Positions 1-64,000 of a stretch of 64,000 nucleotides of DNA are shown piece by piece (the first letter of the stretch is position 1; every line of letters starts with the position of its first letter). The notes under the pieces are model-generated. The model did no database searches, was not told where the DNA came from, and saw only the letters and a program-made list of their open reading frames with translations. The stretch spans positions 1,240,001-1,304,000 of the forward strand of contig NZ_CAMTTE010000001.1 in assembly GCF_947077775.1 (NCBI RefSeq). The letters run 5' to 3'. The position numbers and the translations under genes are program-made. This DNA is from Salinibacter pepae. GTDB taxonomy: Bacteria > Bacteroidota > Rhodothermia > Rhodothermales > Salinibacteraceae.

Positions 1-3000
1 ACCTCACCGTCACCCTCCGAGTGTTCAGCGGTCACGGAGAGGGCCTCGATCACATTCAGCGTGAAGGGCAGCTCCGCGGTCTCCGCCAGCGGGGCATTGG
101 TCACGAAGCCAAGGCCCGACTGGTAGGTGTTCTCTTCGATGCCCGGCACGTTGGTGTCCACGGTCAGGTTGAGGGTGTCCGACTCGCTCGGCGCGATGGT
201 GCCGGACGTCTGGTCGACGGCCAGCCACTCGCCACCGGCGAACACCTGCACGTCGTCGACGGCCCAGCCGTTGATGTTGAAGGAATCGCCCTCGAACGTC
301 CAGGCCACGTGGAACTCGTCGGAGCCCACGTCTTCGTTGTCGATCGCAATCATCTCATCGATCGGGCCAACGTCCTGGGCCGGGAATTCCTCCACCGTGG
401 TCCAGGTCTCACCACCATCGCCGGTCGTCTCGAGACGGACCGTGAATTCGCCTTCGCTGAAGGCGTCGATGATGTGAGAGAACTGGACGAACACCTGTCC
501 GAGGTCCTCGGTGTTTAGCTGGGGCGTGATCAGGCGCTGCGTACCCTCCGTGGAGGGGGACCAGTAGAAGCACGCCTGCTCCGGGTCGTCGAAGTAGAAG
601 GTACAATCCTCACCTACTGTCGACCAGTTTTCGCCGTCGTTCGCACCGGCGCGGAACCAGTCGCCCGGCGGGAATTCTTCTCCACCAAAGCCTTCCTCAA
701 GGAGGAGGGACTGCGCAGGCGGACTGGTCGGCAGCACCGAGAGGTCGTACTCCAGTGGGTTGCCGCCAGTGTTGGTGACCTCAACGGTCTCTCCCTGCGT
801 CTGGCCGACGTAGGCCTGCTTCTCGAAGCTCGTCGGAGTGAGCGAGAGCGCGGGCGCCGGGATGCCTTCGCCAACGAGCGTAACCTCGCGAGCCGAAATT
901 TCCTCACCCTCGATGGTCATCGTCGCGGTGAACTCCCCGACGCTCTGCGGCGTGAAGGCCACGTCGAAGATCCGCGCATCGCCCGGCCCGAGCGTGAACT
1001 CGCTCTCTCCCTCGAAGGCAAAGTTTTCCGAGTCGATCGACACGTTGGTCACGTTCAGGTTGGCCGCGCCGTCGTTGCGGAGCGTTACCATCTGCGTGCT
1101 CGACGTGTCGTCCACGAAGAGGTCCTCGTACCCGAGCGAATCCTTCGAGACGAACGCCACCGGCGCCGCCTCTACCGAGAGGTTGACCGGAACCGACTCG
1201 CTGGGCTCGCCCTGCAGGTCATCGCCGACGATGCTGATCTGGGCCTCGTAGTCGCCCTCCTCGACCTGCGTGGCGTCGAACTGCGCCTCCAGCTGCAGCG
1301 TGGCGCCGGCCGGGACCGTGCCCTGCTCCAGGTTCGTCGCGAGCCACGGAATGCCCTGGCCCGGCGTGGCCATCCAGCCGAGCTCGTCGTTCCCGCCTTC
1401 CGGGAAGGATCCGATCAGCGTCGTGTTGCCGGTCTCGCGATCGACCTGGCGGAGCGTCCCGCTCCCGCAGCCGAAGATGGAGCAGTTGTGGAGCGCGGCC
1501 ATGAGCACCTGGCCCGTCTCGGCGTCGTAGGTCATGCTCTGGGCAAAGTTGGCGTCAATGCCCGTGGAGCCGATGACCTCCGATTCGGCCGTCTCAAGGT
1601 CGACGCTCAGGATTTCGTCGTTCAAAATCTCGTGGGCGTAGGCATCCCCTTCGCCGTCAATCGCGAGCGCCACGACGAGGTCGCCGCCACTCGCGTACTC
1701 GCCCACCAGGTCGAGCTCGGCGTTCTCCACGTCCAGCTCGTAGAGCCGGTTGGTGTTGCCTTCGCCGGCGGTCACGTAGGTCGTGCCGTCGGTCGGATCC
1801 GTCTCCATGTCCGACCAGGTGACGTCCGACCCCTCCGGATTGAGCTCGCCGACCGTCTCGACGGTCCCGTCCTCAAGGGCATATGTCTTGAGGTTGTTGT
1901 CCGTGTTGTCGATCCAGTAGATCTCGTCATTGTTGCCGAGGGTGAAGTTTCCGGCGTACGAGTCCACACCCTCATCGACAACCGTGAACTCGCCCGGCAG
2001 GCCCGTGTCGAAGGCCACGAGTTCGGGGGCAATCACTTCCGCACCGTAGGCCGTCACGCCCGTCTCGTCCAGGACCTGAGGCCCGTCCAGGAGGCGTGCC
2101 GCGGCCGAACTGGTCGTCGCCCCGTCGTCGGGGGCGGGTCCCAACGACGGCTCCGCGGGCTCCGCGTTCAACTGCGGCGTGGTCTGCTGCAGTTGACGCC
2201 AGCGCTGAAGCTCCTCGTCCGCCAGCTTCGGTGTGAGGTCCATGGCCCCTTCGCCCTCGAGGGCCTCAACGACCACCGAGAACGGAAGGCTCTCACTGAA
2301 CTCGTTGGTGATGGTGAACTCTTGGGTGGCCGTCGAGTCGCCGGACGTCAGGTCGATTTCCTGATTCAGTTCGTCCGGCGCAATCGAGACGAACGGCGAT
2401 CCCTGCCCGGTGATCGTGACCTCCTGCGTGCCGGTGGCCGAATTCTGGAATGAGAGCGTCGTCTCGAATGAGCCATTCTCTGTCGGCTCGAACGCGAGGG
2501 GAATGCTCCCGCTCTGTCCCGGATCGAGGACGAACGGCGACGCGTCCGCCACCGAGAAGGGCGTGTCCCCCTCGGCGAGTTCGATCGAGGCCACCTGCAG
2601 GATGGCGTCGTCACTCGCGTTCGTGACGGTCAGCGTGTCCCGTCCCGTCGTGCCGGCGAAGACCTCGCCGAAGTCGAGGCCCTCATCGACGGAGATCGCC
2701 GGATTCCCCTCTACGGTCAACGTAACCGGAACCTCCTCGACCGGCGTGCCCGGGTCGTTGCTCTCGACCTGTACGCTCCCGGAGTACTCAAGGCCTCCGA
2801 CGAGGTCGTTCGCGTCCTCGTCGTCCGCCACCGTCTCAAAGGTGAGCGTGATTTCCTCCCCGGGATCGCCCGCAGCGACCTCGCCCTCGGTCGGCTCGGC
2901 GGTGAGCCACTGGAAGCTCGGCCCCGGCGTAGCGAACCACCCAAGCTCGTTGGACTCGCCCTCCGGCCCGATCGGGGCGATGAGCTCCGTGTTGCCGGTC

Positions 3001-5780
3001 TCCATGTTTACCTCTCGGAGCTCGGCCGGGACGGACGCCGCGTTGCCCTTGTACGCCGCCATGAGCAACTGGTCGGTCGCGTGGTCGTAGGTCATGCTCT
3101 GGGCGAAGTTGGCGTCGATGCCCGTGGACCCGAGCACCTCCGTCTCCGCCGTTTCCAGATCGACGGTTAGAATGTTATCGCCCTGAATGTCGTGGAGGTA
3201 CCCCTGTCCCTCAGCGTCAACCGCGAAGGCGACAGGCAACAGGCCCCCGGAAAATTCACCGACGAGTGTCAGCTCCGCGTTCTGCGGATCGAGTTCGTAG
3301 AGCGCATCGGTGGTCGTAACGTACGTGGTGCCGGTGGAATAGTCCGTCTCTAGATCGGTCCATCCCGGGTCGCTGGACTGCGGGTTCAGTTCCCCAATCG
3401 CCTCGACGGTGCCATCGTCGAGGGCATACGTCTTGAGGGTGTTGTCCGCATTGTCGATCCAGTAGATCTCCTCGTTATTCCCCTGGATGAAGTTTCCGGC
3501 GAAGGAGTTCACCCCGTCGTCCACCTGTGTGAGGTCGGACGGAACGCCGAGGTCGAAGGAGTAAATCTCGTACTCCTGATTGAAGACGTCATTCCCAAAT
3601 CCGGTCGTCCCGACCTCGTCGAGCAGCTTCGCGAGGGGCCGCCCTTCGACCTCCGTGGACTGCTGCTGTACGGCTCCCTCGTCGGCCTTGTAGGTGGTTT
3701 CACTCGACGAGAAGCGATCCTGAGGCTGATTCGCCTCCATCTGCTCGAGGCGCGGAGGAAGCGCACCGGCCAGGCTGCGAAGCTCCGTCGGCTCGCCGAT
3801 CGGATCGGCAATGTCGGACCCACCGGTGCCGGCCTGCAGCGCGAACGAAAGCGTGTCTTCTCCGACGTTCGAAATCGCAAAGTTGTCGGAGCCAGACTCG
3901 CCAGTGTTAAGCGTCTGAGACACCGACTCCGGGTCCACGGCGATCGCCGGGGCATTCTCGGTGGTCGCGGACGCCACGTTGGACAGGCCGGAGGTATTGC
4001 CGAACGTGTCCGACGATTTGATGGCAAAGAAGTACTCCGTGCCCGGCGTCAGGCCTTCAACAGTTGCTTCGTCGGTGTCGCCCGGCGCGGACGGGGACGG
4101 CGGATCGGCCACCTGCGTGGCGTTCTGAAAATCCTGATCGGTCTCGATCGGATCGGTGGAATACCGAATGTCGTAGACCGTCGGCTCCCCATCCGGCACC
4201 GTCCACTGCAGGTCCACATGGGCCGACGCTACGTCACTCACCGACAGATCAGCAATCGCCGCCGGCGCGTTGCCATCGTCCTCTTGCAGCGCCTGGGCCA
4301 GGTTCAGGCGACCGGCCCCAATGTCGAGCGTCGCCCCAACGTTGTCGGCGGACTCCTCCAGGATCGACTCCACCTGCTCCGGGCTACTGACGTCCGAGAA
4401 CTCGGACACCACCAGCGAGGCAGCCCCCGACACGTGCGGGGCGGCCATCGAGGTCCCACTTAGGAACTCAAAATTCTCTTCGACGCTTCCCTGCCCCGCG
4501 ATCCAGGTGCTCAAAATCGCGGTGCCAGGTGCGGCGATGTCGACCCATTCCCCGTAGTTGGAGAACGAAGACACATTGTCGTTCTGATCGGTAGAGGCCA
4601 CCGAGACGATCGGGTCGTAGGCCGCCGGGAACCAGTCTCCGTTGTCGGCGTCGTTTCCGGCGGAGAAGACGACAATGCCCCCGTCGAGATGGTCGCCCCC
4701 TCCGTTGTCGATAAAGTAGTCAATGGCATCCTGCAGGGACTGCGGGAAGACCCCCGGACTCGTGAAGCCCCAACTGTTCTGGGAGATCACCGCCCCGTTA
4801 TCGGCGGCGTACACGTAGGCGTCCGGCTGGTTGAGGCCCGGCGTCACCATGAATCGGACCCCGGTTCCGCGACCGTTCGCGAACTCCCCGTTCCCCCCCG
4901 CGGTGCCCGCTACGCCGAAGGCATTGTTGGTGACGGCAGCGACCGTTCCGGTGACGTGCGTCCCGTGGCCGTTGTTATCAGTTAGGTCCGCCGGGTCTCC
5001 GGCCCGGAAGTTCTTCCCGTGCACACTTCCGTCGCTGGGGTCCCCCCCGTACCAAACGTTCGGCTGGAGATCCGGATGGTTGACGGTGGTCTCGTTCCCG
5101 TCGAAGCTTCCGCTGATGCCGGAGTCGTGAACGCTCACGACGACCGTCGTGTCGCCGGTCCGGGTCGACCATCCCCCCTCCGCCTCGATGTTCTGGAACC
5201 CGTACTGATCCCCGTACAGCGGGTCATCGGGCGTGCCGGGCAGTGGATCGAGCAGCGACGTGACAGGCGCCCGCGAATCTTCGACGACGTGCTGCTCAGC
5301 CCGAGCCTTTCCTTCGGCGACGGAGACGGCCGACGCGTTCGAGTACGCGCTCATGGCCGTCTCTATGTCCGCATCGGCCGAGGCCTTCCCCTCGGCGAGA
5401 CGAATTTCGTACCACCGATGCAGTCCGTATTCGCGATGGCGCTCTGCGTACTCGCCCCCTACATCAAACAGGGGCTCAATCGAGACGGCGTCGTACTCCC
5501 GGTTGAGCGCATCAATTGACGCAACGCCAAGGGTCGCAACCCCATTTCGCTTCATGGGCGTCGCCTGGTCGGCCACATTCGGGGCCACCTTGATGCGAAG
5601 CACGTCATCGTGCCAGGTGCCTTCCCCCTCCTGTTCGAGAGACGCATCCGGGGGATCAGCCCCCTGACCGAGGGCCGTACCGGGGAAGAACGACGCAGCG
5701 ACAAAAAGCGTGAGGGCGGCGCCCAGGATCGACATCCATGAGCGCGCCACAGAACCATCTCCTCGTACCGTTGTATTCAT
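1..5780 (-). CDS. Secreted subtilisin-like (S8) serine protease with large repeat-rich C-terminal region, 3' end outside window
   Basis: This is an exported protease whose reading frame is open from an ATG at 5780 through the window edge, at least 1926 codons. Residues 1-38 form a signal peptide ending near ALG. The S8 catalytic triad is visible as Asp219 (HDSGI), His272 (NGHGTHV) and Ser444 (SGTSMAAPH), preceded by a propeptide of about 150 residues. A fibronectin-III-like segment follows the catalytic domain. Then come two copies of a module containing EIYWIDN, TYVT and IDANFAQSMTYD, each followed by Ig-like choice-of-anchor or Hydin-type beta domains (for example PAISVDEGLDFGEVFAGTT). A jelly-roll-like segment with WTFEGDSFNINGWAVDDV lies near the window edge. 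The size and architecture suggest an extracellular or surface-anchored protease. A C-terminal sorting domain would lie outside the window. The substrate is unknown. The protease call is firm; the accessory-domain names are approximate. Confidence 0.95.
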   Translation of the reverse strand, partial: MNTTVRGDGSVARSWMSILGAALTLFVAASFFPGTALGQGADPPDASLEQEGEGTWHDDVLRIKVAPNVADQATPMKRNGVATLGVASIDALNREYDAVSIEPLFDVGGEYAERHREYGLHRWYEIRLAEGKASADADIETAMSAYSNASAVSVAEGKARAEQHVVEDSRAPVTSLLDPLPGTPDDPLYGDQYGFQNIEAEGGWSTRTGDTTVVVSVHDSGISGSFDGNETTVNHPDLQPNVWYGGDPSDGSVHGKNFRAGDPADLTDNNGHGTHVTGTVAAVTNNAFGVAGTAGGNGEFANGRGTGVRFMVTPGLNQPDAYVYAADNGAVISQNSWGFTSPGVFPQSLQDAIDYFIDNGGGDHLDGGIVVFSAGNDADNGDWFPAAYDPIVSVASTDQNDNVSSFSNYGEWVDIAAPGTAILSTWIAGQGSVEENFEFLSGTSMAAPHVSGAASLVVSEFSDVSSPEQVESILEESADNVGATLDIGAGRLNLAQALQEDDGNAPAAIADLSVSDVASAHVDLQWTVPDGEPTVYDIRYSTDPIETDQDFQNATQVADPPSPSAPGDTDEATVEGLTPGTEYFFAIKSSDTFGNTSGLSNVASATTENAPAIAVDPESVSQTLNTGESGSDNFAISNVGEDTLSFALQAGTGGSDIADPIGEPTELRSLAGALPPRLEQMEANQPQDRFSSSETTYKADEGAVQQQSTEVEGRPLAKLLDEVGTTGFGNDVFNQEYEIYSFDLGVPSDLTQVDDGVNSFAGNFIQGNNEEIYWIDNADNTLKTYALDDGTVEAIGELNPQSSDPGWTDLETDYSTGTTYVTTTDALYELDPQNAELTLVGEFSGGLLPVAFAVDAEGQGYLHDIQGDNILTVDLETAETEVLGSTGIDANFAQSMTYDHATDQLLMAAYKGNAASVPAELREVNMETGNTELIAPIGPEGESNELGWFATPGPSFQWLTAEPTEGEVAAGDPGEEITLTFETVADDEDANDLVGGLEYSGSVQVESNDPGTPVEEVPVTLTVEGNPAISVDEGLDFGEVFAGTTGRDTLTVTNASDDAILQVASIELAEGDTPFSVADASPFVLDPGQSGSIPLAFEPTENGSFETTLSFQNSATGTQEVTITGQGSPFVSIAPDELNQEIDLTSGDSTATQEFTITNEFSESLPFSVVVEALEGEGAMDLTPKLADEELQRWRQLQQTTPQLNAEPAEPSLGPAPDDGATTSSAAARLLDGPQVLDETGVTAYGAEVIAPELVAFDTGLPGEFTVVDEGVDSYAGNFTLGNNDEIYWIDNTDNNLKTYALEDGTVETVGELNPEGSDVTWSDMETDPTDGTTYVTAGEGNTNRLYELDVENAELDLVGEYASGGDLVVALAIDGEGDAYAHEILNDEILSVDLETAESEVIGSTGIDANFAQSMTYDAETGQVLMAALHNCSIFGCGSGTLRQVDRETGNTTLIGSFPEGGNDELGWMATPGQGIPWLATNLEQGTVPAGATLQLEAQFDATQVEEGDYEAQISIVGDDLQGEPSESVPVNLSVEAAPVAFVSKDSLGYEDLFVDDTSSTQMVTLRNDGAANLNVTNVSIDSENFAFEGESEFTLGPGDARIFDVAFTPQSVGEFTATMTIEGEEISAREVTLVGEGIPAPALSLTPTSFEKQAYVGQTQGETVEVTNTGGNPLEYDLSVLPTSPPAQSLLLEEGFGGEEFPPGDWFRAGANDGENWSTVGEDCTFYFDDPEQACFYWSPSTEGTQRLITPQLNTEDLGQVFVQFSHIIDAFSEGEFTVRLETTGDGGETWTTVEEFPAQDVGPIDEMIAIDNEDVGSDEFHVAWTFEGDSFNINGWAVDDVQVFAGGEWLAVDQTSGTIAPSESDTLNLTVDTNVPGIEENTYQSGLGFVTNAPLAETAELPFTLNVIEALSVTAEHSEGDGE

Positions 5781-6548
5781 GAGGCTTGCAGCGGTAGCTG
5801 TGGGCGCCCCGCGTCGGCCGTCCCTTCCAAAGACCAGCCCGGCGCGGGGCTTCAGTATGTGTTGGCAAAATGTGAGACTCGCCGGAGACGCGCGAAGAAA
5901 AGTGCCCTGTCCGCGTCAGCGTTCGAGAGCAATTCTCTTCGCCGTCTCTTTTCCTGGCACCCGAATTGTACCTACAAGAAATTTTATTGTCAAGACGAAG
6001 AAAACCGATAATCCTCAGTCCGCTAACACGACGGACATCATCATCCAAAAGCACAATTGACCTTCTCTTAAGAAAGGCGCATCATTTGCACCTCAGCCTC
6101 ATCCACCCTGCCTTCCCGCTCGATTCCCCCTCGCATGCCCCCTAAACCCCCTCTTCCGCACCCCACGCCCCCATCTACCTTAATTTCATATTCATGTTAA
6201 GCAGAAATCGACTTTTTGGGCCCTATGGAAAATGAGAGTGCCAGCTTTGATCTTTTGGTCACTCACACTGAAAATTTTTATTCCATTTGGCATCTTACGT
6301 CGCAACTGAATTTTTTGGGCGAAGCGACGATCTTGCCTGCCGTCGGGTAGGGACGACGGACCGCTTCGGATCTGTTCTTCAGGGCCGGGGGCATGCCTCG
6401 CTGCTCGCCCTCTCCGGCACGCCCGCAGCCGGGACGCCCACGGGGCGTTCGTTTCGGAGTAGCCCCGGCGCGCCCCCTTTTTCCGCTCGGGCACCGCGGG
6501 GGACTTTCCCGCGAGGGGCCTTTCCGTGGGGGCGCCACGGCACGACAC
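5781..6548. other. Non-coding region upstream of the protease gene
   Basis: About 770 bases contain no convincing gene. The stretch from roughly 5930 to 6310 is clearly richer in A and T than the rest of the window, with several T and A runs. It should hold the promoter of the leftward protease gene. Open frames here are short and have no recognisable protein features. I could not identify a specific promoter or riboswitch. Confidence 0.5.
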
Positions 6549-6582
6549 AAAAAAGCCCCACGGCGCCGGCGGCTCCGCAGGG
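6549..6582 (-). terminator. Rho-independent terminator downstream of tRNA-Gln
   Basis: Read on the minus strand, an 8-pair stem (CCCTGCGG with CCGTGGGG, two G-U wobbles) encloses a GC-rich loop. It is followed after one C by a run of six T. It lies about 20 bases past the tRNA-Gln 3' end, in the right orientation to end that transcript. Confidence 0.75.
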
Positions 6583-6600
6583 ACAAAGAGGTGTGAACGG

Positions 6601-6674
6601 TTGCCCAGGGTGGATTCGAACCACCAGCCTCCCGGTCCAGAGCCGGACGCTCTGCCGATTGAGCTACTGGGCAA
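6601..6674 (-). tRNA. tRNA-Gln (CTG anticodon)
   Basis: On the minus strand a complete cloverleaf can be drawn. The acceptor stem is TTGCCCA with TGGGCAA. The D-arm contains AGCTCAATCGGCAGAGC. The anticodon stem TCCGG/CCGGG has a seven-base loop CTCTGGA, giving anticodon CTG (codon CAG). The T-arm is GGTTCGAATCC. The length is 74 bases and CCA is not encoded. An oligo-T terminator follows directly. Confidence 0.93.
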
Positions 6675-6719
6675 GCGATCTGCTGCACTGAATTTAAGGC
6701 AGTACACAGAATGAGTCCT

Positions 6720-7610
6720 CTAGCGGCCCGGTTCCGACGTGCCGGAAGACGTGGAGGGTTTGACGGACGCTTCACCAGAGGCCCTTCCGGCGGATTGGGC
6801 AGGGGTCCCCGGGCCCTCGTCGATCCACCGGGCAGCGGCGGCCTCCGTCCCGCTGCGTCCATCGACCGTGTCGAGATCGGCGTCGCGCCAGTCCGCAATC
6901 TGCCGCACAATCCGGGCCCGCACGTGGCGCTGTAGGGCCCGGGCCTGGTCCGGCGAACACCCGTCGGTTTCGACCGGCTCCAGCACCTGTACACGAATCG
7001 GTTCCGGGTTGGGCTTGAACCAGAGGGAGTTTTTTGGCAGGGCCTCGTGGGTGCCGTCGATGGCGAGGGGCAACACCGGCACCCCCTCCTCGATGGCGAG
7101 CCGGAAGGCCCCGTCGGAGAACCGTTGCACCCGCCCGTCGCGGGAGCGCGTGCCCTCCGGAAAAAACATGACGCTGCACCGCTTCTCGAGGTAGTCGCGG
7201 GCCGTTGTGAGCACCCGGGCCCGGCTCTTCTTGCGCCGCCGGTCGACCGAGATGTCCCCGCTCAGATGCAGCAGCCACCCGGCCACCGGCAGGTCGAAGA
7301 GCTGTTTCTTCGCCACCCACTTCATCTCCCAGGGCACACGGGAGATGATGGGGGGGTCGGCCTGTGAGAAGTGATTGCACACCACAACGTAGGGACGACG
7401 GGGGTCCTCCGGGAACGCCCCTTCGAGGGTGACGTCCCAGAACGGATTCACGTACGTAAACAAGCGCCCCATGATGCGGAGGGTGTACCCGGCATAGTAG
7501 TGCGCCGGGTCGCGGTCCACGGCACGGGCCACGAGCATGACGGGCACCCACAGGACGATCAGGGTGCCGATGGCGAACCACACCCAGATGGACGTGAGCA
7601 CCGAACGCAT
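6720..7610 (-). CDS. 1-acyl-sn-glycerol-3-phosphate acyltransferase (PlsC family)
   Basis: This enzyme is expected to transfer an acyl chain to lysophosphatidic acid or a related lysophospholipid at the inner membrane. The protein has about 296 residues, with an N-terminal membrane segment (roughly residues 5-27). The acyltransferase block I NHFSQAD gives the H-x4-D catalytic pair, and block III FPEGTRSRDG is present for substrate phosphate binding. The C-terminal 40 residues are low-complexity and look disordered. I start it at the ATG at 7610 because the longer frame begins with TTG and adds nine unremarkable residues. It is alone on the minus strand, just upstream of tRNA-Gln. PlsC paralogues with other lipid acceptors cannot be excluded. 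Confidence 0.9.
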   Translation of the reverse strand: MRSVLTSIWVWFAIGTLIVLWVPVMLVARAVDRDPAHYYAGYTLRIMGRLFTYVNPFWDVTLEGAFPEDPRRPYVVVCNHFSQADPPIISRVPWEMKWVAKKQLFDLPVAGWLLHLSGDISVDRRRKKSRARVLTTARDYLEKRCSVMFFPEGTRSRDGRVQRFSDGAFRLAIEEGVPVLPLAIDGTHEALPKNSLWFKPNPEPIRVQVLEPVETDGCSPDQARALQRHVRARIVRQIADWRDADLDTVDGRSGTEAAAARWIDEGPGTPAQSAGRASGEASVKPSTSSGTSEPGR

Positions 7611-8231
7611 CGGACAGGCGAGGTGGATGGCACACAAACGATGAGAAGGAGCCTATGCCCGGCCGAGGGCGTTTGGTTCGAAGCAAGGGACACGCCCCCA
7701 CGGACACAGCAGGGGCAACGCTGCGCGTGCGGCCCGACCCGCGTGCGATTCCAATGCACGAAGAGGCAGAATCTCGTGAATCTCCTCTGACCGGCATCGT
7801 GCCCCTCTGTCGTGCATAGAAATTGATATCATGCAGTGTCATCCAAACAACAATTATGCTTCTGGTCCAGAACCGACCTGTCCCCCACATTCAAATGCCT
7901 CTCCTAGGGGCCTGCACGCATGAAACCCGTCACGCCGAACGGCAGTCGTGACGCCCGGCGGCGCGGCGATCGCCTGGTTGCGGCGGAACGGATCACCGCC
8001 GGGGCAGGTAGGGCGCCGTGCCGCCGGGGCGTTGCGGGCCGGGCCTACAGGCGCCCCCATTGTCGTTGTCCCAGAGCCGGCCCCCCGGCGGTTCCGATTG
8101 GGGCGTCTGCTTCCCGTTCCTGTGCGGGGCCGGGTCGCGGCGGCGCTTCGTGATCGTCCCGCCGAGAAGGCCCGTCCATTCGTCCTACCCGACCCGAAGC
8201 CCCGTTCTGAATCCAAGTTCGACGTTGACAA
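7611..8231. other. Divergent intergenic region between the acyltransferase and ribD
   Basis: About 620 bases separate the divergent acyltransferase and ribD genes. The part around 7790-7870 is relatively AT-rich and is a reasonable place for promoters. I looked for an FMN riboswitch in front of ribD and could not find the conserved core, so none is called. A short frame ends at 8235 and overlaps the ribD start by ATGA, but its product has no recognisable features. Confidence 0.4.
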
Positions 8232-9425
8232 ATGACCGCCGACGGACTCGCCGCCCCCGACCTACGCCAGGGAGACGTTCCTCCTGTGGACGACACTGGA
8301 CACGTGCCCTGGATGAAACGGTGTCTGGATCTGGCCCGGACGGGGGCGGGCACGGTGAGTCCGAACCCGATGGTGGGCGCCGTCCTCCTGGCCCCGGACG
8401 GCACCGTACTGGGAGAGGGCGCCCACCGGACTTACGGCGGGCCCCACGCCGAGGCCCGCGCCCTCCAGGCCGCCGAGCAGCAGCACGGCCCCGCCGCCCT
8501 CCAGAATGCCACCCTCTACGTCAATCTAGAGCCCTGTCGCCACCACGGCAAGACGCCGCCCTGCACCGACCTGATTGTTGAAAAGAACATCCCTCGTGTC
8601 GTGGTGGGGACGGTCGACCCGTTTCCGCAGGCCCAAGGCCGCGGCATCCGACAGTTGCGCGAGCAGGGGGTAGAGGTGGAGGTGGGCGTCCACGAGCACG
8701 CCTGCCGCCGCCTCAACGAGGCCTTCTTCCACCACGTCGAGACCGGACGTCCGCTCGTCACACTCAAGACGGCCCAGACACTGGACGGGCGCATCGCCAC
8801 CCGCACGGGCGACAGCCAGTGGATCACGGGCGAGGCGGCCCGCACGCTCGTTCACCAGTGGCGGGCGGAACTGGACGGGATTCTCGTGGGCCGCGGCACC
8901 GCCGCCCACGACGACCCTCGCCTCACGGTGCGTCACGTGGACGGCCCCCAGCCGCTTCGCCTCGTCCTTGACCGCGAGGGCACGCTCTCGCCCGACCGGG
9001 CCCTCTTCACCGACGCCCACGCCGAGGATACGGTCGCCGTCGTGGGCGAGGACCGCCCCCGTCCCGACTACGCCGCCCCACTGACTGACCGCGGGGGGGC
9101 GATCCTGCGCATCCCCGAGACGGGCGACGCCCACCTCGACCTTCACGCCCTCCTTCAGCGCCTCGGCACCGACGCCGGCCGCGACGCGGCGCCGCTCCAG
9201 TCGCTCCTGGTGGAGGCCGGGCCTGGCCTCGCGACGGCCCTCTTCCGACAGGACCTCGTGGACCGCTTCTTCTGTTTCGTCGCGCCGAAGGTTTTGGGGG
9301 ACGGGCGGCCCGCGCTCCGCGACCTCGGCATCACGGAGATGGACGGGGCCCTCACGTTCGCCGAGCAGGCGTGGGCGACCGTGGGGGCGGACGTGCTCCT
9401 GCGCGGCTACCGGCGGGCCGTGTAG
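8232..9425 (+). CDS. ribD: Bifunctional diaminohydroxyphosphoribosylaminopyrimidine deaminase / 5-amino-6-(5-phosphoribosylamino)uracil reductase
   Basis: RibD catalyses two consecutive cytosolic steps of riboflavin synthesis, deamination and then NADPH-dependent ribosyl reduction. The protein has 397 residues, the normal length. The N-terminal deaminase domain (about residues 25-170) carries the zinc-binding motifs HAEARAL and PCRHHGKTPPC. The C-terminal reductase domain starts near KTAQTLDGRIATRTGDSQWI and continues through LVEAGPGLATALF. It is followed 60 bases later by ribE on the same strand, so the two are probably co-transcribed. About 25 extra residues precede the usual start of homology. 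An internal ATG at WMKRCL is an alternative start but would sit close to the domain edge. Confidence 0.96.
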   Translation: MTADGLAAPDLRQGDVPPVDDTGHVPWMKRCLDLARTGAGTVSPNPMVGAVLLAPDGTVLGEGAHRTYGGPHAEARALQAAEQQHGPAALQNATLYVNLEPCRHHGKTPPCTDLIVEKNIPRVVVGTVDPFPQAQGRGIRQLREQGVEVEVGVHEHACRRLNEAFFHHVETGRPLVTLKTAQTLDGRIATRTGDSQWITGEAARTLVHQWRAELDGILVGRGTAAHDDPRLTVRHVDGPQPLRLVLDREGTLSPDRALFTDAHAEDTVAVVGEDRPRPDYAAPLTDRGGAILRIPETGDAHLDLHALLQRLGTDAGRDAAPLQSLLVEAGPGLATALFRQDLVDRFFCFVAPKVLGDGRPALRDLGITEMDGALTFAEQAWATVGADVLLRGYRRAV

Positions 9426-9485
9426 GCCCCTCACTCGCTGACGCCCCCGGCTTAGAGGTTCTTTTTCCCAATCCCTCCCACCACA

Positions 9486-10139
9486 ATGTTTACCGGCATC
9501 ATCGAAGAAGTCGGCACGCTCACGGCGGTCGAGTCCCTCGGCAGCGACCGTGCGGGCAAGCGGCTCACGATCGAGGCGGACCTCGCCCCCGAGCTCCACA
9601 TCGATCAGAGCGTGTCGATCGACGGCGCGTGCCAGACCGTCGTCGACGTCGACCCGGACGCCTCCACCTTCGCTGTCGACAGCATCGAGGAGACCCTGCG
9701 CAAGACGACCTTCAGCGACTTGGAGGCGGGCGCCCCGGTCAACCTGGAGCGCGCCCTGCAGGCCGGCGACCGGCTCGACGGCCACTTCGTGCAGGGCCAC
9801 GTCGACGCCACCGGCACCATCACGAACGTGGAGCAGGAGGAGACCGACTGGCTCTACACGATTCAGTTCGACCCGCAGCACGCCGCGTACTTGATCCCGG
9901 TCGGGTCCGTCTCCGTCGACGGCATCAGCCTCACGGTGGCCCGCCTCGGCGAGGACACGTTCACCGTCGCCATCATCCCGCACACCCACGCGGTCACGAA
10001 CGTGGCGGAAACGTGGACGGAGGGGGCGGCGGTCAACCTGGAGTTCGACCTAATTGGCAAGTACGTCGCCCGCAGCTTCACCGCCAGCGGCGAGACGCCC
10101 GACCCGGAGGCGCTGGCAAAGGCGTGGATGGCCGATTAG
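9486..10139 (+). CDS. ribE: Riboflavin synthase alpha subunit
   Basis: The enzyme dismutates two 6,7-dimethyl-8-ribityllumazine molecules to riboflavin. The 217-residue protein begins with the diagnostic MFTGIIEEVGTL and contains the two tandem lumazine-binding barrels. The first has SIDGACQTVV and the second has VSVDGISLTVA; HFVQGHVDATG lies at the junction. It follows ribD by 60 bases on the same strand. The other riboflavin genes are not in this window. Length and motifs match the family throughout. Confidence 0.96.
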   Translation: MFTGIIEEVGTLTAVESLGSDRAGKRLTIEADLAPELHIDQSVSIDGACQTVVDVDPDASTFAVDSIEETLRKTTFSDLEAGAPVNLERALQAGDRLDGHFVQGHVDATGTITNVEQEETDWLYTIQFDPQHAAYLIPVGSVSVDGISLTVARLGEDTFTVAIIPHTHAVTNVAETWTEGAAVNLEFDLIGKYVARSFTASGETPDPEALAKAWMAD

Positions 10140-10179
10140 CCTCCTCACCCTTCTTCTCGTACAGCCTCTTGCACGTGCC

Positions 10180-10401
10180 GTGTCGGACGCGTCCCTCGTC
10201 ACCGTCGCCCGCTACGACATGCGAGGCGGTGCCCAGCTCGCCAAAACCAGGCTAGAGGACGCCGGCATTCCGTGCATGCTCGCAAATGCAGACCAGTCCG
10301 GCCTCGCGCCGATGTTTGACGCCACGGAAGGGGGCGTGCAGGCAAAAGTGCCTGCCAATCGCGCAGACGAGGCGCGAAACGTGCTTGACCTCCCCGAATG
10401 A
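10180..10401 (+). CDS. Small DUF2007-type (putative signal-transducing) protein
   Basis: This short frame encodes 73 residues from a GTG at 10180, beginning VSDASLVTVARYDMRGGAQ. The pattern LVTVARY, then AKTRLEDAGIPCMLAN, then AKVPANRADEARNVLD is that of the small DUF2007 proteins, a ferredoxin-like fold sometimes described as a signal-transducing domain whose function is unknown. It lies 40 bases after ribE on the same strand and may be carried on the same transcript. The GTG start is chosen because the frame further upstream overlaps ribE and shows no homology-like pattern. Confidence 0.7.
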   Translation: MSDASLVTVARYDMRGGAQLAKTRLEDAGIPCMLANADQSGLAPMFDATEGGVQAKVPANRADEARNVLDLPE

Positions 10402-10457
10402 ACTCAGGCATCAGGAGACGGGATTTCTCTCCCCCAACCTTCCAACGTTCAACGCAC

Positions 10458-12095
10458 TCACGCCGCCCCCGCGGCACCGGCCCCGCCGCCGCCAGCCGCT
10501 CCGGCAGCCCCGGCCGCCCCTGCAGCCCCGGCCGACGACGACTCGACCGCCCCCATCACCGTCACGACCGGCAAAAAGGCCGCGACGGGAGCACTCGCCG
10601 GTTGCTCCGCCCCCACGAGACTGGCGAACCCCTCCGGGAGCTCCGGCACCTCGTCCGCCGCATCGAGCGCCTCTTTGGTCTCTTCGATCCAGGCCCTCGA
10701 CACCTCCTCGTGGAGGAGCAGCCACGGGAGCGCATCCACGAGCCGTTCGGCGGCGCGTGCCGGACTCGTTTCTCGAAGCCGCTCAATCTCGGATTTCTCG
10801 TGGTCGAGGTATGCGCGGAGCGCCACGGCCCGGCGCGCGCCGTCCTCGGTCCAGGTGTACTGCCGCACCGCGGCGATGAATCCCCCGAGGCTCACGCCCA
10901 TGCCCCCGAAGAGGAGGTAGAAGCGAAGGGCGCTGTCGCCCGTTACCACGGCGGCGAATCCCCCGAGAAGCGCCACGAGGGCCCCGCCCAGAAGCAGTCC
11001 GGAGCGCACCGTGTGGTTCTCCATCCACCCACGCTCAAACAGCACGCCCCGAACGTCACTCATGACGTCACTCCGGAATGAGCTGGTGTCCGACCAAAAG
11101 TCCTCGAGGGTCTCGTACTCCCCGAGCGTGTCCACGAGGCGACGCTCGAAGTCCGAGAGGTTGTCCGGGGTAGGATGCGTCTCCAGCCGGACCATATCGG
11201 TGGTTCCGAAGGCCTGATCCGCCCGGTCGTGACGAAGGGTGACGTGGCCGCGCCGGGCGAGATCGAACAGCGTTGCGAGGAACGCCTGTCCGTCCCGATT
11301 CCCGAGCAGCGCCACTGCCATCGGCCGGTCGAGGTCAGGCGGCGGGCGGCGGGCCGTTCGCTCCGGGCGCGGGCCGCGCCAGCGCCACGCAGCAACGCCC
11401 CCCGCGGCACCGCCCACAACCACGAGAAACAGCCCGAAGAGAAAATCTGCGGTCGTCGGCAGATGCTCGCCGGCCGCCTGCTTCGGAAACGACACCTCGA
11501 CCGAGAGGTCGTCCCCCTCCTCTACGCGATCGCGGTGGAACGACGCCACAATCCGGCCGGCCTCTCGTCGCACGGTCCCCGCGTCCGGACGGAGCACAAC
11601 GTCGTCTCGCTGCAGGTCGAAGGCCGCCGGGAGAACCACCTGTACGTCCACGGTTCGGGTGGGCACGACGGCCCCGTCGGCCATCACGTCGAGTTGGACC
11701 ACGTTGCGGTCGCCTCGCTCGTAGAGCGCCTCCTCCAGGATGTACCGGACATCGAACCGGGCCGGCGCGGAGCGGTCCGGAAACGACCACCAGACCTGGC
11801 GCACACCGTCTGTCTCCCCCGTCCGTACCGAGTCGACGGACGTTTCCGGACTGGTCACCGCCACGGCCCGAAGGGCGCCCGCATCCGCCCGCACGACCGA
11901 CCGGTACGCCCGCGAAAAAGCCCCCTGCTGGAAATCGTACGCAATCGACTCCTGCACCTCGTAGCCGCCATCGGGCCGCACGTGGACGGTGACGTCCATC
12001 TCCGACAGCACGTACTGCTGTTCCTGGGCCGCGGCGGGCCCCACGGCGAGAAGCAATGCAACGACTGCAAGGCGAAGGAGGGAGGAGCCGGACAT
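10458..12095 (-). CDS. DUF2207 family membrane protein with signal peptide
   Basis: The product has 545 residues and an unknown function. A signal peptide (residues 1-23, ending AAAQ) leads into a soluble extracytoplasmic region of about 190 residues. This contains the DUF2207-type pattern with EMDVTVHVRPDGGYEVQESI. A membrane segment follows near residues 217-235, then a cytoplasmic domain, then two closely spaced membrane segments around residues 370-410. The tail is almost pure Gly and Ala, a low-complexity end common in this family. The gene stands alone, with 234 bases to the divergent alcohol dehydrogenase. The domain name rests on architecture and the N-terminal pattern. Confidence 0.8.
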   Translation of the reverse strand: MSGSSLLRLAVVALLLAVGPAAAQEQQYVLSEMDVTVHVRPDGGYEVQESIAYDFQQGAFSRAYRSVVRADAGALRAVAVTSPETSVDSVRTGETDGVRQVWWSFPDRSAPARFDVRYILEEALYERGDRNVVQLDVMADGAVVPTRTVDVQVVLPAAFDLQRDDVVLRPDAGTVRREAGRIVASFHRDRVEEGDDLSVEVSFPKQAAGEHLPTTADFLFGLFLVVVGGAAGGVAAWRWRGPRPERTARRPPPDLDRPMAVALLGNRDGQAFLATLFDLARRGHVTLRHDRADQAFGTTDMVRLETHPTPDNLSDFERRLVDTLGEYETLEDFWSDTSSFRSDVMSDVRGVLFERGWMENHTVRSGLLLGGALVALLGGFAAVVTGDSALRFYLLFGGMGVSLGGFIAAVRQYTWTEDGARRAVALRAYLDHEKSEIERLRETSPARAAERLVDALPWLLLHEEVSRAWIEETKEALDAADEVPELPEGFASLVGAEQPASAPVAAFLPVVTVMGAVESSSAGAAGAAGAAGAAGGGGAGAAGAA

Positions 12096-12329
12096 GGGGG
12101 CCGTGGATCTGTGAACGAACTCTTATTTCTCTACGTGCCCTTCGTCCCAGACGTTACAGCACCGCAGTCCCCTTTGTCAATCCGGTGCGGGCCCTCGCCG
12201 TGGATTCCCTGCCTGGAAACGCGGCCGGAGTCGATCGGTACCGGTCTATGAACTTCCCGGGCTCCTTCCAGAACGGCACCTCCGGAGAGAGCCTTTCGAT
12301 TCGCCCGCACAACAGCCCCTTTTGCCCTC

Positions 12330-13349
12330 ATGTCCACCATGCAAGCCGCCCGCATTCCCAGTGCCGGGGCCGACTTTGAAATCGTTGACCTTCCTGTGCC
12401 CGACCCCGACGCCCACGAGGTGCGCGTTCGCGTCGAGGCGTGTGGCATCTGTCACAGCGACGCCTTCGTGAAGGAGGGCACGTTCCCCGGCCTCGAATAC
12501 CCGCGCGTGCCGGGCCACGAGGTCGCCGGGGTGGTCGACGCCGTGGGAACGGATGTTACCCAGTGGTCGGAGGGCGACCGCGTGGGGGTCGGCTGGCACG
12601 GCGGCCATTGCTTCACCTGCGACGCCTGTCGCACGGGCGACTTTGTGAACTGCGAGAACGGCCTCGTGACCGGCATCCACTACGACGGCGGCTACGCCGA
12701 GTACATGACCGCCCCCGCCGAGGCCGTGGCGAAGATGCCGGAGGGCCTGGCCGCCGAAGACGCCGCGCCCCTGCTCTGCGCCGGCATCACCACGTTCAAC
12801 GCGCTTCGCAATCAGGACCTGCAGCCCGGCGACCTCGTCGCGGTGCAGGGCATCGGCGGACTGGGCCACCTGGGCGTGCAGTACGCCGCGGCGATGGGCC
12901 TGGAGGTGGTGGCGCTCTCCACGAGTGCCGACAAGGAGGCGCTGGCCCACGACCTCGGGGCCGCCCACTTCGTCGACGTGTCGAACACCGATCCGGCCGA
13001 GGCACTTCAGGCTCGGGGCGGGGCCGACCTGATCCTGGCCACCGCGCCAAATTCCGACGCCATTACGTCGGTCCTCGGCGGGCTGGGCCGCGACGGGGAC
13101 CTCGTGATCGTTGCCGCGACGGGAGAGGCGGTCGAGGTCCCACCGATGGCGCTCATTCAGGGCCGCAAGTCGGTCTCCGGCTGGCCCAGCGGCGACGCGA
13201 AGGACTCGGAGGACACGCTCGCGTTCAGCGCGCAGGCCGAGGCGCTGCCCGAGATCGAGACCTTCTCCCTGGAGGCGGCCGGGGCGGCCTACGACCGCAT
13301 GATCAACAATGAGGCCCGCTTCCGCGCGGTCCTCACGATCGATCATTAG
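12330..13349 (+). CDS. Zinc-dependent alcohol dehydrogenase (AdhP-like)
   Basis: This is a medium-chain dehydrogenase that should oxidise primary alcohols or reduce aldehydes with NAD(H). In the 339-residue protein the catalytic zinc ligands are visible in CGICHSD, in GHEVAGVV and in a later Cys in LLCAGITTF. The structural zinc site is complete, with four Cys in CFTCDACRTGDFVNC. The Rossmann glycine motif is GIGGLGHLGVQYA. Length and motif order match the AdhP/propanol-preferring group. A second ATG three codons downstream is equally plausible as the start. The gene is transcribed alone; the next gene runs towards it. Confidence 0.92.
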   Translation: MSTMQAARIPSAGADFEIVDLPVPDPDAHEVRVRVEACGICHSDAFVKEGTFPGLEYPRVPGHEVAGVVDAVGTDVTQWSEGDRVGVGWHGGHCFTCDACRTGDFVNCENGLVTGIHYDGGYAEYMTAPAEAVAKMPEGLAAEDAAPLLCAGITTFNALRNQDLQPGDLVAVQGIGGLGHLGVQYAAAMGLEVVALSTSADKEALAHDLGAAHFVDVSNTDPAEALQARGGADLILATAPNSDAITSVLGGLGRDGDLVIVAATGEAVEVPPMALIQGRKSVSGWPSGDAKDSEDTLAFSAQAEALPEIETFSLEAAGAAYDRMINNEARFRAVLTIDH

Positions 13350-13422
13350 GGCCGGCCCGGAGGGGGGACGCCGCCGCCTCGACGCCCCGGACGAGGGCCC
13401 TGTGCCGCCCATCCGGGCGTTC

Positions 13423-14646
13423 CTACGCTGCGCCGAGGAGCCACAGCGCCGCGAGCCCCACCAGGAGGGCCACGCCCCCGGCCGCGTAGAACACCGCCTC
13501 GATGCCGCCCAGGGCGAGCGCCAGGCCCATCAGGAGCGGCCCCCCGGCCTGCCCAAGGCGCAGGATCGTGCCGTTGAGGGACAAAATCACACCGCGGGAG
13601 GCCTCCGACGACAGCTCGGTCAGCCGGGTCTGCAGGGCCGGCTGGTTCAGGCCCTGTGCCACGCCGTAGAACAGCGAGGCCATCCCGACGCCCCACACGC
13701 CGGGCGCCAGCGGCATGAGGACGAGCGCCACCCCGTCGATCACGATGGAGCCCTGGATGAGGCGGCGGGGCGGGACCCAGGTCGCCAGGCGCCCAATCTG
13801 GGTCGCCACCAGGGCGCTCGACACCGACGCCGCGGCCAGCACCCCCCCCGACACGACGGACGAGGCGCCGAAGCGGGTCTCGACGAGCTCCGGCACGTAC
13901 GTGAGGAAGGCGCCGAAGATGAGGACAAAGATGCCGAGGTTGACGGCGAGCAGGCCGAAGACCCGTCGATCCCGCAGGCGCGCCCCCACCGTCCGGAGGT
14001 AGCCCCGAAAGCCCTCCGCACTCGACCGACCGTCGACCGCCGGGGCCTCCAGCTTCCACGCCACCGCCGCCCCCACCGGAAGGGCGAGAAGTGGGAGGGC
14101 GAACGGCACGTACCACGCGATGGCCGCCAGCATTCCGCCCACGGCCGGAAAGGCCGCTGTCCCCACGTTGAGGGCCGTGGCGTTGTAGCCGACCACCGCG
14201 GCCCGCGTCGCGCCGTCGTACCGGTCGCCGATGATCGTAATGGCGAGCCCGACCAGCGGCGCCGCGGCGAACCCCTGCACGGCCCGCAGGCCGAGCAGCA
14301 CGGGAAACGACCGGGCCAGGGCGCACGCCCCGCCGGCGATCCCAAACACAAACAGCGTGGGCACCAGCACCCGCTTCCGTCCCAGGCGGTCGGCGCCGAT
14401 GCCCGCGAGGGGCGCACTCAGGAGGCCCGGGAGCGAGTAGGCCGTCACGACCCAGCCCACCTGGACCCGCGAAATGTCGAGTACGTCGACCACCTGCGGA
14501 AAGGCGGGCGACACCCCGGACACATTGCCGACGCCCACCAGCGTGACGGCAAAGAGCAGCCAAACGTCAAGGTCGGCGAGGGGCGAGGCGTCCGACGACG
14601 CGCTCGGGGAACGAGCGGAGCCCTCGGCGTCGTCGGCAGGTGCCAT
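13423..14646 (-). CDS. MFS transporter
   Basis: The 407-residue protein has about 12 hydrophobic segments and the loop motif GIGADRLGRKRVLV between helices 2 and 3, which marks the major facilitator superfamily. It resembles drug-efflux-type or sugar-efflux-type carriers of 12 helices, but the substrate cannot be read from the sequence. It lies 81 bases downstream of the GH13 lipoprotein gene on the same strand. The two may form one transcript, which would favour a role linked to saccharide metabolism; this is inference only. Confidence 0.88.
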   Translation of the reverse strand: MAPADDAEGSARSPSASSDASPLADLDVWLLFAVTLVGVGNVSGVSPAFPQVVDVLDISRVQVGWVVTAYSLPGLLSAPLAGIGADRLGRKRVLVPTLFVFGIAGGACALARSFPVLLGLRAVQGFAAAPLVGLAITIIGDRYDGATRAAVVGYNATALNVGTAAFPAVGGMLAAIAWYVPFALPLLALPVGAAVAWKLEAPAVDGRSSAEGFRGYLRTVGARLRDRRVFGLLAVNLGIFVLIFGAFLTYVPELVETRFGASSVVSGGVLAAASVSSALVATQIGRLATWVPPRRLIQGSIVIDGVALVLMPLAPGVWGVGMASLFYGVAQGLNQPALQTRLTELSSEASRGVILSLNGTILRLGQAGGPLLMGLALALGGIEAVFYAAGGVALLVGLAALWLLGAA

Positions 14647-14727
14647 AGGCGATACGAGTGAGACGTAAGCAAGACCTCGCGGGTCCGGGCGCGGGCGCCC
14701 TGCGGTGTCGATCTTCCGATTTGTCCG

Positions 14728-16119
14728 TCATTCCGCGGCCTCCCGCCGGAGAACGCGGTAGTCGTAGGCCTCCAGGGTCATCGTCGCGCCCTCCACAGAC
14801 GCCCCCGTCAGGGCATCGGTGAGGGGCGCGTCGGCGTAGCCGTCCGGAAGGGAGACCTCGCGCGAGGCGTCGCGGACGTTGACCGCAACGAGCAGGCTGT
14901 CCGTGTCCGTCGCCCGCTCGTACACCAGCACATCCTCGGCGTCCGGGGTATGCACCGTCAGGGCCCCGGTGCGCAGGGCCGGGCTGTCGCCGTACAGCCC
15001 GAGGTAATCGCGGTAGAAGCGTCGGACGTCGGGCGTCTGCGACCAGTCGTACGGCGTGCGGGCAAAGAAGGACACCGAGTCGGCCACGCCCAGCTCCTGG
15101 CCGTTGTAGACCAGCGGCGCCCCGGGCATGCTCGTCGCAAGCACGAACGCCGCCTTCGAGCCCTCGAGGCCGTCGAAGAGGGCGGGCGGGGGGGCGTCCC
15201 ACATCGTCTCGTCGTGGTTCGTGGTGAAGCGCAGGCGCCGGGCCGCTTCCGGGAGATTGGCAAGGGCGGTGTCGACCTGCGTGGCGAGGGTGCGGACGGG
15301 GGCGTCCTCCGCCCACACCCGCTTCAGCGCGCCGTAGAAGGGCCAGGCGTATGTCTGGTCGAAGCCTACTTCATGCATTTCCGGCCCCGCCGCCTCCGCC
15401 AGCATCAGCACCTCCTTGTGGGCCTCCACCGAGTCGATCGCATTCTTCCAGAAGTCGAGCGGCACCGCGTGGGCCACGTCGGCCCGGTAGCCGTCAATGT
15501 TAAACTCACGAACCCAGTACTGCATGACGTCGATCATCTCCTGCCGCGTCCGCGGGTTCTCAAAGTCGAGCTCCACCACGTCCGTCCAGTTGGTCGTGTC
15601 GCCGTTCAGCACCGGCACCGTGAAGCCGTCGATGGGCCCGTCGCTGTACATGTCCGGGTGCTCGTCCAGCCACGGGTGGTCCCAGGCCGTGTGGTTGGCC
15701 ACCAGGTCGATGATGATGTGCATGTCCCGGGCGTGCACCGAATCCACGAGTGCCCGGAAGTCCGCCTTCGTCCCGTAGTCCGGATTCACGTCGTAGTAGT
15801 CTTTGATGGAATACGGGGACCCCAGCGCTCCGATGTCGCTCTTGCGCCGCTTTTCGCCGATCGGATGGATGGGCATGAGCCAGAGCGTATTGACGCCCAT
15901 CGCCTGCATCTCGTCGAGCCGCCCGATGAGGCCCTGGAAGGTGCCCTCCGCGGAGGCGTCCGGGACGAACACCTCGTAGACGGTGGCGTCCTGCACCCAG
16001 GCCGGCTCGCCCACCCCGTCAATGGAGGGGGAGGCGGACTCGTTCGACGGGCTCGCGCATCCGACGAGGCCGATCGCGAGTGCGGATGCGAGCGCGAGAA
16101 GAACCGGGCGGTGGGGCAT
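14728..16119 (-). CDS. Alpha-amylase family (GH13) lipoprotein
   Basis: This enzyme should cleave alpha-glucosidic bonds. From the ATG at 16119 the protein has 463 residues and begins with a lipoprotein signal whose lipobox is LVGC, so it is probably membrane-anchored outside the cytoplasm. The four conserved GH13 regions are present. Region I is DLVANHT, region II GYRADVAHAV (the Asp is the nucleophile), region III LMLAEAAGP (Glu acid/base), and region IV TTNHDETMWD. The C-terminal beta domain is short. The reading frame continues upstream to 16290, but those residues lack sense and lie before the lipoprotein signal. It precedes an MFS transporter gene on the same strand. Confidence 0.92.
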   Translation of the reverse strand: MPHRPVLLALASALAIGLVGCASPSNESASPSIDGVGEPAWVQDATVYEVFVPDASAEGTFQGLIGRLDEMQAMGVNTLWLMPIHPIGEKRRKSDIGALGSPYSIKDYYDVNPDYGTKADFRALVDSVHARDMHIIIDLVANHTAWDHPWLDEHPDMYSDGPIDGFTVPVLNGDTTNWTDVVELDFENPRTRQEMIDVMQYWVREFNIDGYRADVAHAVPLDFWKNAIDSVEAHKEVLMLAEAAGPEMHEVGFDQTYAWPFYGALKRVWAEDAPVRTLATQVDTALANLPEAARRLRFTTNHDETMWDAPPPALFDGLEGSKAAFVLATSMPGAPLVYNGQELGVADSVSFFARTPYDWSQTPDVRRFYRDYLGLYGDSPALRTGALTVHTPDAEDVLVYERATDTDSLLVAVNVRDASREVSLPDGYADAPLTDALTGASVEGATMTLEAYDYRVLRREAAE

Positions 16120-16307
16120 AGTGAAGACGGCAACTGGACAAGACACAACGGTGCCCGTCGCTCGGCGGGGGCGCCGCAGGGCGACAGGGATACAGTATAG
16201 GAAAGAGCCCGAACGCCCCCAAGTCGCTTCCTCCGTCGTCGCCCCGCCTCGGCCGCCCTCCCCCGACCGCCCGGGGCACATGGGCAACACGGCAGGCCCC
16301 GCACGGA

Positions 16308-16910
16308 CTACGCCAGGGCCCGCGCATCGAGGGTCTCGCCCGTCATGTCGCCCTCCAGGCTCGCCCGGTACGCCTCCGCGACGGCCGCCGCCGGCAGGCC
16401 GTCACGGGGATCCTCGCCCATTTCATCGAGTGTCTCCGCCACCCAGGGCGGGCTCACCACGTTGACCCGGATGTCCCGCGGCGCCTCCAGGGCGGCCGCC
16501 CGCACGAACCCCTCGACGCCGGCGTTGACGAGGCTGATGGCCGCGCTGCCCGGCATTGGCTCCTGACTCAACACGCCGCTCGTGAGGGTAAAGCTCCCCC
16601 CGTCGCGCACCACGTTGAGCCCGTGGCGGACAAGGTTTACTTGCCCCATGAGCTTGTTCGACAGGCTGTGGGAAAAGTCGTCGGTCGTGAGCTCGGGAAG
16701 CTCGCCGAAGGCCGCCTCCCCTGCACACGAGAGCACAGCGTCCTGCGGGCCCACGGCGTCGTAGAGCCGATCAATCGATTCGGGATCGGCCAGATCGACC
16801 TGCAGCTCGCCGCTCGTGTGCCCCACCGCCGTTGCGTCGTGCCGGGGCGAAAGCGTATCCACGACGGCGCGGCCGATGGTGCCGGTGCCGCCGACGACAA
16901 GAACATCCAT
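16308..16910 (-). CDS. Short-chain dehydrogenase/reductase-like protein lacking the usual active-site Tyr and Lys
   Basis: The 200-residue protein starts MDVLVVGGTGTIGRAVVD, a complete Rossmann glycine motif of an SDR. The region that normally reads YxxxK instead reads ISLVNAGVEGF, with Ile in place of Tyr and Asn in place of Lys. The nucleotide pocket is thus kept while the catalytic pair is lost. This matches the known Lin1944-like SDR subgroup, in which active-site residues are absent and function is undetermined. The ATG at 16910 is chosen because the longer frame adds 71 residues with no SDR character. It is a lone gene, about 190 bases upstream of the GH13 gene. Confidence 0.85.
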   Translation of the reverse strand: MDVLVVGGTGTIGRAVVDTLSPRHDATAVGHTSGELQVDLADPESIDRLYDAVGPQDAVLSCAGEAAFGELPELTTDDFSHSLSNKLMGQVNLVRHGLNVVRDGGSFTLTSGVLSQEPMPGSAAISLVNAGVEGFVRAAALEAPRDIRVNVVSPPWVAETLDEMGEDPRDGLPAAAVAEAYRASLEGDMTGETLDARALA

Positions 16911-17238
16911 GGTAGAGGAGAGAGGTTCGTGCAAGGGAGCAACGTGAAATGTCAGGCCCGCCGCATTTCCGCCCCAGTCCGCCCCGGACGCCGAGGCGGG
17001 GACACAGCACCCATTTTTTAAGACGGGCTTGGCGGAGGCGGGCAGCGGCCCGACCATCATACGAAAATGGGCGGGAAAATGAGAAATCGCCCTGCGCGAT
17101 GGACCGAGGCGTGCCGTCCTCAACGGTCGGACGACGGTCCAGACGGTCGTCCGGTGCCGGCCTCACGAACGCTTCACGCCAGGCGCCACGAACAGATGCG
17201 ACGGGGCAGCATATATAGGGACGTGTCTTTGACATTTT
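16911..17238. other. Intergenic region upstream of the tRNA-Lys/tRNA-Leu pair
   Basis: About 330 bases lie between the leftward SDR-like gene and the rightward tRNAs. A short AT-rich string (CATATATAGGG near 17211) sits just before tRNA-Lys and could include its -10 element. I see no gene here. Confidence 0.4.
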
Positions 17239-17312
17239 GACCTCGTAGCTCAGCTTGGCAGAGCAACGGACTTTTAATCCGTGAGTCGCAGGTTCGAATC
17301 CTGCCGGGGTCA
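17239..17312 (+). tRNA. tRNA-Lys (TTT anticodon)
   Basis: A standard cloverleaf is present. The acceptor stem GACCTCG pairs with CGGGGTC (one G-U). The D-arm is TAGCTCAGCTTGGCAGAGC. The anticodon stem ACGGA/TCCGT carries the loop CTTTTAA, giving anticodon TTT. The T-arm is CAGGTTCGAATCCTG. CCA is not encoded. The gene is followed 88 bases later by tRNA-Leu on the same strand, so the two are likely transcribed together. Confidence 0.95.
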
Positions 17313-17400
17313 CAGCAATTACGGGTGTCGAGTGGCAGCGGGTACGTACCGAAACAACGGCCCCGAGTCGACATTCGAGACCCGACATTCAGTAGTGCCT

Positions 17401-17486
17401 GCCCGAGTGGCGGAATTGGTAGACGCGCATGGTTGAGGGCCATGTGGCCGTTATAGGCCGTGGAGGTTCGAGTCCTCTCTCGGGCA
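17401..17486 (+). tRNA. tRNA-Leu (GAG anticodon)
   Basis: This class II tRNA of 86 bases has acceptor stem GCCCGAG paired with CTCGGGC and anticodon stem CATGG/CCATG. The loop TTGAGGG gives anticodon GAG. A long variable arm (TGGCCGTTATAGGCCG) and a T-arm GAGGTTCGAGTCCTC follow. Its 3' end lies beside a degraded integrase, and a similar 19-base string occurs about 2.0 kb downstream, so it is the probable attachment site of a decayed element. Confidence 0.95.
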
Positions 17487-17487
17487 C
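17469..17487 (+). repeat. Candidate attachment-site copy within tRNA-Leu 3' end
   Basis: The 19 bases CGAGTCCTCTCTCGGGCAC, covering the T-arm and acceptor end of tRNA-Leu, match 16 of 19 positions of 19486-19504. The last ten bases, TCTCGGGCAC, are identical. Integrases of the tyrosine family often use tRNA 3' ends in this way, and an integrase remnant lies directly beyond. Confidence 0.5.
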
Positions 17488-17502
17488 ACGCAGCGACAGC
17501 TT

Positions 17503-17547
17503 AAACGCCTCTGAGCGCCGTTCATCGGTGATCTCGGAGGCGTTTTT
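17503..17547 (+). terminator. Rho-independent terminator after tRNA-Leu
   Basis: The arms AAACGCCTC and GAGGCGTTT pair perfectly, with a further GAG/CTC pairing inside, and the hairpin runs into TTTTTG. It begins 16 bases beyond the tRNA-Leu discriminator. The reverse strand also reads as a hairpin, so it could additionally stop leftward transcription from the island genes. Confidence 0.85.
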
Positions 17548-17621
17548 GTTTGGGTTCGTCTCCCCGATCTTGCGAGATGCTGAGGGAAATGGCATGAACC
17601 TGAAAACGACTTGGGAATAAT

Positions 17622-17640
17622 TTGGGAACGGCGTTCCCAA
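17622..17640. repeat. Perfect 9-bp inverted repeat at the island left end
   Basis: TTGGGAACG and CGTTCCCAA are exact complements around one central G. A third copy of the half-site (TTGGGAA) lies immediately to the left at 17611-17617. It sits just beyond the 3' end of the integrase remnant and inside the tRNA-proximal end of the element. It could be an integrase arm-type site, a regulator site or a terminator stem; the sequence alone does not decide. Confidence 0.55.
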
Positions 17641-17646
17641 GTGTGG

Positions 17647-17820
17647 CTACGAGCCGAACGGGTCTTCCATCGACCGCTCCCTGCCCCCCGGCGAAAGGTG
17701 ACTGTACTTGTCGGCCATTCGGGTGGTCGTGTGTCCCAATACCTCCGCTACGACTTCCTTCGGGCGCCTTCCATCGTCAGGGGCGAGGCCGTCGAGTGGC
17801 GCAGGCGTCGGAAGCGGGTC
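17647..17820 (-). pseudogene. Tyrosine recombinase (phage-type integrase) C-terminal remnant, frameshifted
   Basis: Only the last part of an integrase catalytic domain survives. One frame reads FRRLRHSTASPLTMEGA, corresponding to the box containing the second catalytic Arg. The next frame continues PKEVVAEVLGHTTTRMADKY and then SHLSPG, which holds the conserved His and the Tyr nucleophile. A single-base indel between the two (around 17765-17775) breaks the frame, and no N-terminal part is found upstream, where an intact small gene ends at 17825. It cannot make an active enzyme. Its position against tRNA-Leu and orientation towards it are typical for an integrated element. Confidence 0.8.
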
Positions 17821-17824
17821 CCGA

Positions 17825-18238
17825 TCATTCCCTCGTGTCATCATCGAGAAAATGGCTGTACGGAATGCGGTACTTGCCCGTCCCCCACGGCGGGGGCTCT
17901 TCTTCCTCCGCCCGGAGGCGGCGGCGTTCCTGGAGCGCCTCCTTCCATCCCTTGAGGCTCTCTGGGCCCTCTGCGGAGGGCGTACCCGAGAGCATACCGC
18001 GCACGGACAGATCTTCGTCCAGCATGGGCCAATGGAGGCCGCGGCCGCGTCCGGTAATCTCGTAAGTCTGCCGTTCCTCGGCGGTCGCAAATGCCAATCG
18101 GGGGTACCATTCGAGAGGCGTCGTCACGCTGCGGCCGTCTTCGAGGTGAACTGTGATCTCGTCTGCGTTGACTTCCGCCTCCACAATCCGGGCAGTGTCG
18201 TGGGAGCTCGTGTCGGGGGCGTGCTTACGAGTAGGCAT
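17825..18238 (-). CDS. DUF2442 domain protein
   Basis: From the ATG at 18238 the product has 137 residues. The segment from about 18 to 90 matches the DUF2442 pattern: ITVHLEDGRSVTTPLEWYPR, then YEITGRGRGLHWPMLDEDLS and VRGML. The remaining 45 residues are charged (EALQERRRLRAEEEE) and probably helical. The function of DUF2442 proteins is not established. The start overlaps the end of the DUF4160 gene by 14 bases, which suggests translational coupling. It belongs to the small tRNA-Leu element. The pairing with DUF4160 resembles two-gene toxin-antitoxin style modules, but that is inference. Confidence 0.85.
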   Translation of the reverse strand: MPTRKHAPDTSSHDTARIVEAEVNADEITVHLEDGRSVTTPLEWYPRLAFATAEERQTYEITGRGRGLHWPMLDEDLSVRGMLSGTPSAEGPESLKGWKEALQERRRLRAEEEEPPPWGTGKYRIPYSHFLDDDTRE

Positions 18239-18503
18239 TCCAGGCGTCGAGAAGGTCTTGTTCGTGGGTTTCGAGAAGGCGCCGGATCTCACGGAGCTCG
18301 TGCCGAGGAAACCCGCCGCCCCGCTCCAGACGCACCGGGTCGACCCAAAATTTCGCCTCGTTGCGGTCCCGCTGAACGTGAACGTGCGGCGGTTCTTGAA
18401 GCCGATCCTGTGCGTAAAAGTGCACCCGATACGGCCCCTCACGAAGAACGGTAGGTACTACGCCGTGGTGGTTGCAGTTTGGGAGGAGTCGTCTCTCGTA
18501 CAC
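18225..18503 (-). CDS. DUF4160 domain protein
   Basis: The product (92 residues from a GTG at 18503) contains the DUF4160 hallmarks. These are VPTVLREGPYRVHFYAQD, then PPHVHVQRDRNEAKFWVDPV, then a C-terminal helix HELREIRRLLETHEQDLLDAW. The core homology begins 15 residues after the GTG, and there is no ATG, GTG or TTG closer to it. The GTG lies eight bases past the stop of the HTH gene. The three small genes therefore look like one tightly packed operon (HTH, DUF4160, DUF2442). The biochemical role of DUF4160 is unknown; neighbourhoods with DUF2442 are its typical setting. Confidence 0.8.
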   Translation of the reverse strand: MYERRLLPNCNHHGVVPTVLREGPYRVHFYAQDRLQEPPHVHVQRDRNEAKFWVDPVRLERGGGFPRHELREIRRLLETHEQDLLDAWNAYS

Positions 18504-18510
18504 ACCGCGC

Positions 18511-18726
18511 TCATTCCGGCTCCGCCTTATCCGAACGCTTCTGTGCCCGGGCCCCTGTGCGGATGGGCTCAAAGTCCTCCCATGCCTCGTCTTTAAGGAG
18601 CATTCGACGGCCACCCACTTCCACGTCGTTCAGTCGCCCATCGTCGGTTGCACGGTAGAGCGTGGTCCGGCTGCATCCAATTTGGCGGGCCGCGTCGCTG
18701 AAACTGATGAGATCGTCGGGGTCCAT
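18511..18726 (-). CDS. Excisionase-like helix-turn-helix DNA-binding protein
   Basis: The 71-residue protein starts MDPDDLISFSDAARQIGCSR and continues TTLYRATDDGRLNDVEVGGR, the winged-helix pattern of the MerR/excisionase (HTH_17) group. It should bind DNA, either as a recombination directionality factor or as the repressor of its own operon. It is the first gene of a three-gene leftward set in the tRNA-Leu element, at the end opposite the integrase remnant, the usual place for an excisionase. The longer open frame upstream adds 79 residues without any domain pattern, so the ATG at 18726 is preferred. Residues 55-71 are a charged tail. Confidence 0.8.
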   Translation of the reverse strand: MDPDDLISFSDAARQIGCSRTTLYRATDDGRLNDVEVGGRRMLLKDEAWEDFEPIRTGARAQKRSDKAEPE

Positions 18727-19485
18727 CGGTCTGGAGGGGCCGTGCACGTCGAACGGAATGGACTCGACACTACACAAAACAGAGTGTTTCGAGAAGTGTG
18801 CAGTCGACGTGTGTGCAACGACGACTCTGGATGCCCTCCAGGTGGTAGAGTCCTCCTTACATTCCGACGGAGCATCAATCGCGCTCTTGTGAGGGAGCGG
18901 GAAGGTGTGCAAAGACGTTTTATTCGACGTGCAATTCCAACGAGCCCCTCCGTCAACGCCCAAATCCGGAGACGTGGCACCGCAGCAGCCGCGTGACTCA
19001 GATGGGACGGCCGTGCGATGGACGTGTCATTCTTCAGCACAGCTCCCTTGGTGAGCAGATGAAAAGAGGCAACTCGGGGTCTCTAAGCACGGGCGAGTGG
19101 CTTCTCTCAGCACGGAAAGACGACTCCGCATCAAAATTCCTCAGGCCAGCCGGACATCTACTTCTGCGTAGTGCTGCCGCCGACGGAGGCAATACTTCTG
19201 ATCGCCCCCCTTGGAGATTCCGCCACCGCCGTCTGGGAGTGAGTGACCCCGAGGATCCGGCCTGAACCGCCTCCCCAGCCACATCAAGATCGCCGAAACG
19301 AAAGTCTCTGAGGCCCCATTTCCCCTCGCCTCAGACTCTCAGGGCTACTGTCAGGGTTGAGTTCCCATACATCCTCTGCGACGGCCCAATCCGTTTTGGC
19401 ACGCAACATCCTATTTCTCCGCTCAACGGCTACGGAGGCCGATATCCCGTCCCCCCTCGGAACTTCTCGGCGGTTGCGTTTACCA
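18727..19485. other. Gene-free right part of the tRNA-Leu element
   Basis: About 760 bases have no convincing gene. Directly upstream of the HTH start there are two copies of GTGTGCA (18796-18830) around a GTCGAC core, which might be an operator of the HTH protein. Beyond that the sequence has more A and T than the flanking chromosome and only short, featureless frames. It is probably decayed element DNA. Confidence 0.4.
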
Positions 19486-19504
19486 CGAATCCCATCTCGG
19501 GCAC
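19486..19504 (+). repeat. Candidate distal attachment-site copy (tRNA-Leu 3'-end-like)
   Basis: CGAATCCCATCTCGGGCAC matches 16 of 19 bases of the tRNA-Leu 3' end, with the last ten identical. It is followed two bases later by a strong terminator hairpin, as a genuine tRNA 3' end would be. This fits a displaced and since diverged original tRNA end that marks the right boundary of a 2.0-kb element. A chance match cannot be fully excluded. Confidence 0.5.
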
Positions 19505-19506
19505 TG

Positions 19507-19539
19507 CCCCCTGGTTGCAGTTTGCAGCCAGGGGGTTTT
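19507..19539 (+). terminator. Strong rho-independent terminator with no gene in front of it
   Basis: CCCCCTGG pairs with CCAGGGGG and, after one mismatch, TGCA pairs with TGCA around a GTT loop. TTTTCCTTT follows. The T-run is on the plus strand only. No rightward gene ends nearby. The simplest reading is the original terminator of the tRNA-Leu transcript, now separated from it by the inserted element. A leader attenuator of the permease gene, which starts 98 bases downstream, is the alternative. Confidence 0.75.
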
Positions 19540-19636
19540 CCTTTGGGGAAAGGACCCAGGGCCACGACGCCCCTGCCGCCTGCCTGTGGCCCCCGGCTCC
19601 CACCCCTGCGTCCCATCGCCCCACCCCGCCTCCCGA

Positions 19637-20977
19637 ATGACCACGCCCGACCGCACGCCCGTCAAAGTGGGCCTCCTAACCGCCGCGTCCCTCGTGGTGG
19701 CCAACATGGTCGGCACCGGCATCTTCACGAGCGTCGGGTTTCAGGTGGAGTACCTGGACTCCCCCTTCGCCCTGCTCATGCTGTGGGCGGTGGGCGGTGG
19801 GATCTCCCTCTGCGGGGCGCTCACGTACGGGGAATTGGGGGCCGCGCTGCCCCGCTCCGGCGGCGAGTACCACCTCATCTCGGAGTTGTACCACCCCGCA
19901 CTCGGCTTCATCGCCGGGTGGATCTCGGCGACCCTCGGCTTTGCGGGGCCCACGGCGCTCGCCGCCATCGCGTTCGGGGACTACACCACCGCCGTCTTCC
20001 CGAGCCTGTCGTCCACGCACCTGGCGGCGGGCATCGTGCTCCTCTGCTCCGCCATCCACGCCACGAGCATCACGTGGGGCAGCTGGTTTCAGAACGCGTT
20101 TACGGCCCTGAAGGTGCTGCTCATCCTCGTCTTCGTGGGCGCGGCCGTTCAGGCCGACCCGACCACTCACAGCATCACGGTCGTCCCGGACGGAGACGCC
20201 CTGAAGGAACTCGTGAGCCCCGGCTTCGCTGTCTCACTCGTGTTCGTGTCGTACGCCTACGCCGGGTGGAACGCCGCCATCTACATCGTCGGGGAGATCC
20301 GGGCCCCGCAGCGCAACCTGCCGCTCTCGCTGGTGCTGGGCACCGCGCTCGTGACGGTCCTTTATGTGCTGCTCAACTTCGTATTCCTGTACACGGTGCC
20401 AGCGCAGGAGATGGCCGGGGAGGTGGAGGTGGGCTTTCTCGCCGGCTCCGTCATTTTCGGGGACGCAGGGGGCGAGGTGATGTCGCTGTTTATCGCCCTG
20501 CTCCTCGTCTCCACCGTAAGCGCCCTCGTCTACCTGGGGCCGCGCGTCACACAGGCAATGGGGGAGGACACCCACGCGCTGCGCTGGCTCGCGGTCACCA
20601 ACGACCGGGGCATTCCCGTCAACTCCATCCTGTTCCAGCTGGGCCTCGCCCTTCTCTTCATCTACACGTCCACCTTCGACCAGGTGCTCGTGTACGCCGG
20701 CTTCACGCTCATCCTGTCGACGATGGTGACGGTCGCCGGGGTGTTCGTCCTCCGCTGGCGCCGGCCCGAGATCGACCGCCCGTACAAAACCTGGGGCTAC
20801 CCGGTGACGCCGCTCCTCTTCCTGGCGGCCAACGCCTGGATCCTCGTGTACGTGTTTCTCGACCGGCCGACCGAGTCGCTGATCGGGCTCAGCATCGTGG
20901 CCGTAGGGGCGGCCCTCTACGTTGCCGGCCAGTGGGGCGCCCCGGACGAGGCCCCGAGGTCCGAACCGACCGCGTAG
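19637..20977 (+). CDS. APC family amino acid permease
   Basis: This is an inner-membrane amino-acid transporter of 446 residues with about 12 hydrophobic helices. Helix 1 carries the APC motif NMVGTGIFTSVGF. Helix 3 has GPTALAAIAFGDY, and helix 6 contains the SYAYAGWNAAIYIVGEI block typical of LAT/YfnA-type carriers. Substrate and coupling ion cannot be assigned. The ATG at 19637 is preferred to a GTG 17 codons upstream, because the extra residues are Pro/His-rich and non-conserved. The gene ends just before a large hairpin shared with the convergent receptor gene. Confidence 0.92.
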   Translation: MTTPDRTPVKVGLLTAASLVVANMVGTGIFTSVGFQVEYLDSPFALLMLWAVGGGISLCGALTYGELGAALPRSGGEYHLISELYHPALGFIAGWISATLGFAGPTALAAIAFGDYTTAVFPSLSSTHLAAGIVLLCSAIHATSITWGSWFQNAFTALKVLLILVFVGAAVQADPTTHSITVVPDGDALKELVSPGFAVSLVFVSYAYAGWNAAIYIVGEIRAPQRNLPLSLVLGTALVTVLYVLLNFVFLYTVPAQEMAGEVEVGFLAGSVIFGDAGGEVMSLFIALLLVSTVSALVYLGPRVTQAMGEDTHALRWLAVTNDRGIPVNSILFQLGLALLFIYTSTFDQVLVYAGFTLILSTMVTVAGVFVLRWRRPEIDRPYKTWGYPVTPLLFLAANAWILVYVFLDRPTESLIGLSIVAVGAALYVAGQWGAPDEAPRSEPTA

Positions 20978-20991
20978 TCCCCCCAACGACG

Positions 20992-21029
20992 GACGGCCCG
21001 CTCCGTCCAGGCGGACGAGGCGGGCCGTC
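20992..21029. terminator. Bidirectional terminator-like hairpin between convergent genes
   Basis: GACGGCCCGC and GCGGGCCGTC are perfect complements, with an inner CGTCC/GGACG pairing. It lies between the convergent permease and TonB-receptor genes, 15 and 25 bases from their stops. Neither side has a long T-run, so its efficiency is uncertain. Confidence 0.6.
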
Positions 21030-21053
21030 GGGATGTCGCCGAGCTCAACGGGA

Positions 21054-23900
21054 CTACAGCTGCACGTTGAGGCGGGCGAAGTAAAAGGCCCCATTGAGCC
21101 CCTGTTGCACCGGCGCGTAGTCGAAGACACCCGCGTACGAGTTGCCGAAGACCTGCTCGTCGGGATAGTTGTTGAACAGGTTGCTGGCGCCGATACTCAC
21201 CGTCGCCGCCTCCGTGAGGTCGTACGAGGCCGTCGCGTCGACCACCCACTCGGGGCTGTGGGTCTGATTCTGCGCGAAGCCGGGCCGCACCTGTTCCCCA
21301 AAGCGCACCGTGCGGACCAGAAGGCCGAACGCGCTGAGTTGATAATCGGCCGAGAGCGTGACCTTCGACTCCGGGTTGCTCTCCGTGAGGAAGCCCTGCT
21401 CCTGCCGGCCAAAGAACGTGCCCTGCAGGTCGTCTCCCTCGTAGTTTGCGCGAACGGTCTCGGGGATGGTCAATGACTGGATTTCGGTGTCGTTGACGTT
21501 GCCGGCGGCCGAGAACTCGACGGTGCCGGTGGGCAGCGGAAGGCGATACGTCGCCACCACGTCAAGGCCGGTCGTCTTGGTGTCCACGGCGTTGGCGAAT
21601 ACCTGCGCGTTCTGTGCCCCCACCTCTGCGAGAAGATTGGAGAGCCCCGAGCTAAACTCTCCCGTCAGCACCACGCGGTCGTCCACGTAGATCTGGTACC
21701 CGTCAATCGTGAGGTCAAGGTTCTCGATGGGGCTGGCCGTGATGCCGGCGCTATAGCTGCGCGACCGCTCCTCTTCGAGTTGCGGAATGCCCAGGACGCG
21801 GGCCACCTCGCTGTCGTTGCTGAAGGTTCCGATGTTCACGAGCTGCCCCTGGTCGTCGAAGTCGGTTCGCACCTCGTTGAAGTAGATTTGGTGGAGGGAC
21901 GGGGCACGGAAGCCCGTGCTCGCCGACCCGCGCAGGTTGAGGCGCCCGTCAAGCAGGCCCCACCGGGCAGCCAGACGCCCATTCAGGGTGCCCCCGAAGT
22001 CGCTGTAGTTCTCGTAGCGGCCGGCGGCCGTCACCAAAAGGGCCTCCGTGAGGTTGACCTCCGTATCGAGGTAGGCCGCCACGTTGCTGCGCGTGCGGTC
22101 CACCTCGTTCTCCGGCCGAAAGCCCACGAAGCCCTGCGTGCCCGGCTCCTTGCCGAGCGTGTCGCGCGTGACCAATCGGGGGCTCGCGGCACTCGTGTCA
22201 TCGATCAGCTGGACGCGGCCGTAGTTGCGGTACGAGGCTTCCTCCCCCGAAAAGATTTGGTACCGGTCGGTCCGGTAGGCTCCCCCAAAGGCCACGTTAA
22301 TGCCCGCCAACGCGTCGTCGAAGAAGCGCGACACATCGAGGTTGGTCACGTTCTGGCTGAAGGCGTGCCCACCGGCGTAGATGCTGGTGGGACTGGCCTG
22401 GAGGAGGGACGCATTGACCGTGTTGTCCATCTGGTAGTCCAGGCTGTTGCGCCCGTAGCTGTTGCTGAGGTCCCAGGTCCATCCTCCAATCGTGCCCTCG
22501 ACGCCGATCGTGAGCGACTGGTCGACCACGTCGGAGTTCATCTCCGGCTGGAAACCATTTGGAAAGAGGGCAGGGTCAGTGTTGGACGCCCGGTATGGCA
22601 TGGCCGAGGTGCTGAATGGAAGCCGCCGGAAGGGGGCCCCAATTCCATTCTTGTAGGAAAGGCCCCCGAAGGCGTAGAGCGTCGCGTCGTTGCCCAGTCC
22701 TACTTCCGAGTTCAGGAAAACGGCCCGTTGCTGGACGGCCGACTGCCCCACTCGGAACTGGAAGTCGGACCGCTCCAGCCCGCGCTGATTCAAGATCTGG
22801 GTATCGATGCGTCGGGCGTTTTGAGCGGCCTCCTCTCCGATGATGCCGGCTACCTGCGGATACGCGAACGGGAAGCCCGACGGGGGCGCAACGCCGTTCG
22901 GAACGTCCGACTGGTCGAAGAGGATGAGCTGATTTCCGTCGGCCCGGTTGGTCCGCGCCCGGTCCCGAAACATGCCCGTGACGTTGACGAAGCCGTCCTC
23001 GCCAACCGCAAAGCCGTAGTTTGCTGACACCTTCACAACCTCCCCATCCCCGGCGTTGCGCAGTCCTGTGGTGACGTCGGCTGTGAGCTGGTTGGTCGCC
23101 TCTTTCATCTGCAGGTTGAGGACCCCGGCGACGGCGTCGGACCCGTACTGGGCCGAGGCGCCGTTGCGCAGCACCTCAACGCGCTGGACGGCCGCCGAGG
23201 GAATGGCGTTCAGGTCTGTCCCCACGGCGCCCCGCCCCACCGTGCCAAGCGTATTGACGAGGGAGCTCTTGTGGCGCCGCTTGCCATTGACGAGCACGAG
23301 CAGCTGGTCGGGCGGCAGGCTCCGGAGGGTTGCCGGGTCAATGAACTCAGTCGCATCGGATGAGGTCTGACGATTCGCCTGGAATGACGGCGCCGTGTAG
23401 GTAAGCAACTGGTTCAGATCCGTCTGTGGCGACTGGGTCGTCAACTCCCCCACCGGCAGCGCGTCGACCGGGACGGCCGACTGGAGGGCCGACCGGCTCT
23501 GGCCCCGGCTTCCGACAACCACCACGTCGTCGAGCGTCGACCCGGGCGTGAGCTCAAAGTCGAACGTGTACGTCTCGCCCGCCTCCACGCGCAGCTGCTC
23601 CGTTTCCGCCGAGTAGCCGACGAAGCTCGCTCGCAGGCGGAGGTCGCCCGGCGCGACCCGGACGCGATACTGCCCGTCGGTGTCGGCGCTGGTGCCCCGC
23701 TGGGTGCCCAGAACCTGCACGTTGGCCCCGGCGAGGGGAGCGCCCGTCTCAGCATCGACCACCCGCCCCTGGACGGTGGCGGAGGACTGCGCCTGTGCCA
23801 TCCCGGGCGATAGGCCCCCCAGGGTCGCACACGCGATTCCCAGTCCCAGCAGCAGTGACCCGAAGGCGGAGAGGCGGCGAGGCGGAGAAAAGGGAAGCAT
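21054..23900 (-). CDS. TonB-dependent outer-membrane receptor
   Basis: This outer-membrane active transporter has 948 residues from the ATG at 23900. A signal peptide ends near AQAQ. A carboxypeptidase-regulatory-like domain follows (about residues 43-120, with GRVVDAETGAPLAGANVQVL and a FVGYSAE strand). The plug domain lies at about 150-290 and includes LPPDQLLVLVNGKRRH and RVEVLRNGASAQYGSDAVAG. The rest is a beta-barrel ending in a hydrophobic strand with aromatic residues (FYFARLNVQL). The regulatory-like N-domain is usual for this phylum. The substrate is unknown; no neighbouring SusD or siderophore gene hints at it. It is convergent with the amino-acid permease and divergent from pcm. 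Confidence 0.94.
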   Translation of the reverse strand: MLPFSPPRRLSAFGSLLLGLGIACATLGGLSPGMAQAQSSATVQGRVVDAETGAPLAGANVQVLGTQRGTSADTDGQYRVRVAPGDLRLRASFVGYSAETEQLRVEAGETYTFDFELTPGSTLDDVVVVGSRGQSRSALQSAVPVDALPVGELTTQSPQTDLNQLLTYTAPSFQANRQTSSDATEFIDPATLRSLPPDQLLVLVNGKRRHKSSLVNTLGTVGRGAVGTDLNAIPSAAVQRVEVLRNGASAQYGSDAVAGVLNLQMKEATNQLTADVTTGLRNAGDGEVVKVSANYGFAVGEDGFVNVTGMFRDRARTNRADGNQLILFDQSDVPNGVAPPSGFPFAYPQVAGIIGEEAAQNARRIDTQILNQRGLERSDFQFRVGQSAVQQRAVFLNSEVGLGNDATLYAFGGLSYKNGIGAPFRRLPFSTSAMPYRASNTDPALFPNGFQPEMNSDVVDQSLTIGVEGTIGGWTWDLSNSYGRNSLDYQMDNTVNASLLQASPTSIYAGGHAFSQNVTNLDVSRFFDDALAGINVAFGGAYRTDRYQIFSGEEASYRNYGRVQLIDDTSAASPRLVTRDTLGKEPGTQGFVGFRPENEVDRTRSNVAAYLDTEVNLTEALLVTAAGRYENYSDFGGTLNGRLAARWGLLDGRLNLRGSASTGFRAPSLHQIYFNEVRTDFDDQGQLVNIGTFSNDSEVARVLGIPQLEEERSRSYSAGITASPIENLDLTIDGYQIYVDDRVVLTGEFSSGLSNLLAEVGAQNAQVFANAVDTKTTGLDVVATYRLPLPTGTVEFSAAGNVNDTEIQSLTIPETVRANYEGDDLQGTFFGRQEQGFLTESNPESKVTLSADYQLSAFGLLVRTVRFGEQVRPGFAQNQTHSPEWVVDATASYDLTEAATVSIGASNLFNNYPDEQVFGNSYAGVFDYAPVQQGLNGAFYFARLNVQL

Positions 23901-24068
23901 AGCGTACTCGCGACGTCGGTGTGTAAAAGTGTGACGCCCCCAATTAAGGCACCGCTTCAAAGAGATGCTGTGGAAATCCTGTAGAGAGCCGGCTTGCATG
24001 CCCCTTGAACGCCCGCCTGGGACGATCCGTTAGTCATTGTTCACACTCCGCCACGTCCAGCCCCCATC

Positions 24069-24758
24069 ATGCTCGGCGCTCTCCTCGCCCTTCTCGTCGT
24101 CGCGCCCCCGCCCGATACCTCGTGGCCTCATCAAGACCTACGCGAGCGCATGGTCCAACAACAGATTGCCGCCCGGGGCCTCACCGATCCGGCGGTGCGC
24201 GGCGCCCTGCGCTCCGTGCCGCGCCACCGGTTCGTGCCTGAGGTGTCTCCGGAGCTCGCCTACGCGGATCGTCCGCTCCCCATCGGCCACGACCAGACCA
24301 TCTCCCAGCCCTACATCGTGGCCCGGATGACGGCGCTCGTCCGGCCGGATTCGGCGGACCGCGTCCTGGAGGTGGGAACCGGCTCGGGCTATCAGGCCGC
24401 CGTGCTGGCCTCGATCGTGGATTCGGTCTACACCATCGAAATCATTCCCGACCTGGCCGCCAGCGCCACCGAGCGCCTCCGTCGCCTTGGCTACGACAAC
24501 GTCCTCGTCCGGAACGGGGATGGCTTTGACGGGTGGCCGGCCCGCGCGCCATTCGACGCCATCGTGGTGACGGCGGCCCCCGACGCGATCCCGCCGCCCC
24601 TCCTCGACCAGCTCGCGGAGGGCGGACGCATGATCGTGCCGGTGGGCCCGGCGGGCGGCACCCAGGACCTCACCCTCGTCACGAACGACGACGGCAAACT
24701 CACGAGACGGACGCTCGCGCCCGTCCGGTTCGTGCCCTTCCTCCGCCCCGAGCCCTGA
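24069..24758 (+). CDS. pcm: Protein-L-isoaspartate O-methyltransferase, apparently exported
   Basis: Pcm methylates isoaspartyl residues of damaged proteins with S-adenosylmethionine and so starts their repair. The 229-residue protein has RHRFVPEVSPELAYADRPLP and IGHDQTISQPYIVARM, the Pcm signature. The SAM motif VLEVGTGSGYQAAVLA and a late APFDAIVVTAAP block are also present. The N-terminus MLGALLALLVVAPPPDTS is hydrophobic and resembles a short signal peptide, which is uncommon for a SAM-dependent enzyme. An internal start after this segment (MVQQQIAARG) would give a shorter protein close to the usual E. coli length. The gene ends within a perfect hairpin. Confidence 0.92.
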   Translation: MLGALLALLVVAPPPDTSWPHQDLRERMVQQQIAARGLTDPAVRGALRSVPRHRFVPEVSPELAYADRPLPIGHDQTISQPYIVARMTALVRPDSADRVLEVGTGSGYQAAVLASIVDSVYTIEIIPDLAASATERLRRLGYDNVLVRNGDGFDGWPARAPFDAIVVTAAPDAIPPPLLDQLAEGGRMIVPVGPAGGTQDLTLVTNDDGKLTRRTLAPVRFVPFLRPEP

Positions 24759-24775
24759 TGCAGATCAGGGCTCGG
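24748..24775 (+). terminator. Hairpin overlapping the pcm stop codon
   Basis: CCGAGCCCTGAT and ATCAGGGCTCGG form a perfect 12-pair stem with loop GCAG. The pcm TGA lies in the left arm. No T-run follows, so it may act as an mRNA 3'-end stabiliser or a weak terminator. Confidence 0.6.
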
Positions 24776-25042
24776 TCTCCTCCCTTCCTGCTCCGCGAGC
24801 CGACCCTCCTCCTTTTCCTCCACACGTCTCCGTCGCTTTTCGTTGGCGCCCGCATCACCTATCTTGGATGCGCTCTCCCTTGCAGATTCTTATCGCCTCT
24901 GTATGCGCCGCTCCGTTGCCGCCGCGCTCCTCCTCGCCGCCCTCGGCCTGGAGCCCGCGACGGGCACGTCCGAGTAGTGGGTGCGTCGTCGTTCCTCGCC
25001 GCACACTCCGTTTTCGCACTCTTCTCCTTACGCCCAGGCCCC

Positions 25043-28000
25043 GTGCCCTCCCGCCCCGCCGACTGGCCCGACCTCAACCCCGACCAGCGGGCCGCCGTGA
25101 CGGCGTCGATGGATCCGCAGCTCGTGGTGGCCGGGCCGGGGACCGGCAAGACGCGCGTCCTCGTGTGCCGGGCCGCCCACCTCATCGAGCACGAGGCCGT
25201 GACGCCGTCCCGCCTCGTCCTGGTCACCTTCACGCGGCGCGCCGCGCAGCAGCTCACCCGTCGACTCGCCACCCTCGTGGGCCCGGAGGCGCAGCACGTC
25301 CGGGCGGGCACCATTCACCACTTCTGCTACAAAACCCTCCGCGCCCATTCGGCCCCGGCGGGCGTGCCCGACGACTTCATCGTGGTCGACGACACGGTGA
25401 CCGACGCCTTCTGGCAGCGCTGGCACGAGGCGCACGAGCGCTGGTGCGAGGCAAACGACCTCCACAGCTACCGCCAGGTCAAGACCCACGTCAGCCGCAT
25501 CAAGCTCGGGATCGACACGGTGTCGGGGCGGCTCACCGAAGGCCTGCGGGCCTACGGCGAGATGCTCGCGGACCGGGGCGCGCTCGACTTTGACGACCTG
25601 CTCGTCAAGACGCGCGACCTGCTGCGCAATCACCCGGACGTGCGGGCCGACCTCGTGGACGAGACGCGGGCGGTCCTCGTCGATGAATTTCAGGACACCG
25701 ACCCGGTGCAGTTCGACATCATCCGCCGCCTCGGCGAGGCGGGCACCCACCTCTACTGCGTGGCCGACGACGACCAGTCCGTCTACCGCTTCCGCGGGGC
25801 GCGGCCCGCCAACCTGCGGCGCTACATCGAGCGCTTCGACTGCTCCGAGGAGCGGGGCACGCGGCACGTCCTTACCACCAACTACCGCTCCAACCGCTCG
25901 ATCTACGCGGTGGCCGAGGCGGTGCTCGACGCCGACGAGCGCCTCAAACAGCGCGGCGACATTCGCACGTCGGACGCCAGTACACAGCCGGTCCGGCTGG
26001 TCGCCTGCGACGACCCCGAGGCCGAGCGGACCCACGTGCTCCGGCAACTGCGCGACTGGCTGGACGAGGGGGCCGAGCGGAGCGACCTGGCGGTCCTGAC
26101 CCGCTGGAACCGCCGCCTCGCGGCCCTGGAACGGGCGTGCCTCCGGGCCGGCCTCGCCTGCGAGACGAGTCAGAGCGAGGCGCTCCTGGACACCCCTCCG
26201 GCGCAGAAGCTGCATGCCCTGCTCCGCGTCGTCGATGCCCGCCGTCGCGGCCGGCCGCTCGACGCCCCCATGACGGAGCTGCTGTCCCACCTGCTGCCGG
26301 ACGACACGATGGCCCGGCTGCGCGACTTCGGCGAGCGGAGCATGCCGGACGCGACCCTCTGGACGGCCTTCCAGACCGCCGTCTCCAACGAGCAGGCCCG
26401 CCGCAGCGCCGGCCTCGACTCGGCCACGGACCGCCTCGACCAGGCCTACGCCACGATCACCAACCTCCTGCAGAGCACGCAGGAGGACGGCCTCACCATC
26501 GGTGCCTTTACCCGCACTGCCCTTCGGCAGCTCGGGGATCCCCTCCAGCTGCTCCGCCGCTACGCCGCCCCCCTGGCCGATCCGGCCTCTCATCCGTCCG
26601 TCCGCCAGGCCGGCACGGTCCTCGACGAGTGGCGCCGGGCCCCGGCCCGCACATCGCGGGCCGGGGACCCACCCCGCCTTCTCCTACACCACCGCACGCC
26701 CCAGATCACGCGGCTCTGGCGGCAGCTGGTGCGGCGGGCCCTCGACCTCGAAACGGATCCCCCCGCGCCGCTGCCCGAAATGCAGGAGGCCCTCTTCGCC
26801 CGCCCCGCCGACGAGGGCATTCCCCCGCTCGGGGCCGACGACGTGGTCCTCACAAACGACCTGGAGGCCCTCCTCCGCTGGGCCGAGCGGACCGGGGCCT
26901 TTTCGGGATCGACCGATACGCCCCAGATCCTCCTGCTCGCGCCCGACGGCGCCCTGCCGTCCGGCCAGAAGACGCTGCTCGGCGTCGACCCGGACAACGT
27001 GCACGTCGTGGATCCGGGGTCCACCTTCCATAGCCCCTCGGTCCGGCTGGTCAAGCTTCTGCAGATGACCAGCGGCCCGTCCGCCCCCGAGCCGCTCTTT
27101 CCGGAGTACGTGATGGTCGACCTCGAGGCCACGAGCACCGACCCGCGCCACTGCCGCGTCGCCGAAATTGGGGCGCTCAAGGTGCGAGACGGAACCGTGG
27201 TGGACCGCTTCTCCGAACTGGTGCAGTTGCCCGAGGACCTGACGGCCGACGAACGCGAGACGCTCCGCACAGTGTGCGGCCTCGATCCGGCGTCGGACTT
27301 CGACGAGGCCCGGCCTGAGGCGGCGGTCTGGGCCGACTTCTGTGCCTTCGTGGACGGGGCGCCCCTCGTCGCCCACAACGGCCAGCGCTACGACTTCCGC
27401 GTCCTGCGCCGCCTCGCCGAGACGCACGACGCCGAGGCGCGCTGGGCCGCGACCTACGACCTGCTGCCCGCGGCGCACGAGCTGTTTCCCGACCTCCGCC
27501 GCTACGACGCCGCCCACCTTCGCGAGACGCTCCTCGACGACCCGACGGACACTGCCCATCGCGCCCTGGCCGACTGCGAAGATCAGCAGCGCATCCTGGC
27601 GCGCATGCAGGAGGAGCGCGCCCGCCAGCGTCGCGTGCTGGCCCACGAGCCGCTCCTGCCGCTCCTCGTGGCCGCCCTCACCTACGAATCCCCCGCCCCC
27701 GAGGCGCTGTCGGACGACGCCCGGGTCTTTTTGCAGGTGGGGCACACGTGGGCCCTGCGTGACGCCTCCCCCGCCGGCGACGACCTGCGCTCGCTCCTGC
27801 CCCGCGCCCTGCCGGATCGCCTCCGCCAGCACGCGCTCTACGCGCTGATCGACGAGGACGCCCTGCTCACGGCTTCGGCCGGCCTCCAGCCCGGCCTCGC
27901 CCGCCGCCTGGCGGCCCTCTTCGCACCCTACGCCGACCGCCCGCTCCGGAGCGAGGCGCTGGCGGACCTGCTTGCGCACCTCGCGCTCTGGGGCGAAGAG

Positions 28001-28300
28001 ACGACACCGCAGGGCGAGGACGTGATTACCCTCTCCACCTACCACAGCGCCAAGGGGCTCGAGTTCGAGCGCGTCGTCTGCATGGACGTGCACGACAACG
28101 CCTTCCCGCCCTACTTCGCGCGCAACCCGGAGGAGCGCCGCGAGAGCCGTCGCCTCCTGTACGTGGGCATGACGCGCGCCGAGCGGCACCTCGTGCTCAC
28201 CTACCCGAAACGCGAGCGCGGCTACGACCGGCGCCCCACCGCCTTCCTCGACACCGCCCCCGACGAGCTCCTGCGGGTCACGGACGCCGCCCCTCCCTGA
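25043..28300 (+). CDS. UvrD/Rep-like superfamily 1 helicase with an internal DnaQ-type 3'-5' exonuclease domain
   Basis: This is a putative DNA helicase-nuclease of 1085 residues from a GTG at 25043. Helicase motifs: Q-motif region LNPDQRAAV, Walker A GPGTGKT (about residues 31-37), FTRRAAQQL, motif II DEFQDTDP (about 214), motif III DDDQSVYRFRGA and motif IV TTNYRSNRSI. The C-terminal motifs are YHSAKGLEFERVV (about 1000) and LLYVGMTRAERH (about 1040). Between them, at about residues 688-850, lies a DEDDh exonuclease domain. It has VDLEATSTD (Asp, Glu), AHNGQRYDF (Asp) and AHRALADCED (His, Asp), so all catalytic residues are present. The insertion of an intact proofreading-type nuclease inside an SF1 helicase is unusual. 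A role in DNA repair or recombination is likely but unproven. The frame extends upstream over pcm, but nothing there resembles this protein. Confidence 0.9.
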   Translation: MPSRPADWPDLNPDQRAAVTASMDPQLVVAGPGTGKTRVLVCRAAHLIEHEAVTPSRLVLVTFTRRAAQQLTRRLATLVGPEAQHVRAGTIHHFCYKTLRAHSAPAGVPDDFIVVDDTVTDAFWQRWHEAHERWCEANDLHSYRQVKTHVSRIKLGIDTVSGRLTEGLRAYGEMLADRGALDFDDLLVKTRDLLRNHPDVRADLVDETRAVLVDEFQDTDPVQFDIIRRLGEAGTHLYCVADDDQSVYRFRGARPANLRRYIERFDCSEERGTRHVLTTNYRSNRSIYAVAEAVLDADERLKQRGDIRTSDASTQPVRLVACDDPEAERTHVLRQLRDWLDEGAERSDLAVLTRWNRRLAALERACLRAGLACETSQSEALLDTPPAQKLHALLRVVDARRRGRPLDAPMTELLSHLLPDDTMARLRDFGERSMPDATLWTAFQTAVSNEQARRSAGLDSATDRLDQAYATITNLLQSTQEDGLTIGAFTRTALRQLGDPLQLLRRYAAPLADPASHPSVRQAGTVLDEWRRAPARTSRAGDPPRLLLHHRTPQITRLWRQLVRRALDLETDPPAPLPEMQEALFARPADEGIPPLGADDVVLTNDLEALLRWAERTGAFSGSTDTPQILLLAPDGALPSGQKTLLGVDPDNVHVVDPGSTFHSPSVRLVKLLQMTSGPSAPEPLFPEYVMVDLEATSTDPRHCRVAEIGALKVRDGTVVDRFSELVQLPEDLTADERETLRTVCGLDPASDFDEARPEAAVWADFCAFVDGAPLVAHNGQRYDFRVLRRLAETHDAEARWAATYDLLPAAHELFPDLRRYDAAHLRETLLDDPTDTAHRALADCEDQQRILARMQEERARQRRVLAHEPLLPLLVAALTYESPAPEALSDDARVFLQVGHTWALRDASPAGDDLRSLLPRALPDRLRQHALYALIDEDALLTASAGLQPGLARRLAALFAPYADRPLRSEALADLLAHLALWGEETTPQGEDVITLSTYHSAKGLEFERVVCMDVHDNAFPPYFARNPEERRESRRLLYVGMTRAERHLVLTYPKRERGYDRRPTAFLDTAPDELLRVTDAAPP

Positions 28301-28417
28301 CGCCGCAACCGGGCGCCGGGTCTTCGGCGTTCGTTACGATTGCTCAACCGGGAAACGAACGGGCACACTCGGGTGTGCAGACAAAGTCACATTTCCTCAC
28401 AGGCTCCCTTCCGCCGC

Positions 28418-29200
28418 GTGCCTCCTTCCGACTCCCCCACCACGACACGACGCGAGGCGACCCTCCCGGGCCAGGACCTCGGCCACCTGCGGAACGCCGA
28501 CCCGTCGCGGGCCGAGCGTGCCTTCACCGTCTTGGCCGGCCTCTTCATCGGGGCGCTCGTCATCACGAATGCCGTCGCGAGCAAGTTCTTCGTCCTGTTC
28601 GGGCAGGAGCTCTCGTGCGGCATCATCGCGTACCCGGTGACGTTCCTGGCGACGGACCTCATCTCCGAAATCTACGGGCGGAAGCGGGCCAATACGGTCG
28701 TCGGGGCCGGGTTCGTGGTGAGCGTCTTCATTACGATCGTGGTGTGGATTGCGAACGCGGCCCCCACCTACGAGCAGTCGCCCGTGACCGCCGAGGCGTT
28801 CAACTCCGTCTTCGGCCTCCTGCCCGGCATCGTGCTGGGGTCGATGGTCGCCTACCTCGCCTCCCAGTTCATCGACGTGCAGCTGTTCGAGTTCTGGCGC
28901 CGGCTCACGGACGGGAAGTACATGTGGCTCCGCAACAACGGGTCCACCTTCTTCAGCCAGTTCGTCGACACGATCATGGTGGTCACCATCGCGCTCGTGA
29001 TCTGGCCGGAGGTGGACGGCAATCCGGGCACGACGCCCCTCGCGTTCGAGACGTGGCAGGGCATCGTCTTTGGGCAGTACGTGTTCAAGCTCGGCATCGC
29101 GGCGCTCGACACGCCCCTCTTTTACGTCGCGACCCACTACCTCACGAACTGGATTCAGGCCGACCCGCGGGCGCTGGAGACGGACGGCGTGATGGAGTAG
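28418..29200 (+). CDS. Queuosine precursor transporter (YhhQ/VUT family)
   Basis: This inner-membrane protein of the YhhQ family is expected to import queuosine precursors. From a GTG at 28418 the product has 260 residues. A polar N-terminal extension of about 40 residues precedes roughly six hydrophobic helices. The family pattern is clear: NAVASKFFVLFG, YPVTFLATDLISEIYGRKRA, then FWRRLTDGKYMWLRNNGST and FSQFVDTIMVV. The GTG is chosen because the frame upstream begins with TTG and adds only polar residues. It stands alone after the helicase gene and is convergent with ilvE, whose terminator lies between them. Confidence 0.88.
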   Translation: MPPSDSPTTTRREATLPGQDLGHLRNADPSRAERAFTVLAGLFIGALVITNAVASKFFVLFGQELSCGIIAYPVTFLATDLISEIYGRKRANTVVGAGFVVSVFITIVVWIANAAPTYEQSPVTAEAFNSVFGLLPGIVLGSMVAYLASQFIDVQLFEFWRRLTDGKYMWLRNNGSTFFSQFVDTIMVVTIALVIWPEVDGNPGTTPLAFETWQGIVFGQYVFKLGIAALDTPLFYVATHYLTNWIQADPRALETDGVME

Positions 29201-29211
29201 CGCGTCCCAAA

Positions 29212-29245
29212 CAAAACGGGCTCGCCCTGGAGGGGACGGGCCCGT
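29212..29245 (-). terminator. Rho-independent terminator of ilvE
   Basis: On the minus strand ACGGGC pairs with GCCCGT and is followed by TTTTGTTT. It is 27 bases past the ilvE stop codon. On the plus strand the same hairpin lies 15 bases after the transporter gene but has no T-run. Confidence 0.75.
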
Positions 29246-29271
29246 GCGCATTCGCATCCAGGGAGGACTCC

Positions 29272-30213
29272 TCAGGCCGTCATCTCCGGTTCGTCCGCCG
29301 CCGGCACGTCCACGAACGTCAGCCAGTCGTGCGGGTCGTGCCCCTTCTCGACGACCTCGAAGAACGCGTCCTGCATCTCCTTCGTGACGGGCCCGCGCGA
29401 GCCGGAGCCGATCGTGTAGTCGTCGACCGTGCGGATGGGCGTGACCTCGGCGGCCGTGCCGGTAAAGAAGAGCTCGTCGGCCGTGTAGAGCGCCTCCCGG
29501 GGAATTTTCTTCTCTTCCACCTCGTAGCCGCGCTCCTCGGCCAGCGCGATGATGGAGGCCCGCGTGATGCCGGGCAGGATGGACAGCCCCGTCGGCGCGG
29601 TGTAGAGCGTGTCGTTCTTTACCACAAAGAGGTTCTCGCCGCTCCCCTCGGCCACGTAGCCGTCCGTGCTCAGCATGATGCCCTCCATCTTGTCGTTCTT
29701 GATGGCGTTCATCTTCACGAGGGAGGCGTTCAGGTAATTCCCGCCCGCCTTCGCCATCGCCGGAAAGGTGTTGGGCGCCATGCGGTTCCAGCTGGCCACC
29801 TCCACGTCCACCCCCTTCTCCAGGGCCTCTTCGCCGAGGTACTCGCCCCACTCCCAGACGGCGATGAAGGTCTCCACCGGGTTTTCGAGCGGGTTGACGC
29901 CCATCGGGCCCTCGCCCCGGAGCACGACGGGCCGGATGTAGCACCCACGGAGGCCGCTCCGCTCGATGGTGTCCACGACGGCCTCGACGAGGTCGTCGAG
30001 GTCGAAGGGAATATTCATCCGGTACACCTTTGCCGAGTCGACCAGGCGCTGCATGTGCTCCTCCAGCCGAAAGACCGCCGATCCCTGATCGGTGTCGTAA
30101 CAGCGAATCCCCTCGAAGACGGAGGACCCGTAGTGGATGACGTGGGAGAGGACGTGAATCTCAGCGTCCTCGTGGTCGATAAAGTCTCCGTTGTACCAGA
30201 TGTCGGGCTCCAT
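29272..30213 (-). CDS. ilvE: Branched-chain amino acid aminotransferase
   Basis: This PLP enzyme catalyses the last step of leucine, isoleucine and valine synthesis and the first step of their breakdown. The 313-residue protein begins MEPDIWYNGDFIDHEDAEIH and then VLSHVIHYGSSVFEGIRCYD, the class IV aminotransferase N-terminus. The PLP-lysine region reads AKAGGNYLNASLVK, followed by DGYVAEGSGENLFVV and the cofactor-phosphate loop FFTGTAAEVTPI. It matches the typical IlvE length. The frame extends 23 residues upstream without conservation, so the ATG at 30213 is used. A glycosyltransferase gene lies 73 bases upstream on the same strand. Confidence 0.95.
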   Translation of the reverse strand: MEPDIWYNGDFIDHEDAEIHVLSHVIHYGSSVFEGIRCYDTDQGSAVFRLEEHMQRLVDSAKVYRMNIPFDLDDLVEAVVDTIERSGLRGCYIRPVVLRGEGPMGVNPLENPVETFIAVWEWGEYLGEEALEKGVDVEVASWNRMAPNTFPAMAKAGGNYLNASLVKMNAIKNDKMEGIMLSTDGYVAEGSGENLFVVKNDTLYTAPTGLSILPGITRASIIALAEERGYEVEEKKIPREALYTADELFFTGTAAEVTPIRTVDDYTIGSGSRGPVTKEMQDAFFEVVEKGHDPHDWLTFVDVPAADEPEMTA

Positions 30214-30286
30214 GGCGGCGTGCGGGGCAGAAGGTCGGGAGATAACGTGACGAACCGGGAGAAAAACGACGCCCTGGGGCAAAGGT

Positions 30287-31048
30287 TCAGCCCCCTGGGT
30301 TGGGCGTTGGGGCGTCGGTGCGGGCCCGGTCGACTCGTTCTCGAAGCCGGGGGGCGCGCCGGTGCGTCGTCGCGGCCATGCGGCCGATGGTCCAGAGGAT
30401 CTTGGCGGACGCCTTCACGGTGCCCGAGAGGGTGCCTGTAATTTTGGACGGCCCGATGCCGCGCCGGTACGAGACCGGGACCTCCTCGACGCGGAGCCCC
30501 GCCTCCAGGGCCTTGATCTGCATCTCGATCGTCCAGCCGAAGGTCTCGTCCTGCATGTCGAGGGCGAGCAGGTCGCGGAACCGAATGGCCCGGAAGGGGC
30601 CGAGGTCGGTGTAGTCCGCCCCCCAGAGGCGTGCCATGAGGGAGCAGGCGAACCGGTTGCCCACCTGTGCCTGCGGGAGCAGGGCGCCCGGCTCGGCGTC
30701 CCCCCGAATGCGGGACCCCACCACGAAGTCCGCCTCGTCGGCGGCAATCGGCTCCACGAGGCGCGGCAGTTCCTCCGGGTGGTCGCTGTAGTCGCCGTCC
30801 AGAAACACGACGACATCCGGCTGCCTCGTCTCCGCGTAGGCGATGCCGCGCAGGCAGGCGGCGCCGTAGCCCTGCTGGGGCTCGTCGACGACGGTGGCCC
30901 CGGCGGCCCGGGCGTTGGCCTTCGTCGCGTCGGTCGAGGCGTTGTTGACGACCACCACCTCGTCGACCCGCCCGTCGGGAAGGTCGCCGATCACCGGGCC
31001 GATGGCCTGTGCTTCGTTGAAGGCGGGGATGATGGCGAGCGTCTTCAC
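30287..31048 (-). CDS. Glycosyltransferase family 2 protein (dolichyl-phosphate-sugar synthase-like)
   Basis: This is a predicted cytoplasmic-face glycosyltransferase of 253 residues from a GTG at 31048. The GT-A fold pattern is VKTLAIIPAFNEAQAI, then VVVVNNASTDAT, then the metal-binding FLDGDYSDHPEE. The acceptor-side segment VGNRFACSLMARLWGADYTD and then LGPFRAIRF is typical of GT2 enzymes that build undecaprenyl- or dolichyl-phosphate sugars. No C-terminal membrane helices are seen. The donor and acceptor are unknown. An earlier ATG at 31114 adds 22 residues that do not resemble the family. It precedes ilvE on the same strand, but no functional link is evident. Confidence 0.88.
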   Translation of the reverse strand: MKTLAIIPAFNEAQAIGPVIGDLPDGRVDEVVVVNNASTDATKANARAAGATVVDEPQQGYGAACLRGIAYAETRQPDVVVFLDGDYSDHPEELPRLVEPIAADEADFVVGSRIRGDAEPGALLPQAQVGNRFACSLMARLWGADYTDLGPFRAIRFRDLLALDMQDETFGWTIEMQIKALEAGLRVEEVPVSYRRGIGPSKITGTLSGTVKASAKILWTIGRMAATTHRRAPRLRERVDRARTDAPTPNPGG

Positions 31049-31117
31049 GGGGCTGGGGATGAACGGACGGGCGTGGCAAAATGAGGCACGGTTCAGAGCG
31101 GGGCCTCCCCCCAACCG

Positions 31118-31627
31118 TTACGCCGCCGCGCCCGCCGTCGCGATGTCTTCGATGGCCTCCTCGTCCAGGCGCATGGTCGTCCAGTCGTCGAGCGGCTCGG
31201 CCCCCAGCTCGTCGTAAAACTCGATCGCCTCCGTATTCCAGTCCAGCACGGCCCAGTCGATGCGGCGGCAGCCCCGCTTTTCCGCAATTTCTGCGAGGCG
31301 CCGAAACAGCGCGAGCCCGATGCCCTCTCCGCGGTACGTCGACCGCACGAAGAGGTCTTCTACGTACAGCCCCGCGTTGGTCTGGAAGGTGGAGTAGTTG
31401 TGGAAGAACAGCGCAAAGCCGACCGCCGTGTCGCGCTCCGTCTCGGCGAGGAGCGCCTCGCAGCCCGTGAGCGCCTCCGCCGACAGGTGCTCCTCCAGCA
31501 GCTCCACGCTCGGCTCGGCCTCGTCGAGCAGGTTCTCGTAGGTGGCCAGCTCCACGATGAGGTCCACGAGCGTCTTCGCGTCGGCGGGCGTGGCCTTGCG
31601 GATCGATACGTGCGGTGAGCTCTCCAT
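31118..31627 (-). CDS. GNAT family N-acetyltransferase (diamine acetyltransferase-like)
   Basis: The 169-residue protein has the GNAT fold. It starts SIRKATPADAKTLVDLIVEL and continues with ATYENLLDEAEPS. The acetyl-CoA loop lies in VEDLFVRSTYRGEGIGLALF, and a C-terminal DWNTEAIEFYDELGAEPLDD block completes the fold. This pattern (ATYE near the N-terminus and LYVEDLFV) is that of the spermidine/diamine acetyltransferase-like subgroup, although the true substrate could be another small amine. It is transcribed leftward in a row with the MoxR-like gene upstream and the glycosyltransferase downstream. Confidence 0.88.
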   Translation of the reverse strand: MESSPHVSIRKATPADAKTLVDLIVELATYENLLDEAEPSVELLEEHLSAEALTGCEALLAETERDTAVGFALFFHNYSTFQTNAGLYVEDLFVRSTYRGEGIGLALFRRLAEIAEKRGCRRIDWAVLDWNTEAIEFYDELGAEPLDDWTTMRLDEEAIEDIATAGAAA

Positions 31628-31678
31628 CGTCGGGCGCAGGTGTTTGAGAGAGGGGTCAACGGGTGTACCGCTTCGACA

Positions 31679-33250
31679 CTACCGGTACCGACTCAGCGGG
31701 TCGTCGGTGTCGTCGTCATCGTCGTCGAAGTCGCCCTCGTCGAAGTCATCGCCCGGCACGCCGCCGTCGCCGATGGAGGAGAGCATCGAGCCCATGATGT
31801 CGTCGTAGGTCTGCCCGCCGTCGCTAATCTCTTTGCCCACGAGCGAGTGCTGGTGGAGGGCCTCGACGACGAACTCCATGCCCGTGTGGGTCTCGCCGGT
31901 CGTGTCCGGCGAGAGGTACTCCTCCGCAAGCGCCTGGAGGCCGTCGATCTGCCCGAGCGTCTCCGCGTACGCCGCGTCGCTCATGTCCTGGTCCAGGTCG
32001 ATGGAGCGGCCCTGCGCAAACCAGTCGAGCACGTCCTTGTACTCGGGACGGCCCTCCTCCTTATCGCTCGGGTCCGGGAAGTGCTCGTCGAAGAGCGCCC
32101 GGACGGCCCGCCCGATCAGCGTGAGCGCCACCTCTTCGGCGCCCTCCTGCTCCCCCTCGTAGACGAGCTCCACCTTGCCGGTGATGGCCGGGGCCACGTG
32201 CATCAGGTCGCTGACGCGGACGGTCGTCTCGTCCTCGCCGTTGAGGAGCGCCCGCCGCTCGGCGGCGGAGATGAGCGCCTCCAGCGCCGCCCGCGTCACG
32301 CGAACCGAGACGCCGGAGGTCTGGTCGATGTACTCGCTCTCGCGCGCCTCGAACGCCACCTGCTCGACGATCTCGCGGAAGAAGCGCGGGATGTGCACGT
32401 CCACCGCCGCCGCCCCGTCGGCGCGGTCCTGCCACGCCTCCTGCTCGGTGATGGACATGCCCGTCTCGATCGTCTTCGGGTAGTGGGTCGTGATCTGGCT
32501 GTCGATGCGGTCCTTGAGCGGCGTCACGAGGTTGCCGCGGCTCGTGTAGTCCTCCGGGTTGGCGGAGAAGACCATCATCACGTCGAGCGGAAACCGCACG
32601 TTGAAGCCGCGGATCTGGATGTCCTGCTCCTCCATGATGTTGAAGAGGCCCACCTGAATCCGCGGCTGTAGGTCCGGCAGCTCGTTGATCGCGAAAATAC
32701 CGCGGTTGGTGCGCGGGACAATGCCGAAGTGGATGACCTCCTCGTCGGCGTAGGTGAGCCGCTCGTTGGCGGCCTTGATGGGGTCGATGTCGCCGATGAG
32801 GTCGGCGATCGTGGTATCCGGCGTCGCCAGCTTCTCGCCGTAGCGCGCCTCTCGGGGCAGCCACTCGATCGGCGTGTCGTCGCCCCGCTCCTCCACGATT
32901 GCACGCCCTTGCTTGGTGATCGGATTGAAGGGATCCTCGTTGAGGGGTGTGTCCTCGATCACCGGAATGTGGTCGTCGAGGAGCCGCGGCAGCATGCGGA
33001 TGAGGCGGCTCTTGGCCTGCCCGCGCAGCCCCAGCAGGATAAGGTCGTGCTTCGCGAGGATGGCATTCTGAATCCGCGGAATGACGGTCTCGTCGTAGCC
33101 CAGGATGCCGGGAAAGACCTCCTCGCCGGCACGGAGCTTCTGCATCAGGTTGGCCCGCAGTTCGTCTTTAACGGAGCGGACCTGATAGTCAGCTTCCTTA
33201 AGTTCGCCGAGCGTGTCGATGTCGGTGAGGACCGTGTCGGGGTGGGCCAT
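31679..33250 (-). CDS. MoxR-like AAA+ ATPase (magnesium-chelatase ChlI-type)
   Basis: This is a chaperone-like ATPase of 523 residues starting at the ATG at 33250. The P-loop is GLRGQAKSR, with Ala at the position where Gly is more common. Walker B lies in RGIFAINELPDL. Sensor 1 is VFSANPEDYTSRGNL, and an arginine-finger-like TPLKDRIDSQI follows. The C-terminal 150 residues form a helical lid and end in an extremely acidic tail rich in Asp. The family resembles the predicted sigma-54-interaction/ChlI group. No VWA-domain partner is adjacent, although such partners are common for MoxR proteins. The target is unknown. Confidence 0.87.
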   Translation of the reverse strand: MAHPDTVLTDIDTLGELKEADYQVRSVKDELRANLMQKLRAGEEVFPGILGYDETVIPRIQNAILAKHDLILLGLRGQAKSRLIRMLPRLLDDHIPVIEDTPLNEDPFNPITKQGRAIVEERGDDTPIEWLPREARYGEKLATPDTTIADLIGDIDPIKAANERLTYADEEVIHFGIVPRTNRGIFAINELPDLQPRIQVGLFNIMEEQDIQIRGFNVRFPLDVMMVFSANPEDYTSRGNLVTPLKDRIDSQITTHYPKTIETGMSITEQEAWQDRADGAAAVDVHIPRFFREIVEQVAFEARESEYIDQTSGVSVRVTRAALEALISAAERRALLNGEDETTVRVSDLMHVAPAITGKVELVYEGEQEGAEEVALTLIGRAVRALFDEHFPDPSDKEEGRPEYKDVLDWFAQGRSIDLDQDMSDAAYAETLGQIDGLQALAEEYLSPDTTGETHTGMEFVVEALHQHSLVGKEISDGGQTYDDIMGSMLSSIGDGGVPGDDFDEGDFDDDDDDTDDPLSRYR

Positions 33251-33455
33251 GGACGTGGCGGTGTTCGTGGCGGAAAGGGACAACTGCAACGGGATGCGAT
33301 TGGCACCGTGATCGCCCGCCCGCTGTTCCTCTCGTGCGCCATGGCGTGGAGGGATTCCCCTTCGATCCTGTAACGAGTGGAGGGCGGTCCGCGGCCCGAG
33401 CGAGCGCGCCCGACTGCATCATCAATACGAGGGCGGAATCGACCACCGCGTCGGG

Positions 33456-34388
33456 TTACGGCCCGAACGGAATCGTCACGCCCAGCCAGGGAAACCCAAT
33501 GAAATCCACTTCGCCTTCCAGCGGCCGCGCCAGGGCGAAGTCGACCGCAAAATTCTCGGGGGCCCACCGGACGCCAAACGAGATGAGATTGGCGTCGTCC
33601 ACCCCCGGGAAGAAGTAATTTTCGGAGATGAGATAGGTCGTCCGGCCCACGCGCGTCATCCCACTGATGTTGATGGCGGGCCGGTCCGCGAAGCCGTCCC
33701 CCGCGTAGCCGTACCCGAGCCCGACCGTAGCGTTGTGGTCTCGGCTCCCCACCGTGGCAGATCCATAGACAAGGCCGGCTCCTCCCCCGTCGTCCACCCC
33801 CAAGACGCCTCCAAACACGCCCCCGACAGCGAGATGGAAGTTATCCTGGGGCGTCGAGATCGACAGCTTGGGGAGGAACCAGATGGGCAAAGCTTCCGCC
33901 CCAAACAGAAAAATGGGCACCGTCCCGGCCCCCACCGAAAAATGGTCGGTGGCGCCGTAGTTGACGTTGTTGAGGAGAATCCAGGTGTTCTAATAGTATC
34001 CTTCCCCCTTTGGAATCCCGAGGGCATTCGGGGCAAAAAGGTATCGGGTCGACTGCGGATTCCGGAACCAGTACTCGCCGTCCCGAAAACGGTCCGCGGC
34101 AATCCTCTCTATGCTCTCGATATCCGCCCGCTGGATCGTCACCTCCCCGAGTTGTCGCGTGTCGAGGACCACCTCCGTTTCGGTGTCGGACACCAGCGTT
34201 CCAAGAAGCACCTGTCCATCGGTCGTCTCGACTCGGTACTGTGGTGCCCCCGATGTGTCCGGCTGCTGCGCGTAGAGAGGGGATTCAAAAACCGCCAACA
34301 AAAGAAACACCCCGACCAGGGCCCAAGGCCTCGATCGCTTCCAGGGCCGTGGTGGCACAACGTTCGAGTCGATACGCGAGTAGGACAT
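33456..34388 (-). pseudogene. Exported membrane-associated protein gene interrupted by one in-frame amber codon
   Basis: One continuous reading frame runs from the ATG at 34388 to the stop at 33456, except for a TAG at 33990-33992. The first part (132 residues) has a signal peptide (about residues 15-40, ending YAQQ) and a domain with GQVLLGTLVSDTETEVVLDT. After the TAG the frame continues without indel: NTWILLNNVNYGATDHFSVG, then GAGTVPIFLFG and further strand-like, glycine-rich segments to the end. The second part looks like an outer-membrane beta-barrel or a hydrophobic glycine-rich protein. CAG to TAG is the simplest change. It is a pseudogene if not read through; a sequencing error or suppression is possible. 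Confidence 0.8.
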
Positions 34389-34679
34389 GGAATTTTGGGA
34401 ATCTATGAGAAGACCACATGACGGTGCCCCCAAGTTACGTCGCACCGGACAGGCAGACGGGTAACGCCTCCGGCCACGACGGCAGTCTCACAGATACATC
34501 AATCCGCCCCGAAAAACCTGACACTCTTCCCCGAAGCCCGGCCATGTCCGGCCTTTCAGGGTCCGATTTCCGGATCGTCTACGGCCTCGGGGGATTGCTC
34601 CGCGTCCTCGGCACCCGCTACCCGGCCCGTCCGGCCCAGACGACACCCCCGCGCACAGAAGAGTCGCGACGGCCTTGTC

Positions 34680-34919
34680 TCACAGCACGAAGGGCCCCGC
34701 GGCCCCGACCTCCGGGTACCACCACGCGACGGGCCGGCCGAGGAGTCCCACGTTGACAGGCACGAGAATGAGGACCCCGACGATGCCGAGCAGCCCGCCC
34801 CACTGCACCCTCGTGCACGCGAGCCTGGCAAGGGTGGACCGAAACTCAGGCTCCTCCTCAAGCCGACCGGCCTCGACGGCGATGCGTCGCGCCTGCTTGA
34901 TCGATTCACGCGGATCCAT
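34680..34919 (-). CDS. Hypothetical small membrane protein, possibly truncated
   Basis: A frame of 79 residues starts MDPRESIKQARRIAVEAGRL. It is charged and helical for the first 35 residues, then has one clear hydrophobic segment (GLLGIVGVLILVPVNVGLLG) and ends VAWWYPEVGAAGPFVL. It stops abruptly where a second hydrophobic helix might begin. The sequence beyond the stop still has protein-like stretches in two frames, so it could be the surviving 5' end of a decayed longer gene. I do not recognise a family. It lies between the amber-broken gene and the small outer-membrane protein. Confidence 0.45.
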   Translation of the reverse strand: MDPRESIKQARRIAVEAGRLEEEPEFRSTLARLACTRVQWGGLLGIVGVLILVPVNVGLLGRPVAWWYPEVGAAGPFVL

Positions 34920-35226
34920 GGCGGGTTGGGCGATGCGATTCGTTTCTTGCCGTCGATGTGCGGTCCCTCAACGCGCTTCGAGGTGAACGCCCCTCAGGCA
35001 GGCCGACCCACGGCAACCTGACGCATCGTGCCTGTCCCATCCATTCCCGGAGCCGCTGCTCGGCGGATGAACCTTCGGACGAGACGCCCTGCCCCGCGGA
35101 TCCTTTTCGCCGAGACCGACGTGTTTTCCGGTGACCGTCTCTCGCGTCTCGGGCACGATCGACGAGGAGAAGTCGACGTCCTTCACCTCCTATTTTATGC
35201 TCGTTTCATTGACCGCATGCTCTCGT
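34920..35226. other. Intergenic region, no gene seen
   Basis: About 300 bases lie between the small leftward membrane-protein frame and the rightward outer-membrane-protein gene. The final 60 bases contain TTTTATGCTCGTTTC, an AT-richer spot that may be part of the promoter for the outer-membrane-protein gene. I see no coding sequence. Confidence 0.4.
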
Positions 35227-35700
35227 ATGCACTCGCTCCCCCGCACGATTCTCGCTGCCCTGCTCATCGGACTGTGCGTGGGGGCGCTGCCGGCGCAGGC
35301 CCAACGGACCTCCGGCGCCGCTGGGCTCGGGGTACAGGCCGGCGAGCCGTCGGGCGTCACCCTCAAGATCTACAACGCCGACGCCCCGTCCTACGACTTC
35401 CTCGCTGCCTGGAGCTTCAATGACTTTGTCTTCCTAAACGCCCACGCCCTCTTCGAGCACCGCCTCTCGGCCCAGAACATCGAGCAGCCGGTCCACTGGT
35501 TCGTGGGCCCGGGCGCCTATGTGGGCGTCTACGACGAGGCCGAGTCGGAGGCGGGCCTGGGCGTCAGCGGCCGGGTCGGCCTCGACATTCTCATCGACGA
35601 GCGGTTCGAGATCTACATCCAGGCCACCCCCCGCTTCGAACTCGTCCGCGAGACGGAACCCAGTATCGGCGGTGGGCTCGGGCTGCGGTACTACTTCTGA
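35227..35700 (+). CDS. Small exported outer-membrane beta-barrel-like protein
   Basis: The product has 157 residues with a clear signal peptide (MHSLPRTILAALLIGLCVGA, ending AQAQ). The mature part alternates hydrophobic and polar residues in strand-like blocks, for example AGLGVQAGEPSGVTLKIYN, WFVGPGAYVGVY and GLDILIDERFEIYIQATPRF. It ends with GGGLGLRYYF, whose terminal Phe is the usual C-terminal signal for outer-membrane insertion. I recognise no specific family. The ATG at 35227 is preferred because the signal peptide starts there. It is convergent with the propeller lipoprotein and separated from it by a strong hairpin. Confidence 0.8.
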   Translation: MHSLPRTILAALLIGLCVGALPAQAQRTSGAAGLGVQAGEPSGVTLKIYNADAPSYDFLAAWSFNDFVFLNAHALFEHRLSAQNIEQPVHWFVGPGAYVGVYDEAESEAGLGVSGRVGLDILIDERFEIYIQATPRFELVRETEPSIGGGLGLRYYF

Positions 35701-35715
35701 TCCCCCGAAGGACAC

Positions 35716-35756
35716 GGGGCCGGAGGGGAGGCGCCCGCCGTGCGGCCTCCGGCCCC
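35716..35756. terminator. Hairpin between convergent genes
   Basis: GGGGCCGGAGG and CCTCCGGCCCC are an exact 11-pair inverted repeat with a 19-base loop. It lies 15 bases after the rightward gene's stop and 8 bases after the leftward gene's stop. There is no T-run, so it may protect both mRNA ends rather than end transcription strongly. Confidence 0.6.
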
Positions 35757-35764
35757 GCCTCTGC

Positions 35765-36811
35765 TTAGCGCGTTCGCCACTTGAGCACCTTTAGGCGGGG
35801 CTCCGGCGACCGGATCGCGACGGCGAAGACGTAGCCGTCCTCGGTGCGGCGCGCGTCGAGGTCGAGCGGATAAAAGTTGGGGTTGGTCTCGTCGTTCCGC
35901 TCCACGAGGCGACGCTGCAGGCGCCCGCGGCGGTCGTAGGCGTCGATCTGGACCCAGCCGGGGCGCAGGTTGAGCACGAAGAGCATGTCGCCGACCGGCG
36001 CCGCGGCGGGGCTCAGGAGCGGGGCCTCCGTGACATCGCCCTGTCCGAAGGCGTACCGACGCTCCAGCATCGGCGAGTCGAAGCCCACCAGCGCGAGGCT
36101 GTCGGGCGTCGTCCCGTCCTGGAAGCCATGCGGGAGCAGGTCCACCGCGGGCCGAAAGCCCGAGAGGCTCACCAGCGTGTCGCCCCAGGCCCGGAGAAAG
36201 CCGGCGTATCGCCAGTGCGGCCCCCGCAGCGGCGCCCGGCTCGTGGGCTGGGCGTCGGCCCCGAGCCGGGCCACGAACGAGTCTGTGTTCTGCCCGACCA
36301 CCTTCGCGTACATCGTCGTGTCGGTCGCAAGCATGTATACAAGCGTCTCCGGGGCGGGGCGCTCGTAGGAGACGGACGGCCCATCCCGACGGCCATCGAC
36401 CACCCGGTCGATTCGGTTCGACTCGGCGTTAAAGACGACCAGCGTATCCCCTCGCGTCCCAATCAGGTACGGCGTGCGAAAGCCCTCGTCCCCCACCTCG
36501 CGCACCAGGCGCCCGTCGGCCCCGAACCGAAATATGCTGTTGCGCTCCACGTCGCTCACGGCCAGCCCGCCCCCCTCCACGAACCGAACCGTCCGCGGGT
36601 GGACAAGGGGGTGCGCCTCCGTCCCCCCCGTCTGCCAGCGCCGCCGAAGGGTGTCCGTCGGGGTCTCCTCCGCCACCTGGCGGGAGAGCGAGTCGCTCGG
36701 GTACAGGGCCTCGTTGGGCTGTGGCTGACAGCTGTACGGCAGGCAGCCGGGCAGCCACATGCCGAGGCAAAGAAACACCACGAGTCTCCGGCCAAGGGCC
36801 GATGTGTCCAT
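35765..36811 (-). CDS. Lipoprotein with a 6-bladed beta-propeller-like domain
   Basis: From the ATG at 36811 the product has 348 residues. It opens with a lipoprotein signal whose lipobox ends LPGC (Cys near residue 23). The rest resembles the 6-bladed propeller lipoproteins common in this phylum. There are recurring strand blocks such as RTVRFVEGGGLAVSDVERN, SIFRFGADGRLVREVGDEG and a late DRRGRLQRRLVERND. The function is unknown. It is divergent from the downstream TonB receptor gene at 37152. The long upstream extension of the frame is not coding in style. The lipoprotein assignment is firm; the propeller assignment is by pattern. Confidence 0.8.
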   Translation of the reverse strand: MDTSALGRRLVVFLCLGMWLPGCLPYSCQPQPNEALYPSDSLSRQVAEETPTDTLRRRWQTGGTEAHPLVHPRTVRFVEGGGLAVSDVERNSIFRFGADGRLVREVGDEGFRTPYLIGTRGDTLVVFNAESNRIDRVVDGRRDGPSVSYERPAPETLVYMLATDTTMYAKVVGQNTDSFVARLGADAQPTSRAPLRGPHWRYAGFLRAWGDTLVSLSGFRPAVDLLPHGFQDGTTPDSLALVGFDSPMLERRYAFGQGDVTEAPLLSPAAAPVGDMLFVLNLRPGWVQIDAYDRRGRLQRRLVERNDETNPNFYPLDLDARRTEDGYVFAVAIRSPEPRLKVLKWRTR

Positions 36812-37151
36812 GAAGGGCTCCGGGGCTGTGTCGGATTGACAAAAACGTGTTCGGAAGGGGGCGGGGGGCCGCGCGTTCCGGTCCCCGTTGAACGGACGTG
36901 CCGACGTACGTTTCGCCGATTTCGGCGTCCCATAGAAGGGCCTGGTCCCCTCTGCACGCGCGACGGAGTCTTCTCCGGAGGTGCAACTCGTTCGGGTGTC
37001 GTGCAGCTCATCCGCCGGGGCGCCCGCACCGTGCGAGCCGCGGCGCGCAGGTGCACTTCGTAGAACGGGCGGAATCCTCTGGTCCCGGCGCCCCATCGCA
37101 CACACTGCATCGTTGCCACAAACCGTCCACGGATTTGTCCTGCTGCCCGCC
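36812..37151. other. Divergent promoter region, lipoprotein and TonB receptor
   Basis: This 340-base region separates two genes transcribed away from each other and must hold both promoters. It is GC-rich throughout. I can point to no specific promoter motif and see no gene. Confidence 0.35.
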
Positions 37152-39623
37152 ATGCACACGACCCGCCCCAGGTCCTCTTTCGGGCCCCGGCCCGTCGGAC
37201 TCCTCGGGACCGTACTCCTCGCGCTCCTCCTGGGGGGACTCTCGTCGTCCCCGGTTCTCGCGCAGGACGAACCGGCCGGTGTTCTGACGGGTCGGGTGGT
37301 CGACGCGGAGTCGGACGCCCCCTTGCAGGACGCGACCGTCGCGCTCTGGGAGCACACCGGGGGCGACTCGACGCTCGTCCGGGGGACGGTGACGGGGCCG
37401 GAGGGGCGGTTCACGATTGAGGCCGTGGCCCTTGGCTCGTACACCCTCCGCATCAGCTTCGTCGGGTACACCACGGAGCGCCGCCCCAACACCCAGCCGG
37501 CCCCGTCTCCCGACGAGGCCGACCTCGGCACGATCCGGCTGGGCCGCACGACGACCCAGCAGCAGGAGGTGGAGGTCACCGCCGACCGCCCCGCCGCCCG
37601 GATTGAGACAGACCGGAACGTCTACAACACCTCCGAGCGCGCCCTGAGCGCCGGCGGGTCGGCCCGGACGGTGCTCGAAGACCTCCCCTCCATCCGGATC
37701 GACATGGACGGGAGCATCAGCTTTCGCGGCAACGAGAGCGTCTCGCTTCAGATCAACGGCGAGCCGGCCTCGCTGCAGGGCCAGAGCCTCGTCGGCTACC
37801 TGGAAAGCCTGTCGGCGGACGCCGTGGACCGCGTGGAGGTGATCCCCAATCCCTCGGCCAAGTACGAGCCCGAGGGCATGTCGGGGATCATCAACATCGT
37901 GCTCAGCCGCGACCTGGAGGCGAAGTGGAACGGGGGGCTCACGCTCGGGGGCGAGCGGGACGCCAACAACCGGTACGGCGGCAACGGCTCGGCAAACGTG
38001 GGCGTCCAGGCCGGCGGCTGGCGCGTCGTGGGCACCTACTCCCACCGGCGCGACGGCGAGGAGGACACCGACACCCGCATTGTGGAGCGGCTCAGTGAGG
38101 GCGGGCCCAGCACGTGGGTCGACCAGAACGGCCGGGAAGAGGAGCAGGACCGCTCCCACTCGTTTCGCACCGACGTCGATTACAGCTTCGCCGAGGGCAC
38201 GTCCCTCGGCCTGGAAACGAGCGTCAGCCTCCGCCGCGGCGACGAGAGCGGGCGCTCGGCGTATCGGGAATACACCGGGGGCGCCCCCACCGCCGAGAAC
38301 GTGACGGACCGGTACGTCCGCCGTCTGGACAACAGCTCCTCCGAGGAGAGCGTCGACGGGCGCCTCGACTTCAACCACGACTTCACCCAGGACCACAGCC
38401 TGAGCGCGCAGGTGCGCTACGACCGCGACCTCGAAAGCGAGGATGGGACGTACAACATCTACGGATTCGAAAACGGAGCCCGTCTCTCCACGCCTCGGGA
38501 CCAAGAAATTGACGTCGTCACCGAGGACGAACAGGACGGCTCCCTGAAGGTGGACTACGCACGGCCGCTCGGCTCCTTCTCCCTGGAGACCGGCTACAAG
38601 GGCACCCTGCGCCGGCTCGACAGCGACCAGACCTACGAGGACCGCACGACGGTCTTCACGTTCGACGAGCTCATCCACGCAGCGTACGGCACAGTGAGCC
38701 GAGGGATCGGGGACTTCCAACTGGAGGCCGGGCTCCGTGCCGAGGCCGTGACCACGACCTTTGACCTTTCCAGCGAGGACGAGGTGACGAACAGCTCCTA
38801 CGTGAGCCTCTACCCCAGCGCCTTTCTCACCTACAAGCCCGGCCCGAAGCGGCAGGCCCGCCTCTCCTACAGCAAGCGCGTGGACCGGCCCGGCCTCTGG
38901 GACATTAACCCCATCGAGGACAACGAGAACCCCACCTTTCAGGAGCGGGGCAATCCGGGCCTCGACCCCGAGTACATCCACTCCTTCGAGCTGAGCCTGA
39001 CCCAGCGGTGGGGCATCGGCTCCGTCTCGGTCACCCCGTACCTCCGACACACCGTCAATGAGATTGAAGAAGTGCGGTTTGAGGAAGACATCAACGGGCG
39101 GACGGTCATTGTCCGTCAGGCCCAGAACCTGTCCACCAGCACCTCCTACGGCACGGAGCTGGTGACGACGTTCAACGCCGGCGACCGCCTGGAGGGCACG
39201 ATCAGCGGGAACTTGTACCGCTCGGTCACCGACGGCTCGAACGTGACCACGGACCTCAGCCAGGACGCACTCCTGTTCTCGGGCCGGGGCAGCGTCCGGG
39301 CGAAGCTGCGGGACGGCCTGCAGCTGGAGCTCAGTCAGTTCTACCGGCCGGCCCGCGACATTCCCCCGCAGGGCCGGATCGATCGGTTTGCCAGCACCGA
39401 GCTGGCCCTCCAGCAGGAGCTGCTCGGGGGCGACGGCACCCTCACCCTCCGGGTCGACGACCTTCTCAACGACACGAACATGACCATGTGGTACCGGGAC
39501 CAGGACCTCTATCAGGAGTCAAACATGCAGTGGGGGGCCCGCGAGGTCTCGCTCTCGTTCCAGTACAACTTCGGGTCCGGGTCGAACAACGACCGCGGAC
39601 GGCGCGATCGGGACTACCGCTGA
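37152..39623 (+). CDS. TonB-dependent receptor-type outer-membrane protein (OMP_b-brl_3-like)
   Basis: From the ATG at 37152 the protein has 823 residues. A signal peptide ending VLAQD precedes a carboxypeptidase-regulatory-like domain (about residues 45-125, with GRVVDAESDAPLQDATVALW and RISFVGYTT). The plug domain follows (about 150-250), with TVLEDLPSIRIDMDGSISFR, LQINGEPASL and RVEVIPNPSAKYEPEGMSGI. The remainder is a beta-barrel with repeated aromatic strand ends and a C-terminal SLSFQYNFGSGS-type strand followed by a charged tail. The plug sequence is that of the PF14905-type barrel family. The substrate is unknown. A LytS/LytTR pair follows on the same strand 156 bases later. Confidence 0.92.
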   Translation: MHTTRPRSSFGPRPVGLLGTVLLALLLGGLSSSPVLAQDEPAGVLTGRVVDAESDAPLQDATVALWEHTGGDSTLVRGTVTGPEGRFTIEAVALGSYTLRISFVGYTTERRPNTQPAPSPDEADLGTIRLGRTTTQQQEVEVTADRPAARIETDRNVYNTSERALSAGGSARTVLEDLPSIRIDMDGSISFRGNESVSLQINGEPASLQGQSLVGYLESLSADAVDRVEVIPNPSAKYEPEGMSGIINIVLSRDLEAKWNGGLTLGGERDANNRYGGNGSANVGVQAGGWRVVGTYSHRRDGEEDTDTRIVERLSEGGPSTWVDQNGREEEQDRSHSFRTDVDYSFAEGTSLGLETSVSLRRGDESGRSAYREYTGGAPTAENVTDRYVRRLDNSSSEESVDGRLDFNHDFTQDHSLSAQVRYDRDLESEDGTYNIYGFENGARLSTPRDQEIDVVTEDEQDGSLKVDYARPLGSFSLETGYKGTLRRLDSDQTYEDRTTVFTFDELIHAAYGTVSRGIGDFQLEAGLRAEAVTTTFDLSSEDEVTNSSYVSLYPSAFLTYKPGPKRQARLSYSKRVDRPGLWDINPIEDNENPTFQERGNPGLDPEYIHSFELSLTQRWGIGSVSVTPYLRHTVNEIEEVRFEEDINGRTVIVRQAQNLSTSTSYGTELVTTFNAGDRLEGTISGNLYRSVTDGSNVTTDLSQDALLFSGRGSVRAKLRDGLQLELSQFYRPARDIPPQGRIDRFASTELALQQELLGGDGTLTLRVDDLLNDTNMTMWYRDQDLYQESNMQWGAREVSLSFQYNFGSGSNNDRGRRDRDYR

Positions 39624-39779
39624 TCCCTCTCCGTCCGTCGCGACACACCGGGCGCGGGAGGGGGAAGGGCAGCTCGTCTGTCCCCCGGTTCTTCGGTCTT
39701 CGGGAACAGTGCATGCTGTCCCCCATCAGGCCCCCTCGTATTGCCTCAATGGTTCTTCGCCCACGACTCTCGTCCTCCC

Positions 39780-40940
39780 ATGCGTGACCGGTCGGTCTTC
39801 ACGTCGCCGAACCGGGTCGAGTGGGGGCTCATGGCCGCGTTCTGGACGACCGTGGCCCTGCTGTCGGTCGGGCAGACCCTCCTCGGGGACGCCGCCAGCG
39901 AGGTGCACTGGGGACGCACGGTGGCGGAGCTGGTTGAATATGGCCTCTGGGGCCTCTTCACCCCAATCATCTTTTGGCTCGCGAAGACTCTCCCGGTCGT
40001 GGAGCCGACCGATACGGAACGGACGACGTTGACGCGGAATGTGGGCGTACACGCGGCCGTCGCCCTCGCCGCGTCCATCGCGGTCGACCTGACCGAAGAC
40101 GCCGTCGAGGCGGGGTTGGGGGAGCGCCCCCTCGCGTTCATTCAGTCGGTGAGTCAATTCTGGTTCACCGACGAGCTGCTCTTCTACCTCGTTATCCTGA
40201 TGGCCGGCTTCGCGCGGAGCTACTACTTTCAGCAAAAGGCGCGACAGGAGGAGGCCGCGCGCCTGGAGGAGCGCGCCGAGGCGCTCGAAGCCCAGCTCAC
40301 GGAGGCGCGGCTGGAGGCCCTCCGCATGCAACTCAACCCCCACTTTCTGTTTAATACCCTGCACGCGGTGAGCACGCTCGTCGACCGGGACCCGGCCGGC
40401 GTACGTCGCATGATTGCGCGCCTCAGTGAACTCCTGCGCCATGTGCTGGACGAGGAGGCCCCTCAGGAAGTCCCCCTCTCCCAGGAGCTTGAGTTCCTCG
40501 ACGACTACTTCGAGATTCAGTCGATCCGCTTTCAGGGCCGGCTGGACACGGCGGTCGACGTCCCGTCCGACCTGTACGACGCTCAGGTGCCCAACCTCAT
40601 CCTGCAGCCCATCGTCGAGAATGCCATCAAGCACGGGGCCAGCCAGGTGCGCGGCGTGGGGCGCATCGAGGTGCGCGGCCGCCACGAGGACGACCGGCTC
40701 GTGCTGACGGTGACGGACAACGGGCCGGGCCTGTCCGAGTCCCAGGAAGACGGGTTCGGCCTGCGCAACGTCCGGGCCCGGTTGGAGGGGCTCTACGGCG
40801 ACGACCAGGCCCTCCACATGGAGACGGTGCCGGACGGGGGAACGCGGGCCGTACTCGCACTGCCCCATCACACGAGCGCGTCGCTGTACACCGCCTCGGG
40901 GACCTCTTCCCTCACCGCGCCCGAAATGGACCTCGACTGA
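39780..40940 (+). CDS. LytS/YehU-type sensor histidine kinase
   Basis: The 386-residue protein is a membrane histidine kinase. Four hydrophobic segments occupy about residues 15-150. A coiled-coil (QKARQEEAARLEERAEALEA) leads to the His-kinase domain, with phosphorylation box LNPHFLFNTLHAVSTLV. The N-box is LILQPIVENAIKHGAS, and the G-box is VTDNGPGLSESQEDGFGLRN. This is the PF06580 class, which lacks a separate dimerisation domain. The ATG at 39780 is preferred to an upstream TTG because the first helix follows it directly. The partner LytTR regulator starts 21 bases downstream, so the two are co-transcribed. Confidence 0.94.
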   Translation: MRDRSVFTSPNRVEWGLMAAFWTTVALLSVGQTLLGDAASEVHWGRTVAELVEYGLWGLFTPIIFWLAKTLPVVEPTDTERTTLTRNVGVHAAVALAASIAVDLTEDAVEAGLGERPLAFIQSVSQFWFTDELLFYLVILMAGFARSYYFQQKARQEEAARLEERAEALEAQLTEARLEALRMQLNPHFLFNTLHAVSTLVDRDPAGVRRMIARLSELLRHVLDEEAPQEVPLSQELEFLDDYFEIQSIRFQGRLDTAVDVPSDLYDAQVPNLILQPIVENAIKHGASQVRGVGRIEVRGRHEDDRLVLTVTDNGPGLSESQEDGFGLRNVRARLEGLYGDDQALHMETVPDGGTRAVLALPHHTSASLYTASGTSSLTAPEMDLD

Positions 40941-40961
40941 CCGCCCGCCCCCACCCTCGCC

Positions 40962-41798
40962 ATGGCTTCCGAGACGCCCGCCATTCGTGCCCTCATCGTG
41001 GACGACGAGCCGCTGGCCCGCGAGCGCCTGCACGAGCTCCTGACAGACGCCCCGGCGGTGACCGTGGCCGGTACGGCCGAGGACGGCTTCGAGGCCGTCG
41101 ACGCCATCCACGAACAGGCCCCCGACCTCGTCTTCCTCGACGTGCAGATGCCCGGCATGAACGGCATCGACGTGATCGAGGAGATCGGGACGGCCGACAT
41201 GCCCGTCACCGTGTTTGTGACCGCCTACGACCAGTACGCCATCAAGGCGTTCGACCTCGCCGCGGTGGACTATTTGCTGAAGCCGTTCGACGACGAGCGG
41301 TTCGAGGAGGCCCTGCGGCGCGCCCGCGAGCAGATTGCCAACCGGGAGGGCGAGGCCATTTCCGACCGGCTTCTGCGGCTTCTCCAAGAACGCGACCCGT
41401 CCCTTCTGGACAAGGAGAGCGCCCGGGACGAGCCGTACCTGGAACGGATCGCCGTGCAGGGCCGCGGCAAGGCCCGCATCGTGCCCGTCGACGCCCTCAC
41501 CCACATCACCGCCGACGGCTCCTACGCAGAGCTCCACACCGGCGAGGACACCTACGTCATCCGCGAGCGCATGAAGACCCTCGCCGCTCGCCTCGACCCC
41601 GACACGTTCGTCCGGGTGCACCGGTCGGCCATCGTGCGGCTCGACGAAATCGAACTCATTTTGCGCGGGGGCGGCGGCAACTACGCCGTGCGCCTCCAAG
41701 ACGGCACGCGGGTCAGCGTGAGCCGCAGCCGCGTCGACGAGCTGCAGGCCCGCCTCGGCGTCGACGTGCTTCAGCGCGACGATGCGAACGGGGCGTAG
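40962..41798 (+). CDS. LytTR-type response regulator
   Basis: The 278-residue protein has a receiver domain (residues 1-125). It includes IRALIVDDEPLARERL, the phospho-acceptor Asp in LVFLDVQMPGMNG and a conserved Lys in YLLKPFDD. The C-terminal LytTR DNA-binding domain (about residues 165-270) has AVQGRGKARIVPVDALTHIT, TFVRVHRSAIVRLDEI and VSVSRSRVDEL. It should respond to the kinase encoded 21 bases upstream and bind direct-repeat DNA sites. Its target may include the receptor gene in front of the pair, but I found no pair of matching binding sites. Confidence 0.95.
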   Translation: MASETPAIRALIVDDEPLARERLHELLTDAPAVTVAGTAEDGFEAVDAIHEQAPDLVFLDVQMPGMNGIDVIEEIGTADMPVTVFVTAYDQYAIKAFDLAAVDYLLKPFDDERFEEALRRAREQIANREGEAISDRLLRLLQERDPSLLDKESARDEPYLERIAVQGRGKARIVPVDALTHITADGSYAELHTGEDTYVIRERMKTLAARLDPDTFVRVHRSAIVRLDEIELILRGGGGNYAVRLQDGTRVSVSRSRVDELQARLGVDVLQRDDANGA

Positions 41799-41973
41799 CT
41801 CGCAGTCCGGCCGAAAGTGTCACCGCGTCGGGACCGCTCCATTTTTCGGGACGGAGGCCCCCGCCAAGCCGTCCAACCGTCAACGGGCACTGTTCGCCGG
41901 TTGAAGGCGGGGCAGACTCCTCGCGTCAGGGGCCCTCTCCTCCGGCAAACGACAACGGTTTGACTCGGAAACG

Positions 41974-43026
41974 CTATCCCTGCACCGGCGCCGACTTCAG
42001 TCGCGGAAGGACCTCGCGCCCAATCCGCTGCACCTCCTCCAGCATCGGGCTGCACTGGAGCAGCACGAGGTCGAGCCCCGCGTCGGCGTACGCGTTCAGC
42101 TTTTCCACGATCTGGTCCGGCGTGCCCACCAGGTCGGGCCGCAGGCCGCGGTTGGAGACCGAATAGTCCTTGAGGTCCACCTCGGAGTCCAGTTCCGAGT
42201 GCTCCACGAAGTCGTCGTAGCTGTCGAAGCCCTCGGCCTCGTAGTCGACCCTGGTGATGCGGTCGAGCTCCTCGCGGGCCTCCTGCTCGCTGTCGCGGCA
42301 GATCATGTACGCCGCCATGCCGAACTTCATCTCGTCGGGGTCGTGGCCCTTCTCGGCCCGTCGCTCGCGCAGGTCCTCGATGTCGCCGGCGATCTTGTCG
42401 ACGGTGCCGCCGTGCATGAGGTAGTGGTCGCAGTGGGTGGCGATCATGTTGCGCCCCTCCTCGGAGCCGCCGCCCGCGTAGACGGGCACGCCGCCGGACT
42501 GGACGGGCTTGGGCTGCAGGATCGTGTCCTCGATGGTGTAGAAGTCGCCGTCGAATGAGAAGCGCTCCTGCGACCAGAGGCCCTTCAGGATCTGCACAAA
42601 CTCGGCGGAGCGGTCGTAGCGGGCGTCGTGGTCGAGCCAGTCGCCGACGTACATCTTCATCTCCTCCTCCCACCAGGCCGAGACGAGGTTGATCTCGAAC
42701 CGCCCGTCGGAGATGTGGTCGATGTTGGAGGCCATCTTGGCGGTCACGGCCGGCTCGCGGAAGCCGGGGCGGATGGCCGCCATGATGCGAATGTCGTCCG
42801 TCACCGGGGCGAGGGCCGAGGCGGTGGTCCAGCACTCCAGGGCTGGGTGCGACGGGCCGTTGATGTCGTTCAGGTTGAGCTCGGCGATGAGCATTGTCGA
42901 GAAGCCGGCGTCGTCGGCGGCCTGCGCCACCTTCCGGTTGTACGCAAACGTGGGCGGCATGCCTTCATCGTCCACGTTGCGGAGCCAGCCGCCGAAGACG
43001 GGAAGCCAAATTCCGAGATCAATCAC
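41974..43026 (-). CDS. LLM-class flavin-dependent (bacterial luciferase-like) monooxygenase
   Basis: This is a predicted FMN-dependent oxidoreductase of about 350 residues from a GTG at 43026. It has the TIM-barrel pattern of the luciferase-like family. VIDLGIWLPVFGGW begins it; AQAADDAGFSTMLIAE, IRIMAAIRPG and ISDGRFEINLVSAWWEEEM follow. A late block reads VGTPDQIVEKLNAYADAGLD and LVLLQCSPMLEE. These resemble the SsuD/RutA branch, but the substrate is not evident. A longer frame starts at 43104, but its N-terminus is coded by a tandem 15-base repeat, so the GTG is preferred. The ATP-grasp gene ends 74 bases upstream on the same strand. Confidence 0.88.
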   Translation of the reverse strand: MIDLGIWLPVFGGWLRNVDDEGMPPTFAYNRKVAQAADDAGFSTMLIAELNLNDINGPSHPALECWTTASALAPVTDDIRIMAAIRPGFREPAVTAKMASNIDHISDGRFEINLVSAWWEEEMKMYVGDWLDHDARYDRSAEFVQILKGLWSQERFSFDGDFYTIEDTILQPKPVQSGGVPVYAGGGSEEGRNMIATHCDHYLMHGGTVDKIAGDIEDLRERRAEKGHDPDEMKFGMAAYMICRDSEQEAREELDRITRVDYEAEGFDSYDDFVEHSELDSEVDLKDYSVSNRGLRPDLVGTPDQIVEKLNAYADAGLDLVLLQCSPMLEEVQRIGREVLPRLKSAPVQG

Positions 43027-43032
43027 GGTTGT

Positions 43033-43093
43033 GCGTTGGAGGTTGGAGGTTGAGCGTTGAGGGGTTGAGCGTTGAGGGGTTGAGCGTTGGGGA
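43033..43093. repeat. Tandem repeat of a 15-base unit
   Basis: The unit TTGAGCGTTGAGGGG occurs at 43050-43064 and 43065-43079, followed by a shortened third copy to 43092. It is preceded by the related GCGTTGGAGGTTGGAGG. It fills the gap between the ATP-grasp and monooxygenase genes. Similar AAC/GTT-rich short repeats occur near 10437, so this may be a slippage-prone intergenic filler. Confidence 0.85.
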
Positions 43094-43100
43094 ATGGGGC

Positions 43101-44048
43101 TCAAGACGGGATGTGCTCGCCGGTGGCCGCCGCTTCAAGTTCGCGCTTCAGGAGGTCGGCGACGGCGGCCATGCCGCTCAGGTCATGCTCGTCTTCGACC
43201 TCGGGCGAGTAGTTGGTGGTGCCGTTGATGTCGTAGGTCCAGATCTGACCCTCGGTGTCTTCGATAAATTCGATGCCCGCAATGTCGATCTGCTCCCGGT
43301 TGAGAAACGCCGTGTAGCGGTCGATGAGGGCGGCGGGCACGTCCTCGCGGAGGGCGAAGAGCGAGTCGTCCCCGTCCACGGCGCAACGGTCCTCGTCGGT
43401 GCGGCAGGCGTCGGCCGGGCAGAGCTCGAAGCCGTCGCTGGTGTCCGACGTGATGGCGTACAGGAACTCGCCGTCCACGAACTCGCAGCGCGTGATGAAC
43501 GGCTCGGCCGCCTCCACAAACTGCTGCAGAAGCGTAATGTGGGCCGGCGGCGCCGGAATGTCGCCGGCGCGCACCGCCTCCTCGAACGCCTCGTGGGTGC
43601 GGAAGAGCTGCACCCCGAGCCCCTTCCCGCCCCGATTGTGCTTCGTCACGAACGGGGTCGGCACGTCCTGCGCGGCCGCCAGCAGCGCCTCCGGCCCGCC
43701 CGCGACGGCCCGCGTGGCCGGGGTGCGCAGCCCGGCCTGCTCCAGCGCGGCGTGCTGCTGCACCTTGCTAATCTCCAGCTCGAAGGCGTGGGACCCATTG
43801 ACGACGCGCCGCCCGTGCCGCTCCAGCCACGCGATCAGCTGGCGCGTGTGCTCGACGGCCGGGCCGTGGCCCCGGGTGTGGGAGGACGCGCTCATGCGGT
43901 TCAGAAAGACGCCCTCGGGCGGGGCGCTCGTGACGTCGAAGTGGCCGTCGTCCACGAACCACTCGTCGTAGGGCACGCCGGCGTCGTCTAGGGCCGACCG
44001 GAGCGGCGGCATCCAGTCCTCGTTCTCGTAGATGATGTAAGCCTTCAT
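43101..44048 (-). CDS. ATP-grasp domain protein (RimK-like)
   Basis: The 315-residue protein is predicted to form an amide or ester bond with ATP. The ATP-grasp core has TPFVTKHNRGGKGLGVQLF, the glycine-rich loop, and HITLLQQFVEAAEPFITRCE. A metal-binding end motif is IEFIEDTEGQIWTYDINGTT. The N-terminal 90 residues form the pre-ATP-grasp domain starting MKAYIIYENEDWMPPLRSAL. The segment with several Cys and Asp (SDGFELCPADACRTDEDRC) is unusual and might bind metal. Its substrate is unknown. It is followed on the same strand by the monooxygenase gene with a 15-base-repeat spacer, so the two may act in one pathway. Confidence 0.85.
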   Translation of the reverse strand: MKAYIIYENEDWMPPLRSALDDAGVPYDEWFVDDGHFDVTSAPPEGVFLNRMSASSHTRGHGPAVEHTRQLIAWLERHGRRVVNGSHAFELEISKVQQHAALEQAGLRTPATRAVAGGPEALLAAAQDVPTPFVTKHNRGGKGLGVQLFRTHEAFEEAVRAGDIPAPPAHITLLQQFVEAAEPFITRCEFVDGEFLYAITSDTSDGFELCPADACRTDEDRCAVDGDDSLFALREDVPAALIDRYTAFLNREQIDIAGIEFIEDTEGQIWTYDINGTTNYSPEVEDEHDLSGMAAVADLLKRELEAAATGEHIPS

Positions 44049-44083
44049 GAGATGGGCGGTGACTCGTCGAAAGGAGGGAAACT

Positions 44084-44119
44084 AAAAAAGCCCCCGGCCG
44101 AACCGGTGGGCGGAGGCAG
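44084..44119 (-). terminator. Rho-independent terminator downstream of the photolyase gene
   Basis: On the minus strand a GC-rich hairpin is followed by six T. Its pairs include GCC/GGC at the base and CCG-GTT-CGG at the tip. It is in the right orientation to end leftward transcripts from the photolyase gene before the ATP-grasp gene. Confidence 0.7.
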
Positions 44120-44335
44120 CACTGCCGACCGTTCTCCACGCGGTTCACGCACGAGTGCACGGACAGCGACAACGGCATGTGGGCGAGGGGGTAGTCATCG
44201 TGGCGGCCTGACTGTTGAAAAATCACTGTGCAGTATCTATCGGGTCCGTTCGGGTTCCCCCTGTTACATGGACTTCAGCTTCTGGTCCCCAGCGACGTGC
44301 CAGTTTCTGGCGGGGCCGTCTCGCCCGAACGAAGC

Positions 44336-45817
44336 TCAGGCCCGGCTGCCGTGCCGTTCCAGGACCGTGTCGGCCTGCGCTTGGATCTCCGGACGCTGCC
44401 GCAGCTCATGGATGGCGTCTTGGGCATGGTGGTACGCGTCGTTGTGGTCCACGACGCGCTCCGGGTAGTCTTTGCCGATCACGCAGCCGGCGGCCTGCTG
44501 CTCGATGGGCGACATCTTCCAGGGGGCGTGGACGTACGCGGTCGTGTCGAGGCGCGACAGTTCGGGAACCCAGCGCCGGATGAACGTGCCGTCGGGGTCC
44601 TGCTCCTTGCCCTGCTTCACCGGGTTGTAGATGCGCACGCGGTTGATGCCGGTCGTGCCGGACTGCATCTGCACCTGCGGGTAGTGGATGCCCGGCACGT
44701 AGTCGGCCATGAGGCCGCCGTAGGTGGGCGCGAAGCGGCGCCAGTCGAGCCAGCAGTCGTAGGCCGCAAACGAGCAGAGCATCGCCCGCATGCGGAAGTT
44801 GAGCCAGCCCGTGGCCCGCAGGTGCCGCATGCAGGCGTCAACCATGGGGAACCCCGTGCGGCCGTGGAGCCACGCGTCGTAGAGCGCCGGGTCCCAGTCA
44901 TCGGCGCGAAGGGCATCGAAGGCGGGGATGTAGCTCTCGTTCTCGATCCGGGGCGCGTCCTCCAGCTTCTGCGTGAAGTGGCTGTGCCAGTGCAGGCGGC
45001 TTTCGAAGCTGCTCAGCGCCTTGCGTCGGGCCGCCGCGTCCGGGCCGTTCGCTCCGCGAAGCTCTTCCTGCCGCCGTCGCAGCTCGTACACCACCCGCCG
45101 GAGGCTGATCGTGCCGTAGGCCAGGTGCACCGAGATCCGCGAGCACTCCGTCTGTGCGGGACCAGGGCGCGACATGGCCCGGCGGTAGCGGCGCCCTCGT
45201 TCGCGAAGGAACGAGTCGAGGGTGCGGTGGGCCTCCGCCTCTCCAATCTGCTGAAGGGCGGCGGTCGACGGCCGGAGCCCCAGGTCGGCGTGGGACGGCA
45301 TCGGCCCCGGATCGATGTCCTCGACCGGCACCAGCGACTCGGGCGGGTGCACGAGCGGCCGGTCCATGGACGCCTCCCACTGGTCGGCCCACTCGTCCCG
45401 GTCGTGCGGCCCGCGCACCACGCCTCGGCTTGGCACCTCCGTACACGGGACCTCGTGGGCGCGGGCCCAGTCACGGACGCGCTGGTCCCGCTCGTGGGTG
45501 CGCTGGTTGCCGGTTTCTTCGTGAGCCCAGAGACGAAGGGGGCCGGCGGTCGCCCGCAGCGACTCGAGGACCTCCGGCATTTCGCCGCAGCGCACGACCA
45601 GGGGCTGTCCCCGCTTCGCGAGGCGGGCCCGCAGCTCAATGAGCGCCTCCCGAATCAGCGTCCAGTGGCGCGGATGATAGTCCGCCCCCGCCGCGATGGA
45701 CGGCTCCGCCACGTAGAGGGGCAGCACCGGTCCCCGATCGGCGGCCTCCGCGAGGGGGCGATGGTCGCCCACCCGCAGGTCTCTTTTGTACCAGACGACT
45801 TGCGTGCGCGGCGGCAT
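44336..45817 (-). CDS. Cryptochrome/deoxyribodipyrimidine photolyase family protein
   Basis: This enzyme is expected to repair UV-induced pyrimidine dimers with light, using FAD. The 493-residue product has an N-terminal photolyase alpha/beta domain (QVVWYKRDLRVGDHRPL). The C-terminal helical FAD domain contains the usual block ESYIPAFDALRADDWDP, then HGRTGFPMVDACMRHLRATG and WLNFRMRAMLCSFAAYDCWL. GTTGINRVRIYNPVKQGKEQ and PDGTFIRRWVPEL complete it. The FAD-domain pattern is intact. A cryptochrome role cannot be distinguished from a photolyase by sequence alone. The ATG at 45817 is preferred because the domain begins within a few residues of it. It is divergent from hsp20. Confidence 0.9.
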   Translation of the reverse strand: MPPRTQVVWYKRDLRVGDHRPLAEAADRGPVLPLYVAEPSIAAGADYHPRHWTLIREALIELRARLAKRGQPLVVRCGEMPEVLESLRATAGPLRLWAHEETGNQRTHERDQRVRDWARAHEVPCTEVPSRGVVRGPHDRDEWADQWEASMDRPLVHPPESLVPVEDIDPGPMPSHADLGLRPSTAALQQIGEAEAHRTLDSFLRERGRRYRRAMSRPGPAQTECSRISVHLAYGTISLRRVVYELRRRQEELRGANGPDAAARRKALSSFESRLHWHSHFTQKLEDAPRIENESYIPAFDALRADDWDPALYDAWLHGRTGFPMVDACMRHLRATGWLNFRMRAMLCSFAAYDCWLDWRRFAPTYGGLMADYVPGIHYPQVQMQSGTTGINRVRIYNPVKQGKEQDPDGTFIRRWVPELSRLDTTAYVHAPWKMSPIEQQAAGCVIGKDYPERVVDHNDAYHHAQDAIHELRQRPEIQAQADTVLERHGSRA

Positions 45818-46191
45818 GGGCGGGGCGAAAGCATTGATTTGAGTACAATTGGTGTACTGCTCTCGTCCCCCTCCGATTCCCCAAAACCCTTCCCATTCTG
45901 CAAGATCTGTCGGCGGTTGTCCACGAACATCGTGCGGGGCGGGGCCCACCGCTCAGCGCGGCAGACATGCACGTCAAATCTACAGCCCTGCTCTGTCGGG
46001 GCGACAGGGCCGCCTGTCGGGGGTTCGGACCGGCCCGGGCGCTCGGTGGGATGGCACGCGCGTTGATTGTGCGGATGAACAGATGTGCTGACGACGCGGG
46101 CACGGACGGCGCCCGCTCTTGAGATTTGCTCGTACTGCTACGACCCTGTTCGCTGTACTGTTGAACGAGACGATTGGACGAGGTGAGACCC
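45818..46191. other. Divergent promoter region, photolyase and hsp20
   Basis: The 374 bases hold the start regions of two stress-related genes. The photolyase side (45830-45860) has an AT-richer stretch, TTGATTTGAGTACAATTG. On the hsp20 side TCTTGAGA occurs at about 46120, which weakly resembles a heat-shock -35 element, but no matching -10 element is visible. I see no CIRCE repeat. Confidence 0.4.
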
Positions 46192-46635
46192 ATGACGCAG
46201 ATGACGCGCCGAGCGCCCACCCGTACTCTTCGCCCCCTGCAACGCGAGGTGGACGACCCCTTCGACCAGTTCTTCGGCCGCACCGACGGCGGAGCCCAAA
46301 GCATCTCTGCCGTTTGGTCGCCGAGCACCGACCTGGTGGAGACGGACGACGCCTTCCGCCTCCACCTGGACGTGCCCGGCATGAGTGCGGACGACATCAG
46401 TATTAACCTCCAGAACCGCACGCTGACCGTGAACGGCGAGCGCAGTAGCGAGCGAACGGACGAACGCGAAGACTTCGTCCGCGTGGAGCGTGCCGTTGGC
46501 ACCTTCCACCGCACGTTCACGCTCCCGGACGCCGTCGACGCCGATCACATCGAGGCGACCTACGACGACGGCGTACTGACGATTCGCGTCCCGAAGACGG
46601 AAGAGAGCACGCGCCGTCAGATCGAGATCCAGTAG
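46192..46635 (+). CDS. Hsp20/alpha-crystallin family small heat-shock protein
   Basis: This is a cytosolic holdase chaperone of 147 residues. The alpha-crystallin domain runs from about residue 45. WSPSTDLVETDDAFRLHLDV begins it, PGMSADDISINLQNRTLTVN follows, and GTFHRTFTLPDAVDADHIEA gives the next strand pair. The final strand is YDDGVLTIRVPK, which normally carries the I-x-I/V tail motif. The ATG at 46192 is preferred to an upstream TTG. A terminator hairpin follows about 90 bases after the stop, so it is transcribed alone. Its divergent neighbour is the photolyase gene. Confidence 0.94.
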   Translation: MTQMTRRAPTRTLRPLQREVDDPFDQFFGRTDGGAQSISAVWSPSTDLVETDDAFRLHLDVPGMSADDISINLQNRTLTVNGERSSERTDEREDFVRVERAVGTFHRTFTLPDAVDADHIEATYDDGVLTIRVPKTEESTRRQIEIQ

Positions 46636-46723
46636 CCCGGCGTCCGCCCATCCGATCTCCGCGGGCCGGCCGATGAGGTCCGGACCCGCGTCGGGAACGA
46701 GTTGTGATCGGGTGCGGCTTCGT

Positions 46724-46767
46724 GCTCCCGGTCGGACTCCTCCGGCCCGGCCGGGGCGTTTCTTTTT
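46724..46767 (+). terminator. Rho-independent terminator of hsp20
   Basis: GCTCCCGG pairs with CCGGGGC (one bulge), with an inner GC-rich stem, and is followed by GTTTCTTTTTGG. It lies 89 bases beyond the hsp20 stop in the correct orientation. Confidence 0.65.
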
Positions 46768-46810
46768 GGAGGGATTGCCTCGGGGCTGCGGAGGGGCATA
46801 GGTCCCCGCG

Positions 46811-47464
46811 TTACCTCGTGTTCTCTCGTGCGATGGTGGCGGTGTAGAGCCCCCAGAGTCCCGCCTTCCGGTGGGCCACGACCTCCAGGTTCGTTCCCGC
46901 AAGCATCGGCCGCAGCCGCCGGTTGAAGTCCGAGACCAGGAGCCGCGCCACTGGATTGCCCAGCCGACGCAGCAGCGAGGGCGGCGTCTCCGGCGGCAGA
47001 AATTTGTCGTAGATCGAGATGCGTCCCCCCGGGGCCAGTACGCGCGCCGCCTCGGCCAGGACCGCCCCCGGATCCGGAAGCACCGAGAGAAGCAGATGAA
47101 GCAGGACGACATCGAACGAGTCGTCCTCGAAGGGGAGCGCGTGGGCGTCTCCGACGTGGGCATCGACCGCTCGTCCAAGCGTCTGTGCCCGTGCCTTCGT
47201 GCGGCGCACCATCGCCGGCACCGCATCGAGGGCCGTAACCTGCGTCTCGGGGGGCAGGTGCGCGAGGTCCAGTCCAGTGCCGCACCCCGAAAGCAAGATT
47301 CGGGCGTCCGGGGCTGGATCGAGCCACCGGAGGGCCCGTTGCCGCCCGCACGCCATCGGCCACGCGAGGGCATCGTAGACCGGCGCGTAGAGCCGATACC
47401 GGGTCCGATTCCACCAGCGTGCCCACGTTCGGGGCGGCGGAGAGGCCGTGGACTCAGTGGTCAT
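46811..47464 (-). CDS. Class I SAM-dependent methyltransferase
   Basis: From the ATG at 47464 the product has 217 residues. Methyltransferase motif I is ARILLSGCGTGLDLAHLPP. The acidic residue at the end of strand 2 is in VTALDAVPAMV. The later strand is FDVVLLHLLLSVLPDPGAVL, followed by ARVLAPGGRISIYDKFLPP. The pattern is that of UbiE/phospholipid-type methyltransferases, with the short RYRLYAPVYDALA start characteristic of that group. The acceptor is unknown. It is divergent from the CoA-transferase gene at 47593. Confidence 0.87.
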   Translation of the reverse strand: MTTESTASPPPRTWARWWNRTRYRLYAPVYDALAWPMACGRQRALRWLDPAPDARILLSGCGTGLDLAHLPPETQVTALDAVPAMVRRTKARAQTLGRAVDAHVGDAHALPFEDDSFDVVLLHLLLSVLPDPGAVLAEAARVLAPGGRISIYDKFLPPETPPSLLRRLGNPVARLLVSDFNRRLRPMLAGTNLEVVAHRKAGLWGLYTATIARENTR

Positions 47465-47592
47465 ATCGCGGGGCGCGTCGTTCCAGCATGGTCGAACCCA
47501 TCGGGGCATGTTCAATTCAAAGGGGCCCAATTGTTCGGCGGGGCCCACCCTCGTGTTGCCCGACCACACCTCTTCCAAAACGCGCTCCCCCC

Positions 47593-48780
47593 GTGCTCGA
47601 TGATCTCGTCGTCCTGGAACTCGCCTCTGTCCTCGCCGGCCCCAGCGTCGGCCAGTTTTTCGCCGAGCTCGGGGCAACGGTGCTCAAGGTCGAAAACCCG
47701 CGCACGGACGGCGACGTGACCCGCCGGTGGCGTGCGCCCGAGGGCGACGGCGACGGACGCGGCGACCGGTCGGCCTACTTTTGCTGCTGCAACCACGGGA
47801 AGCAGTCGATCGCCCTTGACCTGTCCACGGAGGCGGGGCGGACGCTCCTGCACGAGCTGGCGAAAGACGCCGATGTGGTGCTTGCCAGCTACCGCCCCGG
47901 CACGGCCGAGGCGCTGGGGGCCGACTACGAGACGCTGTCGAGCATCAATCCAGAGCTGATCTACGGCCACGTGACCGGCTACGGCCCCGACCGCGAGCGG
48001 GCGGGCTACGACGCCGTCATCCAGGCGGAAAGCGGATTCATGCACATGAACGGCCCGGCCGACGGCCCGCCGACGAAATTGCCGGTGGCCCTGATGGACG
48101 TGCTGGCCGCCCACCAGCTCAAAGAGGGACTCCTCGTGGCCCTGCTGCGGCGGGAGCAGGGCGGCGACGGGGCGTACGTGCCCGTCTCCCTTCTCCAGTC
48201 GGCCGTGAGCGGCCTCGCCAACCAGGCGACCAACTGGCTCGTGGCCGGCCACCGCCCGCAGCGCATGGGCTCGGCCCACCCCAACATTGCCCCGTACGGC
48301 ACGTCCTTTCCGACGGCCGACGGCCAGTCGATCGTCCTGGCGGTGGGCACCGACCGCCAGTTTGCGGCGCTGTGCGACATTCTCGGGCGCCCGGATCTGG
48401 CCGACGACTCGCGATTCGCGACAAACGAGCAGCGCGTGGCCCACCGCGATGCGCTGCATGCCGTGCTGGCGGACCGGATCCAGCGGCTCGACCACGACGC
48501 CCTGCTGACGGGCCTCCACGAGTGCGGCGTACCGGTCGGAACCGTGCGCGACATCCCCGCCGCCCTCGAACAGCCCCCGGCGGAGGCGATGGTTCTGAAC
48601 CGGGGGGATGGGCCGGCCGGAACGCGGCAGGCGGCTTTCCCCCATGCCGACGATGCTGCTCAGTCGCTTCGCCCCCCGCCGCGGTACGCCGAACACACGG
48701 CCGCGATCCTGCGCGAACGCCTCGCCTGCTCGCCCGACCGGGTGGATGCACTCGCGCAGGACGACGTGATTGTCCGGTAG
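47593..48780 (+). CDS. CaiB/BaiF family CoA-transferase (family III)
   Basis: This enzyme moves CoA between carboxylic acids. From a GTG at 47593 it has 395 residues. It starts VLDDLVVLELASVLAGPSVG and then QFFAELGATVLKVENPRTDG, the family III opening. The block that holds the catalytic Asp reads GYDAVIQAESGFMHMNGPAD. Further family blocks are LPVALMDVLAAHQLKEGLLV and GSAHPNIAPYGTSFPTADGQ. Its substrates are unknown. The gene is divergent from the methyltransferase gene and convergent with glycyl-tRNA synthetase (25 bases apart). The GTG is chosen because the longer frame upstream is Arg/Pro-rich and lacks conservation. Confidence 0.92.
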   Translation: MLDDLVVLELASVLAGPSVGQFFAELGATVLKVENPRTDGDVTRRWRAPEGDGDGRGDRSAYFCCCNHGKQSIALDLSTEAGRTLLHELAKDADVVLASYRPGTAEALGADYETLSSINPELIYGHVTGYGPDRERAGYDAVIQAESGFMHMNGPADGPPTKLPVALMDVLAAHQLKEGLLVALLRREQGGDGAYVPVSLLQSAVSGLANQATNWLVAGHRPQRMGSAHPNIAPYGTSFPTADGQSIVLAVGTDRQFAALCDILGRPDLADDSRFATNEQRVAHRDALHAVLADRIQRLDHDALLTGLHECGVPVGTVRDIPAALEQPPAEAMVLNRGDGPAGTRQAAFPHADDAAQSLRPPPRYAEHTAAILRERLACSPDRVDALAQDDVIVR

Positions 48781-48805
48781 CCCCTGCGGGCCGTGCCTCC
48801 GCGCC

Positions 48806-50245
48806 CTACGACGACGCCTCCCAGTTGGCCGTCTGATCGAAGATGTAGGTGGCAAGCTGGTCGATCGCCACGCGGTCCTGCTCCATTGTGTCGCGGTCGC
48901 GGACCGTCACCGTCTGGTCGTCGAGCGTGTCGAAGTCGACGGTGATGCAGAAGGGCGTGCCCGCCTCGTCCTGCCGGCGGTAGCGCTTGCCCATCGAGCC
49001 GCGGTCGTCGTAGCGGACGTTGAAGTGCTGGTTCAGGTCGGCCTCGATGTCGCGGGCAATGTCCGGCAGGCCCTCCTTGTCCGTGAGCGGGAAGATGCCG
49101 GCGCGGACGGGCGCCACCTCGGGGTGGAACTGCAGCACCGAACGCGTATCCCCCTTCACCTCCTCCTCGTAGTACGCGTCACAGAGCACCATGAAGAGCG
49201 TCCGGTCGAGGCCCGTGGAGGTCTCTACGACGTACGGCGTGTAGCGCTCCTCCTCCCACGGGTCGTAGTACGACATCTTCTTGCCGGAGTACTCCTCGTG
49301 CCGGCTCAGGTCGTAGTCGGTCCGGGAGTGGATGCCCTCCAGCTCCTTCCAGCCGATCGGGAAGTCGTACTGGATGTCGACCGCCGCGTTGGCGTAGTGC
49401 GAGAGCTGGTCGTGCTCGTGGAAGCGGAGGTTCGACGGGTCGATGCCGAGGCTCTCGTGCCACGCCATCCGGCGCTCCTTCCACTGCTCGTACCAGTCGA
49501 GCTCGGTGCCCGGCTTCACGAAGTACTGCATCTCCATCTGCTCGAACTCCCGCATGCGGAAGACGAACTGCCGGGCCACGATCTCATTGCGGAACGCCTT
49601 GCCAATCTGCGCCACGCCGAACGGCACGTGCAGGCGGGCCGGCTCCCGGGCGTTGTGGAAGTTGACGAAGATGCCCTGGGCCGTCTCGGGCCGCAGGAAG
49701 ACCGTCTGCCCGTCCACCGGTCCCATCTCCGTCTCGAACATGAGGTTGAACTGGCGCACGTCCGTCCAGTCGAACGCACCGGACTCGGGGGCCGGGATCT
49801 CCTCGTCCATAACGATGTCGTGGAGCCGGTCGTTCATCTCCTCCCCCGCGTTGAGCGCCTCCACCAGCCGCTCGCGGACCGCCTCGGCGTGCGCCTCTTC
49901 GCCCTCCTCCCGGAGGGCCCGGATGTAGTCCTCGATCAGTTCGTCGGCGCGGTAGCGATTCCCGGAGGCCTTGTCGTCAATGAGCGGATCGTTGAACGCC
50001 TCCGTGTGGCCCGACGCGTCCCACGTCTTCGGGTGCATCATGATGGAGGCGTCCAGCCCCACGATGTCGTCGTTCTGGTACACCATCGACTGCCACCACT
50101 TCTCCTTCACGTTGCGCTTCAGCTCCACCCCCATCGGGCCGTAGTCGTACGTCGCGCTCAGGCCACCGTAGATCTCGGACGACTGGACGATGAAGCCGCG
50201 CTGCTTGGAGAGGGAAACGATGGTGTCGAACAGGTCGTCGCTCAT
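48806..50245 (-). CDS. glyS: Glycyl-tRNA synthetase (dimeric class II)
   Basis: This essential enzyme charges tRNA-Gly. The 479-residue protein is the alpha2, eukaryote/archaea-like type. It starts with FDTIVSLSKQRGFIVQSSEI and YGGLSATYDYGPMGVELKRN. Class II motif 2 lies in FRNEIVARQFVFRMREFEQM. Motif 3 is ETSTGLDRTLFMVL, and an anticodon-binding domain follows (from about residue 375, with VLQFHPEVAPVRAGIFPLT). It is the normal length for the family. It is convergent with the CoA-transferase gene. There is a gap of about 120 bases to the four-helix-bundle gene on its upstream side. Confidence 0.96.
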   Translation of the reverse strand: MSDDLFDTIVSLSKQRGFIVQSSEIYGGLSATYDYGPMGVELKRNVKEKWWQSMVYQNDDIVGLDASIMMHPKTWDASGHTEAFNDPLIDDKASGNRYRADELIEDYIRALREEGEEAHAEAVRERLVEALNAGEEMNDRLHDIVMDEEIPAPESGAFDWTDVRQFNLMFETEMGPVDGQTVFLRPETAQGIFVNFHNAREPARLHVPFGVAQIGKAFRNEIVARQFVFRMREFEQMEMQYFVKPGTELDWYEQWKERRMAWHESLGIDPSNLRFHEHDQLSHYANAAVDIQYDFPIGWKELEGIHSRTDYDLSRHEEYSGKKMSYYDPWEEERYTPYVVETSTGLDRTLFMVLCDAYYEEEVKGDTRSVLQFHPEVAPVRAGIFPLTDKEGLPDIARDIEADLNQHFNVRYDDRGSMGKRYRRQDEAGTPFCITVDFDTLDDQTVTVRDRDTMEQDRVAIDQLATYIFDQTANWEASS

Positions 50246-50334
50246 GGAATCGGGGAACGGTAATGAATCACAGGAACGCTGGAGGATCAGCGCCGAAAGG
50301 TATCAACCGCTTCTGCTGGATGCAACGGGACCGC

Positions 50335-50355
50335 CTCATTGTTCATTGAGCATTG
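50335..50355. repeat. AT-rich short repeat at the 3' side of the four-helix-bundle gene
   Basis: TCATTGTTCATTGAGCATTG is built of CATT-type words that recur on the other side of the gene at 50728-50767. The patch is clearly richer in A and T than the flanking chromosome. Confidence 0.6.
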
Positions 50356-50368
50356 GTGCGGCGTTCCG

Positions 50369-50746
50369 CTATCGGCCGCGGATCTTTTCTTTCGCGGTGT
50401 GGACGGACTGGGAGAGGATGGCGCAAAGCTGGTCCGTTTCGGCGGTGATGGCGTGGAGGCGCTGGGCGGGGAGCAGGTCGGCTTTCCGGATGAGCCGAAG
50501 CCACGTCTTGGTCTCGCGCAGCTCTTTCAGACTGATGCTCAGCTTGTGGGCAAAATCGCGGCGGCTCTCCGCGGCACAGCCTTCCGAGTAGTTTGGCGCC
50601 GGCGATGTACCGCTGCGCACGAGTTGACCCGCAATATGCTGGCCCAGCCGTGTGTCCGGTAGTGCATCCGCCACCTTTCCAATCCGTACCGCAAAGTCGA
50701 TTAGGCGATCCTCCAGTTCTTCCGAGGTCATTTGCTCATTTCTCAT
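50369..50746 (-). CDS. Four-helix bundle protein (23S rRNA intervening-sequence / TIGR02436-type)
   Basis: The product has 125 residues and the four-helix pattern of this family. EELEDRLIDFAVRIGKVADA starts it, and LGQHIAGQLVRSGTSPAPNY follows. SEGCAAESRRDFAHKLSISL and KELRETKTWLRLIRKADLL complete the signature. Family members are encoded in rRNA intervening sequences and as stand-alone genes; the diversity-generating retroelement accessory protein Avd has the same fold. The molecular function of this one is unknown. The first codons (MRNEQM) lie in the CATTTGCTCATT repeat, which offers several ATGs; 50731 is an alternative start. It looks acquired, given its lower GC flanks. Confidence 0.87.
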   Translation of the reverse strand: MRNEQMTSEELEDRLIDFAVRIGKVADALPDTRLGQHIAGQLVRSGTSPAPNYSEGCAAESRRDFAHKLSISLKELRETKTWLRLIRKADLLPAQRLHAITAETDQLCAILSQSVHTAKEKIRGR

Positions 50747-50767
50747 TTTTCCATTTGCTCATTTTTT
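50728..50767. repeat. AT-rich repeat covering the start of the four-helix-bundle gene
   Basis: Words TCATTTGCTCATT, TCTCATTTTT and CATTTGCTCATTTT follow one another. On the coding strand they read as repeats of AAATGAGCAAATG, so several in-frame and out-of-frame ATGs stand near the start. The run of A/T words continues to about 50805. Confidence 0.75.
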
Positions 50768-50807
50768 ACATGACGCAATGCCGAAATGACGAAATAAAAA
50801 ATGGCCT

Positions 50808-51584
50808 CTAGTCAATCACGCCGCGTTCGGCCAGAGATGTGTGCTCGGTGCCGGCGATGATGAGGTGGTCGTGCACCGGAATCCCCATCGTGCCGCCGGC
50901 CTCTGCGAGCTGCCGGGTGATCCGGATGTCCTCACGGCTGGGCTCGGGGTTGCCGGAGGGGTGGTTGTGGAGACAGATGACCGCAGCCGCGTCGTCGAGA
51001 ATCGCCTGCTCGAAGACCCCCCGCGGCTCCACGACACTCGACGAGAGGCCGCCTTCGCTGACGGTATAGTCCCCGATGATGACGTTGGCCGTGTTGAGGT
51101 GGACGACCTTGAACACCTCCTTGTCCAGGTCGCGCAGGAGCGGGCCGTAGACATCCGCCACGTCGGCGGGGCAGGTGACCTGCATTCGCTCGTCCTCCTG
51201 CCGCTGCGACTCGACGCGACGCCCGGCCTCAAACGCGGCGGCCAGCTTGGTGGCCTTGGCCGGCCCCACGCCCCGCATGCGGGTCAGCTCCTTCGGCTTG
51301 CGCTGCGAGACCTCGTGCAGCGAGCCGTACGACTGGAGCAGGGCGCGGCCGAGCTCGACGGCGGAGACGGGTCCGTCGCTGGTGCGGGTGCCAGACCCAA
51401 GCAGAAGGGCCAGCACTTCCGCGTCGGAAAGAACGGTAGGCCCGTGCGTCAGCAGCTTCTCGCGCGGCTGGTCGGACTCGTCCCATTCGTGGATCGGGAC
51501 GCGGTAGAGCAGGGCCGGCTCTTCCGACCCTTCGGGGGACGACGGGGCTTCGTCGGAGGCGTCGAACGCAGAATCGGAGGGCAT
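50808..51584 (-). CDS. radC: RadC family protein (JAB/MPN domain)
   Basis: The 258-residue protein has the RadC layout. An N-terminal helix-hairpin-helix-like region contains REKLLTHGPTVLSDAEVLAL and ELTRMRGVGPAKATKLAAAF. The C-terminal JAB/MPN domain carries the metal motif ICLHNHPSGNPEPSREDI (H-x-H ... S ... D), so it should bind zinc. Its biochemical function is unsettled despite the historical link to DNA repair. A poorly conserved 30-residue acidic N-terminus precedes the homology. It lies between the four-helix-bundle patch and rho, all on the minus strand. Confidence 0.93.
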   Translation of the reverse strand: MPSDSAFDASDEAPSSPEGSEEPALLYRVPIHEWDESDQPREKLLTHGPTVLSDAEVLALLLGSGTRTSDGPVSAVELGRALLQSYGSLHEVSQRKPKELTRMRGVGPAKATKLAAAFEAGRRVESQRQEDERMQVTCPADVADVYGPLLRDLDKEVFKVVHLNTANVIIGDYTVSEGGLSSSVVEPRGVFEQAILDDAAAVICLHNHPSGNPEPSREDIRITRQLAEAGGTMGIPVHDHLIIAGTEHTSLAERGVID

Positions 51585-51712
51585 CGCGGAGCGGGAAAAC
51601 AGGGAGAAAGGCCACGTGTCCCCCAGACACGTTCTCCCCGATGTCCATAACGCGTTCTGCCCGTGCCGGCGGACCGATCTTGCTTCTTCGGGCCCGCCGG
51701 CGCTCGTTCCAT

Positions 51713-52834
51713 CTACTCGGGGACGAGCTCGTTCAGCAGGTGCGCATTGGACGGGCTGTTGCGCAGGTGCCGAAGCAGGGCCTGCATCGCCTCGATTGGG
51801 GCCCGCGAGTTGAGCGCCCGAAACAGCTGGTTGTGCTTCTTGCGCCGCACCTCGCCGAGGAGGCGCTCCTCGTTCCGGGTCCCGCTCTCGCGGAGGTTGA
51901 CGGCCGGGAAGATGCGTTTGTCGGCCATCTCCCGGTCGAGCACGATCTCGGAGTTGCCGGTGCCCTTGAACTCCTCGAAGATGACCTCGTCCATCCGGCT
52001 TCCGGTGTCGACCAGCGCGGTAGCGATGATCGTCAGCGAGCCGCCGCCCTCAATGTTGCGCGCCGACCCGAAGATCTGGCGCGGCACCTTGAGCGCCTCC
52101 GCGTCCAGGCCGCCGGACAGCGTGCGGCCGCTGCCGTCGACCCACAGGTTGAAGGTCCGCCCGAGACGGGTGAGGGAGTCGAGCAGAACCACGACATCCT
52201 TGCCCGTCTCGACGAGCCGCTTGGCGTGCTCCATCGCCAGGGTCGAGACCCGCACGTGGTTGTCCTCACCACGGTCGTTGGAGGAGGCAAACACCTGGGC
52301 CTCCGTCGTCCGGCGGAAGTCGGTGACCTCCTCGGGGCGTTCGTCCACCAGCAACGAGACGAGTTCAACCTCCGGGTGGTTTTCCGTGACGCCCGCGGCG
52401 ATGTCCTTCAGCAAAACCGTCTTTCCGGCCCGGGGCGGCGACACGATCAGGGCGCGCTGCCCCTTGCCGAGGGGGGCAACAAGATCCAGCACCCGCATCG
52501 ACTCGTCGTCGGTGCCGGTAATCAGGTCCAACTTCTCGTCCGGGTATACACTCGCCCCCTGGTCAAAGTCCTTGAGTTGCGCCCACTCTTCGGGGGGAAG
52601 GCCCATCACGGAGTCGATCCAACCCACCTGCATGCCCCCTTTCCGGCCCGGCTTCAGGTCGCCCTCAATGATTACCCCATCGCGGAGATTAAACTTGCCA
52701 ATGAGCGGTGGCGGCATGAAGGGATCGTCCTCGTCCTTCGGCAGGTCCGGCCGCAGCTCGCGCATGAAGCCGTACTTCTTTTCGCCGATGAGCTCGAGGA
52801 GCCTCCGAAATGATTCGTTGTCGTTTTCTGACAT
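51713..52834 (-). CDS. rho: Transcription termination factor Rho, lacking the usual N-terminal domain
   Basis: Rho is the ring ATPase that terminates transcription. From the ATG at 52834 this product has 373 residues, against about 420 in E. coli. It begins at the RNA-binding cold-shock-like domain (KKYGFMRELRPDLPKDEDDP, then IGKFNLRDGVIIEGDLKPG). The helical Rho_N domain is missing. The motor domain is complete. Walker A is SPPRAGKTVLLKDIA. ELVSLLVDERPEEVTDFRR follows, and VVVLLDSLTRLGRTFNLWV contains Walker B and the Q-loop. GGSLTIIATALVDTGSRMDE is the R-loop region. A longer frame to 52903 adds 23 residues not resembling Rho. Confidence 0.95.
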   Translation of the reverse strand: MSENDNESFRRLLELIGEKKYGFMRELRPDLPKDEDDPFMPPPLIGKFNLRDGVIIEGDLKPGRKGGMQVGWIDSVMGLPPEEWAQLKDFDQGASVYPDEKLDLITGTDDESMRVLDLVAPLGKGQRALIVSPPRAGKTVLLKDIAAGVTENHPEVELVSLLVDERPEEVTDFRRTTEAQVFASSNDRGEDNHVRVSTLAMEHAKRLVETGKDVVVLLDSLTRLGRTFNLWVDGSGRTLSGGLDAEALKVPRQIFGSARNIEGGGSLTIIATALVDTGSRMDEVIFEEFKGTGNSEIVLDREMADKRIFPAVNLRESGTRNEERLLGEVRRKKHNQLFRALNSRAPIEAMQALLRHLRNSPSNAHLLNELVPE

Positions 52835-53514
52835 AGTCGATTCTTCGATGAGTGATGAAGCCGACAAGCCCCGCTCCAACGGAGCGTGCCTGCCAATACG
52901 CAATGCAGAGGCGACAACGTGCCGCCCCTGAACGCCAGGCGTCCCACGGACTCAGTGGCCTTTCCGTCTCAGGGCACACGAGGAGACGGTTCAATCTCAA
53001 GAGGCCCATCCCTGCCGCGGGAACCGAGCGCTGGCTCGGCACGCGGGCACGCCCTTCGCAAAAAGACCTGGTGAGAACCCCCAGAAGGGGGGATGCTCGA
53101 CGTCGTCCTGCTGAATTGCAAGGTTGGAAGTCAGCAGTGGGACCAACACCGAAACGGATGTCCCCTGTCCACGACGGCCTTCCCGCGGCGCCCGTACAGT
53201 CGATCGTGCGTCTTCAGCCATGGGGTCGGGAGCGAGTGTCCTTTCGCTCCTCGATGCCCTTCTCAGGCCGACACGACTTGCGCACAGGGACCAGTGCCCG
53301 TCAGCACCTGTGAATCGACGTGAGGACGTAGCGCATCTCCACGCTGGTGAGAATCATTCCCGCTGCCTTCGATCTGTGAGGGACCGAACGCGGGAGGAGA
53401 CTTGGCAGGAAGCCAGAAGACAGAGTGGCATTCAGAAGCCGGAACGCCGCCATATACAGATGGTTTCCCGGAGGACTGCATCGCTGCTCTCTTCATCCGA
53501 CGTTCGGGGTTTTT
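52835..53514. other. Gene-free region between rho and the hydrolase
   Basis: About 680 bases lie between divergent genes. It should hold the promoters of both. The long leader in front of rho would be a reasonable place for rho autoregulation, which is known in other bacteria, but I see no specific structure. Short frames in it have no protein character. Confidence 0.4.
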
Positions 53515-54291
53515 GTGACGGATTCCAATTTGAACGTCGAGGTTCGGGGACGCCCCGAGAATCCCCCGGTCCTTCTGCTGCACGGCTGGGGACGGAGCCT
53601 ACAGGACCTACGCCCCCTCACCCGGGCCCTCACGGACGCCTACTGGACGCACGCCATAGACCTGCCGGGACACGGCGCTTCCCCCCCACCCCCTGAGCCC
53701 TGGGGGGTTGCTGAGCACGCACAGTTGCTCCACGACTACGTCCGAACGGAGATTCAGTCGAGCGTCACGGTAGTGGGGCACTCGAACGGCGGACGCATCG
53801 CGCTGTACATGGCCGGTACGCCGGCGCACGCGGCCGCCATCGACCGGCTCGCGCTCGTCAGCCCCTCCGGGGTTGCGCCCGAACGGGCATGGGCCTACCA
53901 CCTGCGGTCGGGGCTGGCCACGGCCCTGAAGGCCCCCGTGCAGGCCCTTCCGTCCCCCCTCCAGGCCCCGGCCGAGGACTGGCTCCGCCATTCGCTCGCC
54001 TGGCGCCTGCTCGGCTCCGCCGACTACAACGCCCAGGACGGCGTCATGCGCGAGACGTTCGTCAAGACCGTGAACGACCACCTCGACGAGGAACTGGTGC
54101 GCATTCAGGTCCCGACCCTCCTGTTCTGGGGCACCGAGGACGAGGCGGTTTCACGGCGGCAGATGGAGGTGATGACCTCGAAGATCGATGACTGCGGGCT
54201 CGTGGAGCTCGACGGCGCCGGCCACTTCGGGCACCTCGACCGGCCGGACACGGTCCAGGCCGGGCTCCGTCATTTCCTGGAGAACTCGTAG
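53515..54291 (+). CDS. Alpha/beta hydrolase
   Basis: From a GTG at 53515 the product has 258 residues. VLLLHGWGRSLQDLRPLTRA is the oxyanion region, and VVGHSNGGRIALYMAG gives the nucleophile elbow with Ser. LLFWGTEDEAVSRRQ holds the acidic residue and DGAGHFGHLDRPDTV the His. The triad is therefore complete. The substrate is unknown. It precedes the membrane-anchored MurF-like ligase by 119 bases on the same strand, so the two may work together, for instance in peptidoglycan or cell-envelope precursor chemistry; this is inference. An ATG at 53425 would add 30 residues without conservation. Confidence 0.85.
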   Translation: MTDSNLNVEVRGRPENPPVLLLHGWGRSLQDLRPLTRALTDAYWTHAIDLPGHGASPPPPEPWGVAEHAQLLHDYVRTEIQSSVTVVGHSNGGRIALYMAGTPAHAAAIDRLALVSPSGVAPERAWAYHLRSGLATALKAPVQALPSPLQAPAEDWLRHSLAWRLLGSADYNAQDGVMRETFVKTVNDHLDEELVRIQVPTLLFWGTEDEAVSRRQMEVMTSKIDDCGLVELDGAGHFGHLDRPDTVQAGLRHFLENS

Positions 54292-54410
54292 GCCCGCGGC
54301 CGGCGCGCCTTGCACGGACGCGGCACGCGCTTGATGTTGATGTTGAGAAGCCCCATCGGGCCCCGACGCATCTGCGGGCCGAATCGACCTTTCCATCCGT
54401 CTTCGGCAGC

Positions 54411-56042
54411 ATGACGAGCGCGCTCATTTTTTTCGGCGTCGTCGCCACCCTGTTCGCCGGGTGGCGGGCCGGACGCCGGATCCGGTTTTTCCTCCACATC
54501 TTCCAGCTGGAGACGTATAAGTTTGGCCGGTACGGGCGCTGGCTGGCCGGCCACGTGCCGTCGCTGATCGTGCGTCCCTCCCACGGCGTGGGGGCCGCCG
54601 CACTCGCAGGAGGTGGGCTCGTCGCCTCCGTCGCCGCCCCGAGCTGGGGTGCGCTCGCCGTCCTCCTGATGTGGCCGATGGCATTCATTTCGTCCCGCCG
54701 CTACCGGAGCGACCAGGAGAAAAAACCCCTCGCGTTCACGGACCGCATGGTGCGCCTCGCCATCCCCACGGCCCTGCTGGCCCTGCTCCCTGTCGCCTCC
54801 GGGGGCCTGTACGGGTGGACCCTTGGGTCCCCGACGGGCGTGCTGTGGTACCTGGGCGGCTTCCTCGCGGCCGACCTCGGGGCGCCCCTGTGGGTGGCCC
54901 TGGGCGCCGCCCTCATGCACCCCATCGAAACGGCCATCCAGCGGGGCTTCAAGCGACAGGCCCGGCGCCGCCTCCAAACGCGCTCGGACCTCTCCGTGAT
55001 CGGCATTACGGGCTCGTACGGCAAGACGAGCACGAAATTTATCGTCGCCGAGCTCCTCCGACAGAAGTACAACGTGTACGCCACGCCGAGCTCCTACAAC
55101 ACCCCCATGGGGCTCTGCCTCGCCGTCAACGAGCACCTAAAGCCCGAGCACCAGGTGCTGGTACTGGAGTACGGCATTCGCTACCCCGGCGACATGGATG
55201 CGCTCTGCGACATTGCCGAGCCGGACGCGTCGGTCGTGACCACCATAGGGGTGGCCCACCTCGAAACCATGGGCTCCCAGGACCGCATCGCGGCGGAGAA
55301 GGGCATGCTCGTGGAGCGGACGGCCCCCGACGGGCCCGCGGTCCTGAACGTGGACGACGAGCGCGTGGCCGCCATGGCCGAGCGCGCTGCCGGCCCGGTC
55401 TGGCGGATCTCGACCGAGGGGCACCCCGACGCCGACATCACCGCCGGCGACATCCGGTACGACACCGGCGGCACCGCCTTCGACGTGACGGACAACACAG
55501 GCACTACGGTGGCGTTCGAGACCCAGCTGCTGGGCCGCCACAACGTGCTCAACGTGCTTCTGGCCGTCGCCGTGGGGCGGTCGATGGGGCTTCGGCTCCG
55601 TCAGATGGCCCACGCGGTCCGGCGCGTCCAGCCCATCGAGCATCGCCTCCAGCTTCGGAGCCAGGGCGACGTCACGATCATCGACGATGCCTTCAACTCG
55701 AACCCCGTCGGGGCCCGGAATGCCGTCGAGATTCTGAGCGAAATGGACGGTGGAAAGCGCGTGATCGTAACGCCGGGGATGGTGGAGCTTGGGGACCGGC
55801 AGTGGACGGAAAACAAGGACTTCGGCGCCGTTCTCGCGCAGCACGACCTCGACCTCGTGGTCCTGGTCGGAGAGGAACAAACGGCCCCAATCCAGGCGGG
55901 GCTCTCGGAGGGCGGGGCTCCGGCGGAGCGGATCATGGTCGTCGACTCCCTCGCCGAGGCCCAAGAAATTCTCGAACGGAGATTGGGACCGGGCGACGTG
56001 GTGCTTTACGAAAACGACCTGCCCGACCAGTACAGCGTGTGA
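54411..56042 (+). CDS. Membrane-anchored MurF-like ligase
   Basis: The 543-residue protein contains a complete Mur ligase of the MurF type. The P-loop is VIGITGSYGKTSTK (about residues 195-208). TPSSYNTPMGLCLAVNEHL and VVTTIGVAHLETMGSQDRIA follow, and the C-terminal domain has TIIDDAFNSNPVGARNAVEI. Before the P-loop are about 190 residues with several hydrophobic helices (residues 1-20, 58-85 and 108-155). Standard MurF enzymes are soluble and lack these. The substrate could be a muropeptide-like or lipid-linked precursor at the membrane. A canonical murF would be expected in the cell-wall cluster elsewhere in the genome. The alpha/beta hydrolase gene precedes it. Confidence 0.88.
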   Translation: MTSALIFFGVVATLFAGWRAGRRIRFFLHIFQLETYKFGRYGRWLAGHVPSLIVRPSHGVGAAALAGGGLVASVAAPSWGALAVLLMWPMAFISSRRYRSDQEKKPLAFTDRMVRLAIPTALLALLPVASGGLYGWTLGSPTGVLWYLGGFLAADLGAPLWVALGAALMHPIETAIQRGFKRQARRRLQTRSDLSVIGITGSYGKTSTKFIVAELLRQKYNVYATPSSYNTPMGLCLAVNEHLKPEHQVLVLEYGIRYPGDMDALCDIAEPDASVVTTIGVAHLETMGSQDRIAAEKGMLVERTAPDGPAVLNVDDERVAAMAERAAGPVWRISTEGHPDADITAGDIRYDTGGTAFDVTDNTGTTVAFETQLLGRHNVLNVLLAVAVGRSMGLRLRQMAHAVRRVQPIEHRLQLRSQGDVTIIDDAFNSNPVGARNAVEILSEMDGGKRVIVTPGMVELGDRQWTENKDFGAVLAQHDLDLVVLVGEEQTAPIQAGLSEGGAPAERIMVVDSLAEAQEILERRLGPGDVVLYENDLPDQYSV

Positions 56043-56057
56043 GGAGGGCCTGCGGGA

Positions 56058-56747
56058 CTACGACGCCTGTTTAAAGAACCGGAAGCGCCGCTCCTCGACC
56101 GCGTACCGGCCGGGGTCCGGCGCCACAAAGCCCCCCCGCTCCGCCCAGTAGGGCACCGCCCGCCCCCGCATCGACCGCTCGCTGTAGAAATGCCGCGTCT
56201 CGACCGGAAACGGACGGTAGGCCCGCCCCTCGGCGTGCCGCACGTAGCGGGCCACCCAGAGGGCCTGCCGCCACCGCGGGAGCGGGGCCTCCGGCTGGAG
56301 CCGCAGGTAGCGGGCCCGCTTCGCGGCCCCGGGGTTGAAGGCGCTAAACTGGTAGGGATCCAGCACGACCGCCCGGTAGGTGCGGCGGCCCCGGTAGGCG
56401 GTCTCCACGCGGTTGCGCACCACCCAGGCGACCAGCTCCTGCTCGTGGGGCAGCTTCGTCTCCGAGTAGATGGCCCGGGCCAGCCACAGGGTGGGCCCCT
56501 CCAGATTCGGGGGCGGGGCCACCGCTACGGTGTCGCTGGACGGTCCCTCTGCTGGGGCAAACGCGGCACTCAGGGCATTGACCGAACCCCGGCGGTCGGT
56601 GGGGGAGGCGACACACGCATCCGGACTGGGCGCCGTCGCCTCCTGCGGCGCCTCTACGGAACCGGGCGCCTCAAGCACCGGTGCGGGCGCGAGCAGCAGA
56701 ATACCGGCGGCGGCCCCGAGGATCGATCTGCGTGCGTTCATGGCCAT
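56058..56747 (-). CDS. SleB/CwlJ-type cell-wall hydrolase, exported
   Basis: The 229-residue protein starts with a signal sequence (MNARRSILGAAAGILLLAPA). A low-complexity linker of about 60 residues follows. The C-terminal Hydrolase_2 domain contains LWLARAIYSETKLPHEQELV, AWVVRNRVETAYRGRRTYRA and VVLDPYQFSAFNPGAAKRAR. The Glu in YSETKL is the likely catalytic residue. The domain is best known from spore-cortex lytic enzymes, but homologues occur in non-spore-formers, where they may cleave peptidoglycan. It is convergent with the MurF-like gene, their stops being 15 bases apart. Confidence 0.85.
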   Translation of the reverse strand: MAMNARRSILGAAAGILLLAPAPVLEAPGSVEAPQEATAPSPDACVASPTDRRGSVNALSAAFAPAEGPSSDTVAVAPPPNLEGPTLWLARAIYSETKLPHEQELVAWVVRNRVETAYRGRRTYRAVVLDPYQFSAFNPGAAKRARYLRLQPEAPLPRWRQALWVARYVRHAEGRAYRPFPVETRHFYSERSMRGRAVPYWAERGGFVAPDPGRYAVEERRFRFFKQAS

Positions 56748-56961
56748 AGGTGAGCCTGAACTGGAGAACGGACGACCGTGGCGCCGAACGTCGGACGCGC
56801 TGCGTCTTACGTATTTCCTGCCAGGTAGACATACGGAGCGAAGAGGACGTAACGTCGCCTCGTCACTTTTTATGCGGCCTCCACGGAATCCGCGGGCTCC
56901 GCCGCTGTGCCCGTCTTTGCCCAGACCTCCTCATTTACCGTCCCGCACCGGCCCACACCCG

Positions 56962-58098
56962 CTAGGCGTGGTGCCAATGCGACGCCACCTGTTCCAGGGC
57001 CTGTTCGCTCGTGCGTCGGTTCTGCGTCTCGATGGAGGACTGACGGGCCACGTCGAACGTTCGCTCGGGGTCGTGAAGGGTCGGCGTCAGGGAAGCGTCG
57101 AGGCGTGCCTCCCACCGTTCCCGGTAGTCGTGGGGGAGGGTGTCCGGCAGCTCGCCGCCCAGAACGAGCAGCGCGAGAAGCGCCCAGACTCGTGACACCG
57201 TGTCGAGCTGGTATCCCCCGCCGAGGGTGCAGAGCAGGCGCCCCCCGGCGTGGTCGTCGGCGAGGGCAAGGAGGCGGCGAAAAATCGTACCGTAGGCCTG
57301 CGTCGTGAGAAGAAGGTCGGCCAGGGGGTCGTTGAAGTGGGCGTCGGCCCCGCACTGCGCGACGATCACGTCCGGCTGGAAGTGCTGCAGGGCGTGGGGC
57401 ACCACGTGCTCGAAGGCGTCCAGGTAGCTGTCCGGCTCGGTGTGCGGGGCCAGCGGAACGTTCAGCGAGAAGCCCCGGCCGGCCCCCTTGCCAATCTCTT
57501 CGACGTGTCCGGTGCCCGGGAAGAGGGCGCGGCCCGTCTCGTGGAGGCTAACCGTGAGCACCCCAGGATCGTCGTCGTGCAGGTGCTGGACGCCATCCCC
57601 GTGGTGCACGTCCACATCCACGTAGGCGACGCGGAGCCCCTGCGCGCGAAGCGCGTGGATGGCGACCGACAGGTCGTTGTACACGCAAAACCCGGAGGCC
57701 CGGGCCCGGTGCGCGTGATGGAGCCCGCCCCCGAACTGGAGCACGCGGGTCGCGTCCCCGTCGGCAATCAGCCGCGCCCCGTGGAGCGTCCCGCCCACGA
57801 GGCCACGGGCCGCGGCGTCCATGCCCTCGAAGACCGGCACGTCCCCCGTGTTGAGGCCGAAGGCGCGGGCCTCCGGGGGCGGCGTGCCATCCGACGCGGC
57901 CTCGACCTTCTCCACGAACTGCTCGCCGTGGACCTGCCGCACCTCTTCGCGGGTCGCCACCGGGGGCGCCACCGGCTCCACGGGCGCCCCGAGCGCCTCC
58001 AAAAGGTCCGTCGTCATCTCTTGGCGGACGGGGCTGAAGGGATGCTGGGGGCCGAAATGGTAGTCGAGATAGCGGTCGTGGAACAGGAACGTGGCCAT
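56962..58098 (-). CDS. Histone deacetylase family (AcuC/acetylpolyamine amidohydrolase-like) enzyme
   Basis: This is a zinc hydrolase of 378 residues from the ATG at 58098. It has the HDAC fold pattern: LFHDRYLDYHFGPQHPFSPV, GGLHHAHRARASGFCVYND and VAYVDVDVHHGDGVQHLHDD, whose Asp and His are zinc ligands. VSLHETGRALFPGTG and FSLNVPLAPHTEPDSYL follow. Bacterial members deacetylate small amines or proteins; the AcuC-type start suggests a link to acetate or acetyl-protein metabolism, but the substrate is not certain. It lies alone, 214 bases from the SleB-like gene. Confidence 0.9.
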   Translation of the reverse strand: MATFLFHDRYLDYHFGPQHPFSPVRQEMTTDLLEALGAPVEPVAPPVATREEVRQVHGEQFVEKVEAASDGTPPPEARAFGLNTGDVPVFEGMDAAARGLVGGTLHGARLIADGDATRVLQFGGGLHHAHRARASGFCVYNDLSVAIHALRAQGLRVAYVDVDVHHGDGVQHLHDDDPGVLTVSLHETGRALFPGTGHVEEIGKGAGRGFSLNVPLAPHTEPDSYLDAFEHVVPHALQHFQPDVIVAQCGADAHFNDPLADLLLTTQAYGTIFRRLLALADDHAGGRLLCTLGGGYQLDTVSRVWALLALLVLGGELPDTLPHDYRERWEARLDASLTPTLHDPERTFDVARQSSIETQNRRTSEQALEQVASHWHHA

Positions 58099-58363
58099 GT
58101 GTGCGGGCGAGAGTGAAACGAGCGGGGCAGAATCTGGCCACCGGGGCAAGCCACGGGGCACCCGAAAGGTAGACACTGCCAGGGCAATCCGTCAACGAGC
58201 CGCCCGCGGGCTTGGGCGTGGGTCGACACTCGCGGGCACTGCCCCCCTGGGTCGGACCGACACAGCGCCTCCCTCAGCCCCGAAGCCCCCTCCTCCGCCA
58301 CGCCATCCACTTTCCCCCTATATTTTCCCGCACTCGCATTTTTCCGCCCTCGTTCGCCGACTC

Positions 58364-58790
58364 ATGGCCGCGGGGATCCTCGTGCTCTTCAGGCTCGGCT
58401 GCGACTCGACCGGCCCGGCGGACACCGCTGACGCTTCTCCGGAGCACCGTGGACACGGAGGGGGCGCCCAAGAACGTCTTTCTCTCGCCGATCAGCGTGT
58501 CGATGGCCCCTGGGGTGACGTTCGGCGGGGCGCCGCTCGGCCATGGAAGCGGCCCTCGCAACGCCCTCTGGGGCCGTGAGGACCTTTCGATGAACCACAA
58601 GACCGTCCTCCAGGTCGACGGGGAGGGAACGGAGGCGAGTGCGGCAACATCGCTGGGAGTCGGGGGCATATCTGCTGCGCCCCTCTCCCTCACCGTAGAC
58701 CGGCCTGTCGTCGTCGCCATCCGCGAGCACCACTCCGGCACGATTCTCTTCCCCGGCACCGTCATGGATCCGACCGCCGGGGAAACGAGG
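58364..58790 (+). pseudogene. Serpin pseudogene with internal deletion and frameshift
   Basis: The start (ATG at 58364) reads as a lipoprotein-like signal, MAAGILVLFRLGCDSTGP. The frame then shifts near 58430. In the new frame there is the serpin N-terminal block EGAPKNVFLSPISVSMA and, about 20 codons later, the end block. That block has the reactive-loop hinge DGEGTEASAATSLGVG followed by LTVDRPVVVAIREHHSGTIL and the FPGTVMDPT end. A whole serpin needs about 380 residues, and the middle (roughly 250 residues) is missing. The order and exactness of the two ends identify the family clearly; the gene is not functional as it stands. Confidence 0.82.
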
Positions 58791-58818
58791 ACCTTCGTGG
58801 TCCCCGCGCTCCCCAGCA

Positions 58819-59235
58819 CTACTCTTCGAGAAGCGGGGCGAAGGCCTCGTGGACCGCCTCGGGTGGCGAGGTGGGACGCCGCGCCTCCGCGTCCGTGAAG
58901 CAGAGCGTGGTGTGCCCGGTGACAAGCGCGTCGTCGTCTCCCTCCCGATACACCGTGTAGTCGATGGGGACTCGGACCGTGGGCATCTGTTTGAAGTGCG
59001 CGTCCACGACGAGCGGGTCGTCGTAGTGGGCCGGGCCGTGGTAGTCGACCTCCACGTGCACGACCGGCATGATGATGCCGTTCGCCTCAAGGTCTCGGTA
59101 GCGGACCCCGGCGTGGCGCAGGGCTTCCGTCCGGGCCACTTCGAAGTAATCGAGGTAGTGCGTGTGGTAGACCACGCCCATCGGGTCACATTCCCGGTAC
59201 CGGACGCGGTGGGCATGCGAGTACGTGTAGGCCAT
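58819..59235 (-). CDS. Acyl-CoA thioesterase, YbgC/4HBT family
   Basis: The 138-residue protein has the hot-dog pattern YSHAHRVRYRECDPMGVVYH, followed by THYLDYFEVARTEALRHAG. The conserved Asp of the active site lies in ECDPMG. Further strands are VHVEVDYHGPAHYDDPLVVD and TTLCFTDAEARRP. It should hydrolyse acyl-CoA thioesters. It is the downstream neighbour of accA, 38 bases away on the same strand, which fits a fatty-acid context. The serpin remnant's frame overlaps its end on the other strand. Confidence 0.9.
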   Translation of the reverse strand: MAYTYSHAHRVRYRECDPMGVVYHTHYLDYFEVARTEALRHAGVRYRDLEANGIIMPVVHVEVDYHGPAHYDDPLVVDAHFKQMPTVRVPIDYTVYREGDDDALVTGHTTLCFTDAEARRPTSPPEAVHEAFAPLLEE

Positions 59236-59273
59236 GGCCGGACCTGAGTGCGCCGTGGAGGGAAGACAGCGGG

Positions 59274-60281
59274 CTACGCGGAGGCGGTCATGGGCTCGGC
59301 TGATTCGTAGGCGCCCAGGGCGTCGAACTTTTCGAGCCGCCGGTCGAGCAGCGCCTGCGGATCAAGGCCCTCAAGCTCGTCGAGGGCGTCGGCCACGGCC
59401 GCCCCGACGGCCTGGTAGGTCCGCTGCGGATCGCGGTGCGCCCCGCCCACGGGCTCGGGCACAATTTCGTCGACGATGCCGACCTCCGTCAGGTCTGTGG
59501 CCGTGAGCTTGAGCGCCTGCGCTGCGTCCTCCTTGTGGTCCCACGAGCGCCAGAGGATCTGCGAGCAGCTCTCCGGCGCAATCACCGAGTACCACGCGTT
59601 TTCGAGCATCAGGATGCGGTCGCCCAGCCCGACGCCCAGGGCCCCCCCGGACGCCCCTTCGCCGATGACGACGATCACGACCGGCGTCTCCAGGCGCGCC
59701 ATCTCGAAGAGGTTGTGCGCGATGGCCTCGGCCTGCCCGCGCTCCTCGGCCCCCATGCCCGGGTACGCGCCGGGCGTGTCGAGGAGCACGACGACCGGCT
59801 TTTCAAACTTGGCGGCCATCTTCATCAGCCGCTCCGCCTTGCGGTACCCCTCCGGGTTGGGCATGCCGAAGCGCCGGTACTTCCGCTCCTTCGTGTCGCG
59901 CCCCTTCTGGTGCCCCATGATCATCACGGTGCGGTCGCGGTAGCCAAACCGGCTCCCCGCAAACTGCGCCAGCCCCCCCACAATGGATCGGTCGTCGCCA
60001 AACTTCCGGTCCCCACGCAGCTCCGTAAAGTCGTCCGTCAGCGCCTCGATGTGATCCAGCGTGTAGGGGCGCTGCGGGTGGCGCGCAATCTGCACCCGCT
60101 GCCACCGCGTGAGGTTGCGGTAGATGGAGGTCCGGAGCTGCTCCACCCGCTCTTCCAACGCTTCAATCTCGTTGGAGAGGTCGTCCTGTGTCTCCGCGTT
60201 GAGCTCCCGCATCTCGGTAAGCTTGTCCTCAAGCTCGACGAGGGGCTTCTCGAAGTCGAGCAGGTGTTCGTCGTCGGCCAT
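59274..60281 (-). CDS. accA: Acetyl-CoA carboxylase carboxyltransferase subunit alpha
   Basis: AccA forms, with AccD, the carboxyltransferase that makes malonyl-CoA for fatty-acid synthesis. The 335-residue protein is the usual length. It starts [20 protein letters not shown] and has [40 protein letters not shown] lies in the substrate-binding region. [20 protein letters not shown] and [17 protein letters not shown] complete the diagnostic signature. It is followed by the thioesterase gene and is divergent from the TIGR02757 gene. Confidence 0.96.
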
Positions 60282-60499
60282 GGCAGAGACAAGTTGGGTT
60301 TGGGCACGTTTCTATAGGGTGCCACAAATAAGCCGTCTGGCGACGGGAATGGCAATACGTCGGGGCGCAACGGCCCGTGTAAACACAAAGTTTTCCAGAA
60401 GGAGAGGGCCACCCGGGCCACGGAGCGGCCGTCAGGAACGCACCTCCACAGTGCCCGTCCGGGTACGGCGCGCCATTCCCGAACGAGTTCTGCCCCCAC

Positions 60500-61342
60500 G
60501 TGGCCACCCTCGACGCCCTCCAGGAGTACCTCGACACGCTCGTCGACCGGTACGAGCGCCCCGCCTTCATCGACGACGATCCAATTTCCATTCCCCACGC
60601 CTTCGACGCCCCCCGCGACCAGGAGGTGATCGGGCTCTACGCGGCGCTGCTGGCCTGGGGGCGGCGCGACGTGATGCTTCGCAAGCTTGAGGAGTTGTGC
60701 GAACGGATGGGCCACGCCCCCTCCCGTTTCGTGCGAACGTTTGACCCGGCCACCGACGCGGAGGCACTCGATGGATTTGTCCACCGCACCTTCCAGCCCA
60801 TCGACGCGGTCTGGCTGACCGCCAACCTGAGCACCGCCCTCGACCGACACGAGACCGTCGAGGGCCTGTTCGCGGCGCACCGTCCCGACGACCCGGACGG
60901 TTCCCCCGTAGCGGCAATGCTCCAGGGCGTGAGCACGACCCTGCTCACGATCGACGACGACACCCCACAACGCCTCCGCAAGCACCTGGCCCGGCCCGAG
61001 GCGGGGAGCGCCTGCAAGCGGCTCAACATGTACCTCCGGTGGATGGTGCGGCCGGGCCCCGTCGACCTCAACGTGTGGTCGGCCCTGGACTCGTCCGACC
61101 TGATGCTGCCGGTCGACGTGCACGTGGGGCGCCAGGCGCGGGCGCTCGGCCTGCTGGAGCGGAAAAGCAACGACTGGACGGCGGTTCGGCGCCTCACGGC
61201 CATCTGCCGGCACTTCTGCGCGTCGGACCCCACCCGCTACGACTTCGCATTCTTCGGGGCGGGGGCTCAGGACGAGTCGTTGGACGCGCGCTTTACAGGG
61301 GCCAACCGGGTGGACGGGAGCTCCTTGCCCACGCCCCGGTAG
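60500..61342 (+). CDS. TIGR02757 / DUF2400 family protein
   Basis: From a GTG at 60500 the product has 280 residues. It matches the TIGR02757 pattern: DPISIPHAFDAPRDQEVIGL, ALLAWGRRDVMLRKLEELCE, then ACKRLNMYLRWMVRPGPVDL and VDVHVGRQARALGLLERKSN. A final block DPTRYDFAFFGAGAQ follows, with the usual third-Cys region reduced. The family resembles HhH-GPD-like DNA glycosylases in overall arrangement, but its function is unknown. Its last 76 bases overlap the end of the convergent flavin reductase gene. Confidence 0.9.
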   Translation: MATLDALQEYLDTLVDRYERPAFIDDDPISIPHAFDAPRDQEVIGLYAALLAWGRRDVMLRKLEELCERMGHAPSRFVRTFDPATDAEALDGFVHRTFQPIDAVWLTANLSTALDRHETVEGLFAAHRPDDPDGSPVAAMLQGVSTTLLTIDDDTPQRLRKHLARPEAGSACKRLNMYLRWMVRPGPVDLNVWSALDSSDLMLPVDVHVGRQARALGLLERKSNDWTAVRRLTAICRHFCASDPTRYDFAFFGAGAQDESLDARFTGANRVDGSSLPTPR

Positions 61343-61809
61343 TCGCTCTTGTAGTACAAGACCGCCCCCTGGTCGGAGCGCTCCTCCACCTCCACCACGC
61401 GCCCGACGTACAGGCAATGATCGCCGGCCGGAATTGAATCGTGCGGGCGGCAGTGGAGAACGCCCGACCCGCCCTCAAGAATCGGCGTGCCGTGGGCGTC
61501 CCGCTCGTGGGGCACCGCCTCAAACTGCTCGGCCCCGCTCAGGCCGGGAATGGCAAACTGCTCTGCGAGGTGCGCCTGGTTTTCGCCCAGCACGTGCACC
61601 GCGAACCGATCGCAGTGCTCCATCACCTCGAACATGCTCGCGTCGCGGCCCACGTTGAAACTCACGAGCGGCGGATCGAGCGCGACGCTCGAAAAGGACC
61701 CAATCGTGATGCCGCGCGCTTCCTGGGCCCCTCGGGCCGTCACCACGACAACGGGCGACGGCACCCGGCGCATCGACGCCCGGAATGTGCTTGGTTCGTC
61801 TTCAGCCAT
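61267..61809 (-). CDS. Flavin reductase family (FMN-binding) protein
   Basis: The protein has 180 residues from the ATG at 61809. The pattern is STFRASMRRVPSPVVVVTAR, ITIGSFSSVALDPPLVSFNV, then FAVHVLGENQAHLAEQFA and DHCLYVGRVVEVEER. These are typical FMN-binding-split-barrel reductases, which supply reduced flavin to monooxygenases. A luciferase-like monooxygenase is encoded about 18 kb away, but no pairing can be claimed. The ATG at 61893 would add a 28-residue tail with no conservation. Its 3' end overlaps the convergent TIGR02757 gene by 76 bases. Confidence 0.88.
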   Translation of the reverse strand: MAEDEPSTFRASMRRVPSPVVVVTARGAQEARGITIGSFSSVALDPPLVSFNVGRDASMFEVMEHCDRFAVHVLGENQAHLAEQFAIPGLSGAEQFEAVPHERDAHGTPILEGGSGVLHCRPHDSIPAGDHCLYVGRVVEVEERSDQGAVLYYKSDYRGVGKELPSTRLAPVKRASNDSS

Positions 61810-61949
61810 GGAGCAGGGTGGTGCACAAGAGTGGGGTGCGTGTCCCGAAGCGCGTGCCCCCGGGATTCCTCCTCTGGAAGAGGACCGTTCCAATGAGGCG
61901 ACGGCCGGCCCGTTCGCCCCAAGTGTCGTCCGTTACGAAACTGTGTTCA

Positions 61950-63116
61950 TCACGAGAAGACGTCGGAGACGCGACGGAAGAACGACTTCTGGGTGTCCTC
62001 CTCAGGGGGCCGGGGCTGGAAGTTGTCGTGCGCCCGAAGTTGGTCGAGGAGCTCCTCTTCCTCCACAGTAAGCTCCTGCGGCGTCCAGACGTGCACGCGG
62101 ATCATCTGGTCGCCCTGCCCACTTCCTTCCAGGTCCGGCAGGCCGCGGTCCCGCATGCGAAGAATCTTGCCGGCCTGCACGCCGGGATCGACCTCCAGGC
62201 GGGCCTCGCCCTCCAGGGTGGGAACGTCCACCTCGGTGCCGAGCGCGGCCTCCGGGAAGGACAGGTGGAGATCGTAGTAGATGTCGAGCCCGTCCCGCTC
62301 GAAGTGCTCGTGGGGCTCCTCCTCAATCTCAATCCGGAGGTCGCCGCTCGGCCCGCCGCGGAGCCCCGCGTTGCCGGCGTCGCCCAGGGTGAGGTAGTTG
62401 CCCTCCATTACGCCCGGCGGCACGTTGATCGAAATCGACTCTTCGCCCTGCACGCGGCCCTCGCCGCCGCAGTCGTCACACAGGTTGTCGATGATGCGCC
62501 CCTCCCCTTCGCACCGGGGGCACGGCTGTACGTTGACCACCTGCCCAAACACGGAGCGGGAGACCTGCCGGATCTCGCCGGTGCCGTCGCACTTCGGGCA
62601 CATCGAGAAGTTCTGCCCGCCCATGCCCCCCTCGGCGCCGGTGCCGTCACACGACTCGCACTCCAGGTATTTTTGAAGCCGGAGGTTCTTTTCGGTGCCC
62701 TCCGCAATTTCCTCGAGGGTCAGCGAGAGCGACACGCGGAGGTCGCTGCCCGGGCGTCCCCGCCCCCGCTCCGACCGACCGCGCCCGCGGCCGCCGCCCC
62801 GGGCGCCGCCGAAGATGTCGCTGAAGGCGTCGAAGATGTCTTCGATGTCGTGGAAGCCGCGCCCACGGCCCCGCCGGCCGCCGCCGGCCCCACTGTCGAC
62901 CCCGTCGTGGCCGAACTGGTCGTAGCGCTGGCGCTTCTCGGGGTCCGACAGGACCTCGTACGCCTCCGATGCCTCCTTGAACTTCTGCTCGGCCTCCGGG
63001 TCGTCCGGGTTCCGATCCGGATGGTACTCCATGGCCTTCTTCCGGTAGGCCTTCTTGAGTTCCTTGTCGGAGGCGTCTTCGTCGACCCCAAGGATGTCGT
63101 AGTAGTCGCGCGGCAT
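61950..63116 (-). CDS. dnaJ: Molecular chaperone DnaJ
   Basis: DnaJ stimulates the DnaK ATPase and delivers unfolded proteins. The 388-residue protein starts with the J-domain ([20 protein letters not shown], with HPD in MEYHPDRNP). The G/F-rich linker here is rich in Arg and Gly. The zinc domain has four intact motifs: [24 protein letters not shown] and CDDCGGEG. The C-terminal substrate domain follows, and a type I DnaJ is therefore complete. It lies 100 bases after grpE on the same strand. Confidence 0.97.
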
Positions 63117-63216
63117 GTGACAGGAGCAGTTCGTTCGGAAAAGTGCGGCCTCAGGCCGCTGCGGCGGCGTGCAATGACCAATGAGAGCCAGCTACAGGGA
63201 GCTGGCAGGACCCTCG

Positions 63217-63888
63217 CTAGGCAGAGCCGGCCGCGCCGCCGCTCTCTGACGGCTCGGCGGCCACGACAACTCGGCTGTGACGGAGCACGCGGTCCCCCAT
63301 CGTGTAGCCCTTCTGGACCTCTTGCAGGACGTTGCCCGGCTCTACGTCGTCGGACGGCTGCCGCATCATCGCTTCGTGCAGCTGCTCGTCGAACGGCTGC
63401 CCCTCGGCCTCGATCGGTTCCACGCCGAGGGACTGGAGCTGGTCTTGAAACTTGCGGTATACCATTTCCACCCCGCCCTTGAGCGTCTCGTAGGCCGACT
63501 CCGGATCCTCCGACACGTCGAGGTTCTGGGCCGCGTCGAGGGAGCGCTCGAAGTCGTCGAGCACCTCGAGCATCGATTCGAGCACCGTCTCCTTCCCGGC
63601 CACGTGGCGGCGCTTCTTCTCCCGGTCCATGCGGCGGCGCACGTTTTCGAGCTCCGCCGCCTTGCGGAGCAGGCGCTCGTTCAGCTCCTCCCGCTCCGCC
63701 TTCAGTCCGTCCACCTCTTCGCGGAGGGCCTCGACCTCGTCCGTCAGTGCCTCGACGTCATCGGGGAGGCCGGAGGCGGTGCCCTCCTCGTCGGCAGGGT
63801 CGGCACTGTTGGAAGAGTCGTCGGCGGTTGGGGACGCGTCGTTCGTCGTCGGACGACCGTCGTCGGGGGCTTCACTCACAGTCGGCAA
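63217..63888 (-). CDS. grpE: Nucleotide exchange factor GrpE
   Basis: GrpE releases ADP from DnaK. The 223-residue protein has an acidic, low-complexity start of about 50 residues and a coiled-coil from about residue 55 (DEVEALREEVDGLKAEREEL). The GrpE core follows: AAELENVRRRMDREKKR, LEVLDDFERSLDAAQN and EGQPFDEQLHEAMMRQPSDD. The final strand is QEVQKGYTMGDRVLRHSRVV. The N-terminal acid-rich part fits a halophilic proteome. dnaJ follows on the same strand. The usual partner hrcA would be upstream, beyond the window. Confidence 0.96.
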   Translation of the reverse strand: MPTVSEAPDDGRPTTNDASPTADDSSNSADPADEEGTASGLPDDVEALTDEVEALREEVDGLKAEREELNERLLRKAAELENVRRRMDREKKRRHVAGKETVLESMLEVLDDFERSLDAAQNLDVSEDPESAYETLKGGVEMVYRKFQDQLQSLGVEPIEAEGQPFDEQLHEAMMRQPSDDVEPGNVLQEVQKGYTMGDRVLRHSRVVVAAEPSESGGAAGSA

Positions 63889-64000
63889 GAGGGTTCGTGG
63901 GACAAGACACGGGTACAGACAACGCGAGCGGCCGCCGGCACTCGCCAGCGACCGCTGATGGCGTTCGGGGCGCGCCCCCGGGCCTGGGGACAGTGGATCA

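Follow-up and report, generated by a model that had tools for sequence, protein, structure and literature searches.

We found that positions 17488-19504 of the window, a 64,000-nt stretch of Salinibacter pepae (Salinibacteraceae; NZ_CAMTTE010000001.1, positions 1,240,001-1,304,000 of the forward strand), are a 2017-bp insertion at the 3' end of tRNA-Leu(GAG), with both boundaries placed at base level. This insertion is probably what was left when two tRNA-Leu elements, arrayed in tandem, collapsed. That elements accrete and decay at tRNA genes is already known; this scar is unusually well bounded. Read as two elements, it displays at base level how integrative elements that stack at one site dwindle to a hybrid remnant, in a group whose elements have been little studied.

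We compared the site with 12 other genomes of the genus (G001-G012), none of them from the window's species. G000 denotes the window's own genome, relatives carry the other G numbers, C marks a contig and L a locus. We call the small element type that the window's left part resembles the S type and the other island type the L type.

Empty sites and attachment cores

The target gene, tRNA-Leu(GAG), is intact at 17401-17487 on the plus strand (ARAGORN, Rfam tRNA). We observed empty sites in 3/12 genomes (G003, G004 and G007), where the tRNA is followed immediately by the same hairpin and then by an amino acid permease gene, the arrangement that a first-pass annotation of this DNA had predicted for relatives lacking the insertion. 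The tRNA of the empty sites was 100% identical to that of the window, and identity of the permease DNA was 91, 88 and 87% (G003, G004 and G007). In the window this native neighbour lies at 19586-20977 on the plus strand (PF13520, E 6.4e-58; these coordinates are of the longest frame, and the true start may lie further in). At the empty sites, matches to the window's tRNA and to the sequence from 19486 onwards overlap by exactly 19 bases. Because the sites in G003, G004 and G007 are empty, 17488-19504 is an insertion, and the earlier reading of it as integrated at the tRNA 3' end, with these boundaries, was correct.

Other sequence stands behind the tRNA in 7/12 genomes (G001, G002, G006, G008, G009, G010 and G012). 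A contig end cuts the site in G005, and G011 gave no near-identical full-length match among the matches listed. The distance from tRNA to permease gene is ~15.5 kb in G009 and ~103 kb in G001, and the site has therefore been used repeatedly.

The proximal attachment core TCTCGGGCAC occupies 17478-17487 (plus strand) and also ends the tRNA in the empty sites. Its distal counterpart at 19495-19504 (plus strand) is an exact ten-base copy of the tRNA end. Over the longer segment 19486-19504 there are 16/19 identities to the tRNA 3' end, the last ten exact, as first reported. The tRNA itself aside, this is the only match of at least 16/19 in the window with both strands searched, and it was equalled by 3 of 1000 dinucleotide shuffles of 17641-19700; the match is real and better than all but those three. 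The claim that the distal copy is the old tRNA end stood for the core, which the native terminator follows, but not for the three mismatched bases. Decay of the old tRNA end was rejected as their source: CACGAATCCCATCTCGGGCAC is present in all four right-end copies (the window, G012 C59, G012 C90 and G001 C3), with differing bases beyond it. Since CACGAATCCCATCTCGGGCAC is common to three islands in two other genomes, the mismatches are element sequence, and the crossover therefore lay within the last ten bases, TCTCGGGCAC. A mismatching distal attachment copy need not mean decay.

Directly behind the distal core, the native tRNA-Leu terminator hairpin has been displaced by ~2 kb to 19506-19536 (plus strand; pattern scan and folding). 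It lies directly behind the tRNA in G003, G004 and G007, which confirms the first-pass view of it as the displaced terminator. The segment 19505-19545 folds at -28 kcal/mol (z -5.85).

The site thus has two features of a tRNA-targeted tyrosine-recombinase island, namely a relative that is empty, its flanks meeting at the core, and a tRNA 3' end shifted to the distal boundary (the ten-base core, then the native terminator). There is no intact integrase inside, only a 55-residue tail in two frames, and the insertion is therefore a remnant and not an element.

The left part resembles S-type elements

The broken integrase end and three leftward genes reported just beyond the tRNA are present. The S-type end motif TTGGGAATAATTTGGGAAC, a possible integrase arm site, lies at 17611-17629 (plus strand). 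It recurs nearly unchanged just past the L-type right cores of G012 C90 and C59, in C59 adjoining an integrase piece, and was not found in G009 C7 or C3. The tyrosine integrase tail follows at 17650-17813 (minus strand). It spans ~55 residues, with the frame broken near 17763; tblastn with the integrase of G012 C59 matched it, as 38 residues in one frame and 17 in another, to residues 322-376 of that 376-residue protein. The tail alone gave no Pfam match. S-kind integrases are found in 10/13 genus genomes (E 1e-30 or better, with identities down to 34%).

Three minus-strand genes follow. A DUF2442 gene (DhiA-type antitoxin) occupies 17825-18238, a 137-residue open frame (PF10387, E 1.7e-18), and a DUF4160 gene (DhiT-type toxin) occupies 18225-18458 (PF13711, E 5.8e-20). 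The small helix-turn-helix (HTH) gene at 18511-18726 may be excisionase-like, judging by its position; its HTH_17 match (E 0.00091) is below the Pfam cut-off, and its relatives come from seven loci, two pairs of which overlap. Among the frames tested across the 2 kb, we observed no family match besides DUF2442, DUF4160 and HTH_17. The toxin gene has GTA where its relatives have ATG, and an in-frame GTG lies 45 bases upstream at 18503.

The left part is 77% identical to G009 C7 over 978 columns, covering the DUF2442, DUF4160 and HTH genes. Relative to G009 C7, dN/dS was 0.105 for the toxin, 0.144 for the antitoxin (118 codons) and 0.082 for the HTH gene. As estimated from these alignments, the ratios indicate past purifying selection on the genes since the split from G009 C7 and say nothing about the time after the collapse. 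The G009 C7 element is 7.8 kb long with cores at 103428 and 111202, and has a different right end and an integrase without its middle.

The hairpin module at the left end is nearest to the sequences at the same tRNA in G006 (94%, 175 bp) and G002 (90%, 151 bp), tRNA included. Further into the interiors of these two we found no match to the window; left ends are therefore mosaic too.

At locus L034 of G009 C7 we also observed a 182-bp scar (1255-1436) that has a terminator of its own and lies between a tRNA-Leu and the core that comes next. Its right end is that of the neighbouring 7.8-kb element, and it is an even smaller collapsed remnant.

The right end is of the L type

Blastn similarity to G009 C7 ends at 18813. 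The stretch that follows, 18814-19332, had been described as gene-poor. In blastn and six-frame tblastn searches of the loci gathered, it had no convincing relative and no firm origin. At E 1, blastn gave a single match, of 29 bp, which pairs 18909-18937 with internal sequence of the G012 C90 island (E 6.7e-4), and six-frame tblastn matches were weak (best E 0.016). The proposed fusion point of the two elements would lie within this stretch.

The last 172 bp, 19333-19504 on the plus strand, are an L-type right end, matching G012 C59 at 90% over 172 bp, G012 C90 at 87% over 170 bp and G001 C3 at 74% over 169 bp. This right end was found in 3/27 genomes of the family, the window's included. An exact 23-base right-end pattern occurred at two places in genome contigs, both in Salinivenus iranica CB7 and both corresponding to the G012 C90 and C59 positions, and an exact 27-base pattern had 0 matches in viral contigs. 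In a distant blastn of 17401-19700 against a plasmid collection, each of the matches listed (20 of 49 records) covered 4% of the query, at the tRNA end.

The L-type end motif CTGTCAGGGTT lies at 19348-19358 (plus strand). Each of the three L-island stretches holds no more than two exact copies, one towards either end: the left copies lie 116, 116 and 254 bp past the left core, and the right ones 156, 168 and 156 bp ahead of the right core's end. The whole window has a single exact copy, in the right end, 156 bp before the core end. The motif was chosen by eye after the sequences had been viewed, so its count is no independent test. Words with one mismatch to it are found elsewhere as well in 2/3 stretches (two in G001 C3 and two in G012 C59). 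Of the 13 genus genomes, G001 and G012 alone gave a match to the 495-residue L-type integrase of the G012 C90 island; the window's genome gave none.

Further features were seen in the three contigs with this right end. In G001 C3, ~83 kb at 29827-112432 (L076-L080) separate tRNA-Leu(GAG) from the L-type right end, and an integrase frame of 500 residues lies close to the tRNA. Close to its right end, the L island in G012 C90 (L072, 1969-5704) has QueC-like, nucleoside deoxyribosyltransferase/PfkB-like and Schlafen AlbA_2 genes, possibly defence or nucleotide-modification cargo. G012 C59 holds a 9.9-kb stretch between two cores (L031, 9384-19312) with L-type motifs at both ends; it carries an RND efflux pump, a CusB/HlyD-like adaptor and a sensor kinase, gave no Pfam integrase match, and is a candidate trans-mobilised metal-efflux island.

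Origin of the scar

We propose that an L-type island integrated first, by means of a tyrosine recombinase, with the crossover inside the ten bases that end tRNA-Leu(GAG), TCTCGGGCAC. The tRNA would thereby have been restored, and its terminator and the permease gene shifted to the far side of the island. An S-type element would then have entered the rebuilt tRNA end, between the tRNA and the L island, bringing its own terminator, a tRNA-facing integrase gene, the DUF4160/DUF2442 pair and the HTH gene. A later deletion would have fused the S interior to the L right end, and the integrase would have been cut down to its last ~55 codons. The order of arrival is suggested by the layout: the S part adjoins the tRNA and the L part adjoins the native terminator, so that the L island would have come first. 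In G012 C90 and C59 a single core joins an L-type end to an S-type end, with S beyond L, so such tandem arrays do exist.

Several observations count against two elements. Each of the G001 and G012 C90 islands (~83 and ~52 kb) may comprise more than one element, in which case its left and right arms could come from different ones. The one-mismatch words resembling CTGTCAGGGTT, the absence of TTGGGAATAATTTGGGAAC from G009 C7 and C3, the left-end module being nearest to G006 and G002, and the exact fusion point not having been found weigh in the same direction.

The first-pass annotation had described one decayed element, which would have to be an S type that had acquired its right arm by exchange with an L-type island prior to integrating here. 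The insertion has just two cores, as one element would leave, and a left-end module that is itself mosaic among relatives would fit such a history. We nevertheless consider a single element unlikely because the left part matches one element type and the right part another. Of the three S-type elements that carry an integrase and whose two ends we located (G009 C7, G009 C3 and G012 C59-A), none has the L-type right end, and the CTGTCAGGGTT arm stands on both sides in 3/3 L-type islands.

It is far less probable that the scar is a small, still mobile, non-autonomous 2-kb element that an integrase encoded at another place in the genome mobilises in trans. In its favour, the two cores are exact, other integrases exist in the genome (the one closest to the S type, at G000 C1:629651-630757, is 46% identical), and the core-bounded stretch at 17983-27911 of G012 C59, with its L-type motifs and no Pfam integrase match, offers a parallel. 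However, no second copy of the right end was found in the window's genome, or in genomes of the family beyond G012 and G001; no 2-kb unit is common to any of the 59 relatives searched; and the genome is without an L-type integrase. An ordinary spacer with a chance likeness to the tRNA end has next to no probability. The three shuffles that reached 16/19 would by that number alone leave some chance, but the three empty sites and the occurrence of the same right end at other cores refute it. The collapse of two elements is our best explanation.

Relation to known systems

Salinibacter ruber has been reported to carry islands flanked by tRNAs or recombinases (PMC6060240, PMC2800850, in the parts available), and our literature search found no paper joining Salinibacter, integrative elements and tRNA-Leu. 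The available part of a review of accreted tandem genomic islands and cis-mobilizable elements (CIMEs) describes decay to remnants bounded by attachment sites (PMC5704250). Like the cases treated there, the scar shares an attachment site by a tRNA gene, has kept its attachment sites but lost recombination genes, and would belong with tandem related or unrelated elements. Unlike them, its outer ends apparently come from different elements with no core between, and we do not claim conjugative ancestry. The defining features of a CIME are attachment sites kept after loss of integration and transfer genes, which the two cores and the integrase tail show, and attachment sites that both derive from one former ICE or IME; the ends here match different element types. 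With ends of different types and no claim of conjugative ancestry, we did not class the scar as a CIME.

As in the tRNA islands of the Islander resource, going by the available text of PMC4383910, a rebuilt tRNA stands at one end and a displaced 3' fragment at the other. Unlike those islands, the scar has only an integrase tail and a ten-base block, with element-derived bases before it.

The accessible portion of PMC8198452 describes DUF4160/DUF2442 as dhiTA, a type II toxin-antitoxin system functional in Dickeya and E. coli, and that of PMC12724237 a Thermus plasmid DUF4160/DUF2442 pair that raised plasmid persistence. The defining arrangement, adjacent DUF4160 and DUF2442 genes with the toxin first, is found here, and as in the Dickeya and Thermus modules of those texts the two overlap slightly. 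Unlike the pairs presented there, ours is adjacent to an integrase in both the scar and G009 C7, has lost the toxin's usual start, and is known from sequence. A composite island maintained by a HipAB pair is also on record (PMC8978831, available part). In the past the DhiTA pair may have helped the scar to persist; a present role is doubtful because the toxin's usual start codon has been lost.

Terminators behind tRNA-Leu

An element-borne terminator hairpin at 17503-17545 (plus strand), seen by folding and absent from the first-pass annotation, replaces the displaced one and is unlike the native hairpin of the empty sites. The segment 17488-17552 folds at -31.2 kcal/mol (z -4.59). This hairpin was absent from the list of the terminator pattern scan, which returned 4 sites where shuffles averaged 1.9.

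Eleven selected sequences behind tRNA-Leu ends, the window's among them, folded with z from -2.39 to -6.04. We also surveyed 60 nt behind tRNA-Leu ends, with shuffles of single bases and not of dinucleotides, and each of the 29 distinct sequences from all loci gathered folded at -20.2 kcal/mol or lower. At least four T within an 8-base stretch were present in 28/29; the remaining sequence (L036) ends at 60 nt. The native empty-site type accounted for 3/29, and not all of the others are proven insertions. Whether such elements supply the terminator that they displace can now be tested on these recurring foreign hairpins.

As the available text of PMC13023037 describes, int is expressed from the tRNA promoter in ICEKp1 and other ICEs, whose integration displaces the tRNA terminator. 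Like ICEKp1 in that account, integration here moved the tRNA terminator to the element's far end. Unlike it, the integrase of the scar faces the tRNA, and a foreign terminator stands directly behind the tRNA. This convergent layout looks opposite to that of ICEKp1-like ICEs, and read-through into int from the tRNA promoter would not be expected. Tentatively, we suggest that tRNA-Leu elements of Salinibacteraceae might in general carry a strong terminator of their own directly behind the core and an integrase facing the tRNA, which would leave the tRNA with a terminator and insulate int from the tRNA promoter. Because the ten-base core is common but the ends are not, such elements might stack and collapse into hybrid scars, with toxin-antitoxin pairs perhaps slowing their loss.

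In another genus of the family (G013 C1, L011), two tRNA-Leu ends lie ~1.3 kb apart, each with a closely similar hairpin, and the same stacking may occur there.
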